NCBI GenBank assembly: GCA_030849805.1
Contig: JASANZ010002227.1
Location: forward strand, 17,219 to 81,218
Source of the DNA: Sergeia podlipaevii
Lineage: Eukaryota > Euglenozoa > Kinetoplastea > Trypanosomatida > Trypanosomatidae
Reading direction: 5' to 3'
DNA length: 64,000 nt
Positions 1 to 64,000 of this stretch are shown in pieces; position 1 is the first letter of the stretch; each line of letters starts with the position of its first letter. The position numbers and the translations under genes are program-made. The notes beneath the pieces were generated by a model. The model saw only the letters and a list, made by a program, of their open reading frames with translations. It did not search any database and was not told where the DNA came from.

Positions 1-386
1 CTCTGAACATTCGAGGAACGAGAGGAGGGCAGAAGGGGGATCACACACACACGCATATATATACATACATATATATATATACTATAGAGTTTCGCATAGG
101 ACAGGAAAGAGAAGAAAAAGAAGGGGGAAAATATATATACAGCATAGATCTTGTACGAGTTCGTGCGCTTGCGTGTGTGTTCAAAGCAGTAAAAAGAGTG
201 TGTTCTATCGAGATTATTTTTAAGATAAAAACTGTTATTATTATTATTACTATTGTATTTTTTTTTTTTTTAGAAGTAGAACGACACCAGGGAGAAGAAG
301 AAAAAATAGGGGGTGGCATACATATCACAAAACTGAGAAGCGCGTGCTATATCTATCTATCTATATATATATACGCCACCGGGAAT
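1..386 (+). other. Upstream spacer and 5' UTR of the first gene
   Basis: No gene is supported here. The stretch holds a (CA) run near 41-52, a (TA) run near 55-80, purine-rich sequence near 81-135, and a (TTA)/poly-T tract ending in AG at 272-273. An open frame continues upstream of the chosen ATG at 387 but has no ATG and encodes low-complexity residues, so I treat it as untranslated. Confidence 0.6.
258..273 (+). promoter_or_regulatory. Probable trans-splice acceptor of the 387 gene
   Basis: A near-homopolymeric T tract is followed directly by AG at 272-273. This would give a 5' UTR of about 113 nt plus the spliced leader. Confidence 0.6.
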
Positions 387-3300
387 ATGCTCCCACGTCG
401 GGTGAGTACGAGAGCGGCTGCGCGCGTGGCGCCAAGCGCACTATACAGTCCTAGCTATACTCTCTTTACCACTTCATCCACACAGTTGTATGTCTATCAA
501 CCGCCGGGTAGTCGTGGGATGAGTTTGCCTTGGTATCAGCAGCAGTCGTCTTCTCCGTCTTCCAGCGCGCAGGTGGCGAGCAGCACCACAACAATAGCAG
601 AAGCACCAACGGCATCTTCTGCGGCTGCGGCGGCGACAAACTCAAACGCGCAACGACACACAAGTCACTCTAGCGGCGGTCATTCGAACGGCAGCGCTGC
701 TTCCGCCACTGCCGCGAAGCCCCCCACCACCACCACCCCTCCTTCTTCCTCGGGTGCTAGGGCGGCGGAGAATGTTGCCAGGCCTCGCCACCACAACCAC
801 CCACAGCAGCAGCAGCAACACCAACCCGCGTCTGCTCGCGCGGTGTCTGGTACTTCTCCAGCCTCCGATATCCCCGCACAGCCAACGACGATGTCCACAG
901 CAGCCGCAGCAGCGCCTGCCCTTTCTTCTTTCATCACAACTTCTCATAATAGAAGTCACTTTATCAATCCGGCGGCCACCCAACCGCGGCGTATGTCTTC
1001 CATGCTGGCTCCCTCGCTTGACACGCGCATCGAGGACATTGTCAAAGTAGAGGAGAACCTCGCCACGGAGTCTCTGCTGAAGGTCATCCAGCTCCTGATT
1101 GACCCCGCCGCCACCGGGGTGGAGAACATCACACTTGCGGACTTTGCCGCCATGCAGCCCAAGCGACAGCTTCTTGCTCTGGGTGGGAAGAAGCCTTGGC
1201 TAGAGTGGCTCCTTGCGAGCCCATACTATCAGCAGGTGGCGCGCCTGGCAGCGGAGTCCCCCACGCATGACCTGCACGCGCTGCAGAGAGCTGGCATCTA
1301 CACTCTATACCAGTGGACAGAGCACCCCAACTTGGTGCCGGTGTCCGCCACCACACGCAGCGCGCTCGATGCGGCGGTAGAGTACAGCATCTCCGCTTAC
1401 ATGAATGAGGTCGCGCTGGTGGTCAACACAAGCACGCAGGTGGAGAATGTGCTTAACCACTGGGTAGCAGATATCGTAGGTAAGTTTATCTTGGACTCGC
1501 TGCAGATCTCCGTGGAAGCAGCCTCTGCGGCCGCACACAAGCGCAGGAGTGCGAACGCAGCCTCTGAAGGCAACAGTAGAGGCGGTATGACTGGCAGCGG
1601 CTCCAACTCCTCCTCTTCAGCGCTCATGTTTGAATGGATGTCTGAAGAAAAGTCAGCAGCGACAACAACAACAGCAGCAGCAGCAGCGGGCGGCGGTGCA
1701 GCAACAGGCATGGCACCGGTGCTGCGCCCCGGTGAGGCGTGTACCTTAGAGCACTATCTTAGCTTTACCCGCAAGGTGCTCCATAGCGTGCGTGTGGAGA
1801 TGGCCCAGCAGGACCCGAGTATGCGTCTGATGCCTGGTGGTGTCAGTGGTACTGGTGGTGATGAGCAAGGCGAGATGGAGGTGGCAGAGCGCAGCAAGAA
1901 TCTTATTGGGTCCGCGCTGAACCACTTGCTGCGCCGCGCCTCTGAGGAGCACCTGCCTCCTGAGCTTGCTCCTCTGAAGGACAATGGGTACCTCGCGCTG
2001 GATAAGATCCCTGGACTGCTGAAGCGTGCAGTGGACTATTTGCAACTGAGGGATATCCCTGTACGGTACTTAGTACTCCATAGCACCGCTGATAGCAGCG
2101 GTGCTGCCCCAGTGATGAGCAGCAACGGCAACAACAATGTTGTTCATGCAGCTGCTGGTGCCTCGATGCTTGGTGTCTCTGGAAAGTCTTACCCACCTGG
2201 CACATTTCTTACCGGCTCTGATCGCCCTGACGTGACGCTTGGGCAGTGGTGTGGACAGCCCATTCCCCCCAGCGCAGACTCTGGCGATGGCAAAAACACT
2301 GACAACTTAGCACAACAAGAGTATCTCGCGGTACTACGCGGCGTGCGAAGGAGGCTAGACCGGCTCTCCGCCACATCTATTCATGAAATCCTGCAACACG
2401 CTGAGGAGTACGGCGGGCATGGCTTCAACGCGGCAGAGTCGATTGGACTCGGGCAGCTCTTTGGCCCAGCAAAGTTACTGGAGGACCGTCTTGCCTCCGC
2501 TCTGAGCTTCCCGCTGGCCACCTCGGACAATCCCATTCACGTGATTGAGGCGGGGCACACCTCTGGGAAGACCGCGGTACTCGAACGCTTGGCGAAGCGC
2601 ACACGCTCAGACGAAAAGGCTGTCTTGGTGCGCTATAGTGGATCCGCCGCCCCCTTCATTCCAGACCTGGACGATCACCCGCTTGCTTTCCCTGCTCGCT
2701 TCTGGTTCCGCGTCGCGCTCGCCTCATGCCCCTATTTAATTCGCACAGAAGAACTGTACTCCCGTGCGCCAACATCGGTGATGTGGTGGGGCAATCGCAA
2801 GAACTGGTCCTGGGAGAGCTTTCAGCGTCTTATCGCCTCCGCCAACCACGTCGGGTGGCAGAGAAGCACAGGATCTTCGTCGGTTGACCGTATGAAGAGG
2901 GGGAGCACCGGCAGCAGGAAGGATTCTGAGCTGGCCAGCAACAGCGGGGCTGCTTCTGCTGCTGCTGCGGTGCAGGCACAGATATCGTGTGTATTGATAG
3001 ACGACCTAGATAAAGTGATGGACGCGATGGAAGCCAAGTGGGGCTCCGTTTCCGGCATGAACAGCGGCGGTGGGCCTGCAACCGCTGCATCTATGATGAG
3101 TGCTGCCGCCGGAGGGCTTGCTAGAGGGCACGGAGGTAGTGGCCTTGTGCAATCGGTGGCGGTGCAAAACACCATGGAAGCCGTAGAAGCAGAGGATGAA
3201 GAAGAAGAGGACTTCGGCACCGCGGGCCAGGACGACGATGACACCGAGAACCCCGCGGAGGCCCGCAAGCGCCGGAGGGCCCTGCAGGCAGCCAAGGCCG

Positions 3301-5648
3301 CCTCCCTCGCGGAGCGCGCCAACGCTCGCAAGGAGGAGCTGCTTGCGGCCGAGCTCACAGAGAAGCAGCGGCAGCAGCGCATCGCGCACTGGACCGCCAC
3401 CACGGGCACCTCCATGCATGAGATCCTCACCAGCAGCTTTGCGCGCGTGACGGTTGCGCTTGGACAGATAGACTTGGTAGTGACCAGCAAGCGGCTGAGC
3501 CCTATTTTCTTAACCCACGCAGGGGTGCCATGCAGGCGGTATTACATTCCAGTGACGAACGGGGTGGGACTCCAACAGCGGCTGCGAGTGCTGCCACTCA
3601 TGTCGGTTCTGCATGCCATGCATCTGCGAGCGAGGCTGGAGATGCCCGGGCTGTTGTACGAGGTCGTCAAGAACAGCCCCGCACTCGCCGGCAAGGCGAT
3701 CGAGACTTTCTGGACTGGCCGCGCGCCTTTTATGGATCTCAGGGGTGCCGCCGCTGCTGGCGCTGTGGTCACCATGAACGGCGTCGCTGGAGCGGCCTCC
3801 GCGGCGACCTCTTCCTCTACTTCTTTGCATCTGGCCAGCCGCTCGCTAGCACTGCGCAGTTACGCGCCTTTAGAACTCTTCGCGGAGCTTCCACTACGCA
3901 ATCTTCTGCTGCGTCACCCACGCCGTGCTCGCCTCCGCCTCGTGGAGCTCCTTCAGCGGCAGCTGAGCAGCTTCTCTGGCTACCTCAGCACCGGCATCGA
4001 CACTACTCCGCAGGACGCGCAGGATGGTCTCATTACAGCTCACAGCCACACCTGCAGTCAGGTTCATCCTTTTTCCCTCTTCGCCATCTTTTCTCATCAA
4101 GAGGCACTTGCTTTGAGTGGAGGAGGCAGTGGCAACGGCAGCAACAGCAGCAGCAGCAGCGGGTTCGATCGTAGCGGTGGTGTCATGAGCGGCCACAACA
4201 GCAGCAGTGATGGTGGTGCCACTGGGCATCATGACGGCAGCGGTGGTGATGGCCTTCTTCTTAGTGGCGCCAGCAGCAGCAGCGGTGGCGGCTTTGGCGG
4301 TGTTCTGAGAGAGAAGAAGATCGTTCGGGCGTGGGCGGAGGTCTGGGCGGAGTACCGCTCCGCTGTTTCTGTGATGGGCACGACGCCGGAGAGGAAGAGG
4401 GATGCAATGCGTGTGCTCCTGCATGGCGCGCTGTTGCTGCGCTCTGCAGCAGTGGCCGGAGCTCAGCTGGAGCTCAACTTAAAGGTGCCGCCTTATGGAT
4501 TCCCATTGCTTGCATCCGACGTGCGCGTGCGCGCCAAGAGCGGGGCGGTGTCTAGCGATGGCTCCGAAGTGAAGGCCGGTACGGTCGACACGGTCAAGAA
4601 GGCGGTGTCTGCGTACAAGTCCTTCTTTACAAACGCGACGCAGAGCCACTTTCCGTTCCGTCCCATGGTGGGACTGAACGGAGGATGCGATGTCGTCTTT
4701 GTTTCTGGCGTCACACTTGCTTTTTATGACATTGTTACATCAAGCGCGGAGCTGAAGTCGGTGGTGTGTCGCTTTGCGGAATGTCTTCTAGGCACCCTTC
4801 ACGCGCTGGAGCGCCAGGTGCTGCCAGTCGACAAGGTGAAGCACATCCAGTACGCCGCCGTCGTTTCCATTGACCAGAAGACCAATTCTAGTCGTGCGGG
4901 GGGTGCTAGCGGCCACTCCGGCTCTAGCAGCAGCTCAGGCGGTATGATAACGATGTCGAGTCAGTCAAACGGCACAGAGGCGGTGCCTTACTTCCTAGAC
5001 ATGAGTGCGGTCTTTGAAGACGACGTCATGGATCGCATTCGTGCTCTGCAGGAACCGCTTGGTATCACCAAGCAGTTTCGCACCTTGAACGATCTTGTGG
5101 ATGAGCTCGAAGGTGCGTTCAGAGTACGCGTGCATCACGAGATCGTGGCTTCCAGTGAAGAACTTGTGTCACTCTTCTCGCCCACACTGTTGCAACTGGT
5201 GCCGGATGCTACCGTGCTGCCCGCCTACGTGTCCCCAGTCATCAGCGCAGAGGATCTCATGAAAGGCGCCATGATGGATGTGGTAGCGGATGCGGACGGT
5301 AACATAGGTAGGAACGGAGGTAACGAAGACGACGATGATGATGATATGATGTTTGAATATGACGCCGATGTGCTTCGTGGAGCGGAAGCAGACGACGTTG
5401 AGGAAGACGCCGCGCTCTCGAAGGACCCAGGTGCCTCCGCGCACATTAAACGCGATGTACTCTTAGCTGACAACGAGCATGCCCACGAATCGGTAGAACT
5501 GCTGGAGGCAATGCTGAACGACCGCCTGGACGAGCTCGTCGGGGACGCGGTGCAGAAGAAGGCGGCGAATGACATCAACCGCGACCTGCGGAACGATCTT
5601 CTGGTGGAAGACATGGTCAACTATTATGGGGGGTCTACCCAACCACAA

Positions 5649-5685
<37 letters not shown>

Positions 5686-6449
5686 GGCGCTCAGCGGCAG
5701 GTGATGCAGTGCCAGACTCACTTGCTTGGTTGCACGACATTATCTCCGCCGAGACTCTCATGTCCGGTAGCGGCAACGGCAATAGCAAAGATGCAATGCC
5801 GTCTCCCACGGCTATGGGCCTAGAAATCGCCACGAAGATGCACGCGGTGGGAGCGCCAGGCTCTGAGGTTGAGCTGGACGCAGCTGTTATGGCACGTCAC
5901 ACGGCCAATACCATGCTGGACTCTCATCGTGCTGGAGCGGGGGAGGGAAACGCCCAGATAGGCGTGGACGACGAGGCCGAAGATGAAACCCCCGGAGACT
6001 ACGAAGGCGAGGCGGAGGAAGAGATGAGTCTCCGCGAGGATGGCGGTGTGGAGGAGGCTTCTGCGGTGTTCCCCAGGACGGCCGCAAAGCGTGCCCGCGC
6101 GGAGGGTCTCAAGCAGGGCCTCAGTTCAGCTGCTAGTACTCGTTCCGGACGGAAGCCCCACGGCGACCGCCGCGAATCTTCCTCACGTGGCGGTGGTGCT
6201 TCTCTTGCCGAACTATTAGAAAAGGTGGGCCGCACCTCTGCAGCCAAGGGCCAGGCGCGGCTGAAGACCGCTGCAAGGGCACGGAAGGCCTCCGCCTCCT
6301 CCTCCTCAGCGAGCAGGAGCAAGGCCAAGGCTGCCAAAGGCAAGAAGGGTGCGAAGGCAAGTGCTGCTAGCGGCGTCAAGAAGACCGCCAAGAATGCCCA
6401 GAAGAAGAAGGCGGATACAGCGAAAAAACTCAAGAAGTCTCGCAAGTAG
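387..6449 (+). CDS. Large mitochondrial P-loop protein with basic C-terminal tail (paralogue of the next gene)
   Basis: About 2020 residues. The first ATG gives MLPRRVSTRAAARVAPS, an Arg-rich amphipathic start typical of a mitochondrial presequence; the neighbouring paralogue also begins MLPRR, which supports this start. Domain A (about 225-340) and domain B (about 1186-1608) are shared with the neighbour. Between them lies a nucleotide-binding-like region found only here: AGHTSGKT (722-729, fits [AG]x4GK[ST]) after a hydrophobic strand, and VLIDDLDKV with Asp872-Asp873 as a Walker B candidate. Low-complexity Ser/Gly, acidic and poly-Gln (near 1754) inserts interrupt it. The last ~90 residues are Lys/Ala/Ser-rich, like histone H1-type tails of kinetoplast-associated proteins. 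Function is not recognised; a role at kinetoplast DNA or in mitochondrial nucleic-acid handling is inference from targeting and tail. Confidence 0.8.
5642..5684 (+). repeat. (CAACAG)n poly-glutamine tract
   Basis: Alternating CAA/CAG codons encode a run of about 14 glutamines inside the 387 gene, with no counterpart in the paralogue at this position. Such tracts vary in length readily. Confidence 0.85.
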
Positions 6450-6747
6450 GAGTGGGCATATACTCAAAATAGAAATGCAGAAAGGAAAGCCTCCTTCTTC
6501 ACTGACAAAAATAAAAAAATCCATAGAGAAAAAGGGGGAGAAGTATTGAAAATAGAAACCCACTGAGGCAAACAATGCGAGTTCTTCTGGTATTATGCAC
6601 TCATAGAATGAAAGAAAGAAAAGAAAAGAAAAATAAATAGAAGCCAAGTGGCGTTACCTACATCTTCTTACATTTGTTTTCAAAGTGTGTGGGTGCTTTA
6701 CTTTTACTATTGTTATATTTTTAAAAAATTGTTATTTTTTTTTCCTA

Positions 6748-6771
6748 TTGTTGTTGTTGTTGTTGTTGTTG
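6748..6771 (+). repeat. (TTG)8 microsatellite
   Basis: Eight perfect TTG units in the 3' part of the first transcript. Confidence 0.9.
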
Positions 6772-7130
6772 AGACCCGCCCCGCTGTAGATGCGTATGTT
6801 GTATGTGCGGCTATGATATACGATACGAATTATGATGTTGATATGCTTTTGGTTCGTGCGGCGATGGTTTTTGGATAATATACAGATAGAGAGCTTGGTC
6901 TTTATATATATATTCCTTCTTCTCCTTAGGAAATAGTGGCAAGCTATAAAGAAAAAGGGATGATGGGAGGGAGGTAGCTGGTGCTCTGTCGTCAAGGTGG
7001 CCGGAAAAAAAAAAGACATCTCTGAAAAAAAGGGGGCTCTTTCTATCCCCTTGCTATATGGCACAGATTATGAGTCATGTTTGTATACAACGTGTTTGAT
7101 GCGCATTACAGATAGCTATCTTGCTGATTA

Positions 7131-7155
7131 TTTATTATTATTATTATTATTATTA
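7131..7155 (+). repeat. (TTA)n microsatellite
   Basis: Perfect TTA repeat in the spacer; one of about twenty on the coding strand of this window. Confidence 0.9.
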
Positions 7156-7424
7156 AATACTTTCTAATCTTTCTTTTTTTTTATGGTATTATTCTCCTTC
7201 ATTTTTTTTTCTTGTGGCTTTGCTAGTGATTTACCTCACATATACATACATACATATAGACACTCCATAGACATCGGTTGTATATCAAGATTTCTAGGGC
7301 ACATCTGAGGGTTTACCGTCGTACGTAAAGAAAGGGAAATATTTAAAGTCAAGAGGGAAGGAATAGTGAGCCTAGGAGAGGGAGAGAGACTAGCATAGAT
7401 ACACTTTGTTCTTTTGGCATTCAT

Positions 7425-7448
7425 ATTTTTTTTTCATAATAACTTTAG
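7425..7448 (+). promoter_or_regulatory. Probable trans-splice acceptor of the 7538 gene
   Basis: A T9 run is followed after a short gap by CTTTAG, with AG at 7447-7448. The 5' UTR would be about 89 nt. Confidence 0.45.
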
Positions 7449-7537
7449 ATTAAAAGAGAAAGGTAGAGAAGAGCTGCCCTTTATTTCTATTTATTTTATA
7501 TACGCGCATACACACACATATATATATAGACACACAT

Positions 7538-10500
7538 ATGTTGCCTCGTCGCTTGCGCTCGGCTTCTGGACAGGCTGCACGCCGCACCATCACAATGCTG
7601 GCGAGTGCCTCTCATTCAAGCTTTTCTTCTTTGTGTGATGCCACCACCAATGTCACTAGCATAAATGGTAACAGCAGCAGCCTTGAGGAGAGGATCGCGA
7701 GTAAGACTGCGAAAGCTATTTTGCGGCACATGGCTCCACCGATCACGACCCCCGCCACCGCACCATCAATGGTTGTTGCCACTACTCCGTTTTTACACAT
7801 GGGTAGTGGTAGAGACGGTGCGCTAAACCTTTCGCGGGTGCTGCTTGCGCCTCGTCGCCGCGCAGACACTACCGCCAGAGGCGCGACAGCGGCGGTGGGT
7901 GAATCCACGCGGGCTGAAGAAGAAGAAGCGGATGATGACGATGAGAACGGCGTCCCGCTTCCAGCCTCGCCCTTTGAATGTCCTATCGCGGCTGTACTTC
8001 CACCACCGCAGGAGGCAGCCGAGGCCGACACCCTCAGGGGTCTCGTCCACCTCCTGCTCGACCCTGAGGCAGAGAACATCGAGTTTGTGTCCATGCAGGA
8101 CTTCGTTGCAATGGTACCGCGGCGCCAGCTCAAGGCAGTCGGCGGCAACAAGGAATATCTGGATGTGCTTCTCGTTAGCGAGCAGTACAATGGATACAAG
8201 GACGCGCGCGCGCTGCGCCTCGCCGGCATTACGAACGTTGGGAAGTGGGAGGAGTGTCCTGATCGCGTCCCCATCTCGGCGTATTCACGTGGGGTCCTAG
8301 AGCAGGCCTATACTCGCATTGCGCGTCAGCCTAAGCAGGCGCAGAAGGACGAAGTCATCGCGTGGTTGACGAAGACGCTCCGTAAGGCGATGATGGAGGA
8401 GCTTGCAGCTGGCGCGCAAGGCGCCGTGACCGCGGATAGCAGTGGGATGCACACGCTGCTGCCGCTGTTAGGCGGAGTCACCACAATGGGGTCATCTTCT
8501 GCTTCTCTCGCCACCGCTGCTGCAGCTGGTTCTTCGGTTCTTGACGCGGCTGCCGGGGGAGCAGCAACCACAACGGAAGCAGTGGATGAGGTCATTGCAG
8601 AAATGACGAGGGAGGCGGAGCGGGAGCTCGGTGAGGTGGAGAAATCCGCGACCGCTGAGGCGCAGGGCCGCGCGGAGGACGAGCAGGACACAGGGAAGCC
8701 ACAGGAGGAAGCAGAAGAGGTAGCTGTGGAGGACGAGGATGAGATCGAACAGCCCAGCCGAAGCAGCGGCGGGGGTAAGCAAGGCCGCAAGACTGGTCAC
8801 CACCAGAAGGCGGCATCGCGCAAGAAGCCAGTCCTCGCTTCCCTGGAGGACTTTGAAGCGGTGGATGAAATCGCGCAGGAAGAAGACGAGGAAGGCGCAG
8901 CTGTTGAGGAGGCTGAAGTGGGCGATGGCGACGAGGATGATGGTGAGGTGGGTGCGGCCACGAACGCTGGCGCGGAGGCGCAGACGGAGGATGACCTTGA
9001 CGCGGAGATTGCCCGACTGATGGCGGAGGAGGAGGAGCATCATGCCCCTGCACCGTATGTGGCAGGTTCAGCGACGACGGAGGCGGCACCATCATCGTCA
9101 GCTGCTGCGGCATCTTCCGGTGCCTTCGCATCCTCAGCAAAGAAGAAGCAGAAGAGTGTGAAGGTCGAAACCGAGGAAGAGGACGAGGAGGTCATTGTGG
9201 AGGAGGAGGAGGTCGAAGAGGTGGAAGTGGTCGAAGAGGTTGAAGAGCATGAAGACGACGTCCCCGCCGCGACTGCTGCAACGAACGGCAAAGCTGCCCA
9301 AGTCACCACTGAGCCCGCAGTGGCGGCGGCGGCGGCGACCTCCCCAAGCCCTGCCTCCTCTGCCAAGAAGCAGCAGCTGGCTCGCCTTGCGGACCTGATG
9401 CTGCGCCAGTTTAACAGTGCGGATGGTTACCTGCACATCAACAAGCGTGACCGCAAGGCAGATGAGAAGAGTGGCTTTGTGCTCGAAATTGACGAAGACA
9501 CCGCACAGGTCGACCCCCTGACCCTCTTCAGTGCCTATCACTCCGCTGCTGTAGACGCGCAGAGCGACCCCGTGGCTGTGCGTGCACTCAAGCAAATCTG
9601 GTCCGCATACAACAGTCACCAGATGGCTCTGGAGGAGGCAGACGACGCCAAGACGGTGGAGTTCCACAAGCAGAAAAGCGTGGAGGCTCTTGTGCACGGG
9701 GCGGTATTGATGCGTGCGATCTCGCGCGAGTCCCCTGTGGTACCGGAAGCGGTGGTCGGCCTCCCCAGGTTTGGCTTTCCTCTTATCTCCTCAGATACGA
9801 GAGAGTTTGGGGCCAAGAGGCCTCGCTCTCTGCAGCACACGGACATGAACTCGGTGCGTGTGCTGGAGGCCATCAAGGCGTACAAGCACTTCTTCAGTGA
9901 TAAGTCCATCCGCTCTACGCCATTCCGTCCTCCGGTAGATCACAACTGCGGATGCTCCGTAGTGATGCTCTCGGGATCCACGCTGCACCTGTACGAGACA
10001 TCTACGAAGAGCTCGGTGCAAGAGGAGGATGTTCGCGGTCATTTTGCAGAGGCCATGCTCGGCGTGCTGCATGCGGTTCGCAATAAAATTTTACCCCGAA
10101 TCAACACGGTGCACTACCACATGCTTGTCACGATGCTCCCCGCTGCTGGAGAGGACGACGGTATGTCGAGCTCCATCGTCGGCATCGACCTCACCGGGCC
10201 TTTCACCACCGCGGAGCGCACTCGTCTGCGTGCACTTGCGGACCCACTGAGCATGGAGTACGAGGTGGACCAGTTCCACTGCATTGAAGACATCATTGCC
10301 GAAATAGAAGAAGTCGCTGCCGTCTCCGTTGTGCACGACCTTCTCCAGTCCCGCGACGATCTTGAGGCGCTGCTCACCCCAACTCTAGTTCAGCTCCTGC
10401 CAGAAGAGGGCGACGTGGTGCTGGACGATGAGGAGGAGGAGGTCCCCGCGGTATCTGCGACGACGAGTAAGCGCGCAGCAGCAGCGGAACACAAGAACGC

Positions 10501-11833
10501 CAGCAAGGCGGAAGACGCCGATGAAGAGGAAGCGGGAGAGGAAGACGAGGAGGACGTGCCTGTCTCATCTCGTCACTCCAAGCAGCAGCAAACTGGCAAG
10601 AAGCAGCAGAAGGCTCCCCCAGAGGACATAGAAGAAGACGAGTACATAGAGGAAGAGGAAGTCGGAGAAGAGGAAGAAGTTGTAGAAGAGGAAGAAGTCG
10701 TAGAAGAGGAGGAAGACGAGGAGCCGGTGCCGGTGGCGAGTAAGGGCAAGCAGTTCTCACGTGCTGCTGCCCCGGCGGCTGCTCCAAGCAAGAAGCCCGC
10801 CCAAAAGGTTCCCGTCAACGACGCGTATGAGGAAGAGATCGAGGCCGAGGTAGCTGAGGAGGAGGAGTTTGAAGAAGAGGAGGAAGCAGTAGCAGCTCAT
10901 CCACCTGCCCGCGGCAAGCCTAACCGTGCGGCAGCGGCGTCAACGCGTAAGCCTCAACAGCTGATAGAGGAAGAGGAAGAGGAGGAGGACGAAGAGGAGC
11001 TTGCGTCGCCGGCTGCTTCTCTTGCCCCGCCTCCACGCAGCAATGCGAATACCCGACGTAGCGTGGCCGCACCTCAGAAGACGACGGCGTCACCACTACC
11101 GCCAGCCAACGCTGCCGCGGACGATTTTGAAGAAGAGGAAGAGGACGAAGAGGAGCACGAGTACGACCGCGATTCTCGTCACCGGCAGCCCGTTAGCACG
11201 CGCAGCAGCGGCAGTCATAAGGTCACTAAGAACGCCGACAGGAAGGCAGCCCCGGCGGCCCCACCCCAGCCTCCTCATAAGCGCCAGCAGCAGCAGCAGC
11301 AGCAGCAACCCTATGAAGAAGAAGATGACATTGTAGAGGAAGAGAAGGAAATAGTATCTCCCCCCTCTCTTCCCCCGGCCACTAAGAAAGGAAACACGCC
11401 TGCCGCTCACGCTGGCCGCCGCGGAGTGCAACCGCCACCTCCTCCTTCATCCTCCTCCATACCCAAGCGCCGCACAGCCTTTGAGGCCCATGAGGATGAT
11501 GAAGAGTCAGAAGAGATCGTTTTACCGCGCAGGGCGAGCAAGAACGTTGTCTCTCCACAATTCGCGGTGTCGTCGTCGTCATCGCAGCAGCCCAGGCGCC
11601 AGTCAGTAGTAGTAGCGGATCCCAACGAGGAAGGAGTAGAAGAGGAACCTGTGGCCCGGCCTGTCAAGACACGTTCGACTCCACGTGGCAGAGGTCCAGC
11701 TGGACGTGCTCCAGTGTCGTCTGCACCACCCGCGCACGACCTCGAGGAGCGGGATAGTGCGGACGCTATGGAGCAGGAGCAGGAGCAAGATCAATGGTTT
11801 AAGAAGAAACCCAAGCGTAAGTACTTCAGCTAA
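7538..11833 (+). CDS. Large acidic mitochondrial protein, P-loop-less paralogue of the 387 gene
   Basis: 1431 residues starting MLPRRLRSASGQAARRTITM, a probable mitochondrial presequence that matches the start of the upstream gene. Domain A (about 161-270, with LVHLLLDPE and PRRQLKAVGGNKEYLDVLL) corresponds to LIDPAATG and PKRQLLALGGKKPWLEWLL upstream. Domain B (about 615-956) shares FPL(I/L)xSD, a PFRP motif, GC(S/D)VVxxSG and the ending TPTLVQLLP. The P-loop region of the neighbour is missing; in its place is an acidic Glu/Asp/Ala linker. The last ~470 residues are mostly poly-Glu blocks with scattered basic patches and a Gln run. Tandem arrangement, 1.09 kb apart, indicates gene duplication. 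Not recognised; a non-catalytic partner of the upstream protein is an inference. Confidence 0.8.
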   Translation: MLPRRLRSASGQAARRTITMLASASHSSFSSLCDATTNVTSINGNSSSLEERIASKTAKAILRHMAPPITTPATAPSMVVATTPFLHMGSGRDGALNLSRVLLAPRRRADTTARGATAAVGESTRAEEEEADDDDENGVPLPASPFECPIAAVLPPPQEAAEADTLRGLVHLLLDPEAENIEFVSMQDFVAMVPRRQLKAVGGNKEYLDVLLVSEQYNGYKDARALRLAGITNVGKWEECPDRVPISAYSRGVLEQAYTRIARQPKQAQKDEVIAWLTKTLRKAMMEELAAGAQGAVTADSSGMHTLLPLLGGVTTMGSSSASLATAAAAGSSVLDAAAGGAATTTEAVDEVIAEMTREAERELGEVEKSATAEAQGRAEDEQDTGKPQEEAEEVAVEDEDEIEQPSRSSGGGKQGRKTGHHQKAASRKKPVLASLEDFEAVDEIAQEEDEEGAAVEEAEVGDGDEDDGEVGAATNAGAEAQTEDDLDAEIARLMAEEEEHHAPAPYVAGSATTEAAPSSSAAAASSGAFASSAKKKQKSVKVETEEEDEEVIVEEEEVEEVEVVEEVEEHEDDVPAATAATNGKAAQVTTEPAVAAAAATSPSPASSAKKQQLARLADLMLRQFNSADGYLHINKRDRKADEKSGFVLEIDEDTAQVDPLTLFSAYHSAAVDAQSDPVAVRALKQIWSAYNSHQMALEEADDAKTVEFHKQKSVEALVHGAVLMRAISRESPVVPEAVVGLPRFGFPLISSDTREFGAKRPRSLQHTDMNSVRVLEAIKAYKHFFSDKSIRSTPFRPPVDHNCGCSVVMLSGSTLHLYETSTKSSVQEEDVRGHFAEAMLGVLHAVRNKILPRINTVHYHMLVTMLPAAGEDDGMSSSIVGIDLTGPFTTAERTRLRALADPLSMEYEVDQFHCIEDIIAEIEEVAAVSVVHDLLQSRDDLEALLTPTLVQLLPEEGDVVLDDEEEEVPAVSATTSKRAAAAEHKNASKAEDADEEEAGEEDEEDVPVSSRHSKQQQTGKKQQKAPPEDIEEDEYIEEEEVGEEEEVVEEEEVVEEEEDEEPVPVASKGKQFSRAAAPAAAPSKKPAQKVPVNDAYEEEIEAEVAEEEEFEEEEEAVAAHPPARGKPNRAAAASTRKPQQLIEEEEEEEDEEELASPAASLAPPPRSNANTRRSVAAPQKTTASPLPPANAAADDFEEEEEDEEEHEYDRDSRHRQPVSTRSSGSHKVTKNADRKAAPAAPPQPPHKRQQQQQQQQPYEEEDDIVEEEKEIVSPPSLPPATKKGNTPAAHAGRRGVQPPPPPSSSSIPKRRTAFEAHEDDEESEEIVLPRRASKNVVSPQFAVSSSSSQQPRRQSVVVADPNEEGVEEEPVARPVKTRSTPRGRGPAGRAPVSSAPPAHDLEERDSADAMEQEQEQDQWFKKKPKRKYFS

Positions 11834-12952
11834 ACAGAAAGCGTGTGCATATGTGAGCATGTGCGTAGTTACTAAAGGAGGGAGGACATTTTAGTTAGAT
11901 GGTGTGCATCTTTCTCTCCCACGCACACACACACACATACTTTCTCCTTCTTTCTCGCTGTTTGAGAAACATATCGTCGAAATGAAAAATAAGAGACATG
12001 GAAGAATAGAGAGAAAGAGAAGACGGGGAGGAAGAATGGGGGGCGTATGAAGGCTTTCCTTGAAGACTTAGCTCTCCTTTTTTTTCTATGTTTCTCTTAA
12101 CTCCTTATACAAGTTGTATATACATATATACATGCAGATGAAGCCATCACTACTATTATCACTAGAGCTCTCATAGAAGATTTATACGCATGAAGGGACA
12201 GCAGGAGGAAAGATATAAGCAAATAGTTGAGAGTGTGCATATATATATATATGTGTGTGTCTGCGTTGTTGTTGTTACCTTTCGACTATTATAGAATAGA
12301 GACATGCCTGCAAACCTAAGGAGGGGAAGTAGATGGATGTCGTTAACGTGTAGTGGTTGTTGTTACCACTACTATTATTATTATTTGTAATGGGGGTTTG
12401 ATCATGAACACATAACGATTTAGTTACTGGTGAATAAATTCTAGAATTTAACAACAACAAAAGAAAATAAATGCAGCTTGTAAATATGGTGCCATACACG
12501 TCCTTTTTCCTCTTCCCCCCTCCACCGATTGTTACAGGCCGATTCGTTTTTATGAGCAAAAGCGACTTGCTTTTCTGTCTTTGTTTATGTAATTTTTTTT
12601 GTTATGTTGCATTCTTCGCATTTAACTACATAATTTTCCTTTTTTTTTCGCTTTCTCTGTGGCCTCCTTTACAGAGCTTTTCTTCTATAGCACAAGAAGT
12701 AGCATATTTATAAATATATAAAAGCAGGACACACTCCCGCGTGTTCTGTCCACAAGCGCCACTGCTCCTTCTTTTCCCCCTGTTGTAGTGGTGTTTGAAC
12801 GTCCCTCTCTTTTTTTTTTCTTTTTTTTGACAGTTGCCGTTGTTGTGAGTTTCTTCTTTTCTGTATTCTAGCATACAGCATATCAGGAATACGCCTATTA
12901 TTTTTATAAACCCCCCACCTCCCCTTTCCTTCCAAGAAAAAGAAAAGAAAAT
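11834..12952 (+). other. Intergenic spacer, 1.12 kb
   Basis: No gene seen. It contains (CA)n near 11922-11936, purine-rich blocks near 11976-12040, (TA)/(TG) near 12240-12258 and long T tracts from 12590 onward that lead into the splice acceptor of the next gene. Confidence 0.7.
12804..12833 (+). promoter_or_regulatory. Probable trans-splice acceptor of the 12953 gene
   Basis: A long C/T tract with two T runs ends in GACAG, AG at 12832-12833, giving a 5' UTR of about 119 nt. Confidence 0.6.
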
Positions 12953-13597
12953 ATGAGCAAGAAGGCGGAGCAGAAGCGCAAGGACAAGATTGTCGAGGAC
13001 AGGACTTTCGGTCTCAAGAACAAGAACCGCAGCTCCAAGGTGCAGGCTTACGTGCAGTCAGTGCAACAGAGTGTCAAGCAGGGCAACCCCAATGATCGTA
13101 AGAATGCTGCCGAGCAGGACGCACGTCGTCGCGCCAAGGATGAAAAGCGAGCACGCGAGGCGGAGCTTGCGATGCTCTTTAATGATGTCTCCAAAGCGGA
13201 GAAGAAGGCAGAGCCCAACCCCGAGAACCAGCCAGACGACTACATGTGCAACCCCGACGACTACCTCTTCCGCCCCGAGGACTTTGATGAAGTCGAGCAC
13301 GATGAACGGCGTCTGGAAGAGAAGCTGGAGGCAGAGCGCGAGGCCCTCCAAGGTAGAACTGACCTCACCCCGGTGACAGAGGAGACCTTCCAGGCATGGA
13401 AGCAGCGCAAGCGCGAGGAGGCGGTGGAGGCCGAGATGGTACGCGTGCGCAAAGCCAAGTCCGGCGAAGGCAAGCTTCGTGGCTGGGATCTCTGGCAGAT
13501 GGATAAGGAGCTGTTCGTGGATGATGAGGATGCCGATGAGTTTTACGAGCGTGAGGAGGTTGAAGAGCAGGATGAAGAGGAGTACGATCTCTCGTAA
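12953..13597 (+). CDS. ZC3H15/Tma46-type DRG-binding regulator without zinc fingers
   Basis: 214 residues, highly charged. The N-terminus (KKAEQKRKDKIVEDRTFGLK, residues 4-23) matches the conserved start of ZC3H15/DFRP1 (yeast Tma46). The C-terminal part has the DFRP-type signature LTPVTEETFQAWKQRKREE followed by a GWDLW...DDEDADEFY segment and an acidic tail. Family members stabilise the translational GTPase DRG1 (Rbg1) on ribosomes. The usual two CCCH zinc fingers in the middle are absent: there is only one cysteine in the whole protein (in DDYMCNPDD), and the length is about half that of the human protein. The DRG-binding half is therefore kept while the finger-mediated RNA contact is gone. 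The assignment is secure for the two ends; function is by family. Confidence 0.85.
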   Translation: MSKKAEQKRKDKIVEDRTFGLKNKNRSSKVQAYVQSVQQSVKQGNPNDRKNAAEQDARRRAKDEKRAREAELAMLFNDVSKAEKKAEPNPENQPDDYMCNPDDYLFRPEDFDEVEHDERRLEEKLEAEREALQGRTDLTPVTEETFQAWKQRKREEAVEAEMVRVRKAKSGEGKLRGWDLWQMDKELFVDDEDADEFYEREEVEEQDEEEYDLS

Positions 13598-13660
13598 TAG
13601 TTTGTTGCTACTATTATTATTATTACTATTATCATTATTGTTGTAGTTGTTTAGATGGAA

Positions 13661-13687
13661 TGTGTGTGTGTGTGTGTGTGTGTGTGT
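13661..13687 (+). repeat. (TG)n microsatellite
   Basis: Perfect dinucleotide run in the 3' region of the 12953 transcript. Confidence 0.9.
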
Positions 13688-15063
13688 ATGCATGTTGTCT
13701 GTGGGAGAGAGAGAGAAAGAGAGAGAGCGTAATGATAAGGGGATGTGTGATGGCACTTCCACCGTGTGGTCTGCCTGGGGTTGAGAGAGAGTTTACATGT
13801 GTGTGTATGTGTGTGTGTGTTTTTATAATTATGTTATTCTTTGTTAATTTCTTCTCTTTTTTCCTGTTTTTTCTCTTCTTCTCTGTGTTCGTGAGAAGTA
13901 CTGCTACAGTTGTTTTGTGTCTGATCTTCTTTATATATATATTTGTGGGTGCTTGATCATTTATTATAATGATTACTTTTTAAAGAAAAAAAAGTGAGGA
14001 AAAGGAAGTGGTGTTAATGTGGTATCCGTTTTGTGAGTGTTTGCTTTATTCACTTTTCTTTCCCTCTTCTTGTGATCTGGAGTGCGCATTGCCGTGCAAT
14101 CTGTTGGAGCGCCATCAATGAAGTAAATGAAAAGCACACAACATGAAGATGAAGAATTGGAAGAAAAAAAAAAAATCAAAGTGAAGGGAGAAGAACGGGC
14201 AGAGTGAAAGAAAGGTATAAGTGCAAGATCGTGTTTTTTTTTTACTCAACTTTAATGCTACTTGTGGCCTTTCTGTTCCTCTCCCATACACACAAGCACA
14301 TACACATCTATATATACACTTACGCTGGTAGTGGAAAGCGCATGCACTGTTCAACAGAGAGAATGAGATTGTTTTAACAAACAAAGTTTAGCAACTTTAA
14401 AAAAAAAAAAAAGAGAGAGAACAGCAGCCAGTATAGCTGCATCTCGCCCCTATTATTATTGTTTTCAGCGAAGAGTGGAGAGACAGTTCTCTTACATGAG
14501 GGACTTCTATCTGGCTATGTATACACACACTCACGCACATAGGCACGGGGTGCGTGTGTTTTGACAAAGTGTGCCACTGATAGGAACACGACACCTTTAA
14601 TTCTTCCTGAATAAGAAAAACAGTCTCTCTTCCTCTCTTTTCATTGTTTTTTTTTTTTTTTGGGGGGGGACAGCTCTCGCTTCATCAAACACCAAGCACT
14701 TTTTTTTTTCTCTACTCTATATCTTCGTTATTAGCATCACGCACTGTTTGCAGCAGGTGGCAATAGTGCAATAGACGAATATATTTTATTTATTCGTTTT
14801 ACTAACAGGTTTAATTATTATTATTATTTGTTAAGGGAAATTAAATAGACAAAAAAAAAAAATTTTTTTAAGAACACGCTGTGAGTGTGTTTGTGTCTGT
14901 GTGAGTGTGTGTTGGCACTGCTCTGAGGAAGGAATCAAGCTTCCTCATATATACATACATACTTGGGGTATAGCCTGTCGTCCAGAAATCTGCAGAGAAG
15001 GGGGAAAGTAGAACGCACATACAGGAGGGTCTATCTACGTTGTTTTTCTAGAGTCTTTTTCTC

Positions 15064-15129
15064 ATTATTATTATTATTATTATTATTATCATTTAGAAAT
15101 ATTTTTATTGATTGATTGATTGATTGATT
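15064..15129 (+). repeat. (ATT)n followed by (ATTG)n
   Basis: Two adjacent simple repeats, ATT at 15064-15089 and a tetranucleotide ATTG at 15107-15129, separated by an AT-rich stretch. Confidence 0.85.
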
Positions 15130-15202
15130 TATTACAAAAAGGAAGGGAAAAGGTGTGCAGAACGTACACAGTGAACTTCACTAGCTAGCGCGGTATATTT
15201 GC

Positions 15203-15230
15203 CTTTTTTTTTTCCTTTTTTTGCGCACAG
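15203..15230 (+). promoter_or_regulatory. Probable trans-splice acceptor of ODA16/DAW1
   Basis: C/T tract with T8-T10 runs ending in GCGCACAG, AG at 15229-15230; 5' UTR about 51 nt. Confidence 0.65.
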
Positions 15231-15281
15231 CGTGAGCAATCAGAATAAGATTATATATATATATATATATTTAAAAAAAAA

Positions 15282-16541
15282 ATGCATCTTCGCTGCTTTC
15301 TTCTGAGATACTACCCGCCGGGTATTACGCTCGAGTATGAGACATCCGCTGGCGAGATTGGACAACGGACGATTGATCTTCTTAGTCTCACCCCTACTAC
15401 TGATCTGGCGCGCATGGCGAATGAAATTATTGCCGCGGAGCCCCTGCTCTCACCAAAGTACAAGGATCACGTGGTTCAGTATCTCAATCGTCTGGTGGAG
15501 AAAATGCTCGCGGGCGCCAACCTTAAGCAGACGTTCTATCTGTTCAAGAGTCTGCGTGCGCACATGCTCCCTCTTACCAACTGTGCGTTCAACAAGGGCG
15601 GTGATAAGTTTGTTACTGGCTCGTATGATCGCACGTGCAAGGTCTGGGAAACATCATCTGGTAATGAGCTTGCCTCGCTTGAAGGCCACAGAAACGTAGT
15701 CTACTCCGTTGCATTTAACAATCCCTACGGCGACCGTGTGGTGACGGGCAGCTTCGATAAGACGTGTAAAATCTGGGACACCGCGACAGGGCAGTGCTTC
15801 CACACGTTGACAGGTCACATGACCGAGATTGTGTGCCTCTCTTTTAATCCCCAGAGCACACTGCTTGCCACCGGCTCCATGGACAACACGGCGAAGGTCT
15901 GGGACGTTGAGACTGGGCAAGAGCTGCACACACTGCTTGGTCACACCGCAGAGATTGTATCTTTGAACTTTAACACGTATGGCAACCTCATCGTCACCGG
16001 CTCGTTTGATCACACCGCGAAGCTGTGGGATGTGCGCACTGGGCAGACCGTGCACACGCTGCAGGCGCACCGCGGTGAGATCTCCTCCACGCAGTTCAAC
16101 TTTGCTTCTAACCTTGTCGTCACTGGTAGTATCGACCGCACATGCAAACTGTGGGATGTGTCGTCGGGGCAATGCATGGCGACTCTGCGCGGACACACAG
16201 ACGAAGTGCTGGATGTGGCCTTCAGTGTTACAGGAAACATGATAGTCAGCGCCAGTGCGGACGCAACCGCACGCGTGTTTAACACGGCGACGTGCAACTG
16301 CGTAGCGAGCCTCGTTGGTCACGACGGGGAGATCTCTAAGGTTCAGTTCAATCCTCAAGGCACCAAGATCATCTCCGCCTCCAGCGACAAGACGTGCCGA
16401 GTGTGGAACGTGGAGAACGGGCAGACGCTGCAGACGCTGACGGGGCACACGGATGAGATCTTCTCTTGCTCCTTTAATTATGAAGGAGACACCATCCTGA
16501 CTGGCTCAAAAGACAATACCTGCAGAATCTGGAAGAGCTAA
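15282..16541 (+). CDS. DAW1: ODA16/DAW1: WD-repeat adaptor for outer-arm dynein import
   Basis: 419 residues, close to the family's usual ~415-445. The N-terminus ([18 protein letters not shown]) matches the family-specific start of Chlamydomonas ODA16 and human DAW1 (WDR69). Eight WD repeats follow from about residue 90 to the end, each with GH...WD-type signatures; diagnostic blocks such as [16 protein letters not shown] and [16 protein letters not shown] are nearly as in ODA16. The protein acts in the cytoplasm and ciliary base as an adaptor between outer dynein arms and the IFT46 subunit of IFT-B, so that preassembled arms enter the flagellum. Its presence implies a motile flagellum with outer arms. 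The start follows a (TA)n/poly-A leader; the next in-frame ATG would remove the conserved N-terminus. Confidence 0.95.
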
Positions 16542-18188
16542 AAGAAACGTTTGTTGTTAAGAGAGGAGAGAGAGAGAGAGAGATAGGGGAGGGGAGGGGG
16601 GTGGGGGAGGTGCATAGGGCGTAAGTAGGCACGCAATAAAGTTGTGCATGCATACATACGTAGTCATATATACATTAGAGAGAGAGAGAGGGGAAGTGGA
16701 CACCTACTCTTTTATATGTATTTATATATATGTGTGTGTATGTGTTGGGTTTTTCTTTGTGTGTATGTGCATGTAAAAGAGAGAGAGAGAGAAGGACGGT
16801 GGAGGGGGCGAAGTCATCGCTTATGTTGCTCACTTTTATTGCTTATTTTCGCTACGATGATTACAATTTGCTTTTTGCATCAGAGAGGATTCTACTAATT
16901 GCTATTGTCAAAGCGCGAGGTGTGAGAGCGTGTGTCTTGCGCATATGTGTGTATGTGTGTGTGCGTGTTTTTTTGTTGTTGTTGTTGTTGTTTCAAGTAT
17001 GTTGAACACCATACCTCCCCCCCCCCCACCTCTATATATTTTAGTATGTCTGGTAGGCCTACTTTGGGGTGGACGCGTAAGCTGAAGTAGAGGAGGAGAC
17101 GAGTAAGTTGAGAGAGGTAGACAGACAGACGGACATAAAGAAAGAAGTAATAATAATAAAAAAAGAGAGGAAGCTAAAGATCATTTATTTATCTATTTTT
17201 TTTTTCTTTAAGTGGCTCATCTCTTTAATTTATTTATTTTCCCTTTTTTGTACACGTTTGTATATATACATGTGGGTGTTGATGGAACACACTCTTTCTC
17301 TCTTCTCTCTTCTCTACGTTCCTTCGTCCGTTATTATTATTATTATTATATAGCTTTTCCCTATGTCTATAGTGATAGTTTCTACTGCTTATTCTTCCAT
17401 GGCATGCTATTTATTGTTGTTTGTTTGTTTTTTTGTTTTTTAGGTGTATCGAACTGATTGCTAGCGCATACGTATGTGTGTATGCGGGTATGTGTGTGCA
17501 TGTGTTATCCCTCTTCCCCGGTATGCACATCGCAAGTTCTACGTTGTAGGAGGGAAGCAGCACTGGTGCTATAGCTAGATCAAGCAGTAGTGCATGCACA
17601 GCGTGCATATATAACATTCAGTGAACAAGTCCTTTTCTTAGACGAGCAAGAGAGAGAGATGGGTCAAGCACACTACTTTTTGGTATCGATTGACTTGTGG
17701 ATCGAGTCAAAGAAGAAAGGAAGCTGCATGGTAGAGATGAACATGAGGAAGCTATTTTCATCATTTAAAAAAAAGCTTATGGTAAATACTATTTCTTCTT
17801 TGGATGGGTATACATCCATCTAGCTCAATGCTTTTATTTTTTAACATTATTATTTTGTCTGTGGTATTGCGTTGATGATACAATAGTATAAAAATGTTCT
17901 TTCTTCCCTTTACTTCCTTATTTTGCTTTGTTTTTGTTTTTTTTTTGCCATAGTATCTGAAGTTACTGGCAGCTCACATATAACGCATATCTGCTTCATA
18001 TGGGATAGGCGAAAAAGGGGTACATCCTCGACTTTTTTTTTGTTTTTGTGCTGCTTCTTTTTATTATTATTATTATTATTATCTTGTGTTTTTGTTTGTT
18101 TGCTTTCTTAAGGCTTCCTTTGTAACAATTATTATTAGTTGTTGTTGTTGTTTCCTTGCAAATCCGGTAAAGCACAAGAATATATATA
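16542..18188 (+). other. Intergenic spacer, 1.65 kb
   Basis: No convincing gene. It contains (GA) runs near 16568-16580 and 16677-16690, TG-rich stretches, C9 near 17021-17029, (TTA)n near 17331-17350 and 18060-18081. A less repetitive islet at about 17500-17640 has several short hairpins (see findings). Confidence 0.65.
18093..18112 (+). promoter_or_regulatory. Possible trans-splice acceptor of the 18189 gene
   Basis: T-rich tract TTTGTTTGTTTGCTTTCTTA followed by AG at 18111-18112. Other AGs lie closer to the start codon, so the choice is uncertain. Confidence 0.35.
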
Positions 18189-20078
18189 ATGCTACGGGTT
18201 CTGGCTGGAGGTGTTGCGGTGAGCGCAGCCAGCGCACCGTATCCGCTCTTCCATCGCTGCACTCGCCGCGCCTCGACAACGATTAACCCTCCTCCATTGT
18301 CGACCCCGCTGTCGGTGTCATCTTCATTCAGTGAGTTCTCCTTCAGCGTAGAACTTTCTATTCCACACCTCAAAGGTGGGGCACCACCCCCATCTTATCC
18401 CGCTTCCTCCTCCTCCTCAGTGAGCTCTGCGTGGCGCTGTGGAGGGGTGGAGGCGGACTACGCAAAATGGGTCGCCTTTCTCGCGTGCTGTGACGATGTG
18501 TTAAAGTCTAGACCAAGTTTTGTCGTGTTCCCGTGTAAGGAGCCGTACTTCTGCGATGACCCGTCAGGGCAGCGGCGCTCTACCATGCAGATGGCTGCTC
18601 AGTATGTGCAGGGGCATCGTCGTGGTGGCGTGCCAGCATGGATCACAGTGAACGCAACTATTCCCGCCTCGCATGATCAGCTTGATCATGCTTCTTCTGC
18701 AGTCTCCAATGGCACCAATACAGACCAGAAGGGATCCCTTCCTGTATCCTCCTCTGCAGTGAGTCCCTACAACGGAGGGGCCACGAGCGAAGGGGTACGA
18801 GATGTTCTGCGTGATTACGTTCTAGTCCGCGGTGGTAGTGGCTTGGTAGTGGTGCGTGGGGATGCGCAGCTTAGACGTCAGGATGGCGATAGCAGGGAAT
18901 TTCAAAGTGGTGCGGATCTTCTCAAGTGCGTCCGCGAGGAACTGGAGGCTCTCCTTGTAAAGCCTGAAGATACGCATTGCATTGGCGACAGTGACGGTAG
19001 TAAAGCATATACTTATAGTGAGGAGGAGAAGCAGCAGCAACAACAACAACATCAGTCACGTAGGGTGACGGTAGCGGTAGCAGGGTACCCTCAGGGTCAT
19101 TGGAAGGACCGGAGCTGGGCTGTACCGCCGCTCTTTATATCCTCCTCCTCCCCTTCATCTTCACTTCCATATTCATCAACTCTTAGCGTGTGGCCTTCAT
19201 CGATTCCGAAACCACGGGAAGTTGTGAAAGCAGAAACGATCTTGCAGCGAGTGCGTGCGGCACGACAGCTGCGTGAAGTGCCCTCCAGCTACCCTCCGGA
19301 GGTATCGCAGCGGTGCATCAGAGAACTGGTCACCGAGAAACTACTACCCTCCAGCACCTCGCCCGCGGTGCGCATGGCGGTGGTAACGCAGATGCTCACA
19401 AGTGCCGAGGAGTTCATTGCCTACGCACAGGACGTACAAGCGGAACTTAATAAGGCCGAAATGCCTGCGGTGGCAGCGACTGGTGGTGTTGGTAGGGGCG
19501 GAGGCGCGGTCAAGATCGTCCCTTCTCTCATTGTTCCAAGCGGTGGGGCGGAGGCCTACTCGATGGTGCTACGCTGGACACGCGTTATTCCCTCGGCACG
19601 TATTCTAGCAGCACTTGTGGCCTATGAAACCGCTCTTTCGACTGCTCTTCTGGAAGCAGCGGACGCCACGGAACGGGTATTGCTCCTGCAGTCACAGGAC
19701 GGAGGGGTAAGAGCAGGAAGTGCTGCAGCAACGATCGCCGAGGTAAGTAACACGCTGCCAACTACTAGAAGGAGCAGCAATAATGACAATTGTCCAGACG
19801 AGTCCCCGCTTCGTCCTATTAGCAATCCGTTGGTTTCCATTATTGGGATAGCGACACCAGAGTACGCAGTGGTGCTGGATCAACTAGAGAGGGATCGTAT
19901 GAAGCAGGAGGCTCGCTTTACGGATGAGTGGCATCGTGAGACCGTAGAAGTCGCGTGTGCGCTTGTGGACGCCGGACACAAGCACTTACACCTCATGGCT
20001 GTGGTCGGTGGGAGTGAAGTAGGAAGAGATCTGCAAGCACTCCTGACGGACATAAGCGATAGAAAATACTGTCGATGA
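18189..20078 (+). CDS. Mitochondrial MTHFR-like protein, copy 1 (key residues kept)
   Basis: 629 residues. The N-terminus (MLRVLAGGVAVSAAS, then Arg/Ser-rich) looks like a mitochondrial presequence. The rest aligns, with long inserts, to the methylenetetrahydrofolate reductase TIM barrel: FSVELS with Glu55 at the position of E. coli MTHFR catalytic Glu28; VVVRGD with Asp225 at Asp120 (flavin contact); AVAGYPQGH (297-304), which matches eukaryotic MTHFR; VVTQML with Gln401 at Gln183 (folate contact); then KIVPSLIVPSG and an ending like the last barrel helix. MTHFR reduces methylene-THF to methyl-THF using FAD. Divergence and inserts make true MTHFR activity uncertain. The regulatory domain of cytosolic eukaryotic MTHFR is missing. 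It is a tandem paralogue of the next gene. Confidence 0.75.
   Translation: MLRVLAGGVAVSAASAPYPLFHRCTRRASTTINPPPLSTPLSVSSSFSEFSFSVELSIPHLKGGAPPPSYPASSSSSVSSAWRCGGVEADYAKWVAFLACCDDVLKSRPSFVVFPCKEPYFCDDPSGQRRSTMQMAAQYVQGHRRGGVPAWITVNATIPASHDQLDHASSAVSNGTNTDQKGSLPVSSSAVSPYNGGATSEGVRDVLRDYVLVRGGSGLVVVRGDAQLRRQDGDSREFQSGADLLKCVREELEALLVKPEDTHCIGDSDGSKAYTYSEEEKQQQQQQHQSRRVTVAVAGYPQGHWKDRSWAVPPLFISSSSPSSSLPYSSTLSVWPSSIPKPREVVKAETILQRVRAARQLREVPSSYPPEVSQRCIRELVTEKLLPSSTSPAVRMAVVTQMLTSAEEFIAYAQDVQAELNKAEMPAVAATGGVGRGGGAVKIVPSLIVPSGGAEAYSMVLRWTRVIPSARILAALVAYETALSTALLEAADATERVLLLQSQDGGVRAGSAAATIAEVSNTLPTTRRSSNNDNCPDESPLRPISNPLVSIIGIATPEYAVVLDQLERDRMKQEARFTDEWHRETVEVACALVDAGHKHLHLMAVVGGSEVGRDLQALLTDISDRKYCR
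19243..19351 (+). repeat. 109-bp direct repeat, copy 1
   Basis: Base-for-base identical to 21908-22016 in the next gene, in the same frame, although the flanking coding sequence is strongly diverged. A second 54-bp block 19383-19436 matches 22069-22122 with only two mismatches. Confidence 0.95.
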
Positions 20079-20437
20079 TGCTGCGGCTGCTGGGGAGGGG
20101 GGGGGGAGGAGGAGGAGTGGGGAATAACTAAATAAAAGGAATAGTTAAAAGAAGGGCATAGTTTGTCTCATTCGCAACATCAAAAAAAGTGACTCTTCGT
20201 GTGTGTGCATGTATGGCGCTATTAGGCGTGGTGTCTACTTGATGCACCGAAGTAATACATGGAAACAACAACAGCAAAGGATATATCTAATGGAGTTCGT
20301 TTATTTAAATAAGGATAACTTCTTTGGGGCTTTATATATACTTTAAGTGTGTCTTTTCTGGAAAATAGTGTTATTGATGCTTTTCTTATATATATAATTT
20401 GCTGTTTTCTCTTTCTATCTTTATAAAATCATATAGT

Positions 20438-20458
20438 TGTGTGTGTGTGTGTGTGTGT
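20438..20458 (+). repeat. (TG)n microsatellite
   Basis: Perfect dinucleotide run between the two MTHFR-like genes. Confidence 0.9.
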
Positions 20459-20586
20459 TCTTTTTTTTAGTAGGCACCTCTATGCATACACAGACCTCCC
20501 TTGCTCATACACACATACTTCCAGTATGTTGGTATTCACTTTAAAAAAAACTAAACTAAACAAACACTACTTTGTTTTTTGCCATC

Positions 20587-20607
20587 TTTTTTTTTCTCCT
20601 TGACTAG
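20587..20607 (+). promoter_or_regulatory. Probable trans-splice acceptor of the 20650 gene
   Basis: T9/C/T tract then GACTAG, AG at 20606-20607; 5' UTR about 42 nt. Confidence 0.6.
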
Positions 20608-20649
20608 CACGCATACGCATATTAACACTCATTCATTCTCTTTGAGTCG

Positions 20650-22719
20650 ATGAAACCGTATAAGCGGACACCTACCCCGATGATAACACAAACCACACTG
20701 CTAGCTCGTCTACTCCCCTTTCTGAGATCATCATCATCGTCATCAACAGCACCGCTGCAGTCACGCGCGCACAAGAGGACAAGAGAAGACACAGATAAGG
20801 AGGAAGGTATCGAGGTGCTTGAGAGCGGCGGGCATTGCAGCTGTCCTTGTTCCTTCAGCTGTGTGGTAGTGCCACCACCAGTACCAGCCGCACGCGCTCG
20901 GTTTGAAGCACATGTCACGCAGCTGGTGCGCCATGTGCAGCCTCTTATCTTCATTACACTGACAAGTCACACGCCTTACTTTAATAGCGTCGATGCGGAG
21001 CGCGAGGCCTTGGCAGGCACGCAGCAGCAGCAGGAGGAGGAAGTAGCAGGCGGAGAATGGGAGAAAAGAGAAGGGGGGCACCTCGTCGTGTCTGCCACTC
21101 AGCAGGCCCTCTCGTTTGTCGCGTCTCTCTCCGTCAGAGAAGCACAAAGTAACTCAAACCACCGTAACACGGACTCTCCCTCCTCCCCCCCTCCTCCTCC
21201 TCCCTCCTTCTCTGCGGAAGCCTACACGCACGCAGTGCGGCAGATAAATGAACGATCATTCGCAGTCGTGCTTACTGTGACAGCGACGCGCGCGACAGCG
21301 GTCAGTAGTAGTAGTGGTGGTGGTAGCGGCAGCAATTCTCTCACAGGTGCCAGCAAGTCTGGTGTGAAGGCAGTCATGTCGGACTTTCTTAGGCGCATGA
21401 AGAAGTTGCCAGAGTGGGAAAAAGCTGAGGCCGCCGCTACTGCTGCTACTAGCGGCGATGGGTTAATGGTGCTTCGGGGAGATGACGGTGGGTACTGGCG
21501 TGATACGCAACTTTGCCATGAAGAAAATGCAGTAGACGGAGGTAAGACGACGTCGTTGAGTCCGTATAAAGACTTTGCAGATGGAACAGCACTGCTCTCC
21601 TTCATCGCCGAGACAGCACCAGACGTAGGTGGCGATGAACTTACCTTGTGCGTTGGCGGATACCCCCAGGGTCACTGCATGGACCGCATCTGGTGCTACG
21701 ATGATTGTTCTGAAACATGCGACGGTGGTACGGAGAAGGTACGGCGTGACACGCAAGACGAGCTGCGGTTTGCCTCATGGAAGTTTCTTGCTTTTTTGGA
21801 TAAGGCGCTTGCTGCTAGCGCAATCCCATACAGACCTCCAGCAGCAGCAACAGCGGCGGTGGAGTCAGAAACGATAGAAGAAATTGTGATCAAGTCGGAG
21901 AAGATTCTGCAGCGAGTGCGTGCGGCACGACAGCTGCGTGAAGTGCCCTCCAGCTACCCTCCGGAGGTATCGCAGCGGTGCATCAGAGAACTGGTCACCG
22001 AGAAACTACTACCCTCTTGCAGCACGCGTGCCGGGCACAGCGCTAGCGCTAGAGGAGCTGTAGTCGTAGTGACGCAGATGCTCACAAGTGCTGAGGAGTT
22101 CATTGCCTACGCACAGGACGTACTGAGAGAGGTGCAACGCGTGCGTAGCGAAAGTAATGGCCTCACCTCAAGTGGTTCATCTTCACTACTGCCAGCAGTC
22201 ATGGTAGTCCCTGGAGTCATGGCCCCACTGCGAGCCGAGGACCTGGCGCGGGTCTTGCTGCAGCTCAAAGTTATACCCGGCGAAGACCTCTACAGACTTC
22301 TTGTTACATATGAAGAAGAACTCACAGCGGCCATAGAGGCCCTGCGCTCTCTTTATAGAGCTTTGCCAGAAGGCTGGCAAGACGATGAAGAGCCAATCGG
22401 CAGACGCAGAAGGAGTAGTAGAGGAACTGAAGGTGATAGCGTGAATGATGATACCTGCACAACCGCTATTGGTACAATAAAGAAAGGGGCTCCGCAAGAA
22501 GCAGTGCGTGCATTTCACAAGCGGAAGGAGGCAGCTGAGCAGCGTTGCAGAGAGGCAATGGAACAGCTGACGTTGCGCTGGTGCCTGCGGCTGTGTGACG
22601 CCGGGTTTTACCACTTCAACTTCTCGGCTTTCAGCTATGATTGTGCATCGTCTCTTGCTCATGTAGCGCAGTGCATCCAGGAGAAGAGAAAGTGGAGCAC
22701 AGGCCCTTCCTGGGAGTAA
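20650..22719 (+). CDS. Mitochondrial MTHFR-like protein, copy 2 (catalytic Glu replaced)
   Basis: 689 residues from the first ATG; an internal Met11 (MITQTTLLARLLPFLRSSS) would start an even more typical mitochondrial presequence. It is a paralogue of the upstream gene with the same order of MTHFR-like blocks: FSCVVVPPP (69-77), LMVLRGD with Asp278, CVGGYPQGH (334-342), VVTQML with Gln476, VMVVPGVM, and a final barrel helix LCDAGFYHFNFSAF. At the position of MTHFR catalytic Glu28, which is Glu55 in copy 1, the alignment places Val72, so proton donation as in MTHFR seems impossible. Long Ser/Gly/Pro-rich inserts break up the barrel. The block 21908-22016 is identical in DNA to copy 1. A structural or regulatory partner of copy 1 is plausible but unproven. 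Confidence 0.72.
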   Translation: MKPYKRTPTPMITQTTLLARLLPFLRSSSSSSTAPLQSRAHKRTREDTDKEEGIEVLESGGHCSCPCSFSCVVVPPPVPAARARFEAHVTQLVRHVQPLIFITLTSHTPYFNSVDAEREALAGTQQQQEEEVAGGEWEKREGGHLVVSATQQALSFVASLSVREAQSNSNHRNTDSPSSPPPPPPSFSAEAYTHAVRQINERSFAVVLTVTATRATAVSSSSGGGSGSNSLTGASKSGVKAVMSDFLRRMKKLPEWEKAEAAATAATSGDGLMVLRGDDGGYWRDTQLCHEENAVDGGKTTSLSPYKDFADGTALLSFIAETAPDVGGDELTLCVGGYPQGHCMDRIWCYDDCSETCDGGTEKVRRDTQDELRFASWKFLAFLDKALAASAIPYRPPAAATAAVESETIEEIVIKSEKILQRVRAARQLREVPSSYPPEVSQRCIRELVTEKLLPSCSTRAGHSASARGAVVVVTQMLTSAEEFIAYAQDVLREVQRVRSESNGLTSSGSSSLLPAVMVVPGVMAPLRAEDLARVLLQLKVIPGEDLYRLLVTYEEELTAAIEALRSLYRALPEGWQDDEEPIGRRRRSSRGTEGDSVNDDTCTTAIGTIKKGAPQEAVRAFHKRKEAAEQRCREAMEQLTLRWCLRLCDAGFYHFNFSAFSYDCASSLAHVAQCIQEKRKWSTGPSWE
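21908..22016 (+). repeat. 109-bp direct repeat, copy 2
   Basis: Identical to 19243-19351. It encodes QRVRAARQLREVPSSYPPEV and onward to TEKLLP, a segment absent from bacterial MTHFR. Confidence 0.95.
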
Positions 22720-25354
22720 ATAATATGAGAAGGGAAGACAGAAGGTAGAAAAAAAGAGAGTTACAAGTATTGCCTTCCCGTTTTTTTTTGAGCGTGTGTG
22801 CGTTTATTATTATTTTTTTTATTAATATTTGGTTTTAATGTGTGGGTGGTGGGTATGTGTGCGTGTGTTTTTTACAAAAAGGCGGCTACCCAAAAAAAAA
22901 AAAAAAAATTTTAAAGAAAGGAGAATCAACGTGAAGATTGAGACTTTAATCTACACAAGGCATGTGATATGCTTTTTACTACTTTTCCTCCTCCTCCTGT
23001 ACGTCAATGCACCAAGTCTCTTTTGCGTCTGTGTACATCTTATGGTACGCTTTCAATCAATATATATTTTTCTTTGTTTCTTTTCCTTTTTTTTTGTTGT
23101 TGTTTTCATATAATGTCAAGAGCCACGCCTACGCATCGTGGTGAGAAAGAGAAGAAAAGAAAGAGGATACAAGTATCATCCTCCCTCTGTTTTTTTTTTT
23201 TGTCGTTCTGCTATTTAGCATTTATATCTATTTTTCTGAGGACACTCTCGGCCTCGATCGAGTGTGCGTGTATGTGTGTGTGTGTGCATGCGTATAGTAA
23301 AGCACTCACCCACAATACCTCCTTCTCTGTCTGAGGTATAAATATACGTATAGTAGCAAAAAAAAAAAGATAAAAGAACAAGCAAAGTGCACATATTTTT
23401 TTGTTTTTTTTTTTCTTTCTTTCTTTTTCTTCTACAAGAATATAAAAGGAATATATAAAAAGAAAAAGGAAGAGAAATAAATCCATAGCAAGCTCTCGCA
23501 TTTAGAGCAGTTCTTCTCAACAGAGTTTTATAGAGCTCATCTAAATATATTTGTTTGTTTGTGTCTGTTCGTCCCCCCTCCCCTCCTTTCTACTGCTAGG
23601 CGTTCGTTTTTTTTCCCCGTTTCTTCTATTGCAAAACTATTTTTTCCCCTCTCTCTCTTGGTTGTTGCTACAGTAACTGCTATTGTTTTTTTGTTGTAAT
23701 TACAATTTTCATTTTTAATCTCAGCTTCTAAAAAAGGAGTAGGACAAAAAGAAAAGGGAATAAAAAGTTGAGAGTTCAGAAGAAAAAAAAAAGCATAAAT
23801 ACAGCCCCGTTACCGCTCCCATCTACACGCTTGATTTTTTTTTCTCCTATTTAGCACGTTATCGGACACTCATCCATCAATATCTATCTATCTATATCAA
23901 TCTAACTATATATATTCTCCTCTTTTTCTACTTGATAAGTAACAGCCGCATATAAGCACTTTGAAAAAGAAGGCAGGAGGGAAAAGGAAAAAAGTAACTG
24001 GTTCGTTTGTTGGTGGTGTTGCTTCCTCTTTTTATTTTTTTATTTTTCTCTTTTTTTACGTGTTCTTTTCTTTTTGCTTGTTGTCCTTTCTCTCGCTATT
24101 GGTAGGCTGTGGAGAGGCGACGTGCCAGTTATACACATCAATTGCAAGCAAAACAGCAACATATACACAGCAATTGAAAAACTCTGCGCGCGCGTTTTGC
24201 ATCTTATATTCCAGATAACCCTGTGTATTTTATTATTATTATTATTGTCTGTTGGGTGTGTCCGTGCGTGTGTGTGTGTGTGTGTTCTTCCCTTGCCATT
24301 AGTAGTATTATTAGTATTATTATTATTTGGAATTGGGTTGGATAGCGTGCAAATAGAGAGGGGCTAAAATAGGAGAAAAGGAAGAAAAAAAAGGGAAGTT
24401 GCTCTTCTTGTATATCTATTTGTTTATTGTATATATATTTATTTATATATATTTTTATTTATTTTGCTGTTGTCATTGTTGCTTTAATTACAACAGGAAT
24501 CCTCATCAGTTTGTATATTGGATTTAACTCACTTTTTTTTTTTGAAGACGTTCTTGTGCGTGTCCGTGGTACCTATTTTTTCCCCCTTTATTATTATTAT
24601 TATTCATTTAGACGTTTGTTTGCCTTTTAAGGCACGTGAAAATATACGTTCTTCAATTTGTTTTTCCTTTTTCTTTCTTTACAGTCATCTGATTGCCCTT
24701 TCATTTACTACATAAACCGTTCTCTTTTCGTTTATTTTTCTCTCTCCATTCCGTAGTGTGTGTGTGTGTCTTGAAGGGGAGTACACACTTTCAAGAAGAT
24801 ACACGGAAAGACGAGAAGAAGGAAGCAGAATTGAGAAATTTTCTTTAAGAAATCTCTTCGGTTACTTGGTTCAAAACAATTTGTTGCTGGGTGTCAGCGT
24901 GAGTGTGCTTTCTCGTTGCTGTTGCTTATCAGTCCTGATATTTTTTTTATTTGACTGTTGTCCGTTTGTTTGTTTGCCTATTATTAGTGTATTTTTATTT
25001 TATACCTTTCTTTTTTTTTTTGACGTATTTGTGTGAAATTGTTTTTACTACGGTTTCTCGCAGTACAGTTTTTTTTTAAAGTGTTCCAGAAGAACTAAAA
25101 GAGAAAGAAAAGGGGGGAATAAGACACTGTTGTTGTTTTTCTTTTTGTTGGTACTGATCGACTTTTTTTTTCATTTTTTGTATAGGTAATACCCAGCCAT
25201 CGTTGTGTGTGTGTGTGTGCGGCTAGGTCGTATTACGTCGGTTTACCTTTTTGATTTGTTTTTTTTTTTTTAAGAAAGTTATATTTTCTGTGTGTGTGTG
25301 TGTCTTTGCTTTTACTTCCTATTTGTCTCTTTCTAAAAAAAAAATACACTTCTT
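22720..25354 (+). other. Intergenic spacer, 2.63 kb
   Basis: No supported gene on either strand. It is dominated by poly-T and poly-A tracts, (TTA)n near 24229-24247 and 24301-24328, (TG)n near 24266-24286, 24755-24769, 25205-25219 and 25290-25304. A less repetitive patch at 24090-24220 is open in one frame but has no ATG start. Confidence 0.65.
25259..25274 (+). promoter_or_regulatory. Probable trans-splice acceptor of the 25355 gene
   Basis: T13 run followed by AAG, AG at 25273-25274; 5' UTR about 80 nt. Confidence 0.6.
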
Positions 25355-28300
25355 ATGGAGAATTATGTAGAAAATATAGCCTGTCGTGTTGCGGAGCACC
25401 CAGAATGCGCCAAGATACTGAGACAGCACTGGCCTTGTAGACATTTTCACACGTGCCGTGATGAGGAGCAGGAAGAGGAGGATATTCGTCGGCAATATTG
25501 CTATCTTCAGAAACAGCAACAAAGACTCGCAGCAGCACCGTCACAACTACAGCATCATCAGCATAGCCCCTCAAGAACCCACTCGCTGGCCGCCACGACA
25601 TCCGGGGGAGTGCCAGACTCCGGAAGAGGCAGCTGTGGTGGCGAAGGTATTGTGTCCATTGAAAGATCAGCTCGGCTTGCGCTGGGCGAAGGGAACAAAA
25701 ATGCAGCGGCGGCAGCAGCAGTAGGACAGGCTAACATGGACAACGTAGTTTTCGCACCTCCGACGCCAATTGCCGCACCGCCAGGACTTCATTACTCCTC
25801 ACTCATCCCAGGTCGCGAGGCGGTATTGCCGGTGATGAAAAGAGGCGGGAGGCGACGTCTCCCACGCGTCGTTATCCGTTGCGGAAGGGCCCATGCGTAT
25901 GATAGCGGTGGCAGCACTAACACACAACAGGGTACTCTTTTGCGATCGTGTCTTCGGCAACAAGAAGAAGCAGCAGCAGCGGCGACAGCCTCAGGTAAAG
26001 AGGCGGCAGCAGCAGTCGCGCACTCAAGTGGCATGATGCCTCTCTCGCGGCGTAAAGCTCGCGTCGACACAACAATAACAACAAGCATGAGTAGTGCTCG
26101 TGGTAGAGCCGGAGAAGGTACCTCTGGGATATGCAGCGAAGACGTGAATAACGCTCTTGCAGAGTCTCAGAAGGCATTGCTGTCTTTGGATGGGTCGGCG
26201 GTACGCAGGATGAGCGATAACTCTGCAACCGCGAATATTGCCAACACACCACCAAATCTCAAGTGCAGAACCCTGAGTACGAGTTGCCGGGGTACCATTG
26301 TAGTATGCTCAGAGGTTCCACGTGCCTCCTTCATCACGATTGTGGCTCCGTCAGTGTGTGACGACACAGTCTCCTCGCTGGCCCCACGCACGTTCTACTC
26401 GCGCAATGCGTCCATTCCTACTGGTACCGACGTATCGCACCGTAAATCTACAATGGCGTCCCACTCCACAGGCACAGACGCAGCGACAATGGATGTCTCC
26501 CCGCCGGTGATGCCAACACCTAGTGATAGTCGAGGACTTCAGCAGCAGCAGCAGCAGCAAACATCACAAGTTCTCCCTCTGCCTATCTTTCTTCATCCCC
26601 TCACCAGCACCGTGCCAAGTCCTGCGGCATATTCTCCCACGCAAGTCGAGAGCAAAGCAATGGACTTGGTAATGTCCTGCGACATGGAGATGGAAACCTG
26701 CCAGGAGGAAGTAGTGGAGAAAGTGAAGAAGGAGGATGTAGCAAAGCGTGAGGAGATGGCCAAGGCAGAACGAGACAAGGTAAGAAGGAAGCTCTCTCTT
26801 GCAGACACAAGGCCTTTTCTTGAAGGGGCGGAAATGGAAACCTTTGGAGAGGATGAAGAAATCATAGCAGGCGTTGATGCACTGGAGACGACGACGACGA
26901 CGACGACGACGACCCCCGCAGTTTGTGCTGCTTCCTCAAGCGGGGGACAAGATAAGACCCCCAAGCTCTGTGAGGAGAACATTCTCAAGAGCCGCCCGTC
27001 ACGTGGAGATAGTAAGACGGTAATCGCAATCACCCCAGATGCCTTTTTACATTCGCCACCATCCCCGTCACACCCGCCTAGGGCGGAACCCGCGGAACAG
27101 AACGCCGGTAAGAGAGAGGACAAAAACAAGAGTAGCGTCAATGGTGGAAACTGTTCTACGATAGGACGTTACGGGGTCGTAGAAGACTGGGGCTTCATTG
27201 GGACCACCGATCACAAGGAAAGCACTCTTGCTCGCACTGCCGCAACTACCATTAGTAGCAGCAATTATAACACTTACAGTAGTCACCACCTCCACAACGT
27301 TGGCGCAAGCAATTCTGTTCTAGGCCCTGAGGCACTGATGTATATGTCCGAATCTCTGCGAGTCGGTTGTGGGGATAGTGAAACGATGTCGGCGGTCGAT
27401 GTAATACCTGCTGGCCCTTCCAATGGAGGTCGCAGTACTGCAGCAGCAGCAGCAGCAGAGGCCACCGCAAAAGCGACGGTGGCAGCCCCGTTGCCCACGC
27501 AACGCGGTGCGCAAGCAGCAGCAGCAACAGCAGCAACGGCGGTGGCGAAGAGCAGGGCAGCGGACGAATGGCTAGAGCAGTCATGGTCGCCGAAGCGCTC
27601 ACTGCACATGCCGTACCACCTTGCCTCGCAGAAGCCAACACCGAATGAGCTTCTTAATAGCGCCTATTTTCACTGCTCGCAGCCGCAGCCGCAGCCGCAG
27701 CAGTGCCCCTTGACATCGAGCCTCATGACTGTGCGTAGTAGCGCTGCGAGCAGCCACTTTGGAGGCAGCACAACGCAGCACCCGCAGCTGCTGCTGTTTC
27801 AGGGAAAAGGAGGGGATCAAGCCTTGCACTCCTCTGCGCTTATGTCAATGCGACACCGTAATGAACCTGTGGCGGTAGCGTGCAAGTATCAAGGCTGCTT
27901 GCATCCGCAACACTTTCCGACTCCAGCAAAGGGGGTATCCTGCCCTGGCATGGCGGAGCGACTTTACATTGAGGCGACGGTTCGTAGCTATCGCAACCTC
28001 TGCGCGGTGCCTTCCATGGGGCTGGACAATAGCGGATACTATATCTCTCGCAGCAAGCTGACGCAGCCATTCAATCAAGCAGGCAGCCTCAACCTGAGCC
28101 TTAGCGCTACTGTCGGAGGAGGAGGTGGTGACGCTGTGCACGCGAGCGGCTCCCCGTGGCTCGATGTTGCTTCATCGTCACATACCATTTCTTTGGAATC
28201 CTCGGAGCACCAACAGCAGCAGCAGCAGCCACTCCCAAAGATAGAAGACAACGATATGCTCGCGTACATTCACGACCGCTACGCCCGCGGTCTCTTCAGC

Positions 28301-29665
28301 GTAGACGATGCCTATCATCGCGATGAGGAGATTATGGAGCAGGTTTCCATCTCTACGACCTCCTCGTGTGCGTATGGTGCTGGCATGGACGGACTAGTGT
28401 GGCGTGCGTGGCTGCCAAGGGGCATTTCACTCGTAGAGGATGAAGAAAGGGGTGGAAGGGGTGGAGGAACAGACAATCACAGCCACGGTTACTCCTCTTC
28501 CTCGTCACCGCTTATTCATAGCCACCAGCAGTTTCCAAAGTTTCGTAGCAGTGCAGGGCTGTCTACTGAGACCGGCACGACGGCAGTGAGAGAGGATGGT
28601 AGTAGTGGAATACGCCGTTGTACAGAAACCGCCAGCTCTCGCGGTTGTGATGGTAGTGGTGCGAGGCAGCAGCAAACAACGGCAACGCACTCCTCCATCA
28701 TCGCTGAGGTTCTTCGCGGTCGCGCAGATGTAGAGAAGAAGGACAGGACATTAGCAGGTGTGCTGAAGCCCGGTAGTATCGTCGACGGACCCATTAGAAA
28801 GCGACGACCGTTAAAGAAGCAGACGCTGGCAAGCTCCACGCCGGTTACGGTAGTGGTGCGTCCCTTAGCCGTCTCGCTGCCTGCAGGTGCAGGCAGCGAT
28901 CAGGTGTCCGAGCCACGCAACCACAGCAGTGTACGTAGCGACGTCCCTGAGACGACTGCCGCTGCTGCTGCTGCCGCCACGGCATCGGCAGCGTGTCTTG
29001 GATTACCATCGTTGCGAGCTACGAAATCAGCACCGACGGTGCAGCCAGTAGCTAAGAAGAGGCTTGAGGGAAAGCTCAAGAATCTCCTTACTGACAAAAA
29101 CTCGAAGGGAACGGTGAAGACGGACCAGGACCCACAGAAGGAAACTTGGAGCTCTACAGCAGCAGCAGCAGCAGCCGTGCCGAGCAGAAGTGACGCTAAC
29201 TCAGGGAGCAAGTCGACCCTCAATTCCATTCATAACATCTTCACTGGCACACTCCTGGAAAGGGAAGGGTCGTCGCGTCATGGCGAAGAGAAGGAAGATG
29301 AAGAAGAAAGCTACGGTAGTTACCGTGGTCATCACCACCACCTTGACCCTTTCGTCGTCGCTGCACTCGAAACATCGAGGACTATTCAAGCGGTGAAGGA
29401 GCGAGCCATGAATGCAAATGCGTGCGGCTTACACAATCTGGTAGTGTCCTCCAACAACAACAACAACAAGAAGGAAAAAAAAGATGATGACGACGACGAC
29501 GCGGCGTCGGTGCTTACACTTGCCAGCGCCAAAGAGGCGTGGGCGAAGAAGAAGGCTGCTATCGAGCAGTGGATGGACACGGTGATTGCGATCGGAAGGG
29601 AGATAAAGCGACGGCAGAAGGCAGAGGTGGCGAAGAGGTTGTCGGCGGCCAACAGCGCCCGCTAA
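25355..29665 (+). CDS. Large low-complexity protein of unknown function
   Basis: 1436 residues, not recognised. It begins with a compact Cys/His-bearing segment (ILRQHWPCRHFHTCRDEEQ, about 22-40) and then consists mainly of Ser/Thr/Ala/Gln-rich sequence with Gln, Ala and Thr runs. Less repetitive patches may be the conserved core: VEDWGFIGTTDHKEST (about 609-624), a Cys/His patch VACKYQGCLHPQHFPTP (about 838-854) followed by RLYIEATVRSYRNL, and LAYIHDRYARGLFSVDDAYH (about 970-989). The C-terminus is Lys/Ala helical (KEAWAKKKAAIEQW and IGREIKRRQKAEVAKRL). No membrane segment or targeting signal is apparent. Strong codon bias and GC relative to flanking spacers support a real gene. Confidence 0.75.
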   Translation: MENYVENIACRVAEHPECAKILRQHWPCRHFHTCRDEEQEEEDIRRQYCYLQKQQQRLAAAPSQLQHHQHSPSRTHSLAATTSGGVPDSGRGSCGGEGIVSIERSARLALGEGNKNAAAAAAVGQANMDNVVFAPPTPIAAPPGLHYSSLIPGREAVLPVMKRGGRRRLPRVVIRCGRAHAYDSGGSTNTQQGTLLRSCLRQQEEAAAAATASGKEAAAAVAHSSGMMPLSRRKARVDTTITTSMSSARGRAGEGTSGICSEDVNNALAESQKALLSLDGSAVRRMSDNSATANIANTPPNLKCRTLSTSCRGTIVVCSEVPRASFITIVAPSVCDDTVSSLAPRTFYSRNASIPTGTDVSHRKSTMASHSTGTDAATMDVSPPVMPTPSDSRGLQQQQQQQTSQVLPLPIFLHPLTSTVPSPAAYSPTQVESKAMDLVMSCDMEMETCQEEVVEKVKKEDVAKREEMAKAERDKVRRKLSLADTRPFLEGAEMETFGEDEEIIAGVDALETTTTTTTTTPAVCAASSSGGQDKTPKLCEENILKSRPSRGDSKTVIAITPDAFLHSPPSPSHPPRAEPAEQNAGKREDKNKSSVNGGNCSTIGRYGVVEDWGFIGTTDHKESTLARTAATTISSSNYNTYSSHHLHNVGASNSVLGPEALMYMSESLRVGCGDSETMSAVDVIPAGPSNGGRSTAAAAAAEATAKATVAAPLPTQRGAQAAAATAATAVAKSRAADEWLEQSWSPKRSLHMPYHLASQKPTPNELLNSAYFHCSQPQPQPQQCPLTSSLMTVRSSAASSHFGGSTTQHPQLLLFQGKGGDQALHSSALMSMRHRNEPVAVACKYQGCLHPQHFPTPAKGVSCPGMAERLYIEATVRSYRNLCAVPSMGLDNSGYYISRSKLTQPFNQAGSLNLSLSATVGGGGGDAVHASGSPWLDVASSSHTISLESSEHQQQQQQPLPKIEDNDMLAYIHDRYARGLFSVDDAYHRDEEIMEQVSISTTSSCAYGAGMDGLVWRAWLPRGISLVEDEERGGRGGGTDNHSHGYSSSSSPLIHSHQQFPKFRSSAGLSTETGTTAVREDGSSGIRRCTETASSRGCDGSGARQQQTTATHSSIIAEVLRGRADVEKKDRTLAGVLKPGSIVDGPIRKRRPLKKQTLASSTPVTVVVRPLAVSLPAGAGSDQVSEPRNHSSVRSDVPETTAAAAAAATASAACLGLPSLRATKSAPTVQPVAKKRLEGKLKNLLTDKNSKGTVKTDQDPQKETWSSTAAAAAAVPSRSDANSGSKSTLNSIHNIFTGTLLEREGSSRHGEEKEDEEESYGSYRGHHHHLDPFVVAALETSRTIQAVKERAMNANACGLHNLVVSSNNNNNKKEKKDDDDDDAASVLTLASAKEAWAKKKAAIEQWMDTVIAIGREIKRRQKAEVAKRLSAANSAR

Positions 29666-31647
29666 AACTACTCCTTTCTTCTTCTTTTTTTTTTAAAAAA
29701 AAAAGAGAGAGGAGGAGGAGGATGAAAGGTAGGAGGTGCCTATATCTATAACGGGAGATGATGATGATGATGATGATCAGGTTGTCACCTTACTTTCCTC
29801 AGGGAAAAGAAAAAAAAATTCAGTACGAAGCACATTTTTTTTTAGGTATTGATTGATTAACTTATTTTTAACCTTTTTTATTTGTGGTCTTTTTTTTTCT
29901 TTGCTGTTGTTGCTTTTTTTTCTCTGTGCATGTGCGATTTTGATGATTATTTTACTGTATTTGTTGTTTATATTGTGTTTATATGTTACTGCGTGTGCCT
30001 GTTTGATGTTTTCTATGGATATCGTGCGTGTATACACATATGTAAAGCATGCATTTTGACTTCTGGTATCCCGCGCCTAAGTGTGAGAATTGAAAAATAT
30101 AAAATTATGGGCTTTAGTTTAGCCTTCAAGGAGATATTATTATTATTATTATTATTATTTACGTATGGAGTATGTTGTTGTTGTTTTTTTCTTCGTGCGT
30201 TTTTACTTTGTTTTTTTCTGCCCCGTTCACTCATTGTTTGTTGTTGTTTTATTATTATTATTATTATTATTATGGGGAGCAGCGCTCATGGGAAGTGGAA
30301 GAAAGGGTGGAGGGAAGGGACAGCTCAGGAATTGTAGTGCTGACACCCCCAATACATGCGCATATCTATATATGTATGCATATATATATATATTGACTAC
30401 TATTATTGTGATTTGAGGACCTGGTGGCTGGTGCATTTTTTTTGTTTGTATTTATCGCACAAACTATGAGTAGAGCACGCATACTTTGGCAAAAGAAGAA
30501 AACAGTTTTAAGTGTATATAGCACAAGAGCCTACTTGACTTCAGCAGCTGTTCGTTGCACTCATTTTTGGCTCAACGCATTCTCTCTAACTGAACTTTTT
30601 GGCAAACTTCTTTTTTTTTCCTTAGCAGTTGTGCTTTTTGAAAGCAAGACGAAAAAAAAAAAATGGTACTTGAAAAAAAAGGAAAAAAGGGGGGTGAGCA
30701 ACTGGTGCGGACTTTAATCGTGATTTCTATATTTGGCGTTCAAGCGATAATCACCCTCGCACACATACACACATTTGTGTGTGTGGGTGTGTATCTCTCC
30801 GCATGTCTAAAGGGAAGCTCAAAAAAATATATATATGAAGTCCCCCTCCCCCCTCCCAATGATTTAAAAATGATAACAAGGGCGAAAAAAAATTTAAAAA
30901 AATGAGCATGCACCGCTTGCTTGGGCACCCCCAAACGAATATTTGTTTCGCGCACGCAATCATGCTTTGTTCTATGCTACACCATACTGACTTCCTCGTC
31001 ATGTGTTAGTATCTCGTTAGCTCTTTATTTTTTTAACTTTTGATACTTTATTCATACATGTATGTATGTATGGAATGTGCAAGGGGGGCGATGTGAATGC
31101 ATAAAGGACGGGGAAAAAAGGTGATACAGGAAAACGAAGAAAAAAAAAGTCCGGTTCCTACTATTATTTGATTGAGAAAGCGCACATATGTATTCAATTG
31201 TATTTATATCTTTAATCGGGGTAAATATTATTATTATTATTACTATTTTTCAGTTGTGTTTGTTTGTTACTACCTACTACTACTACCTACTACTACTATT
31301 ATTATTATTATTCCTATTATCTACTTACATGTCTTTCTTTTAATGCATATTATGCCTATTTTCTGTGCTGGTTGATTGCACTGACAACTAGTGCTGTGGT
31401 TGCTGCCAAACTTTCTCTCACGCCGGGAGGATCTGGATAGATATACACTCTTGGCAGTGTTGGTGTTACTGTTGCATTATTATTATTATCATTATCTCTT
31501 TTGGATAATTTTTTTTTTTTTGAAACTATCTATCTCGATCTTTTCTTAAAGTGTATGTATATTTTCTTGTTGTTGTTGTTATGTCTTCTTCTCCTTTGTT
31601 TCGTGCAAATGTATGTATGTTTGCGTGTCTATATATATATATATATT

Positions 31648-31758
31648 TATGTGTGTATGTATGTGTAGAGGGAGAGAAAAGGGGGCACTTGGGCATGTAT
31701 TTNTATGTGTGTATGTATGTGTAGAGGGAGAGAAAAAGGGGCACTTGGGCATGTATTT
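31648..31758 (+). repeat. 55-bp direct duplication flanking a single N
   Basis: 31648-31702 and 31704-31758 are the same 55 bases except that one position in the A/G run differs (AAAAGGGGG against AAAAAGGGG). The N at 31703 separates them. This is the pattern of two overlapping contig ends that were abutted rather than merged. Confidence 0.85.
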
Positions 31759-32397
31759 AGGAAAAGTATGTATTTTTTTTTTCTTTCAGTTAATTTGATT
31801 ATCATTATTATTATCTTTATCAAGCCGTATTTCTGCCAACTTTCGTGTTTGTTTTCTTTGGCAATGCTGCTCTATTTCCTTTTTTTTTCTTTTTTTTCCT
31901 TTTTTTGCATTTTGTGTTTACTTTTTTGTTTGTTTGTTTGTTTGTTGTTGTTGTTATTATCATAAATAATTACTATTATTATTCATTTTTTGATTTTGAT
32001 TATGAAAGCCAGAACGAAAAGAAAACAAATAAGCAAACGAACGAAATGAGTACATTGGACGAAATAAAATATGTTAAAATACATGTTGGGCTATGTTGTG
32101 TCTCTGAAATACATGCACGTGTCTGTGGCATGCTTCTTCCTCTTTCTCTTTCATTTTGGTCCCCCCCCTTTGCGTATTTTTTGTTGTTGTTGTTGTTGTT
32201 GTTGTTGGGATCATTTTAAGCAAAAATCCGAAATGAAGAAAGAAAAGAGAGAAAGAAATCACCTGAAGCTATTATATTTCCCTCACCTTCTTTTGCAATC
32301 CTATATCTATGCTTGTACCTACTCTTGTGCTGCTTTATCTTTGTAACTTGTCAAAAAAAAGATTTAAAAGGGAGAACGTTACTTTCACATATATATA

Positions 32398-32410
32398 TTT
32401 TTTTTTAGAA
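32398..32410 (+). promoter_or_regulatory. Probable trans-splice acceptor of the 32515 gene
   Basis: T11 run followed at once by AG at 32409-32410; 5' UTR about 104 nt. A second T-rich ATTAAG at 32501-32510 would leave only 4 nt before the ATG. Confidence 0.55.
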
Positions 32411-32514
32411 AAGCAAACAGAACATCGTAGAAGTATCTTTATATATTTACTTCCACTTAGAAAAAGAAGAGACATACATACATACACACAGAAAGAATTT
32501 TTTTATTAAGGGAA

Positions 32515-33012
32515 ATGTCCGGTCACCGCCACATGAACGATCCCGGCCTGACTCAGAACCAGGGCAACGTCCTCGGCGACCGCCCGTGTGTACGTCAGAG
32601 CCGTCTGTATCGCGAGCAGTGCGGTGGTAACGCAATGAAAGAGTTGCTGGGACAGAATGATCTCAAGTGGAACACTACGCAGACCGAGGGATGCTACGGA
32701 GGTGGCAGCGTGTATGATCACAACACAACAGACAATCGCGCAATTCGCGGTGGTCAGGCCCAGGAGCAGCACCACCACCAGCAGGAACAGCCTCAACAGC
32801 AACAACAGCAGCAGCAACAGCAGCAGCAGCAACCTCCTCATGAATATGGTGAGGGTCGCCCCCAGCTTGAGCGTCGTGGTCAGATAGCTGGGCAGCCAAG
32901 CATTCAGCAGCAGTCCAAGGAGCAAGTTCTCTCTGAGAGCACTGGCCGTGCGCTTCGCCCAGGTGCAGGGTACGCCAATAAGCAGACATACAACATCTTT
33001 ACTGGTCAATAA
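32515..33012 (+). CDS. Small Gln-rich protein of unknown function
   Basis: 165 residues, not recognised. The N-terminal 80 residues are non-repetitive (GNVLGDRPCVRQSRLYREQC and NAMKELLGQNDLKWN). A His/Gln tract with about 13 consecutive Gln follows (near 94-106). The C-terminal 55 residues end in ALRPGAGYANKQTYNIFTGQ. It has few hydrophobic residues and no signal peptide or membrane segment, so it is probably a soluble or cytoskeleton-associated protein. The terminal RPGxG...NIF pattern faintly recalls short microtubule-associated proteins of the Jupiter/HN1 type, but I would not assign it on that. High third-position GC and a clear upstream splice signal support expression. Confidence 0.75.
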   Translation: MSGHRHMNDPGLTQNQGNVLGDRPCVRQSRLYREQCGGNAMKELLGQNDLKWNTTQTEGCYGGGSVYDHNTTDNRAIRGGQAQEQHHHQQEQPQQQQQQQQQQQQQPPHEYGEGRPQLERRGQIAGQPSIQQQSKEQVLSESTGRALRPGAGYANKQTYNIFTGQ

Positions 33013-33647
33013 GATGAGGTTTTGGGTACGTGCGCGTGTGTGTGAGAGAGAAAGCAATGACTATACTGAGAGAAGCACATATGGCAACAAAAAATTGTTA
33101 TTACCGCATCCTATGTGTATTTGCTTTTTTTTCTCTCTCTTTGCTGTATGTACGTGAGTGTGTGTATATTTTTCTTTTACCTATTTCTCACTCTTTGCGT
33201 CTTTGATTGCTGTTATAATTTCGGATTATTAGATACATTGGCGAAACAAACTCAGTACTTCACTTTTTTTTTCAAAAAAAGAAATGAGTGCCTTTATGTA
33301 TGTATGGTGAGTGACACACCCCTCCACCTTTATATACACACATAAAAGCAGCTGTCCCACTTGTACTGCTATTTATTGGGAAGCAGGTGCTATATACCAA
33401 TACATATACGCGTGTGCTCCCGCTCTTTCCCTTCTCTTCTTTCTTTCTTTCTTTTTTATTTTTTTTTCCTTTTTGTCGCCAGACCCTACACTCTCTATTC
33501 TTGCCTTTTTACATCATGTAGAACGAAGTTATCTTTGTTTGTTTGTTTTTATTATTATTATTATTTGTTTGCTTTATTCTTCTTACTAATTTTTGTGCAT
33601 CTTCTGCTGCTGTTGTCCGCGTAATATGTTTGTATTCTTTGCCTTTT

Positions 33648-33671
33648 ATTATTATTATTATTATTATTATT
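33648..33671 (+). repeat. (TTA)n microsatellite
   Basis: Perfect trinucleotide run in the spacer. Confidence 0.85.
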
Positions 33672-34610
33672 TATCTACTATTTACTCTCGTTCGCTCTCA
33701 CTCTTTCTTTTTTCCTTGCTCTGTCTCCTGAATGATTTCCCGTTTTCTATATATATATGCATGAATAGAATTTTACATTCACGTGTTCAGTCTCCTTCTC
33801 TCTCTCTCTCTCTCTCCATGAAAGAGGAGAGAGATGGAGAACCAAGGAGGAATGTAGGGAAAGATGAAACAGGGAGGAGAGAGAGAGAGAGAGAGAGAGG
33901 AAGATTGCTTTGAAAGGGATGGGAAACAAAGGGGGAGAAAGAGGAACAGCGATGTCTTCATGAACAAATATGTGTTCACTAGAGTATATACGATATACAT
34001 ACGTATTTCATCCGCTATATGCGCATATTGGTAAGCATACACAATATCTATGTCAAAGTAGGTATAAAAAAGAAAAAGGAATGGAGAATGAAGATGGAAG
34101 ACAACGATTGACGGGTATATATTTATGGAAATGGTTTGGGAGGGAGAGAGTGAGAGAGAGAGAGAAAGAGGGAAAGGAAGAAGGGAAGCCATGACGCTTT
34201 CTTTCTTGCTTTTGGTTGTTGTTCTTTTGAAGGTATGCGTGCGATGAACTATGAGTTATGATTAGAGGAACAGACAAAGAGAAGGAAAAGAAAGAAGAAA
34301 ATAGGAAGCCGCCAGAATATTATTGTTTATTTCTATTTTTTTTTATTTTTTAATTCTATGGCGAATACAGTTGTGCCAGATCAACGAGAATAATGATTAT
34401 TATTATTATTATTTAGAAAGAAAAAAAATGCTCTTCTTTTTCCATTTTTTCTTTGTACCTGAAATTTTAAACATTCTAAGTGGTATCCTGTTTGCTTTGT
34501 GTCGTTGTTGTTGTTGTTGTTTTTCTACTGGCTTCTTTTCGTTGAACGCGCTTGATTTTATTTTTTTGCATTTCAGCTGCGATGCATTTTTTTTTTTTAT
34601 GATTACCATC

Positions 34611-34641
34611 TTTTCTCTCTCTCTCTCTTTTTCTTATCAAG
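34611..34641 (+). promoter_or_regulatory. Probable trans-splice acceptor of ADAT2
   Basis: A long C/T tract ending TTCTTATCAAG, AG at 34640-34641; 5' UTR about 46 nt. Confidence 0.6.
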
Positions 34642-34687
34642 TTTCTGTTGTTGTGGTCGTAGTGATTGTAGTAGTGGTCAGTGTGTG

Positions 34688-35575
34688 ATGTCCAGCTGTG
34701 CATCTTCTAGTGAGGTGCATTACGTAGATGCCTTCATGCTGGAAGCCCTCAGAGAGGCTGCGGTCGCGCTGGCAGAAGGAGAGGTACCGGTCGGTTGTGT
34801 GCTCGTCCGCATCGACACGAATGAGCACTTTAACTCTTTCCAAGTGCCTCTGTGCGATGACACGCCGTGCAGCAACCACGACAATAGTACTAGTAATAAT
34901 AATAATGCCCGAAGTATTACGAATGACGACAGAAGTGCAGAATCGGTGCCGGCGCGGACTCATGAAGAAGCCGAAGACGGTACAGTAGCGATGAAGCAGC
35001 TAACACCACCTTTGCTGTCGCGAGGCCGGAATGCGACAAATAGACTTCACCACGCACTAGCTCACGCAGAGTTAGTTGCAGCCGAGGCGCTTTCTGTCTA
35101 CTCAGCCCAGCAGCAGCAGCAGCAGCAGCACCACCACCACGATGGAATCAATCACGACGACGATGGCAAGACTGAAAGCACCGCCATTCATGATCTCTCC
35201 GCCTACGTTCTCTACGTGACGGTCGAACCCTGCGTCATGTGTGCCGCCTTCTTGCTGTATCATCGCATTCGACACGTGTTCTTTGGCTGTGCAAACCCAC
35301 GCTTTGGCGGCAATGGAACCGTTCTTGCCCTGAACGATCCTGAACGAAACAACTTTAGTGGGTACCTCGGCACGTCTACCATGACAGAAACAGCAGCTTC
35401 CTCGTCGATGATGATGAGTGGTACAAGTTGCGGGTATCCCAGCGAAGGGGGGCACCGGGCGGACGAGGCGATCCATCAGCTTCAAGCATTTTACGGACGT
35501 GAAAATCCAAACGCCCCAGGGCACAAGCGGCGCCGCAAGCCGCCGGTGTCGTCCTCGGAAGCCGGAAGTGAATGA
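34688..35575 (+). CDS. ADAT2: tRNA adenosine deaminase catalytic subunit ADAT2 (Tad2)
   Basis: 295 residues from the ATG at 34688 (an upstream GTG in frame is not used). It is a cytidine/deoxycytidylate-deaminase-fold protein: ALAEGEVPVGCVLV start, zinc ligand and catalytic Glu in LAHAELVAAEA (His126, Glu128), zinc ligands in VEPCVMCAA (Cys182, Cys185), then RIRHVFFGCANPRFGGNG, which is ADAT2-specific. With ADAT3 it makes inosine at position 34 of cytosolic tRNAs; in trypanosomes the pair also takes part in C-to-U editing of tRNA-Thr. Two low-complexity inserts (about 55-105, and a Gln7/His4 tract near 141-155 between the motifs) make it longer than usual. The basic C-terminus HKRRRKPP corresponds to the Lys/Arg tail known to bind tRNA in T. 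brucei ADAT2. Confidence 0.95.
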   Translation: MSSCASSSEVHYVDAFMLEALREAAVALAEGEVPVGCVLVRIDTNEHFNSFQVPLCDDTPCSNHDNSTSNNNNARSITNDDRSAESVPARTHEEAEDGTVAMKQLTPPLLSRGRNATNRLHHALAHAELVAAEALSVYSAQQQQQQQHHHHDGINHDDDGKTESTAIHDLSAYVLYVTVEPCVMCAAFLLYHRIRHVFFGCANPRFGGNGTVLALNDPERNNFSGYLGTSTMTETAASSSMMMSGTSCGYPSEGGHRADEAIHQLQAFYGRENPNAPGHKRRRKPPVSSSEAGSE

Positions 35576-35667
35576 GAGAGAGAGAGAATGATGCATAGAG
35601 AGGAGAGGGGGGGGGGAACACAACAATACCAGGGACCCTTTCTTTTGTTGTTTCTCTTCATTCTTTC

Positions 35668-35689
35668 TATATATATATATATATATATA
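35668..35689 (+). repeat. (TA)n microsatellite
   Basis: Perfect dinucleotide run downstream of ADAT2. Confidence 0.9.
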
Positions 35690-36033
35690 AAGGTATTTGT
35701 ATAGTTATTAAAGAAAAAAAAAGGTACACTTTCGTTTAACTAACATATTCACACAGTTTTATATCATTTTTTTTTTTTGATATATAAATATGCAATTTTT
35801 GAACGGTAATTTGCGTTGGTTTGTTATTCCCCCCTTCTCCGCTCCCCTTTTTTTTCATGTTGGGGGTGGTGTTGTTGTTGTCTTGCTTTTTTTATATTCT
35901 TGTTGCTGGTTACACTCCATATATATAAGCTGGAAGCTGTGTGCTTCTGCTGATGTATTTAAAAGATGGAATTAGCACTTGCCCCCTCCCCTCCCTCCCT
36001 ACCACTATTTTCTTCTTTTTTTTCTCTCTCCCT

Positions 36034-36062
36034 TTATTATTATTATTATTATTATTATTATT
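36034..36062 (+). repeat. (TTA)n microsatellite
   Basis: Nine or more perfect units in the spacer. Confidence 0.9.
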
Positions 36063-36226
36063 GCTTGCATCCACCTGTATGTATGTTTCCCTCATTGAAA
36101 TTCTATATAGGTGTGCAGACGTACCACTCATCGTGCACTTTACATCTGAATTTTTAAATCATTTTTTTTTTTAAATCATTTTTTATTAGTTCTTTTCTTT
36201 TTTGAAAAGAAAGAAAGAGAGAGAGA

Positions 36227-36243
36227 GACAGACAGACAGACAG
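36227..36243 (+). repeat. (GACA)n tetranucleotide repeat
   Basis: Four units immediately after a (GA) run in the 5' leader of the small membrane-protein gene. Confidence 0.85.
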
Positions 36244-36285
36244 AAGCGACAAAATAGTGAGCATTGAGCAGTAGGTATCACAAAC

Positions 36286-36483
36286 ATGAGTGGCTCTCCG
36301 AAGGACAGCATGTTGTGTGCGGCCAAGGTGATGTTGCCCCTTGTGCTCCTCTACCTCTTCTTTGCTACAGTCCGCTTTACCTGCTGTGTTACCTTCATCG
36401 CCACCAACCCACAGACCCCAGGTGCTTTTCCATTTAATAAAGCATATCTCGATGAAGTATCCACGTGCCTCGCGCGCTATTGA
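36286..36483 (+). CDS. 65-residue single-helix membrane protein
   Basis: Short, but supported: the codons are GC-rich at third positions unlike the AT-rich flanks, the ATG follows T-rich sequence with AG at 36208-36209, and the protein is not repetitive. It starts MSGSPKDSMLCAAK, then has one strongly hydrophobic segment (about 12-41, including VMLPLVLLYLFFATV), then a polar tail with NPQTPGAFPFNKAYLDEVST. Such size and topology resemble small subunits of respiratory, translocase or oligosaccharyltransferase complexes, but I do not recognise a family. Three cysteines lie in or near the helix. It sits between ADAT2 and the amino acid transporter with its own spacers. Confidence 0.65.
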   Translation: MSGSPKDSMLCAAKVMLPLVLLYLFFATVRFTCCVTFIATNPQTPGAFPFNKAYLDEVSTCLARY

Positions 36484-37234
36484 GAAAACTGAAGTAGAGA
36501 GGGAGAGATTTGGAATATATTGAAAGGAGATCAAACACCAGCAAAACGAACAAAAATAAAAAAGGCTGTCACAAAGCATCAATTTTGTTAAGGTGTAGCG
36601 AAGGCGGCTTTCAGTTGTAGAGTCAAGCTGAGAGATACAAAGAGAGAGAGAGAGTGCCGACTTTATGTAGAAGAAGGGAGGGAGGGAGGCCAGTCGCGGA
36701 GTTTTTATATATGGAGCTGCGTAGATACACAGAACTGTGTTAACTTCTGCTGTTGTTGTTGTTGAAGGAACTTTATATGAGTTGAATCAGTAGAGATCCA
36801 ATGGCCGCTTGACGATTTAGCTGTCTCTGTTTCTTCTTTCTCTCTCTTCATTTCCTCTAGGCACCTTGCTGCAATATGAAAAGGGAATCGTTGCTTTACA
36901 ACATGTGTTTTGTTTTCTCATCACTGCTATTCTCCTTCTTTTCTACTTTTTGCTACTATTTTATTTATTATTATTTTTTTTTAATTGAGGGATTTTATCT
37001 TTTTTTTTTTGCTTTCACATTTATCATAGAAGAAACACCCCGACTCACCAACAGAAAGGGAGAGAGAAACATAATATCCAGATATCTTGAACGTGCTCGT
37101 CGTATCACACACGTACACAACGCAAGGCAAAAGGCGCGATTTAGACCTGATTTGATCTGGATTTCAAACAAAATTAGGCAAGAGATAGATACTACTAACG
37201 ATTATCTTTTTTTTTTTTAAGAACCACAAGAAGG
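36484..37234 (+). other. Intergenic spacer, 0.75 kb
   Basis: No supported gene. It contains (GA)n near 36640-36652, (TTG) near 36750-36762, and T-rich stretches. A 114-codon open frame from 36876 is mostly encoded by T-rich low-complexity sequence and lies upstream of the acceptor at 37221, so I do not call it. Confidence 0.65.
37206..37221 (+). promoter_or_regulatory. Probable trans-splice acceptor of the amino acid transporter
   Basis: T13 tract followed by AAG, AG at 37220-37221. The 5' UTR would be only about 13 nt. Confidence 0.55.
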
Positions 37235-38680
37235 ATGGACAAAGATGACACACAGCAGCGGCAGGCCCTTATCGAGGGCTTCATCAACATGACCGACATG
37301 GACATGTTGGAGGAGAACAACGTGCCTATTTTCGGTCGTGGCCGCCCTGGTGAATACGGAGACAAAGACTATATCGAGATGGATGAAGACTATGTCTCGG
37401 AGGCAGGAGAGGGTCCACGCAAGCTTGCTGCTGGAGAAATCAAAGAAAACTCTAACATCTTCAAGTCCGCCTTCCACATCTTCAAGGCAAACGTTGGCAC
37501 TGGCGTGTTCATGCTGCCTACGTTCTACAAGGACTCTGGATACGTTGTCTCCGTAATTCTCGCTATTATGATCGGCATCGTAGTGGTGGACTGCACACAC
37601 ATGTTACTCAGAACCAAGATCAAGATCAACCGCCGTGACGTGTCCACCTATTCGCAGTTGTGCAACTACGTCTGCGGACCTGCCATGGGCTGGGTCCTCT
37701 TCGTCGCGCTGTGCCTAACACAGTTTGGTTTCTGTCTCATGTATTCACAGCTGGCGAGTGAGACGATGCAGGAGCTGGTTTCCATGAAGCACGGCCATTA
37801 TCTGTGGGTCAGTCTCGTTCTCATCATAGGCTACCCCATGTGCTGCTTCTCAGACAATCTCTCCCTGCTAGCCATCGCCACCTTCATCGCGACGATCGGC
37901 GTCTTCTACGCACTCATCAGCTGCTTTGTGAAGAGCTGCATGGTGTTGGGCAGCCTCCACGGTATTGACCCTACATGCAACGCTGCAGGTAAGAATATTC
38001 CTGTAGGTTGGTTCAACAATCTTGCCAACAATATGATGGTACTGGAGGGCATTGCTATCATTCTCCCCGTGCACGCCTCTTGCAAGCAGAAGAAGCTTCT
38101 GCCTCGCACAATTACTATCGTCCTCGGCGGAGTCATCTGCTGGTACTTGCTGTTTGGTCTCACTGGATACCTAGCCTTTGGTACGAGCCTTACTACGTCG
38201 CTTGTTTCCGCGATGAGCAAGGATGACTGGGGTGTCAGCATCCGGATTCTTTTCTTGCTCAACATCGTCTTCACTTATCCTCTTCAATACATGTCTGCCC
38301 AACAGCTGATCGATCAGCTGGTTGGATGCAAGCCGCGTAGTTGGATCGGGCTTGCCATTCGTCTTGGCATCAATCTTGTTATCTGGGCCCTTGCCATGGC
38401 GATGCCCGCTAGCGCTGTCAACGTCGTTGTGAATTTCATCGGTGCGCTGCCGTCCTGCTGCATGGTTCTGATCATTCCATCTATTCTGGCTTTGCATGTG
38501 GACTACGCCGTGGCGCACCCCGATGAAGACCGTAGTAGCCGCCACTACTGGAAAATGCTGGCGACTGGCAACGGCAAGTTTTTCACGCTTCAGCGTGTTA
38601 AGTCGATGTTGTATTGCATTATCGCACTGCTCATTATGGTAATTGGTACTTTCGCCATCATTCAAGGATTGGTATCGTAG
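37235..38680 (+). CDS. Amino acid transporter, AAAP family
   Basis: 481 residues. An acidic cytosolic N-terminus of about 70 residues precedes 11 predicted membrane helices. The first has the family signature FKANVGTGVFMLPTFYKDSG (about 82-101); helix 6 carries the conserved LEGIAIILPVHASC. The protein belongs to the amino acid/auxin permease family (Aa_trans, SLC36-like), which imports amino acids by proton or sodium symport at the plasma membrane or exports them from acidic compartments. Trypanosomatids have a large expanded set of these. Substrate cannot be read from sequence: candidates include neutral amino acids, proline or arginine. Length and topology are typical, and there is no sign of truncation. 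Confidence 0.92.
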   Translation: MDKDDTQQRQALIEGFINMTDMDMLEENNVPIFGRGRPGEYGDKDYIEMDEDYVSEAGEGPRKLAAGEIKENSNIFKSAFHIFKANVGTGVFMLPTFYKDSGYVVSVILAIMIGIVVVDCTHMLLRTKIKINRRDVSTYSQLCNYVCGPAMGWVLFVALCLTQFGFCLMYSQLASETMQELVSMKHGHYLWVSLVLIIGYPMCCFSDNLSLLAIATFIATIGVFYALISCFVKSCMVLGSLHGIDPTCNAAGKNIPVGWFNNLANNMMVLEGIAIILPVHASCKQKKLLPRTITIVLGGVICWYLLFGLTGYLAFGTSLTTSLVSAMSKDDWGVSIRILFLLNIVFTYPLQYMSAQQLIDQLVGCKPRSWIGLAIRLGINLVIWALAMAMPASAVNVVVNFIGALPSCCMVLIIPSILALHVDYAVAHPDEDRSSRHYWKMLATGNGKFFTLQRVKSMLYCIIALLIMVIGTFAIIQGLVS

Positions 38681-39670
38681 TTTTTTTTTTATCTTCTGTT
38701 TCTGTTTTGCTATAATTTAGCTATTTTATTGTCTTATATATTATATGTTTTTAGAAACTGTTTTGTTTCTTTTTGTTGTTTTTGTTGTTGTTTTTGAATT
38801 TAATATATATGTGGATGCTCACATATATATTTGCTGACATGCACGCAGATGTGTATGCCTCTTCATACTTCTGGTTCTTGTCTGTGTGGCTGTCTGTCTG
38901 TGTTCATGTGTTTGAGAGTAATATGAGAAGGGCCGGGAGGAAGGTTAGAGGAAGGGCATATATTTAAATATGTTTGCGGTATTACCTTTGATCTTGTGAA
39001 AGAAAGGAAAAAAAAAAAGGATTGGGTGCGTTACTATATGATCGTTGTTGTTGTTGTTGTTTTTTTTTTTTTTTTGACGAAAGAAAGAGAACAGTGTAGG
39101 GGAGCAATGGAAGATATGACGCGATGAATGGTATGTGTACTTTTTTTTCTTTTTTTTCTCCTTTTTTTTCTTTCACTTTTTGCGTAGGATGACAGTGTTG
39201 TGTGTATATGTGTATGGTATATACATATTTTCAAGTCCATTCTCTTATGCCTTTTCCCCTTTTTTCTCCTCTCACTACGCCGCCTTCCATATATCTATCT
39301 ATCTATATACATATATATCTCTGCGAGCGAAGTATTTTTTTAAAAAAAAAAAGTGGAGGAAACAGAAGGCCGATACTGGATTTGGGCTTTTCTTTTTCTT
39401 TTTTCGTTTTTTTATTGGGTTCTACTTCCTTTTTCCTCTTTCATTGCTATTATTATTATGTTTTGCTTCTTTAAAAAAAAAAAACGGAAATCGTCGCTTC
39501 TTGAGGGGATTTTCACTACTCGCTATGGTAACAAGGAAAGAAAACTCTTCTCCATTATCATTATTATTAAATTTTTTTCTTCTTCTTCTCACCTTTTGTT
39601 GTTGTTGCTAACGTTATCTATATCACCATCATCATTGCTTGTTTCGTCGTGTCCTATGTACCTGTTATAT

Positions 39671-39797
39671 TGGCGGAGGGTGCCCTTGGGTCGCTTCTCT
39701 AGCAACTTCACTCTCTTGGGGACGCAGAGTAGAAGTGGGCAATCCCTCCTCAATGTCGTATCCGTGTGTCAGCCATCGTGACTGACCTTGTTCTTTT
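39671..39797 (+). ncRNA. Candidate structured RNA in the transporter-MRD1 spacer
   Basis: A GC-rich non-repetitive islet in an AT-rich spacer. An outer stem pairs GGAGGG-TGCCC (39675-39685) with GGGCA-AT-CCCTCC (39737-39749), 11 pairs with a two-base bulge. Inside it, 39705-39714 pairs with 39726-39736 (10 pairs, one-base bulge), stacked directly on the outer stem, leaving a 19-base one-sided bulge at 39686-39704. A third hairpin pairs GTCAG (39768-39772) with CTGAC (39782-39786), followed by a T4 at 39794-39797. I do not recognise a known RNA family and no C/D or AGA box fits. The strand is uncertain. A 41-codon open frame (39656-39781) overlaps it as an alternative reading. Confidence 0.35.
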
Positions 39798-40886
39798 ATA
39801 TATATATCGAAGGGAAGCGCTTTTTTTTAATGGTCACAACACTATACAAAAAGAAGGGGAGATCAGCGCTGAGAGCAAAAAAAAAAAAACGAGAAATGAA
39901 AAACCTCCAGATAGATGGCTGGCACATACATATGTGCACATCTCTCTTTCTATACTTAACCGTGGCAACAGAGAAGCGAATCTTCTTATAAGAAATTACA
40001 TAGCCGAGCAAAAAAAAAATAAAGAAACAGGAGAATGAAAACAAACAGCAGAAATGGTGTTTTTTCTTTTTTTTTTTTTTGGAATAGCGCGGAGCCCATG
40101 GTCATCTTTTTTTTTGCGATGGATACCGCTGGGAAGAGAGAGAGAGAGAGAGGTGAGAAGCAAGGAGAAAAAAAAATATAGTGAGGAAAGAAAAAGAAGA
40201 AGAAGCGTAAGTGAGAGCATCAGAAACAGAAACAAATATATACATTTATCGTATATTATCAGAAGGCAGAAAGAAAATTCATACTTTTTTTTGGTAGTGT
40301 TGTCCTTTGGGGAAAATGTTGCTTTTTTTTTCTTTTGACAGAAAAGGAATGGAGAGGCTTTCACAGAGATACCCAGAGTCTTCGTTGTCCTGTCAAGAAC
40401 GGTCGTTTGATTATTTTTTATTTATTTTTTTTGTTTTGTGTTTCTATACTTTTTTTAAAATTGTTGTTATCTAATTTTTCAGCACTACGGCCATCACGCA
40501 CTAGAGAACGCAACCACATACACTTACGCACACAGCCATATACGAATGATATCATCTTAGAATCTTTCTCTCTTTTATGTGCTTGATTTTGTCTGCGTAT
40601 GTGTACATGTGCGTGATGTCAGGGGCCTGCAAGTCATGGGAGGCGGACGTGACGCTGTTATCTACGTATTACCATGTATATCATCTCTCTATGCTATGAT
40701 GTATCAATCATGCTATCATTCTATGTTCTTTTTTTTTTTTGATATTGTTGGCGTTCTTTCTTTTTAATTTTTGGACATTAATTTTCTTCGAGCATTTAAG
40801 GAGGAAGGGGGAAGAGGTACTTTCCCTTGTCCATTACAAGAAGCGATTCTACAGTAACTACCTTACTATTGCTATTGCTATTATTT

Positions 40887-40927
40887 TACTTTTTGTTTTT
40901 TTTTGTTTTTTTTTCCTTATCATATAG
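40887..40927 (+). promoter_or_regulatory. Probable trans-splice acceptor of the MRD1/RBM19 gene
   Basis: A long T-rich tract ends in CATATAG, AG at 40926-40927; 5' UTR about 153 nt. Confidence 0.55.
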
Positions 40928-41080
40928 GACCTGTGAAAGACCTGCCCACTGTTGAAAACCGTGTGACGATTTTACTTGTGGCAATAAGGAATATATATAT
41001 ATACACACATAAGTTGTTGACGCAAAAAGTTCAAGGCAACCAGAAAGTAGGGGGGAGAGAGAGCGCGGGGAAAGCAAGTC

Positions 41081-43813
41081 ATGTCGCGTGTGCGCATTCT
41101 CAATTTACCAAACGACTGCACAGAGGAACAGCTGAAGCAGCACGTTCTACGCACAGCACCAAGCTCGGCCCCGCCGCTTGACATCACCGATGTGCGTATC
41201 ATACGCCAGCAGCAGCAGCAGCAGCAGCCATCGTCACAACAGAAAGGAAAGCCCCACCACAACAGCAGCAACAGCAACAAAAATGTGCCGCAGAACCGCA
41301 TCCGGATGGCTTTTATCGGCTTTCAAAGTTCTGCTGCCGGCCATTTCGTAGTGGACTACTTCAACAATACTTTCTTTCGTAGTGCGAAGATACGGGTAGA
41401 GGCGGCGAAGGGCCTCAACGATGTCGGCGTCACACTCAACATGCGGAAGAAGCAAGAGAAGGAAGAAGAATGGAAAGCAAAGAAGAATAGCAGCAGCAGC
41501 AGTGGTGGTGGTGGTGGTAGTACCAGCAGCGGTAGCACCGGGACTGCAGTAAAGCGCGCGCGTGATGAAGAAACGGGTAGCGTAGAGCAGGAGGCCAACG
41601 GCAAGGAGACCAGTGCCTTCAAGAAGGACAGGCGGGAAATGTTTATTGCCGAGCGCACCAAGGCGACTGAGGGGCCTTCGTGGGCAACTGAGGTGCTTGT
41701 GCCTCAGGGAGTTCCAGAGGGTCTGGCAGACGGGCACGACGCGTCCAACATTGCAGCAACAGCAGACAATAGAGTCGTGACCGGGGAGGCGGTGGATGAG
41801 GAGGAACTTGAAAGACGAGCTCTAGAAAAGCAGCAGGTGCTTGGAGAGGTGGATGATATGGCGTTTCTGTCCATGATCGGAGGAGGTGCGGGGGACAACG
41901 AGAAGACGCTTCATAGCAGTAATCATGAAAAAGAAGAGAGGGAAGAGCAGGTGAGGGGATCAACTGCGCATGGCGCTGGACGCAGCACTGACGAGGGTGA
42001 GGAGGTAGATCGCGTTAGCGGGGAGGACGAAGCAGAAGTGGAGCGTCATCATCATCATCATCATCCAGCAGCCTCATCGTCGGAGGCTCAGCAGCAGGAA
42101 GACATGGCCCGTGAGTCGCGCCGCGTTCGTCTTGGCAACATCCCCTACATCGCCACCGAGGACAACATCAAACAGTTTGCGTCCTCCCTGGTCGGTCCGG
42201 TTGAGCATGTGCACATTCCTCTCACAAAGGACACAAAGCAGAGTAAGGGTGCGGTCTTTGTGATGTTTGTTGACCCAGAGGACGCAGTGCGTGCACTGCA
42301 GCTGTGTCGTGGCGCTATCCTGATGGGTCGACTGCTGCGTGTCAGTGCGGCCGAGGAGGACCCACACAGCAAGCGCGTGCTTGCGCGAGAAGCACAGCGC
42401 GCCACGACGGCCGCGCTTGGCGATGTCGCGGGCTCTTCTGAATTCAAGAAGAAGAAGGAGCTGGAGAAGCGACAGCAACAGCAGCAAGATGGCAGCAGTG
42501 GCCACATCACCTGGAACACCATGTACATGAACAGCAGCGCGGCTGTAGACGCCATGGCGTCGAGACTGGGAGTGAAGTCGGAGGACGTTGTGGGTGTTCA
42601 AGCTAAGGGTGCGGCCGTGCGCGCAGCCATTGCTGAAGCGTACTTAACTACTGAGGTACAGCAGGTGCTCAGCGATGAAGGCATCGCACTCGACGTTCTT
42701 GATAGCGGACAGCTCAACCTCCTGAAGCCGCGCAGCAACACCACGATCCTTGTGAAGAACCTGCAGCTCAAGACACCCGAAGAGGCTGCGGAGCTATCCA
42801 AGATGTTTGTGCGCTTTGGTGCTTTGGAGACTTCTGCGTTTCCGTCCGCCGGCACATTCGCTCTCTTTCGCTACACACACCCGCAGGACGCACGCGTGGC
42901 GTTCTCCAGACTGGCTTACAAGCTTTTTAAGAACGCCCCGCTGTTTCTAGAGTGGGCACCAGTGGGTGCCATCGTCGAAGAAGAAGAAGGGCAGCAGCAA
43001 CAGGACGCTGTTGGGGCGAAGAAGCAGAAGAAACTTTCCTTTGAAGATGACAGTAAGAAATCCACCACAGGTAATGCAGAGGGAGAAGATGCCGATGAGG
43101 AGGAGGAAGTCATTGAGGCCTCTAACGCGGCCAAGACAGCCGTGTACACGCTCTTCATTACTAACATCCCCTTCACTACTACTGAAGACGACTTCTACGC
43201 GTTCTTGCTGGATATCTGCCCTCGTCTAGCGAAGGCTCCCGAGAAGTCAATAAAGCGCCTCGCCATGCAAGCAGACAAGGGACGTGCCTTCCTCACTCTG
43301 GAAGACCAGAGCACGCTTGCGTACTGTCAGGCCCGCATCAACGGAAAGACGTTTGAAGGTCGCGTGCTGGCGTGTGTTGTGAGTAAGCAAACAACCGCTG
43401 CAGCAGCGGCAGCTGGACTGGCGTCTAGTGCGGCCAAGCGCACCGCCGCTGAGGAAGACGAGGAGGACGTCAGCAAGGCGACCGCCGTGATTGCCAAGAA
43501 GCCAGGCAGCAACACCGGAAACAGCAAGGTGCCGCCTGGGTGTGACCCGCTCAAGATTATTATCAAAAATCTACCTTTTGAAGCGACGGAGAAGGATGTC
43601 AGAGAGCTCGTCTCTGCCTTCAGCGAGGTGCGCAGTGTGCGTGTGCCACGTAAGAGTCATAATTTTACCACGCATCGCGAGAACAATCATCGTGGCTTTG
43701 CATTCGTGGAGTTTATGTCTGAAGCGGAGGCAGCGCGTGCGCTGGAGGTGCTGAAGGCAACTCACCTCTATGGTCGTCACTTGGTGCTCCAGTACGCGAA
43801 GATGGACGGCTGA
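41081..43813 (+). CDS. MRD1: MRD1/RBM19-type pre-rRNA processing factor, five RRMs
   Basis: 910 residues (yeast Mrd1 is 887). RRM1 is at the very N-terminus (RVRILNLPNDCTEEQLKQHV) and is split by a Gln8 insert before its RNP1-like strand. RRM2 is near 346-425 (VRLGNIPYIATEDNIKQF), RRM3 near 552-626 (TTILVKNLQLKTPEEAAEL), RRM4 near 688-768 (YTLFITNIPFTTTEDDFYAF) and RRM5 near 824-905 (LKIIIKNLPFEATEKDVREL with RGFAFVEF). This order, with an N-terminal RRM and a best-conserved C-terminal RRM, is that of Mrd1/RBM19, a nucleolar protein of the small-subunit processome that helps form the U3 snoRNA-dependent pre-rRNA fold for 18S cleavage. Acidic, His-run and Gln-rich linkers lie between RRM1 and RRM2. 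Human RBM19 has six RRMs; five here matches fungi. Confidence 0.9.
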   Translation: MSRVRILNLPNDCTEEQLKQHVLRTAPSSAPPLDITDVRIIRQQQQQQQPSSQQKGKPHHNSSNSNKNVPQNRIRMAFIGFQSSAAGHFVVDYFNNTFFRSAKIRVEAAKGLNDVGVTLNMRKKQEKEEEWKAKKNSSSSSGGGGGSTSSGSTGTAVKRARDEETGSVEQEANGKETSAFKKDRREMFIAERTKATEGPSWATEVLVPQGVPEGLADGHDASNIAATADNRVVTGEAVDEEELERRALEKQQVLGEVDDMAFLSMIGGGAGDNEKTLHSSNHEKEEREEQVRGSTAHGAGRSTDEGEEVDRVSGEDEAEVERHHHHHHPAASSSEAQQQEDMARESRRVRLGNIPYIATEDNIKQFASSLVGPVEHVHIPLTKDTKQSKGAVFVMFVDPEDAVRALQLCRGAILMGRLLRVSAAEEDPHSKRVLAREAQRATTAALGDVAGSSEFKKKKELEKRQQQQQDGSSGHITWNTMYMNSSAAVDAMASRLGVKSEDVVGVQAKGAAVRAAIAEAYLTTEVQQVLSDEGIALDVLDSGQLNLLKPRSNTTILVKNLQLKTPEEAAELSKMFVRFGALETSAFPSAGTFALFRYTHPQDARVAFSRLAYKLFKNAPLFLEWAPVGAIVEEEEGQQQQDAVGAKKQKKLSFEDDSKKSTTGNAEGEDADEEEEVIEASNAAKTAVYTLFITNIPFTTTEDDFYAFLLDICPRLAKAPEKSIKRLAMQADKGRAFLTLEDQSTLAYCQARINGKTFEGRVLACVVSKQTTAAAAAAGLASSAAKRTAAEEDEEDVSKATAVIAKKPGSNTGNSKVPPGCDPLKIIIKNLPFEATEKDVRELVSAFSEVRSVRVPRKSHNFTTHRENNHRGFAFVEFMSEAEAARALEVLKATHLYGRHLVLQYAKMDG

Positions 43814-44744
43814 AAGGAGAGAGAGAAAAAGAAGAATGGGAGTGCGATCTAAAAAAAAAAAAAAANAAAAAAAAAAAAAAACAGAATGTTTTGAATGAAC
43901 AGGGTGGTTGGTGTGCATTTATTTATGAACTAATATAGTTATCTCTCCTCAGACAACTACGGTCGCTAAGAGGTGTCAAACAAACAAACAAAAAAAAGCC
44001 GCACACCTTCTCTCCATTACACACACATATATAGTTATGCGTGCATTTAGTATACATATGCGCATGTTTACGATGAGTGAATGCAAGGTGGATGGCAAGA
44101 CGCTGGTTAACTGGATGGAGTATAATGATTACGGATAATTTAAAAAAAAAAAAACAGGAATCCCTCGATATGCCTAAACATGTTACAAAATAAAAAGGGA
44201 AAAAAGGAAAGCAAAAATAAATATGTGTTAACGCATGTCGTTATATATAGATTTCTTGGTGTGTAAAAGTATTTAGGAAGCGATAGTACTGGGTTTGCTA
44301 TTGTGCTTTATGTTTGTTATATACATACATACATTCTTGCATTCTGAATACTTTTCGCTCTCTCTCTCCATATCTATTTAAAAAAAAAAACTAAATACTC
44401 TTTCATCGTCACACAGTACAAGGTCTCGTCCACTTAGCAGGACAACAGACGCATATATATTTACGTACGTCTAGCATATATACTTTTTCTATTTTTTGTC
44501 TTCTTTCATTTTATTTTTGTTTTTTTTCTTTATGATTATCGTTTGCTGCTACTATTAGGCAAGGAATAATCATATAGAAATAAATAAATAAGAGGAAAAG
44601 AAAAAGAAGAAGAGAATCAATTAGCGATTTTCCTTTCGTAGAAAAAAAAAAATAGAGACCACCGGCACCAAAAAGAAAGAAGAAAAATACCTAGAGGCAG
44701 ATATATAGGTGCGGTTGTCTACAATTATTAGGTTGCTGCTCAAC
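43814..44744 (+). other. Intergenic spacer, 0.93 kb, with a gap base
   Basis: No gene. A poly-A run at 43851-43881 is interrupted by a single N at 43866, so its length is unknown. Short A-, T- and (TA)-rich stretches follow, with a T-rich tract near 44481-44530 ahead of the next gene. Confidence 0.7.
44511..44558 (+). promoter_or_regulatory. Possible trans-splice acceptor of the HEAT-repeat gene
   Basis: T-rich tract then GCTGCTACTATTAG with AG at 44557-44558. The tract is far from the AG, so the choice is uncertain. Confidence 0.35.
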
Positions 44745-47700
44745 ATGGAGAACCGGTTGGTTGCTCTTTCGGTCTTAGAGGATCTGATCCACTGGCCGCT
44801 GCCTCCACGTGGTGGTGGCACAAGTACGTACACAGGTAGCCGCCCTGCCGGGGGTGAGGACGACAATGGTGGCGACGAGTACAGTGGAAATAGTGACTAT
44901 AACAACAACAACAATATCCTCTCCGCTGGCGCCGTCGAGGACAATAATAGTGAACCCCGCGCACGCAAGCAGGCTCGCTATCGCGCTGTTCTTCAATTGC
45001 CATGTCTCTGTCTCAAGCTGGGACGTCGGTGGGTAGACTCAGAAGTAGTACCGTACCTGCTGCGCTGTGCCGAGGAGGAGGACCCGCAGCTCTCCTTTGT
45101 GGTCGGCATTACGATGCTTGGGCTGGCGCTGCCACGGAGGGTCACGGAGGCGGACCGCGAACGCGCTCAGAAGGACGTGGAAGCGGCGAGTAGTGCGCAG
45201 GTCAAGGCAGGAGCTAGGAAGGAGGGGGAGGACTCTACAACGCAGAAGGCTGGAGCCACGGGGGCAGTAAAGAACCCGCTCGATAACGTGTTTGTGACAT
45301 CGTACTTCACGATTGATGAGCTCATGCCGGTGATAGAGGCATTGAGTGCTAGTCGCGAGGAGCGCACGCGCGCTTTTATTGCCCAGGTCATCATTCCCCA
45401 CCTCGTCTTTGGCGTCAGCATCGAGAGAGATGGATCTCTTGAAGGGTGGGACCGCAAGTACCTCCCGGCGCATCTCTTTTCCTCAGCGGGTGGAGAGGAG
45501 GAAGGAGAAGAGGGCAGTGGAGACGCATTAAATACTAGTGCAGGTGTGGGGTATGATGAACTAGAGAGCAGTGCAGCTGTGCTTGCTCAACGCAACACCA
45601 GCGGCAATTGTAAGAGTAACCCTCTGCTTACCCTCAGCACACTGCAAGAGACGTTGAACTTTCTCTTTGACAGTGAGTACACAAACCTTTCAGGGCCCTT
45701 CTTTGCTTCTGAGCTTCTCGCGCGCTTTGCGTCTGGCAGTAGCGGAGCAGCAGATTCCGCAGGGAATGGTAGTGGCAGTGGCAGCACGACGAGAATGAAA
45801 AGGCAGCAGCAGCCACACTGTCACCAGGATTCTCTTCTGCGTGGAGCTCCGCTGGAGTTGCATGGGATTTCGTACGCGCGAGATTGTCGTCCAAGCGGTG
45901 GTGCCAGGGCTGGTGGTGGCATGGACTTCTTCACGTTGAACGTGCAGGCACGTACACTCGTCGCAGATCTGAGCAGCTGGATGGGTGTCTTCACAGCCAC
46001 CAGAGACGCGCAAACATCATCATCATCATCATCGTCGACTGCAGCGACGCCATCGATTTTGCAGCAGCGCAGGCAGCTCAGGAAGAAGAACGTGCTGTAT
46101 GCGACGGACTACATTAGAGATAGCGAGTGTAGAGACGCGCTGCGAAATCGATGGCGCTCAGCACAGAAACTCTTTTCTCTTCTTCTCAAGTCGACCCACC
46201 CAGGCTCCGTGGCGGTCGCGGTGGAAGCCATTAGCATGCTTATTCAGACAGTCAACTGGGGACTGTCGCACCTTGACAGCATCGTGGCTCAAGAGGAAGA
46301 GCAAGAGAAAGAAAAGAGTAGGGAGAAGAAGGTGGAGGATAAGAAATCGGTGTCACAGCGCAGCAGCGCCGGTGTAGTGGTGGTTGGGGAACCACATACG
46401 CCGCTTTGCATTACGGCGGAGCTGGAGGCTTTCCGGTATGCAACCTCGCGACGGCACGTTACCTTTGCGCTGGCTTCGGCGTGTGCAGCGCGGCGTATGG
46501 TCGGGAGCGACATCACGCCACCACCAAGTGCTCAGCAGGTGACTGCGTTTGCTAAACCCGCACTGGTGGCTGCGCGTGACATTCTCTTTGGACTGCTTTG
46601 CTCTCATCACCTGCTTGTTCAGGTCCCCGTGTCTTCCTCCTCCTCCTCGGTCGAAAGCGGTGGAAAGAAGAAGCCTCCAAAGTCTTCATCCGCGGTAAAT
46701 AAAACAGTGCTGCAGCTTGGGTCCGGTCCATCGGAGCTCCGCGTAGCGCTCTTGTCGGCGTGGGATATCTGCTTTGCGTGTCAGCAGCCCGATGGAACGC
46801 CTGATGACGTGGCGTATCTGATGAACGGTAGAAGCGGTCTTGGCGGGTTCACCTCAGGAGCTGGAAGCCTCAACAGCACCGTTAACATCAGTAGCGACAA
46901 AGCGACGGCTACAGCCACTTCGACGTTAATTGCACCGTTTTTGCGTCGAGGCTTCACCAACGCGGCCTCTTCTTTCCGCTTGCATCGCACTCTGAGACTC
47001 ACCATGTTGAACGTGCTACCCATGCTTCTTGACCTGCACGCGCTCTATCGCGACGACGCTGAAAACGATATCACTGCAAAGGGCGATACCAGTAGTAGCA
47101 GTAGCAGTACGGCGTCACCATTCGACCGCTCCTCTCCATCCACATCGCCTTCTGCTTCTTCGTCGCCCGCCGCGTCCAGGGTGACGCTTGCGGTGGTGTG
47201 TCGCTTGCTCACACAGATCCTTACGCCGCCGTCTGTGTTGGCGAGCCTCATGCCAGAAGGCGATCAGTGCGCCTCTCCACGTTCTTCCAGCTTTGTATCC
47301 GGCGAGGAGAGCCCCGCCTCATTAGACTTTGAGCTCACCAACGTTGCGCTCGCGGCTATTCATCGCACCTTTGCCGAGATTGCGGCCGTCAGTACACATC
47401 TTGTGACGCTAGAGGTGAAGGCGCTCCTTTCCCCGCTCGCAACAGCAGTAACAGTAGGCAGTGATGGCTTTGAGAAGGCACTCTTGCAAGCGACGGAGGT
47501 CGCCACACAGGGTGCGGAGCTCCTTACGAAGAGGCTAGACGCAGTCTTTAGGCAATTATTTAATCTTTATCAGTCCTGTGTGAGGTACGTCTCTGCCTAC
47601 GCGGCTTGGAAGGCGCGCTGGCTGCTGGCGAGGCAACTGCCTGCTCTCACGAGTGCCTTCCTGCTGGTGCTGCTCCGCACCAGTGAAGCTGCCGCGACCC

Positions 47701-49805
47701 TCACCAACCACTCCAGCAGCGGTAGCAACATTGGGGCTGCCACGGCAGCTACGGAAAGCAGTGAACTTCAAGGGAAAGTTGGGAGCATTTTGCAAAACGG
47801 GCTCTTCACGACCACGGCAAACTACTACTATCGTGTTTGCAAGCTCATGAGCGACGTGTGGGCGAGCACAGCTGCGGGGGGCGGGTCGCTATTTAATTGG
47901 GTGGATATTGAAGAGGAAGAAGAAGCGGAGGTGCGCAGTGTAGCGGCACCGTGTGCTGCGGGCATCTTCGCCTCCATTGTTCAAGCATCCCTGCGCCTGG
48001 CAACAAATCGCGTGGGTTCACTCTCTGCGAGTAGCCAAGGTGGCAGCTTTAGCAATCCCGAGGTTTCACTTTCTCTCAACTCCTCCGCCGCGATGCTCAG
48101 CACAGAGCTGGCTCCCTTCTTGCAGTCACAGCTCCCACTGCTGGACGTGATTACAGCGTGCTGCTCGCATAACCTGAAGGATTCACAACCACGCGTTCGG
48201 TGCGGCGCAGCCCATGCGCTCTCGCTGCTCTCCGGTGCGGTGAGTATGCTGGTTGTGACCGATGCTCCATCGCTGCCGTTGTCAACGTCATGCACCGGTG
48301 CCGTCTCTGGAGACATCGGGATAGAAAAAGTGAAAGGTGTGGAGAGCACGTCGCTGCAGCCGCTGCGCCTCACCAATCGTGACACCTGGCGCACGCACCT
48401 CGCCACCATCACCTCCTCCCTCCTCTCACTCATGAACGACACCGACTCTACAGTGCAGATGGCGCTTGTGGCGGAGCTCACAGACCTCCTCGTGGCATCC
48501 CCACATTCCTTCTCGCGGAATAGCAACAACAGCAGCAAGAGTACCGCTGGTACTGGCTTTGGAAACGGCACTGCTGCGGAGGCACAGCACGCGGCTCTGC
48601 TGGGAGCCCTGAGGGCTCTTGCGACGGATGACATATGGCGATGCCGAGCGAGGTATGCGGTGCTGCTGTGTGACATGTGCTATAAGTTTCTCTCTCCACC
48701 AAGACGGCGGGCGGTGCCGCGTGTGCTCGCACGTATGAGGAAGAAGCAGCTCAGAGCAGTGTGGAATGCCAAAAGCGGTCGGTACGAGGATGACGATATC
48801 AACGAGCATGAAGACGATGAGGAAGAAGAGGACATGAATGCGTACTACGTTGCATGGTCGCATGCGCAGCCACTTTACCGTCTTGCGAGGGATGAACTGC
48901 TCCCGCTGCTTGTGTCGGTCCTTTTTGACAAGGTGAAGGCAGTACGAGACATCGCCCTGGACGCCACTGTGCGTATGTCAGCCAATATGGCGACGGCGGC
49001 GGCAGCTTCACAGAGGCAGCAGCAGCAGCAACAGAAGCAACAACACGGTCGCAGTGGGGGCGCTGCAGGAGGAATGGCTAGTCCAGGGTCAAGTGTAACG
49101 CGGCGCAGCTTGCCATCTAGCAGCGGAGCTGCTCATACGCTCACAGAAGGTGATGAGGATGTTTGTGCTGGACATGCCGCTCCTGCCGGGATGGGCATTC
49201 GGTTTGTGTCGGATGTGCTGTGGCCACTCATTCATGCCTATCCAGAGGCGTGGGACACTTACCTGAGCCGTAGTGCGCTGCTCCACGTTGCGGTCCGCCT
49301 CGGCGTCGATAAAGAAACTATTCTTCTCCCGCTATTGGATCAACTTACGTACGATGCCGTGCTGAACGTCCGCCTCGTGGTGGCGAAGACAATTTTAGAA
49401 ATTCTTCTGGCTAATACCACACCAGGTGCCATTGCACCCGCCGGAGGTCAAGAAGACGGTGGTGAAGAACGTGAACAGCACCTACCTGCTGGTATGACAG
49501 CTTACAATATATTGATGAACCGGCACTTTTATGGCGGCAGCACTTCAGAATTGGTGAGCTTGGCTGGAGGTATTGGTGCCAGCGGCTGTGCCATGATGAG
49601 AGGAGACATTCGCGATGAAGGCGGTGCTGGCGGGAGCGGGGGTGGCGAGGGCGATGACGCCGCTGCCGCCATCGCACAGACTCGAGTTTTCTTTACGAAG
49701 GAAGAAAAAAATGGGGTGGTGCTGCAGCTGCTGCGGAGGCTGCTAGAGGACTCGTCTGCTGATGTCAGAGATGAGGCTGCCAAGGCGCTCAAGGTTTGTT
49801 TCTAA
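44745..49805 (+). CDS. Giant PR65-like HEAT-repeat protein (PP2A A-subunit or PP4R1-like scaffold)
   Basis: 1686 residues from the ATG at 44745 (the frame opens earlier only with non-ATG codons). The N-terminus (ENRLVALSVLEDLIHW, then LCLKLGRRWVDSEVVPYLLR) resembles the first HEAT repeats of the PP2A scaffold PR65. The last ~400 residues keep the same resemblance: DDIWRCRARYAVLLCDMCYK (from about 1295), ELLPLLVSVLFDKVKAVRDI (about 1385-1405), YPEAWDTYLSRSALLHVAV (from about 1500), LLPLLDQLTYDAVLNVRLVV, and a final DSSADVRDEAAKALKVCF. In between are long Ser/Thr/Ala-rich inserts and more helical repeats. PR65 is about 590 residues, so this is nearly three times longer. It probably scaffolds a phosphatase catalytic subunit, though any HEAT scaffold is possible. 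Confidence 0.7.
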   Translation: MENRLVALSVLEDLIHWPLPPRGGGTSTYTGSRPAGGEDDNGGDEYSGNSDYNNNNNILSAGAVEDNNSEPRARKQARYRAVLQLPCLCLKLGRRWVDSEVVPYLLRCAEEEDPQLSFVVGITMLGLALPRRVTEADRERAQKDVEAASSAQVKAGARKEGEDSTTQKAGATGAVKNPLDNVFVTSYFTIDELMPVIEALSASREERTRAFIAQVIIPHLVFGVSIERDGSLEGWDRKYLPAHLFSSAGGEEEGEEGSGDALNTSAGVGYDELESSAAVLAQRNTSGNCKSNPLLTLSTLQETLNFLFDSEYTNLSGPFFASELLARFASGSSGAADSAGNGSGSGSTTRMKRQQQPHCHQDSLLRGAPLELHGISYARDCRPSGGARAGGGMDFFTLNVQARTLVADLSSWMGVFTATRDAQTSSSSSSSTAATPSILQQRRQLRKKNVLYATDYIRDSECRDALRNRWRSAQKLFSLLLKSTHPGSVAVAVEAISMLIQTVNWGLSHLDSIVAQEEEQEKEKSREKKVEDKKSVSQRSSAGVVVVGEPHTPLCITAELEAFRYATSRRHVTFALASACAARRMVGSDITPPPSAQQVTAFAKPALVAARDILFGLLCSHHLLVQVPVSSSSSSVESGGKKKPPKSSSAVNKTVLQLGSGPSELRVALLSAWDICFACQQPDGTPDDVAYLMNGRSGLGGFTSGAGSLNSTVNISSDKATATATSTLIAPFLRRGFTNAASSFRLHRTLRLTMLNVLPMLLDLHALYRDDAENDITAKGDTSSSSSSTASPFDRSSPSTSPSASSSPAASRVTLAVVCRLLTQILTPPSVLASLMPEGDQCASPRSSSFVSGEESPASLDFELTNVALAAIHRTFAEIAAVSTHLVTLEVKALLSPLATAVTVGSDGFEKALLQATEVATQGAELLTKRLDAVFRQLFNLYQSCVRYVSAYAAWKARWLLARQLPALTSAFLLVLLRTSEAAATLTNHSSSGSNIGAATAATESSELQGKVGSILQNGLFTTTANYYYRVCKLMSDVWASTAAGGGSLFNWVDIEEEEEAEVRSVAAPCAAGIFASIVQASLRLATNRVGSLSASSQGGSFSNPEVSLSLNSSAAMLSTELAPFLQSQLPLLDVITACCSHNLKDSQPRVRCGAAHALSLLSGAVSMLVVTDAPSLPLSTSCTGAVSGDIGIEKVKGVESTSLQPLRLTNRDTWRTHLATITSSLLSLMNDTDSTVQMALVAELTDLLVASPHSFSRNSNNSSKSTAGTGFGNGTAAEAQHAALLGALRALATDDIWRCRARYAVLLCDMCYKFLSPPRRRAVPRVLARMRKKQLRAVWNAKSGRYEDDDINEHEDDEEEEDMNAYYVAWSHAQPLYRLARDELLPLLVSVLFDKVKAVRDIALDATVRMSANMATAAAASQRQQQQQQKQQHGRSGGAAGGMASPGSSVTRRSLPSSSGAAHTLTEGDEDVCAGHAAPAGMGIRFVSDVLWPLIHAYPEAWDTYLSRSALLHVAVRLGVDKETILLPLLDQLTYDAVLNVRLVVAKTILEILLANTTPGAIAPAGGQEDGGEEREQHLPAGMTAYNILMNRHFYGGSTSELVSLAGGIGASGCAMMRGDIRDEGGAGGSGGGEGDDAAAAIAQTRVFFTKEEKNGVVLQLLRRLLEDSSADVRDEAAKALKVCF

Positions 49806-50795
49806 TCCCCGCTCTCTCGCTCTCTCTCTGTGGCGACTGAGGGCATTGAGAGCAGTTTTTTTTTTCTTCTATTTTCTATTTTATTCTTTTATATCGTTTT
49901 ATATTTCACTGTCTGACATTCATTTATATATATGCGTGAGCATAGTTCTTGGTTGGTGTTTATACGTTGTGCATTGGACGGAAGTTTTCTTTCTCCACTA
50001 CCACCTCCATTGATATTTTTTTCTATTTATTGTGTATCTCCTCCTTTCTTTGTAGGAGGTGTATTGCTTGCTGCAATCTGGGGTGTGATACTTCAAAGAA
50101 GAAGGAAAAATAGAAGTAGAAGTAGAATACTTCTGCGAAGTGGCCACATTATTATCTTTACTTTTTTTTTATTTTTTTACTTTAGAGAAAAATATGAGTA
50201 GAGAAAGTATGGGTGCTATTCTCATGAAACATCTTTTCAAATGATTTCTAACCCCATTTCTCTGTGAATACTACATATATTACTATTATTTTATTTTGTA
50301 CTTATATTGACAAATCTCACTGCTGCATCTTTTCCTTTTCTATTCTTCCTGTTCATCTTCTTCCTTTTTATTTATTTACTATGGTAGAGTTGCATACAAG
50401 GAAGCTCGAAGAAAATAAGAGCAAGTGACAGGTACACACAGACACAAAGAGAGGAGAACACGTACAAGTGTGCTCAAGTGCACGTTTGTGTCTACTCAAA
50501 CTCTCCAATAATATATAGATACATCCACACATAGACAAAACGACTTTTTTCATTGATAGCGAAATACATATCTTATTGCTATTTTACTTTATATATTTGT
50601 TCAACTGCTAATTACATTTTCGTACATTGTACTAGTTTCTTTTTTTTTCTTTTTAAATTTTTTAGATTTTTCTTCGTAGGCGGTCAAGCGTTTCTTTTTT
50701 CTTTACTTTTTTCTGATTCTCCTTTTTTTTGTCGTCGTTATTGTTGTTGTCTCACTATTAGAAAAACTGAAAAAATAGGAAGACAATCCATATAC
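49806..50795 (+). other. Intergenic spacer, 0.99 kb
   Basis: No gene. It holds a (CT) run after the stop, poly-T tracts near 49857-49910 and 50160-50180, and the T-rich leader of the next gene from 50639. The next gene's frame is open back to 50553, but only from a TTG and through T-rich low-complexity sequence. Confidence 0.7.
50636..50679 (+). promoter_or_regulatory. Probable trans-splice acceptor region of the 50796 gene
   Basis: T-rich tract with AG at 50664-50665 and TTCTTCGTAG with AG at 50678-50679. A third option is CACTATTAG at 50760-50761. All three lie upstream of the ATG at 50796 and downstream of the open frame's non-ATG start, which supports the shorter protein. Confidence 0.45.
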
Positions 50796-53207
50796 ATGGA
50801 GTGGCGCGTAGATAACTTGGAAACCCGCGTCGTCTCCATCGAGGAGATTATCGGTCAAGTATGCCAGCGCGTTGAAGCTCTTTCTTCATCTAGTCAGTCA
50901 CGTCCCCACGTGATAGAGAACACAGAGCCGTTTGACACGAGCGCTGACATCAATGCAGACCACGACAGCAATAGCAAGAACACACAGAACGCAATTGCTG
51001 AGCGCGTTGAAGTGTTAGAGCGGTATGTACATGAGCTGCTACGCTTTGCTGAAAGAACAGAAGCTGCTGCTTCCAATGAGAACGCAGTCAAGGAACAAAG
51101 CACGTCGCAAGAGAGAAGAAGCCAGGAAGGTAATACGAAAGATGGCGACGGCAGCGGCGCAGCACGTAGCAGTTCTATGGCTATGAATAAAGCTGATGAA
51201 AGAGGAGAACATGGAGGAGAAAAAGAAGAAGCGCAAAGGGTGCGTACGAGCATCGCAGCCCTCAGGGAAGAGTTGCTCGCCGCCTGCAATGCCGAGGTCC
51301 AGCAGCAGCTACGTGGCGTGGAGGAAGCTCTACAGACACGTATGAGACAGCATGTGGAGGTGCAAGTAGCAGATGCGGTCGGGACTGCAACATGCACCGC
51401 GGTAGATTCAGCTCTTGCCGCAGTGCAAGCAGCAGCAGCAGTTAAAGAAGAGGAAGGTAGAAAGAAAAAGGCATCCATGCGTGGTGAGGTGAGCAGTGGC
51501 ACCCATGATGCGGATGTGGATGTGGAACGGCGAGCTATATCTTATCAGTTCCAGCAAAATCTCTCTGAAGTGCAAGGCAAGCTGGACATGTGGATAGCAA
51601 AAACAAAGGCGATAGAGCATATACAAGATGAGCATCAGTCTGTATTGACTAGTGTAGGAAGGCAGATCACAGCGGCAGCAGAGAAGATGGCCTCAGTCGA
51701 GAAGAAGGTCGCAGACGGTGCAGCAGCAGCTCGTGAGGCTTCCAGTAGTGAAAAAACTATAGGCGACAACAGTACCGTTACGAAAGTGCATGCGCTTGCG
51801 TTATCTCTAGCAGAGACTATGCGTGGCATGCAAGCAGACATAGCCCGGCAGCAAACGCAACTAGACGCGCTCACTTATCACCAACAAGAAGCACTGAACG
51901 CACTGCGCACAGAGCAGCGGGAGCTACTGCGAGACTCCATGAAGCTGCATCAAGCAGCATTGACACGCATATCGGAGCACTGCCAGCACGCACATGAACT
52001 CAGCTCTGCGAGTGGTCAGCACCTTTTGCGCCTACAAGATCAGCAGGAGCGGCAGCAATGTAAAAGACTACCCGATGCGGCAACAGCCAGTGCACATCTC
52101 AGCAACAGTGGCCAAGGCGGTAGCGTCTCTGCGAGCGAGATGGCGATTCATCAGACAAAGCAGCAGGAGCAACAGTATGTAAAGCTGAAGGACGTGCTGC
52201 ACAACGTGCGTGACGACGTGGTGAACATCGCGCGCCGCGTGACGGTCTTAGAATCAGAAATGGCCTCCTTCATGAGCTCAGTACACTCAGATGTAAGGCA
52301 GCTGCGAGAGGCATTAGCGACGGTGAGGATGCATGGGGAAACCGTGAAGAAGGTAGACTCTCCAGAGGGACGGCAGCAGCGTTTGGATGACAGCATAGTA
52401 AAGGACATTGAGGAACGTGTGTTGGCCCGTCTTCAGCAGCAGCAACAGCAGAAGAAGAAACAAGAGAATGAAAATGAAATCGCAAAGGGCCCTGTCCCCG
52501 CTGCCGCTGCCTCCGCATCTCAGCGAGCTCCTAGCTATAACAAAGACGACCTGAAAGAGTGTGTGCGTGCGCTTGTTCAAGAGCAACTTGACCTTCGCCT
52601 CGCTGATTTCACTGAGCAGCAGCGTTCTCAAGTTCGCGACCTGCGCGACGAGCAAGACATGCTGAGAGAAACGCTACGGAGCATTGTTCTATCTCCTTCT
52701 TCGGCAACGCTGCAGACCCTCGACGACCGTGTGCGCATTTTGCGTGAGGAACTACATGACGTGTACATGTGGATCATGGAGAAGGAGCCAATGCCATTAG
52801 CCGCCCTGCCTCCTGCGCCACTTATAGGAAAAGGCAAATACCACACTAGCATGCACAGCAGCAATAACAGCTATCAGGGCGGCAGAGGCGAAGGGGGAGG
52901 AGGAGTCAGTAAGACGGAGCAGTTGCTTCAGCAAGAGTCCACCTCTACAGCCGCTACGACCTCGCGTCTTTCCCAAGGTGCCCCCACACGCACCCCACCT
53001 TCCTCCAACATGTTGAGGCAGTCCTTCCCCTCTGCATCGATGGAGACGGCCGGGCCACAGCCGTCTTCATATCAGCAGCCCCTATTCCCTGTGAAGAACA
53101 GCACCGGCAGTGGTGCCACCAACAAGAGCAAGAAGAAGGCGGCAGCGGCTCCTGCTGGTGTTAACAGTAGCAGTATCCTGAGCATACGCCGTGACTATGA
53201 GACTTGA
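50796..53207 (+). CDS. Coiled-coil protein of unknown function
   Basis: 803 residues from the ATG at 50796 (MEWRVDNLETRVVSIEEIIG). Heptad-like coiled coil dominates: about 1-35, RVEVLERYVHELLRFAERTE (about 70-90), ALREELLAACNAEVQQQLRG (about 150-190), the long stretch from AISYQFQQNLSEVQGKLDMW to about 430, VVNIARRVTVLESEMASFMS (about 475-515), and LDDRVRILREELHDVYMWIM (about 645-665). The last ~140 residues are Ser/Gly/Pro/Lys-rich and disordered. Repeated R-V-x-x-L-E cores (DNLETRV, ERVEVLE, RRVTVLE) suggest an internally repeated trimeric or dimeric unit. No motor, membrane or targeting motif is seen. A cytoskeletal or basal-body role is possible but only by analogy. Confidence 0.75.
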   Translation: MEWRVDNLETRVVSIEEIIGQVCQRVEALSSSSQSRPHVIENTEPFDTSADINADHDSNSKNTQNAIAERVEVLERYVHELLRFAERTEAAASNENAVKEQSTSQERRSQEGNTKDGDGSGAARSSSMAMNKADERGEHGGEKEEAQRVRTSIAALREELLAACNAEVQQQLRGVEEALQTRMRQHVEVQVADAVGTATCTAVDSALAAVQAAAAVKEEEGRKKKASMRGEVSSGTHDADVDVERRAISYQFQQNLSEVQGKLDMWIAKTKAIEHIQDEHQSVLTSVGRQITAAAEKMASVEKKVADGAAAAREASSSEKTIGDNSTVTKVHALALSLAETMRGMQADIARQQTQLDALTYHQQEALNALRTEQRELLRDSMKLHQAALTRISEHCQHAHELSSASGQHLLRLQDQQERQQCKRLPDAATASAHLSNSGQGGSVSASEMAIHQTKQQEQQYVKLKDVLHNVRDDVVNIARRVTVLESEMASFMSSVHSDVRQLREALATVRMHGETVKKVDSPEGRQQRLDDSIVKDIEERVLARLQQQQQQKKKQENENEIAKGPVPAAAASASQRAPSYNKDDLKECVRALVQEQLDLRLADFTEQQRSQVRDLRDEQDMLRETLRSIVLSPSSATLQTLDDRVRILREELHDVYMWIMEKEPMPLAALPPAPLIGKGKYHTSMHSSNNSYQGGRGEGGGGVSKTEQLLQQESTSTAATTSRLSQGAPTRTPPSSNMLRQSFPSASMETAGPQPSSYQQPLFPVKNSTGSGATNKSKKKAAAAPAGVNSSSILSIRRDYET

Positions 53208-53774
53208 GTGAAGGATTCAGCAGAGAAACGTCCATTTTTTTTTTTTTAGTGGAGGTGTAAACATATATATAAATATAGATATAGATATATATATAGAGAG
53301 AGAGAGAGAGGGAAAGGATGGAAAAAAAAGAAGCCTGGGAGCTAAATAGCTGCGTTCTTTTTATATCGCCTTCATCCTTTTTTCGCATGTTTGCATAATT
53401 ATTTATTTATTTCCCCCTGTTCGTCTACAAAGTCTCTCTTCAGTGTGTTCTTTTATTTCTTTTCTGAGGAAGGAGATGATATTTATAATTATATATATAT
53501 ATGCTGCTTTCTTCTCTTTCAACTATTTATTCTTTTCTCCTGTATATTCTCCACTTTACTTTGCTTTCTTCACAATTATTGAGAAAAAATATATATAATT
53601 GCATTAGAGACATAGGAAGAGTACACACTTCCATACACACATACACACACCGAGTGAGGAACCTGTTCTCTAGCACCGCCGCACCCGTGCATCACATTTA
53701 CAAGAAATAAGGCTGCACCTTTTTAATTTTTCCCGAACAGAAGTTAGTTTTATATATATATATATTCAAAAAGC
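53208..53774 (+). other. Intergenic spacer, 0.57 kb
   Basis: No gene. It contains T12 near 53235-53246, (TA)/(GA) runs near 53262-53311, T-rich blocks and a (CA) run near 53634-53650, then the acceptor of the next gene and a (TA) run next to its start codon. Confidence 0.75.
53719..53740 (+). promoter_or_regulatory. Probable trans-splice acceptor of the rhomboid-like gene
   Basis: CCTTTTTAATTTTTCCCG followed by AACAG, AG at 53739-53740; 5' UTR about 34 nt. Confidence 0.6.
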
Positions 53775-54911
53775 ATGTTTCGTCTCCGCGCTAGCATCAA
53801 TGCCCAGTCCGCAGTGCGGCTGTGCCAGGAAGCACTAGTCTTTGGCCGCAGTGGCTCCGTCACGTACCGCCCAGTAGGCTACGGGCTCACCATCTGCCCC
53901 AGCGTGTTTGCTGGTGCAGCAGCACGACAGTACTTTACTAGTAATGGGCCTGCTGCCTCTGGCATGCCCTCTAGCGCTGCGGCGATGCTGAGCACACTTT
54001 CAGGGTGCAAGGGGTCCAGCGTGGCATCTTCTGGATTTAGGTTTACTCGTGGTGGTGGAAGCGTGCAGGCGGGAGATGTGATTCTCACCAGCGTCTTTGG
54101 ACGCCGTCTAGGCACAATGTTCGCCCAGTACCGCCACGTGCGCGTGAACGGAAAGGCCGATGGCGACGCAGAGGCCAAGAACAAGGCTGAGGGTGGTGAG
54201 CAGGAGACGAGCGAGGGAGAAAAGTCTGAGGAAGAGGAGAAGGACGGCAAGAAGAAGAAGAAGAAAAAGCCGGCACAGAAGAAGACGCTGGGAGATCAGA
54301 TCCGCAGTCTCAAGGAGGACGTCGTTAAGTTTCCCGACATTTACAACAGTGCCAATCTCATCAACTTTATCATATTCACTGTCTTCTGCATCTGCAGTAC
54401 GGGCAGCAGCTCGGAAGAGCAGTGGTGGCTGACGCAATGGGGCCTTGACAACACCATGCATCCGCTTTCGTGGATCCTGCACAGCTTCCTCACTAACAAC
54501 TTCCTTTCCATGACTTTTGCGATGATGCTGCTGCACACCATGTGTCACGCTGTGCTGCCCTCGATCGGATCCCGTGGGCTACTTATCTACGTATGTGCCA
54601 CCGCACTCATCTCTGGCGTCATCATGTTCATCGGCAACCGCCTCTATTATGGTGACAAGCCGGCTCCTGAGAAACAGTTTGGCCCGTGGGACGTGATCAG
54701 CGCACTCTTTGTCATGGAGTACCTCCTCTACGGCGTCACTCCCATCAATATTCTCAACAGTTTCAACGGCTGGCTCCGGTACGCGTGCTGGGTGGGCGAG
54801 ATCTGCATTCTCTACTTCGATTGGCAGCCTACGCTGGTGGGTACCTTTGTGGGTCTCGCTCTCTGCAAGGGTCACCCCCGCTTCCGCGCTATGAAGGCTC
54901 CCGGCGCGTAA
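53775..54911 (+). CDS. Catalytically dead mitochondrial rhomboid-like protein (TimRhom type)
   Basis: 378 residues. The N-terminus (MFRLRASINAQSAVRLCQEA) is a good mitochondrial presequence; an acidic then poly-Lys linker (about 125-175) follows, and the C-terminal 185 residues hold about six membrane helices. The fold resembles rhomboids: WILHSFLTNNFLSM at the helix-2 His/Asn motif, GPWDVISALFVM at the GASG-containing helix, and DWQPTLVGTFVGLA at the AHxGGxxxG helix. The catalytic Ser position is Trp305 and the catalytic His position is Thr353, so it cannot be a protease. Trypanosomatids use two inactive rhomboid-like proteins, TimRhom I and II, in their single inner-membrane presequence translocase; this is the best fit. 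Which of the two it is I cannot say. Confidence 0.75.
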   Translation: MFRLRASINAQSAVRLCQEALVFGRSGSVTYRPVGYGLTICPSVFAGAAARQYFTSNGPAASGMPSSAAAMLSTLSGCKGSSVASSGFRFTRGGGSVQAGDVILTSVFGRRLGTMFAQYRHVRVNGKADGDAEAKNKAEGGEQETSEGEKSEEEEKDGKKKKKKKPAQKKTLGDQIRSLKEDVVKFPDIYNSANLINFIIFTVFCICSTGSSSEEQWWLTQWGLDNTMHPLSWILHSFLTNNFLSMTFAMMLLHTMCHAVLPSIGSRGLLIYVCATALISGVIMFIGNRLYYGDKPAPEKQFGPWDVISALFVMEYLLYGVTPINILNSFNGWLRYACWVGEICILYFDWQPTLVGTFVGLALCKGHPRFRAMKAPGA

Positions 54912-55461
54912 GAGGCCAATGAAGAGCAGGCGTTTATATATATAAAGAAAAAAAAGTACGCTCAAGCAGAAAGTGTGAGAAGCCGATTTACGAATTTAAA
55001 TAAATACAAAAAAAAAAAAAGATACATAATTGTTTGGTTTGTTAGCGTTTTGTAACGAAGCGAGGTCATTCTTGCTACTTCTATGAAGTTGAAAATGGGT
55101 CTACTTTAGTCTCTCTCTCTCGCTCCCACCTCATTCTATGAGAAGAAGAGAAATGATTTCTTTCTCTTCAACCCACATGCCTTGCAGCAAAGTGTGTGCG
55201 AGAAAAAGAGAAAAGGGGAAGTTGGGGGAGGGAGGAGGAGGGTGAAGGATATGAAGCAGAAGCTATCTAAATTGTTTCTTTGGCTGGAGCAGAAGATGAC
55301 TCTATTCTCACTCACATATGCGTACACATGTTTATCTTTATCATTACTATATATATATATATATATTTGTAATACCCTCGCGGAGGAGGAAACACAAAAA
55401 AAATTGTGTTACTATTACCATTATTCTTGGCTGTTGAGGATGAGGACCAATTATGGCTGAG

Positions 55462-55482
55462 GTGTGTGTGTGTGTGTGTGTG
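55462..55482 (+). repeat. (TG)n microsatellite
   Basis: Perfect dinucleotide run in the spacer. Confidence 0.9.
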
Positions 55483-55977
55483 CACGCAGCGACACATGCA
55501 TGCACTCAAACTTGGTGTACGCCATCGTTGCTCACTTTGTTTGTGTTCTTCTCGTTATTTTGATGTCGTTTGTGTTGGTGGTGATGGGTTTTGTTTTTCC
55601 TTCTTTTTTTGTAAGCTGTGACTGGTCACTTTAAGCATATCTATTTATATTAAACCAAAAAAAAAGTGATAAAGACATATATATATATATATATTTTAGG
55701 CACCCAGGGAAAATGGAGGAAGAATGGAATTTTCTCTCTGAAAAGTTCTCTTTGCTGTCAGCTCTTCTTCCGTCCCTTACTTGGTTGCTGAAGTGAATAT
55801 GGCTAGTGTTTGCATAGTTGGCTTGCATTGCCACTGTGGGAGCGGATCTCTATAGAGATGCTTTGCATTATCGCTTTTATGTTTTGTTATTATTAATGTG
55901 TTTCTGTTATGACTACGCATAACTATGCTTCTATTTTTCTCTTTTTTTACAATTACTATTTCATTTTGCGTAGTTAA

Positions 55978-56004
55978 TTTTTTTTTCTCTCTTTCTGCAC
56001 AAAG
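55978..56004 (+). promoter_or_regulatory. Probable trans-splice acceptor of the 56198 gene
   Basis: T9 then a C/T tract ending TGCACAAAG, AG at 56003-56004; 5' UTR about 194 nt. Later AGs closer to the ATG are also possible. Confidence 0.45.
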
Positions 56005-56197
56005 CTTCGAAAATCCTTTTATCTCTCTTTCACAGCATCTAGTACAGAAATAAATAGAGAGCATACATACACGCGCATACATACACACACACACACACAT
56101 TTAGCAAGTTATTAGTGGCTGTACTTCTGGGGTATCTTGTTCTTCTGCACTCTCGTGTGCTTGTCTTTTTCTAAATAAAAGAAAATAGTAGATAGAA

Positions 56198-59100
56198 ATG
56201 TATGCAGGTTATGTGTTTGACCAACTAGTGCAGAATTCATGGAGGGATCCTGCCGTTTCATCTGTGGGTCCCACTATCACTACTGTTCATGTTCGCTACG
56301 CCAGTGGCGGTAAAGCAGTGCATAATGATGACCCCTACTCCGCCACTATGACAGCGCCAGCACCAGCGCCTTGTGCGGGCGTGCCGACTGGGCTTACTCG
56401 CGTTACTGTGCGCACTCCACAGCCCAATAGTTCTCCATTGGACTACCCACATCTTATTATCAACTACTACAAGTGTCAACGCGAGACAATTCTTAGTCAC
56501 AGGCCCCATTCCCAGGGCATGAGCATCGGTATGGGAGATGTGGTCGTGAATCGCACCGCCTCAGTGGGAGGAGCCCGCCCCTTGAGCAATGCGAGTCAGC
56601 GTCTGTCCTCACCTGTCATACATGCTGACAGAGTGAACTCCTCTACTGCTGGTTTCTCCGCACGCAGCCTTGCCACCTGGCATCAGGTGCTACAGCTCTC
56701 CGCGCTGCCTACTGCGATGTCTCACGACGAACGTCCTTTGCCGCTCTCGTCACGCTCTACTCAACGCACGACATCAACGAAGGCAGCGTACAGTGGTAGT
56801 AGTAGCAATAATAATAACGGAATCGCCGCGTACCACAACCATCATCATCATCATCATCATGCACCGCAGCGTCGTGTTCGTACTACACATGCTGTTGCTA
56901 CTAGGCATCAGCCCACCACCACCACCACCACCACATCGGCATCGGTGTCGACGCCATCTCCTTCTGCGTCAGTTGGAGCATCAATGTGGCCGCATGGAGC
57001 GTCGTATATGCCGAGAGCCACCGTCATGGAGGGCCCCACACGGGCCACGACACGGCCGCCATCTCCGATAAGAACAGTCAGCAATAGCGGACGATCGCTA
57101 AGTGGTGCCACCACATCGGCTGCCTTACGAACACAGCAGCAGCAGCAACATGATGGCGATGAGGAGCCACGGCGAACCACCATGACGATGCGCTATCGAA
57201 TGGGTCGCAGTGGCAGCACACGCCTTGCTCACACTACTACGCCCTCACCAACAGCATCAGCAGCAGGACTTTCCTCCGCCTGGCGATCCCAAGCCGCCGC
57301 ATCCATGTCTGCCCCCTCTCTACACCGCGCTGCAGCACAGACACCGCGTGGAACCAGCGAAGGTAGTCGCCTCATGACCTACGCAAGTATGTCCCCAGTG
57401 GCTGTGCGTCCATCTACAGTGGAGTTACAGAGTACCACTATCAACAACAACGACAACAACAACCACAACAACAGCAGCAGCAGCAGCCCTGGAGCTCATC
57501 ACCCGACAGAAACCCCTTCACTGCCTCGCCCAACTATCAACGGAGAAGAAGCTGCCCTGAGCGGTAGTGCTGCTGCGAGTGCAAGTGTGAGCCTCACCGC
57601 CACAGTTGTCATCGCGCCTGTGAGAGAGGTGACCTCCTCCACGTCCGCTACGGGAAGTATCAGGGGCACGCACAGTACAGAGGCAGAAAAGCACCTCACA
57701 AGTATCAACACTGCGATAGAGACATCAGCAGCCGAAGCCGGAAGTCCACTAGCGAGTCCCCATCAACGGCAGCAGCAGCAGCACGCACGCCCATATATCC
57801 ATCATCATCACCATCATCGACACTGCTCCCCCAGGCACACAGTTACCCTCACCACTGAGCTCACCTCTCCTGTGCTCCGTCACCCTCACCACCGTCACCA
57901 TCAGCACCACGTCTCCTCCTTACACAATGTCTCAAGCCTTCACTACCACATCCCTGTCACGCAGGCCACAGGCGCGCCGCCACACCACACTGACGCCATC
58001 GCCAGCAACAGCCGTTCAGTAGACCAGGGCAAAACTGAAGCCGCCGCTGCTGCTTCAGTTTTGGTAAGATCCACAGAAGTCATGGGATCATCATTTGCCA
58101 ATCCAGCTGTGGAGGAGGTACCTCTCGGGTATTGCACTCCTGCAGAAAAACCCAGAGATGGCATCGCTAACGTAGAGGAGAGCGGCGACGCGGTGAAGCT
58201 ACTCATGACGGTAAACGAAAGAGATCCGCTGACGGATCTCTCACCAGATGTCATGAGCCCTGTGCTGGATCAGGTTCAAATTGGCGTGAATGCGGATGGT
58301 CATACCAGCGCTGTCGCTGCCGCCGTTCTTGTAAGTGGAGATGGTGGGGACGAAGAAGCGGATGAGTTCAGAAATCTGCCCATGTCACTTCCCATGAGCA
58401 CCTCAATAAGTGCGTCTTCGCAGGGCCGCCTTCATCAGCGCTTTCAGCACCAACACAATCATGCCAACATCAGTGGCTTGAGTATTCATCGCAGCTACAC
58501 TATGTTGCCGTCCTTGTCAACGATTCGAGCAGCCAGCGGGAGGAGCACTGGGAACGACGGGGTCACTGAAGACGCGGTTCTGCGGCTACCCTCCATATCA
58601 TCCTCTATGGTCTCGCGCATTGCGGCGGTGGACTTCATAGAGGAACTGGGAAAACCATTAGGCAATGGTGGTGCGGGTACTCGCTATGCAGATAGCGGAT
58701 GTGGTAGCGATGACGAGGCAGCAGTGAACGACGGTAAAATGGATGAAAGTGACACTGATGAAAAGGAGGGGCTAAGTGGTGAAGGGTTGACGCTGAACTT
58801 CCGATTTCCTGCGAATGCTCGTCCAACAGCGCAGTCACGTGGTGACTACGACATGCGCGCTCCTCCTCCTCCTCCTCAAGACGCTACAGCTCATGAAATG
58901 AATGAAGAAGGGAAAGAGAGGGGGAACGGTGTCCAGTGTGAGGAGCCACACGATCTTCTCGGGGACCCAATTAGCATTGACGAGTCCAGTGCCGTTCTCT
59001 ACGCGAGAGGTGATCACCGTCCACATATCCAGTCGGACGCAGGAGTTTTTACTGCTTACTGTAGTAACAGCAAGAGTAGTGTGTGTGAGAACGCTGACGG

Positions 59101-62100
59101 CCGCATCTTGTGCGTCTTTGAGGAAGGCATACGTAGATATCTCGGTGAGCAACAGCAGCCTGTGGGACCTCACAATGGACCTCGCGGTGGTGAAGGGGAA
59201 TTCTTCAGCACTGCTGATTCAGTTCCTTCAGCTGGAACGACTGCCGTGGCAGTGGATGTTGATGTTGTGGCTTTGACGCGGGTGCGTAGTCTCCCGCGCG
59301 TGCCGAGCGTTGCCGCCATGCCTGTACGAGAGGATGGCAAGAACAACGAGGACGAAGAACGGGAGAGGGCTGAAAGACTGCCAGCTCAACAGCTCACCCC
59401 AGAGGATCTCCGTGGGTATCGACATCAACATGGCACGTCCGACGCCTCAATGGTTCATCCACCACCTTACGCGACGGCCCGCACCCAGGTATTTGAGAAC
59501 GCCGTCTTGTTCGTCTCGTCGCGCCCTCACGACGATGTCGACCGCATCGCAAGTGAGCATAGTCACCCGTCCTTGTCGCTTGCCCTACCATCTCATCACG
59601 AGCAGGCTGCCACGTATGCGGGCACTTCTGTAGATGCCATGAAGGTCGCGTTTGATGATGACGACTTGATGGATAGAGAAGGATCCATCATGATCTACAA
59701 GCAGTTTAGCCACAACAATGATCGCCACCACGTACGAGGCCAACTGAAATCACAGGATGAAGAAGAAGTAGAGGGAGGACAGCGCAGAGACGGCTCATCG
59801 CCGTCTGACGGCCGCGGATCGCACTCCTTCCTTCACACCCTCTCCGGCATGTTGCGCTGTTCAGAGGAACCGATCTCAAGCAATCGCGCAACAGGACATA
59901 CGACGAGGACGATGATGACGACGACGGAACGCGACAGTGGCAGCGCTGGTCGTGCCGGTGACGGTAGCAGCAATGAACGTGAGGGCTCCAGAAGGAGCGT
60001 CCGTTCGGCCGTGGTTGCTGCCAAGAGGCGAGCGCGCATGCGAGCGCTGATGGCGGATTGTCCAATGCATCCTTATGATATCTCCCCTGAGGCATCCATG
60101 TGGCGTTCTTCCACCACCACCATTGAAGCCGCTACGTACAATCATGATAAGGAAGGCGAACTGGAAGAGCAAGAAGGTGAAGAAGGTGAGGAAGAAGGAA
60201 GGGGCACGATATTGTCCTCCGCCTCTCTCAGCTACTACGCAGCTGTGCTAGGGAGTCAAGTCTTCGCAACGGAACGTACCTCATGGGCACCGCAGAAGCC
60301 GCGCTGGCCCACACGTTATCATTGTCATCACACCATCTCTGCTGCTGTTCGTAGGTCCTCCGTCGGGACTCCTCGCATGTCTGGCTCCTTCATGACGCTA
60401 CCAGCGTGGCGGCTCTCCTTTTCTTCAGTGTCATTCCCAAGGCCTACCATGGATGAGCCGAGCGGCCGTCCCTCCGCAGTGCCGCTGCATTTTAGCGAGG
60501 AAGAGGAAGACTACGACGATCGCGATATCGTCGATGGTCACGGTAACGGCAAGAAGAGTGGGGAAACGGTTGGCACAGCAGGACTAGCAGATGCTTCCAC
60601 TGTGGATCTGCAGCAGCAGACAGGGCGGCATCACGAAGAGGCAGTGGCCTTAAAGATCAAAGCATGGAGAAGGGGGAGAAGAGACTCATTGACCGATGGT
60701 CGAGCCACGGTGGACACCATCCGCAGTGCCAGCAGCGATGTGAGCAATCGTATTAGTGCAGTGACAGTACACATGAGCTACGACGAGACTGATATTGATT
60801 TTTATCCTCGTCACCGCTCTTCAGGAGAGAAGGACAGTGACGCTGCGGCTGTGACTGCTGCTGCAGCAGCACGACTTTCGTTTAGTGAGAGCCTCCCTTT
60901 TGCTGTAGCTACCCAGCAGCCTCCTCCTTCTCTATCAGGGCACAGCAGAGGCGCCAGCACTCACAACAGCCCAGCAAGCGTCGCGGCAGCTGCTGCAAAG
61001 TCACTTCTCTCTTCAGAGATCCTCTCACGACCTCACTATTATTGCGCTCTTGCGCCTTTATCCCCCTCTCAGCAACAAGGGCAGAAGAGGAGGAGGAGCG
61101 GGCCAGCGTGGGTCGATGGCAGCACCGCCTCTGTCTCTCCACCTCACGCTACTCACGCGCACGCCACCTCGCGCTGCTCGTCTCTGGTCACCAGTTGCAT
61201 TGGCGGCGACTCAGCATCGCGGTGGTGGGGCGTAGAGTCCTCAAACGAAGGAGAAACAAGCCATGAACCTGAGGTGTGTTGCACAGCGCCGCCGCATGCC
61301 GGAAGCATGACTACTCACGCAGCAGCGATGATAACCACGAATGGTGCCGTGACATGCCCGGAGTTCTCTACGCGCGTTGCGGCCGCACTGCGGCTGGCCG
61401 TCAGCACGAGCCCAAGCGGGGGGTCTAGTACTGAGAGGCATGGCTCCGAAGACACGGAAAACGTTTCTCGCGACCATCCCCAGCAGCAGCACCAAAGGAA
61501 TCGCCAAGCCGCCTATTCACCTTCTGTCGCTCCCCCACAGTACTCTTCGATGCCTTCAGCTGTTGACCCCGGCACCTTTACGCCTTTGAGGCAGCTGTGC
61601 AGGCACCCCTACTTTGCCCCCTCTCATTCCTCCTTGCATGTCTCTCCAACGCCTCACTCTGTTACGCGCGACACCAACAGCGGTAGCGGTGAGGGTGAGC
61701 GTGAGGCGGCGGCGGTGGTGGTTGTGGTGGGTGATCAACAGAGCAGGAGCCACGGGAGTCGTGAAGTAGTTGAGGTCAACCTGGACGACGATGCACTCCT
61801 GTTAGGAACTACTTCCAACAGCGGTGTGGCTGTGGCGGAGACTCTGCGAGAACGCAATTCTACTGCCTCCACTATGAGTGGCAGGGCAACCGCGACTACC
61901 TCAGCGTCCTCTGCCGCGTCCACGGTGAGGAACGGCAGGCATGCTATCCTCCTGCACGAACGTCTTCCACACAGTAGCATATCGACTAGTGAAGATGGAG
62001 TGGATGAGGAGGGAGGCAGTGGCGGTGAGTGCCGCCGTCGTTGTGCATCTTCCAATCGAACTGTGGACAGCGTCGCACGCGACGACACCGCCGCCTGCGG

Positions 62101-62815
62101 CGAGTACGACCACATCCCTGGAGTTGAGCATGAAGGTAAAGATGAAGCTAGGGGAGGATCATGGAGGAGAGCAGAGGATCACTTTGCAGCGTCCATGTCG
62201 CCACCACCGCGTTTGCGCTCTCCTGATAACGAATCGCGTCGTGTCGCTGTGAATGATATTGCCACCGTTGTTGCGGATTCCATCATGAAGCTCAGCGGTA
62301 GGCAGAAGAGCAGCAGCGACAGCGCTGGGGCAGCCTATGCTGCTTCTGGATATCACAAGGAAGATGGTGATGACGGCGAGGAAGAAGAAGGTGCGGCAGC
62401 AGCGGTAGCGAGGGCCGGAGTGTCTCGCGGCGGTGACGATCTCCAACTTTACTGCCCGCGCCTTTTAGCATCGACTTCGGCTATCTATAGTGTTAGCACC
62501 AATGGCTTCCCATTGAGCAGCACACCAGTGCAGGTCACAGACGTATCCGCAGCCTATCAGGCGCTGTGCCATGTTCAGGACGTGAGTGGCCCTGCAGGAG
62601 ATGAAAATAGTGTCACCGCCTCTGCTTCTGCTGCCATGGCGATGCATGTTCCTGTGCTTTTTTCCTCTACAGGGGTGGAAGAGGATGCGGCCACGAGGTC
62701 TTGCACAGTGCGGGATAGCACTTGCAGGCCCACCAGATCGATGGTGGAGACGTGTGGAGGTGGTAGTGGCTTGGGCGACTTGGAGGTACAAACTCTGGCG
62801 AAGAAACCGTTGTAA
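56198..62815 (+). CDS. Very large Ser/Thr/His-rich protein of unknown function
   Basis: 2205 residues, not recognised. The first ~105 residues are non-repetitive (MYAGYVFDQLVQNSWRDP, and a patch SPLDYPHLIINYYKCQRETI) and may be a small domain. Most of the rest is Ser/Thr/Ala/Gly-rich disorder with His8 (near 216), His6 (near 534), Gln, Asn and Thr runs and acidic blocks. Two better patches are VRSAVVAAKRRARMRALMAD followed by CPMHPYDISPEASMW (from about 1268) and EFSTRVAAALRLAVSTS (from about 1722). No membrane helix or targeting signal is seen. The frame stays open with GC-rich codons over 6.6 kb, which argues strongly for translation. Length polymorphism at the homopolymeric runs is likely. 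Confidence 0.72.
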   Translation: MYAGYVFDQLVQNSWRDPAVSSVGPTITTVHVRYASGGKAVHNDDPYSATMTAPAPAPCAGVPTGLTRVTVRTPQPNSSPLDYPHLIINYYKCQRETILSHRPHSQGMSIGMGDVVVNRTASVGGARPLSNASQRLSSPVIHADRVNSSTAGFSARSLATWHQVLQLSALPTAMSHDERPLPLSSRSTQRTTSTKAAYSGSSSNNNNGIAAYHNHHHHHHHAPQRRVRTTHAVATRHQPTTTTTTTSASVSTPSPSASVGASMWPHGASYMPRATVMEGPTRATTRPPSPIRTVSNSGRSLSGATTSAALRTQQQQQHDGDEEPRRTTMTMRYRMGRSGSTRLAHTTTPSPTASAAGLSSAWRSQAAASMSAPSLHRAAAQTPRGTSEGSRLMTYASMSPVAVRPSTVELQSTTINNNDNNNHNNSSSSSPGAHHPTETPSLPRPTINGEEAALSGSAAASASVSLTATVVIAPVREVTSSTSATGSIRGTHSTEAEKHLTSINTAIETSAAEAGSPLASPHQRQQQQHARPYIHHHHHHRHCSPRHTVTLTTELTSPVLRHPHHRHHQHHVSSLHNVSSLHYHIPVTQATGAPPHHTDAIASNSRSVDQGKTEAAAAASVLVRSTEVMGSSFANPAVEEVPLGYCTPAEKPRDGIANVEESGDAVKLLMTVNERDPLTDLSPDVMSPVLDQVQIGVNADGHTSAVAAAVLVSGDGGDEEADEFRNLPMSLPMSTSISASSQGRLHQRFQHQHNHANISGLSIHRSYTMLPSLSTIRAASGRSTGNDGVTEDAVLRLPSISSSMVSRIAAVDFIEELGKPLGNGGAGTRYADSGCGSDDEAAVNDGKMDESDTDEKEGLSGEGLTLNFRFPANARPTAQSRGDYDMRAPPPPPQDATAHEMNEEGKERGNGVQCEEPHDLLGDPISIDESSAVLYARGDHRPHIQSDAGVFTAYCSNSKSSVCENADGRILCVFEEGIRRYLGEQQQPVGPHNGPRGGEGEFFSTADSVPSAGTTAVAVDVDVVALTRVRSLPRVPSVAAMPVREDGKNNEDEERERAERLPAQQLTPEDLRGYRHQHGTSDASMVHPPPYATARTQVFENAVLFVSSRPHDDVDRIASEHSHPSLSLALPSHHEQAATYAGTSVDAMKVAFDDDDLMDREGSIMIYKQFSHNNDRHHVRGQLKSQDEEEVEGGQRRDGSSPSDGRGSHSFLHTLSGMLRCSEEPISSNRATGHTTRTMMTTTERDSGSAGRAGDGSSNEREGSRRSVRSAVVAAKRRARMRALMADCPMHPYDISPEASMWRSSTTTIEAATYNHDKEGELEEQEGEEGEEEGRGTILSSASLSYYAAVLGSQVFATERTSWAPQKPRWPTRYHCHHTISAAVRRSSVGTPRMSGSFMTLPAWRLSFSSVSFPRPTMDEPSGRPSAVPLHFSEEEEDYDDRDIVDGHGNGKKSGETVGTAGLADASTVDLQQQTGRHHEEAVALKIKAWRRGRRDSLTDGRATVDTIRSASSDVSNRISAVTVHMSYDETDIDFYPRHRSSGEKDSDAAAVTAAAAARLSFSESLPFAVATQQPPPSLSGHSRGASTHNSPASVAAAAAKSLLSSEILSRPHYYCALAPLSPSQQQGQKRRRSGPAWVDGSTASVSPPHATHAHATSRCSSLVTSCIGGDSASRWWGVESSNEGETSHEPEVCCTAPPHAGSMTTHAAAMITTNGAVTCPEFSTRVAAALRLAVSTSPSGGSSTERHGSEDTENVSRDHPQQQHQRNRQAAYSPSVAPPQYSSMPSAVDPGTFTPLRQLCRHPYFAPSHSSLHVSPTPHSVTRDTNSGSGEGEREAAAVVVVVGDQQSRSHGSREVVEVNLDDDALLLGTTSNSGVAVAETLRERNSTASTMSGRATATTSASSAASTVRNGRHAILLHERLPHSSISTSEDGVDEEGGSGGECRRRCASSNRTVDSVARDDTAACGEYDHIPGVEHEGKDEARGGSWRRAEDHFAASMSPPPRLRSPDNESRRVAVNDIATVVADSIMKLSGRQKSSSDSAGAAYAASGYHKEDGDDGEEEEGAAAAVARAGVSRGGDDLQLYCPRLLASTSAIYSVSTNGFPLSSTPVQVTDVSAAYQALCHVQDVSGPAGDENSVTASASAAMAMHVPVLFSSTGVEEDAATRSCTVRDSTCRPTRSMVETCGGGSGLGDLEVQTLAKKPL

Positions 62816-62956
62816 TGCCCCTTTCAGTGAGCGCAGACAGTACTAAAAGAAAAAGGGAAAAGATGAAGAAAGGGGGGAGGGGAGAGAATGTGGGGTAGCG
62901 AATGGAAAGGGTAAGACACGTTGAGTGCGAACACTATCACTCTACATTTCATTTCT

Positions 62957-62984
62957 TTATTATTATTATTATTATTATTATTTN
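62957..62984 (+). repeat. (TTA)n microsatellite ending at an N
   Basis: Trinucleotide run interrupted by a single N at 62984; true length unknown. Confidence 0.85.
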
Positions 62985-63208
62985 GATTTCTTTTTTTTTT
63001 TCTGCTTCACTTGTATGAATAACATTCTCATATACGTGTCTGAAAGTGTATGAGCACGTGTTCACTGTACCCCGGTTTTTTTTTCGCTTTTTTTGAGCCT
63101 TTTTTTTATATTGTATTTAACGTAGATCTGCTTTATTTTACATCAATATACATTTGTTTTTTTAGATGCATTGTTTTCCTGTGTATTAGATACTATAGCA
63201 CTGTCGGC

Positions 63209-63232
63209 TATATATATATATATATATATATA
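63209..63232 (+). repeat. (TA)12 microsatellite
   Basis: Perfect dinucleotide run in the terminal spacer. Confidence 0.9.
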
Positions 63233-64000
63233 TCATTGACGGCAATTGTTTTACTTTTTCATGGATGGGTTTCTTTTTTTCTTCTCTTTTTCTTCCAGAT
63301 ATGATGCCGAAGTGTGACACGCCATTCAACTATATATACGAAACTGACCCTTTTTAAGCGAAAAATGAAAACGGAAACGATATGGTTTGTGTGATTAGAT
63401 TTTTTTTCTTTATCTGCTTGAAAGTGTACTTGCAATTCAACTTAATACAGGAAAAATATTTATTCCTTATCATCCGATAGAAAAGACATTTTATGCCGAG
63501 AAAGCTTGCTTTTTTTTATTATTGGCAATACAGCTTTCTATTTGCTTTAACAGAAACATGCTAGTGAAGATCCAACGTATGTTATTGTGATGCTATGTTT
63601 ACAGCATATCCAGTGTTGCTTCTCCCATGACATTCCTTCCTTATATTTCCATTGTTTTTTTTTCATTATTGCTTTTAATGTGTGTTTGCATTCGAAATGC
63701 AAAAGCGCGTACGTGCACGCCAAAAAAGAAAAAAAAAACCAAGCAGTATCTACAAGTTTAGGCACATATATATACAACCTAGAAGTGCTTTAGAAAGGGA
63801 GAGATAAAAAAAACCAGAGAGAGAGAGAGAGAGTGTGTGTGTGTGTGTTGTACCTCTCGTTTCTTTCCTGCTAGTACTGAGAGCAAAGGGAGGTGCTAAA
63901 GCATTCATTACAATACGATATTATATTATAATTTTGTGTGCGTGTGTGATTGTGCATGTGCGCACGTGTGTGTGATTGTGCTTGTGCATCTTTCTTTATA

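What the first reader, a model, noticed from the sequence alone, without database searches (positions are those of the whole stretch)
18189..22719. Tandem mitochondrial MTHFR-like pair: one copy keeps the catalytic Glu, the other has Val
Both proteins show MTHFR barrel blocks in order (xSVE or PP start, RGD, GYPQGH, TQ). Glu55 in copy 1 aligns with E. coli MTHFR Glu28; copy 2 has Val72 there. Asp120 and Gln183 equivalents are kept in both (Asp225/Asp278, Gln401/Gln476). Known MTHFR is cytosolic and ~300 residues for the catalytic domain; here there are long inserts and mitochondrial-type N-termini. This suggests an undescribed mitochondrial flavoprotein or an enzyme-pseudoenzyme complex.
Basis: partly seen in the sequence, partly recalled or inferred. 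Interest (0 to 1): 0.8.

Follow-up and report, generated by a model that had tools for sequence, protein, structure and literature searches.

The report
Paired MTHFR-fold proteins exchanging one segment
Two neighbouring trypanosomatid genes encode distant, poorly annotated relatives of the folate enzyme MTHFR, one with and one without the key catalytic residue, and in several species the two ancient copies have overwritten the same short segment of each other while the rest stayed very different.

Summary

New here: A and B are 20-29% identical except in one block (helix, strand 6, helix) that is 85-99% identical within the window species, L. pyrrhocoris and L. seymouri; in the window it includes 109 identical bases. 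The block's tree groups A with B by species (AU p = 3e-10 against orthology); the flanks separate all A from all B. This is recurrent, segment-restricted gene conversion.

Mitochondrial location, flavin binding and an enzyme-pseudoenzyme complex remain inferences. Best reading: a divergent MTHFR-derived pair acting together, B unable to do folate chemistry.

The parts
18189..20078 (+). Copy A: divergent MTHFR-fold protein, 629 aa, keeps the catalytic Glu equivalent (Glu55)
20650..22719 (+). Copy B: paralogue, 689 aa, Val72 in place of the catalytic Glu
18189..18332 (+). Copy A N-terminus, residues 1-48: 4 Arg and no Asp/Glu in the first 35, first acidic residue at 49; mitochondrial-type by composition (inference)
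20650..20784 (+). Copy B N-terminus, residues 1-45: 3 Arg, 2 Lys and 12 Ser/Thr in the first 35, first acidic residue at 46; mitochondrial-type by composition (inference)
18351..18353 (+). Glu55 codon, equivalent of E. coli MTHFR Glu28, predicted strand 1
20863..20865 (+). Val72 codon, same column as Glu55, predicted strand 1
18531..18533 (+). Pro115 codon, at the Thr59 position by counting from strand 2 (Pro in 11 of the 11 A sequences that cover it)
20962..20964 (+). Thr105 codon, at the Thr59 position by counting from strand 2 (Thr in 8 of 8 B sequences)
18855..18863 (+). Arg-Gly-Asp (223-225), equivalent of E. coli 118-120
21475..21483 (+). Arg-Gly-Asp (276-278) of copy B
19083..19100 (+). 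GYPQGH (299-304) at the end of strand 5 of copy A
21658..21675 (+). GYPQGH (337-342) at the end of strand 5 of copy B
19386..19391 (+). Thr-Gln (400-401), Gln183 equivalent, strand 6 of copy A
22072..22077 (+). Thr-Gln (475-476), Gln183 equivalent, strand 6 of copy B
19243..19351 (+). Gene-conversion tract 1 in copy A: 109 bases identical to 21908-22016
21908..22016 (+). Gene-conversion tract 1 in copy B
19386..19437 (+). Gene-conversion tract 2 in copy A (51 of 52 bases identical to 22072-22123)
22072..22123 (+). Gene-conversion tract 2 in copy B

Best explanation
The two genes are an ancient tandem duplicate of an MTHFR-fold ancestor, kept as a pair in the window species, Leptomonas and Leishmania. 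Shown by computation: homology, predicted MTHFR fold, the fixed Glu-to-Val/Ala change in B, Pro in A where B has the Thr59-position Thr, and repeated gene conversion limited to one block (helix before strand 6, strand 6, start of the next helix). Inferred: both are imported into the mitochondrion. Both may bind FAD, because the RGD, Tyr152, His156 and Lys172 equivalents are kept. A is an MTHFR-type oxidoreductase with a remodelled substrate site. B cannot do the Glu-dependent folate half-reaction and serves as a structural or regulatory partner of A, possibly still able to accept electrons. The block stays alike because both copies need the same surface there, most simply for contact with each other or with one shared partner.
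Against: No expression, localisation, cofactor or interaction data. His88 and the folate-contacting region after strand 7 look unconserved in both copies (read by eye from the alignment, not counted; which residues matter there is partly recalled), and A has Pro at the Thr59 position, so A may not reduce folates either. Conversion may be purely mechanistic, without a shared functional surface. In Leishmania the block is only 48-54% identical within a pair, so identity is not needed in every species. The A+B grouping of L. seymouri in the block tree has support of only 48. The models rest on 20-21 sequences with about 25% of residues under pLDDT 50, and whole-model Foldseek alignments are loose because of the inserts (TM by query length 0.24-0.34 and rmsd 8 A or more in the hits at E<=0.001). 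Sequence searches of the PDB did not find MTHFR.
Confidence: 0.45

Rival explanations
1. Both proteins are non-catalytic. An MTHFR copy was duplicated and co-opted as structural or RNA/protein-binding parts of a trypanosomatid mitochondrial complex; the barrel residues that remain hold the fold or a bound flavin.
For: Fast divergence (outside the block window A is 25-27% and window B 35-38% identical to their orthologues), long inserts, Pro at the Thr59 position in A, Val/Ala at Glu28 in B, and an ordinary MTHFR elsewhere in the genome for folate work.
Against: Asp120 and His156 equivalents are kept in 21 of 21 and Gln183 and Lys172 in the 20 that cover them, more than a scaffold needs; Glu is kept in 10 of 10 A that cover it.
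Confidence: 0.3
2. A is a true second MTHFR of the mitochondrion and B is an independent flavoprotein with a different reaction; they need not act together, and the conversion tract has no functional meaning.
For: A keeps Glu28, Asp120 and Gln183 equivalents. A passage of PMC10874023 says that the pathway under discussion, apparently serine-driven one-carbon metabolism, was localised to the T. brucei mitochondrion. Gene conversion in trypanosomatid tandem genes is a published theme (PMC1855330, search listing and start of abstract only).
Against: The substrate region of A is remodelled (Pro at the Thr59 position; His88 and strand-7 region not kept, by eye). The tract falls on the same segment in three lineages.
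Confidence: 0.2
3. The block similarity is strong purifying selection on the protein, not gene conversion.
For: The block contains the conserved Thr-Gln and a conserved Lys.
Against: In the window 109 bases are identical including silent sites. The block is 0.85-0.99 alike within the three species but only 0.34-0.55 between Leishmania, Leptomonas and the window species, whichever copies are compared, and its tree groups A with B by species.
Confidence: 0.03

Closest known systems
MTHFR / MetF catalytic domain (PF02219; E. coli MetF, PDB 1zp3; Thermus 1v93; human 6fcx)
   Same: Predicted barrel fold over about 260-290 residues; RGD, Tyr152, His156, Lys172 and Gln183 equivalents; Glu28 equivalent in A.
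   Different: About 14-20% identity in the structure alignments; long low-complexity inserts; at least one extra helix between strands 5 and 6; Pro at the Thr59 position in A; Val/Ala at Glu28 in B; no MTHFR_C domain reported; window copies below the Pfam cut-off.
E. coli MTHFR Glu28Gln mutant (PDB 1zp4)
   Same: Catalytic acid missing, as in copy B; the mutant was used to trap methyl-folate in the crystal (PMC9900621, passages).
   Different: Copy B has a natural, conserved hydrophobic residue and a diverged substrate region; folate binding is not known.
Two-domain MTHFR of the same genome (locus L002)
   Same: Another MTHFR homologue with an altered site: Arg in place of Asp120, Phe at Tyr152.
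   Different: Scores 220 bits to PF02219 and carries the SAM-binding MTHFR_C domain; not part of the tandem pair.
Concerted evolution of tandem genes in trypanosomatids (T. brucei tandem arrays PMC1855330; Leishmania beta-tubulin PMC1533823; both seen as search listing with start of abstract only)
   Same: Tandem paralogues studied for gene conversion or concerted evolution.
   Different: Here the paralogues are 20-29% identical outside the block and only one short internal block is exchanged, repeatedly. How similar the genes in those papers are was not looked up.

Membership tests
MTHFR protein family (PF02219) | Score above the curated cut-off (24 bits) | tested here: not met
   Window A 13.6, B 11.7 bits; of seven relatives scanned one by one, two pass, P0002 30.5 and P0004 27.6 bits.
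MTHFR protein family (PF02219) | MTHFR-type (beta/alpha)8 barrel | tested here: met
MTHFR enzyme | Catalytic Glu (E. coli Glu28), copy A | tested here: met
   Glu55; Glu in 10 of 10 A-type sequences that cover it, 3 of 13 do not cover it.
MTHFR enzyme | Catalytic Glu (E. coli Glu28), copy B | tested here: not met
   Val72; Val in 7 and Ala in 1 of 8 B-type sequences.
MTHFR enzyme | Asp (120) and Gln (183) that anchor the pterin | tested here: met
   Asp 21 of 21, Gln in the 20 of 21 that cover it; role from PMC9900621 passages.
MTHFR enzyme | Thr at position 59 | tested here: inconclusive
   By counting from predicted strand 2: Pro in the 11 of 13 A that cover it, Thr in 8 of 8 B. No residue-level structure alignment was available.
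MTHFR enzyme | Binds FAD; reduces CH2-H4folate with NAD(P)H | not testable with these tools
   Needs protein.
Eukaryotic MTHFR | C-terminal SAM-binding regulatory domain (MTHFR_C) | tested here: not met
   No MTHFR_C hit for A or B at E<=10, where HMMER's filters drop most matches above about 0.1; it is found in L002 of the same genome.
Mitochondrial protein | Import signal and organelle location | tested here: inconclusive
   Composition of the N-termini only: first Asp/Glu at residue 49 (A) and 46 (B); in 12 relatives at 3 to 70, Porcisia A lowest; in 10 other window ORFs at 2 to 55, two of them beyond 30. No localisation data.

The most novel reading that the evidence does not exclude
A mitochondrial enzyme-pseudoenzyme heteromer built from two MTHFR barrels with reciprocally altered sites (A: Glu kept, Thr59 position Pro; B: Glu lost, Thr kept), in which gene conversion acts as a repair service that keeps one shared contact segment matched between partners that are otherwise about 20% identical, and where the reaction is not folate reduction.
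Probability: 0.2. Interest if true: 0.8.

Novelty: new variant of a known kind. Interest (0 to 1): 0.52.

Why it matters
A gene pair that most deposits call 'hypothetical protein' in Leishmania and its relatives can now be given a predicted fold and a testable active site. Copy B is a natural counterpart of the E. coli Glu28Gln mutant, conserved across genera. The recurrent conversion of one segment between strongly diverged paralogues is a clean case for asking whether gene conversion maintains a shared interface.

Tried and rejected

Limits of the protein searches: each scored only about 8,000 candidates sharing most words. One search lists 17 proteins and misses P0006 and P0007, two B-type members that were in its own query, so absence from other trypanosomatids is not shown; 19 database members were found in all. 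P0019 was left out of the trees and of the copy B model, but kept in the counts although its sequence leaves the family at the GYPQGH motif.

Published work under gene identifiers: none for the pair in the main texts held. Searched were IDs for the L. major A gene, four Leptomonas genes and two Leishmania (Mundinia) proteins, and guesses for L. infantum, L. mexicana and a neighbour; the L. major B identifier is not known to me and was not searched. One search returned two papers, both about other genes. Supplementary files could not be searched. Searches on MTHFR with trypanosomatids, Leishmania or pseudoenzymes listed no title or abstract start about this pair; of those papers I saw only passages of PMC10874023 and PMC9900621. 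Endosymbiont or species check by rRNA: not completed.

(frame picking) failed in part and one search is superseded: several rows of its MTHFR alignment were read on the wrong strand. One search corrected this but kept two doubtful rows (L013, L039), as did. The merged alignment is unreliable around strand 2, so the Thr59 position was assigned by counting from predicted strands.
Full report
What is there. In-frame stops lie 6 and 8 codons upstream of the two ATGs. The window lies on contig C528 of a 23.4 Mb assembly in 576 contigs. All relatives with an organism name are Leptomonas, Leishmania, Novymonas or Porcisia; the species of the window itself was not identified.

Family assignment. By Pfam, the two proteins reach only 13.6 and 11.7 bits to MTHFR (PF02219, cut-off 24). 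Of seven relatives scanned one by one, Leptomonas seymouri P0002 has 30.5 bits and P0004 27.6 bits; the other five lie below the cut-off or have no MTHFR match. JGI already names P0004 '5,10-methylenetetrahydrofolate reductase'. Over 21 family members, MTHFR is matched in 19 at E<=1; the next family is matched in 3. A profile of six A-type sequences aligned to a profile of MTHFRs scores 77.4 (96% probability, 73 columns); 40 column-shuffled MTHFR profiles give at most 27.3 and the reversed one 19.1. The B profile alone gives 25.4 against a best shuffle of 23.7, which is not convincing by itself. B is however strongly homologous to A outside the converted block (score 208; best of 25 shuffles 20).

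Active site. Counted over 13 A and 8 B sequences: the Glu28 column is Glu in 10 A (3 do not cover it) and Val (7) or Ala (1) in B. Arg118, Gly119, Asp120 and His156 equivalents are present in all 21; Lys172 and Gln183 in the 20 that cover them; Tyr152 in 20 of 21, the exception being the L. tarentolae model P0019, which departs from the family just there. At the Thr59 position, assigned by counting from predicted strand 2, A has Pro (11 of the 11 that cover it) and B has Thr (8 of 8). The His88 region and the segment after strand 7 that carries folate contacts look unconserved in both (by eye). Asp120 and Gln183 anchor the pterin and Glu28 is essential for the folate half-reaction (PMC9900621, passages). 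So A could be an oxidoreductase with a changed substrate site, and B is unlikely to do MTHFR's folate step. Neither was tested.

The pair is old. Outside the converted block, A and B are 20-29% identical in each of seven comparisons (two of them use sister taxa for the two copies), and the flank tree of 20 members puts all A on one side and all B on the other, with support 100. Pairs have adjacent locus tags in L. pyrrhocoris (ABB37_08153/08154) and L. seymouri (ABL78_3312/3313). In L. major and L. mexicana A and B lie on contigs of the same length. A WD40 gene precedes A in the window, and LmjF.10.0780, next in number to LMJF_10_0770 (A), is listed as the match of human APAF1 (PMC3417670, passage); that APAF1 has WD40 repeats is recalled. 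An amino acid transporter gene lies at 37235-38680, and L. infantum has such genes at LinJ.10.0760/0770 (PMC4637868, passage). This suggests shared gene order but was not aligned.

Segment-restricted gene conversion. In the window, 109 bases (19243-19351 and 21908-22016) are identical and a second tract matches 51 of 52 (19386-19437 and 22072-22123); no other exact match of 14 bases or more lies inside both coding sequences. At identical residues with synonymous choices, the codon is the same in 50 of 55 inside the block and 43 of 98 outside it. At the protein level the same block is 57/67 identical in the window pair, 75/76 in L. pyrrhocoris and 68/71 in L. seymouri; in four Leishmania comparisons it is 0.48-0.54. 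Between the two Leptomonas species the block is 0.80-0.83 identical, whichever copies are compared, so each was probably homogenised after they split. In the block tree A and B of each of these three species are neighbours (support 100 for the window pair, 89 for L. pyrrhocoris, only 48 for L. seymouri); forcing all A and all B apart costs 134 log-likelihood units (AU p = 2.9e-10), while in the flanks the forced tree is equal to the best. The likely minimum is three events; a fourth, older one before the Leishmania radiation is suggested by the joint grouping of Leishmania A, Leishmania B, Novymonas A and Porcisia A (support 76). By the models the block covers the second half of an extra helix, the helix before strand 6 with the Lys172 equivalent, strand 6 with the Gln183 equivalent, and the first half of the next helix. 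DNA was seen only for the window pair; the Leptomonas cases rest on protein sequence. No third genomic copy of the block was found.

Other MTHFRs in the genome. L001 is an ordinary single-domain MTHFR (304.7 bits); L002 is a two-domain MTHFR with the SAM-binding domain (220.4 bits plus MTHFR_C 167.7 bits) in which Asp120 is Arg and Tyr152 is Phe. Normal folate reduction therefore need not depend on the pair.

Location. A has no acidic residue before position 49, B none before 46, while the ordinary MTHFR L001 has one at 3. In 12 relatives the first acidic residue lies at 23 to 70, except Porcisia A at 3; among 10 other window ORFs it lies beyond 30 in two. This fits mitochondrial import without proving it. 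A passage of PMC10874023 says that the pathway under discussion, apparently serine-driven one-carbon metabolism, was localised to the T. brucei mitochondrion, which gives a plausible setting.

Judgement (my estimates). Fold and homology: about 0.97. Old conserved pair with Glu/Val swap: about 0.97. Gene conversion: about 0.95. Flavin binding in at least one copy: about 0.6. Mitochondrial: about 0.6. A-B functional partnership: about 0.4.

Noticed in passing
L002:133-2376 (minus strand), contig C205 of the same genome: A two-domain MTHFR (PF02219 plus MTHFR_C) whose Asp120 is Arg (RGR), with Phe at Tyr152 and no GYPEGH; possibly another non-canonical MTHFR.
   Followed up: partly
P0009, P0015, P0016 (Leishmania A-type models, P0016 = LMJF_10_0770): The deposited proteins start inside the conserved region, two of them at MSTTQ, so the stretch with the catalytic Glu is missing from the models although relatives have it; start annotation or real truncation could not be told without the DNA.
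   Followed up: no
P0019 (Leishmania tarentolae A-type, 511 aa): The sequence leaves the family abruptly at the GYPQGH motif, as a broken gene or an assembly error would. Described only.
   Followed up: no
window 15282-16541: WD40 gene (8 repeats pass on their own) directly upstream of copy A.
   Followed up: partly
window 34685-35575 and 37235-38680: Cytidine/deoxycytidylate deaminase-type protein and an amino acid transporter downstream of the pair.
   Followed up: no
window 7538-11833 and 53775-54911: Two further ORFs with Arg-rich N-termini (5 Arg in the first 35 residues; first Asp/Glu at 34 and 19) and no Pfam match at E<=0.001.
   Followed up: no
G001:C18, G016:C20 and similar places in genomes of the phylum of G001: Open frames of about 250-420 codons that match only part of PF02219, weakly (about 19-43 bits), beside or instead of an ordinary MetF-type match.
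   Followed up: no
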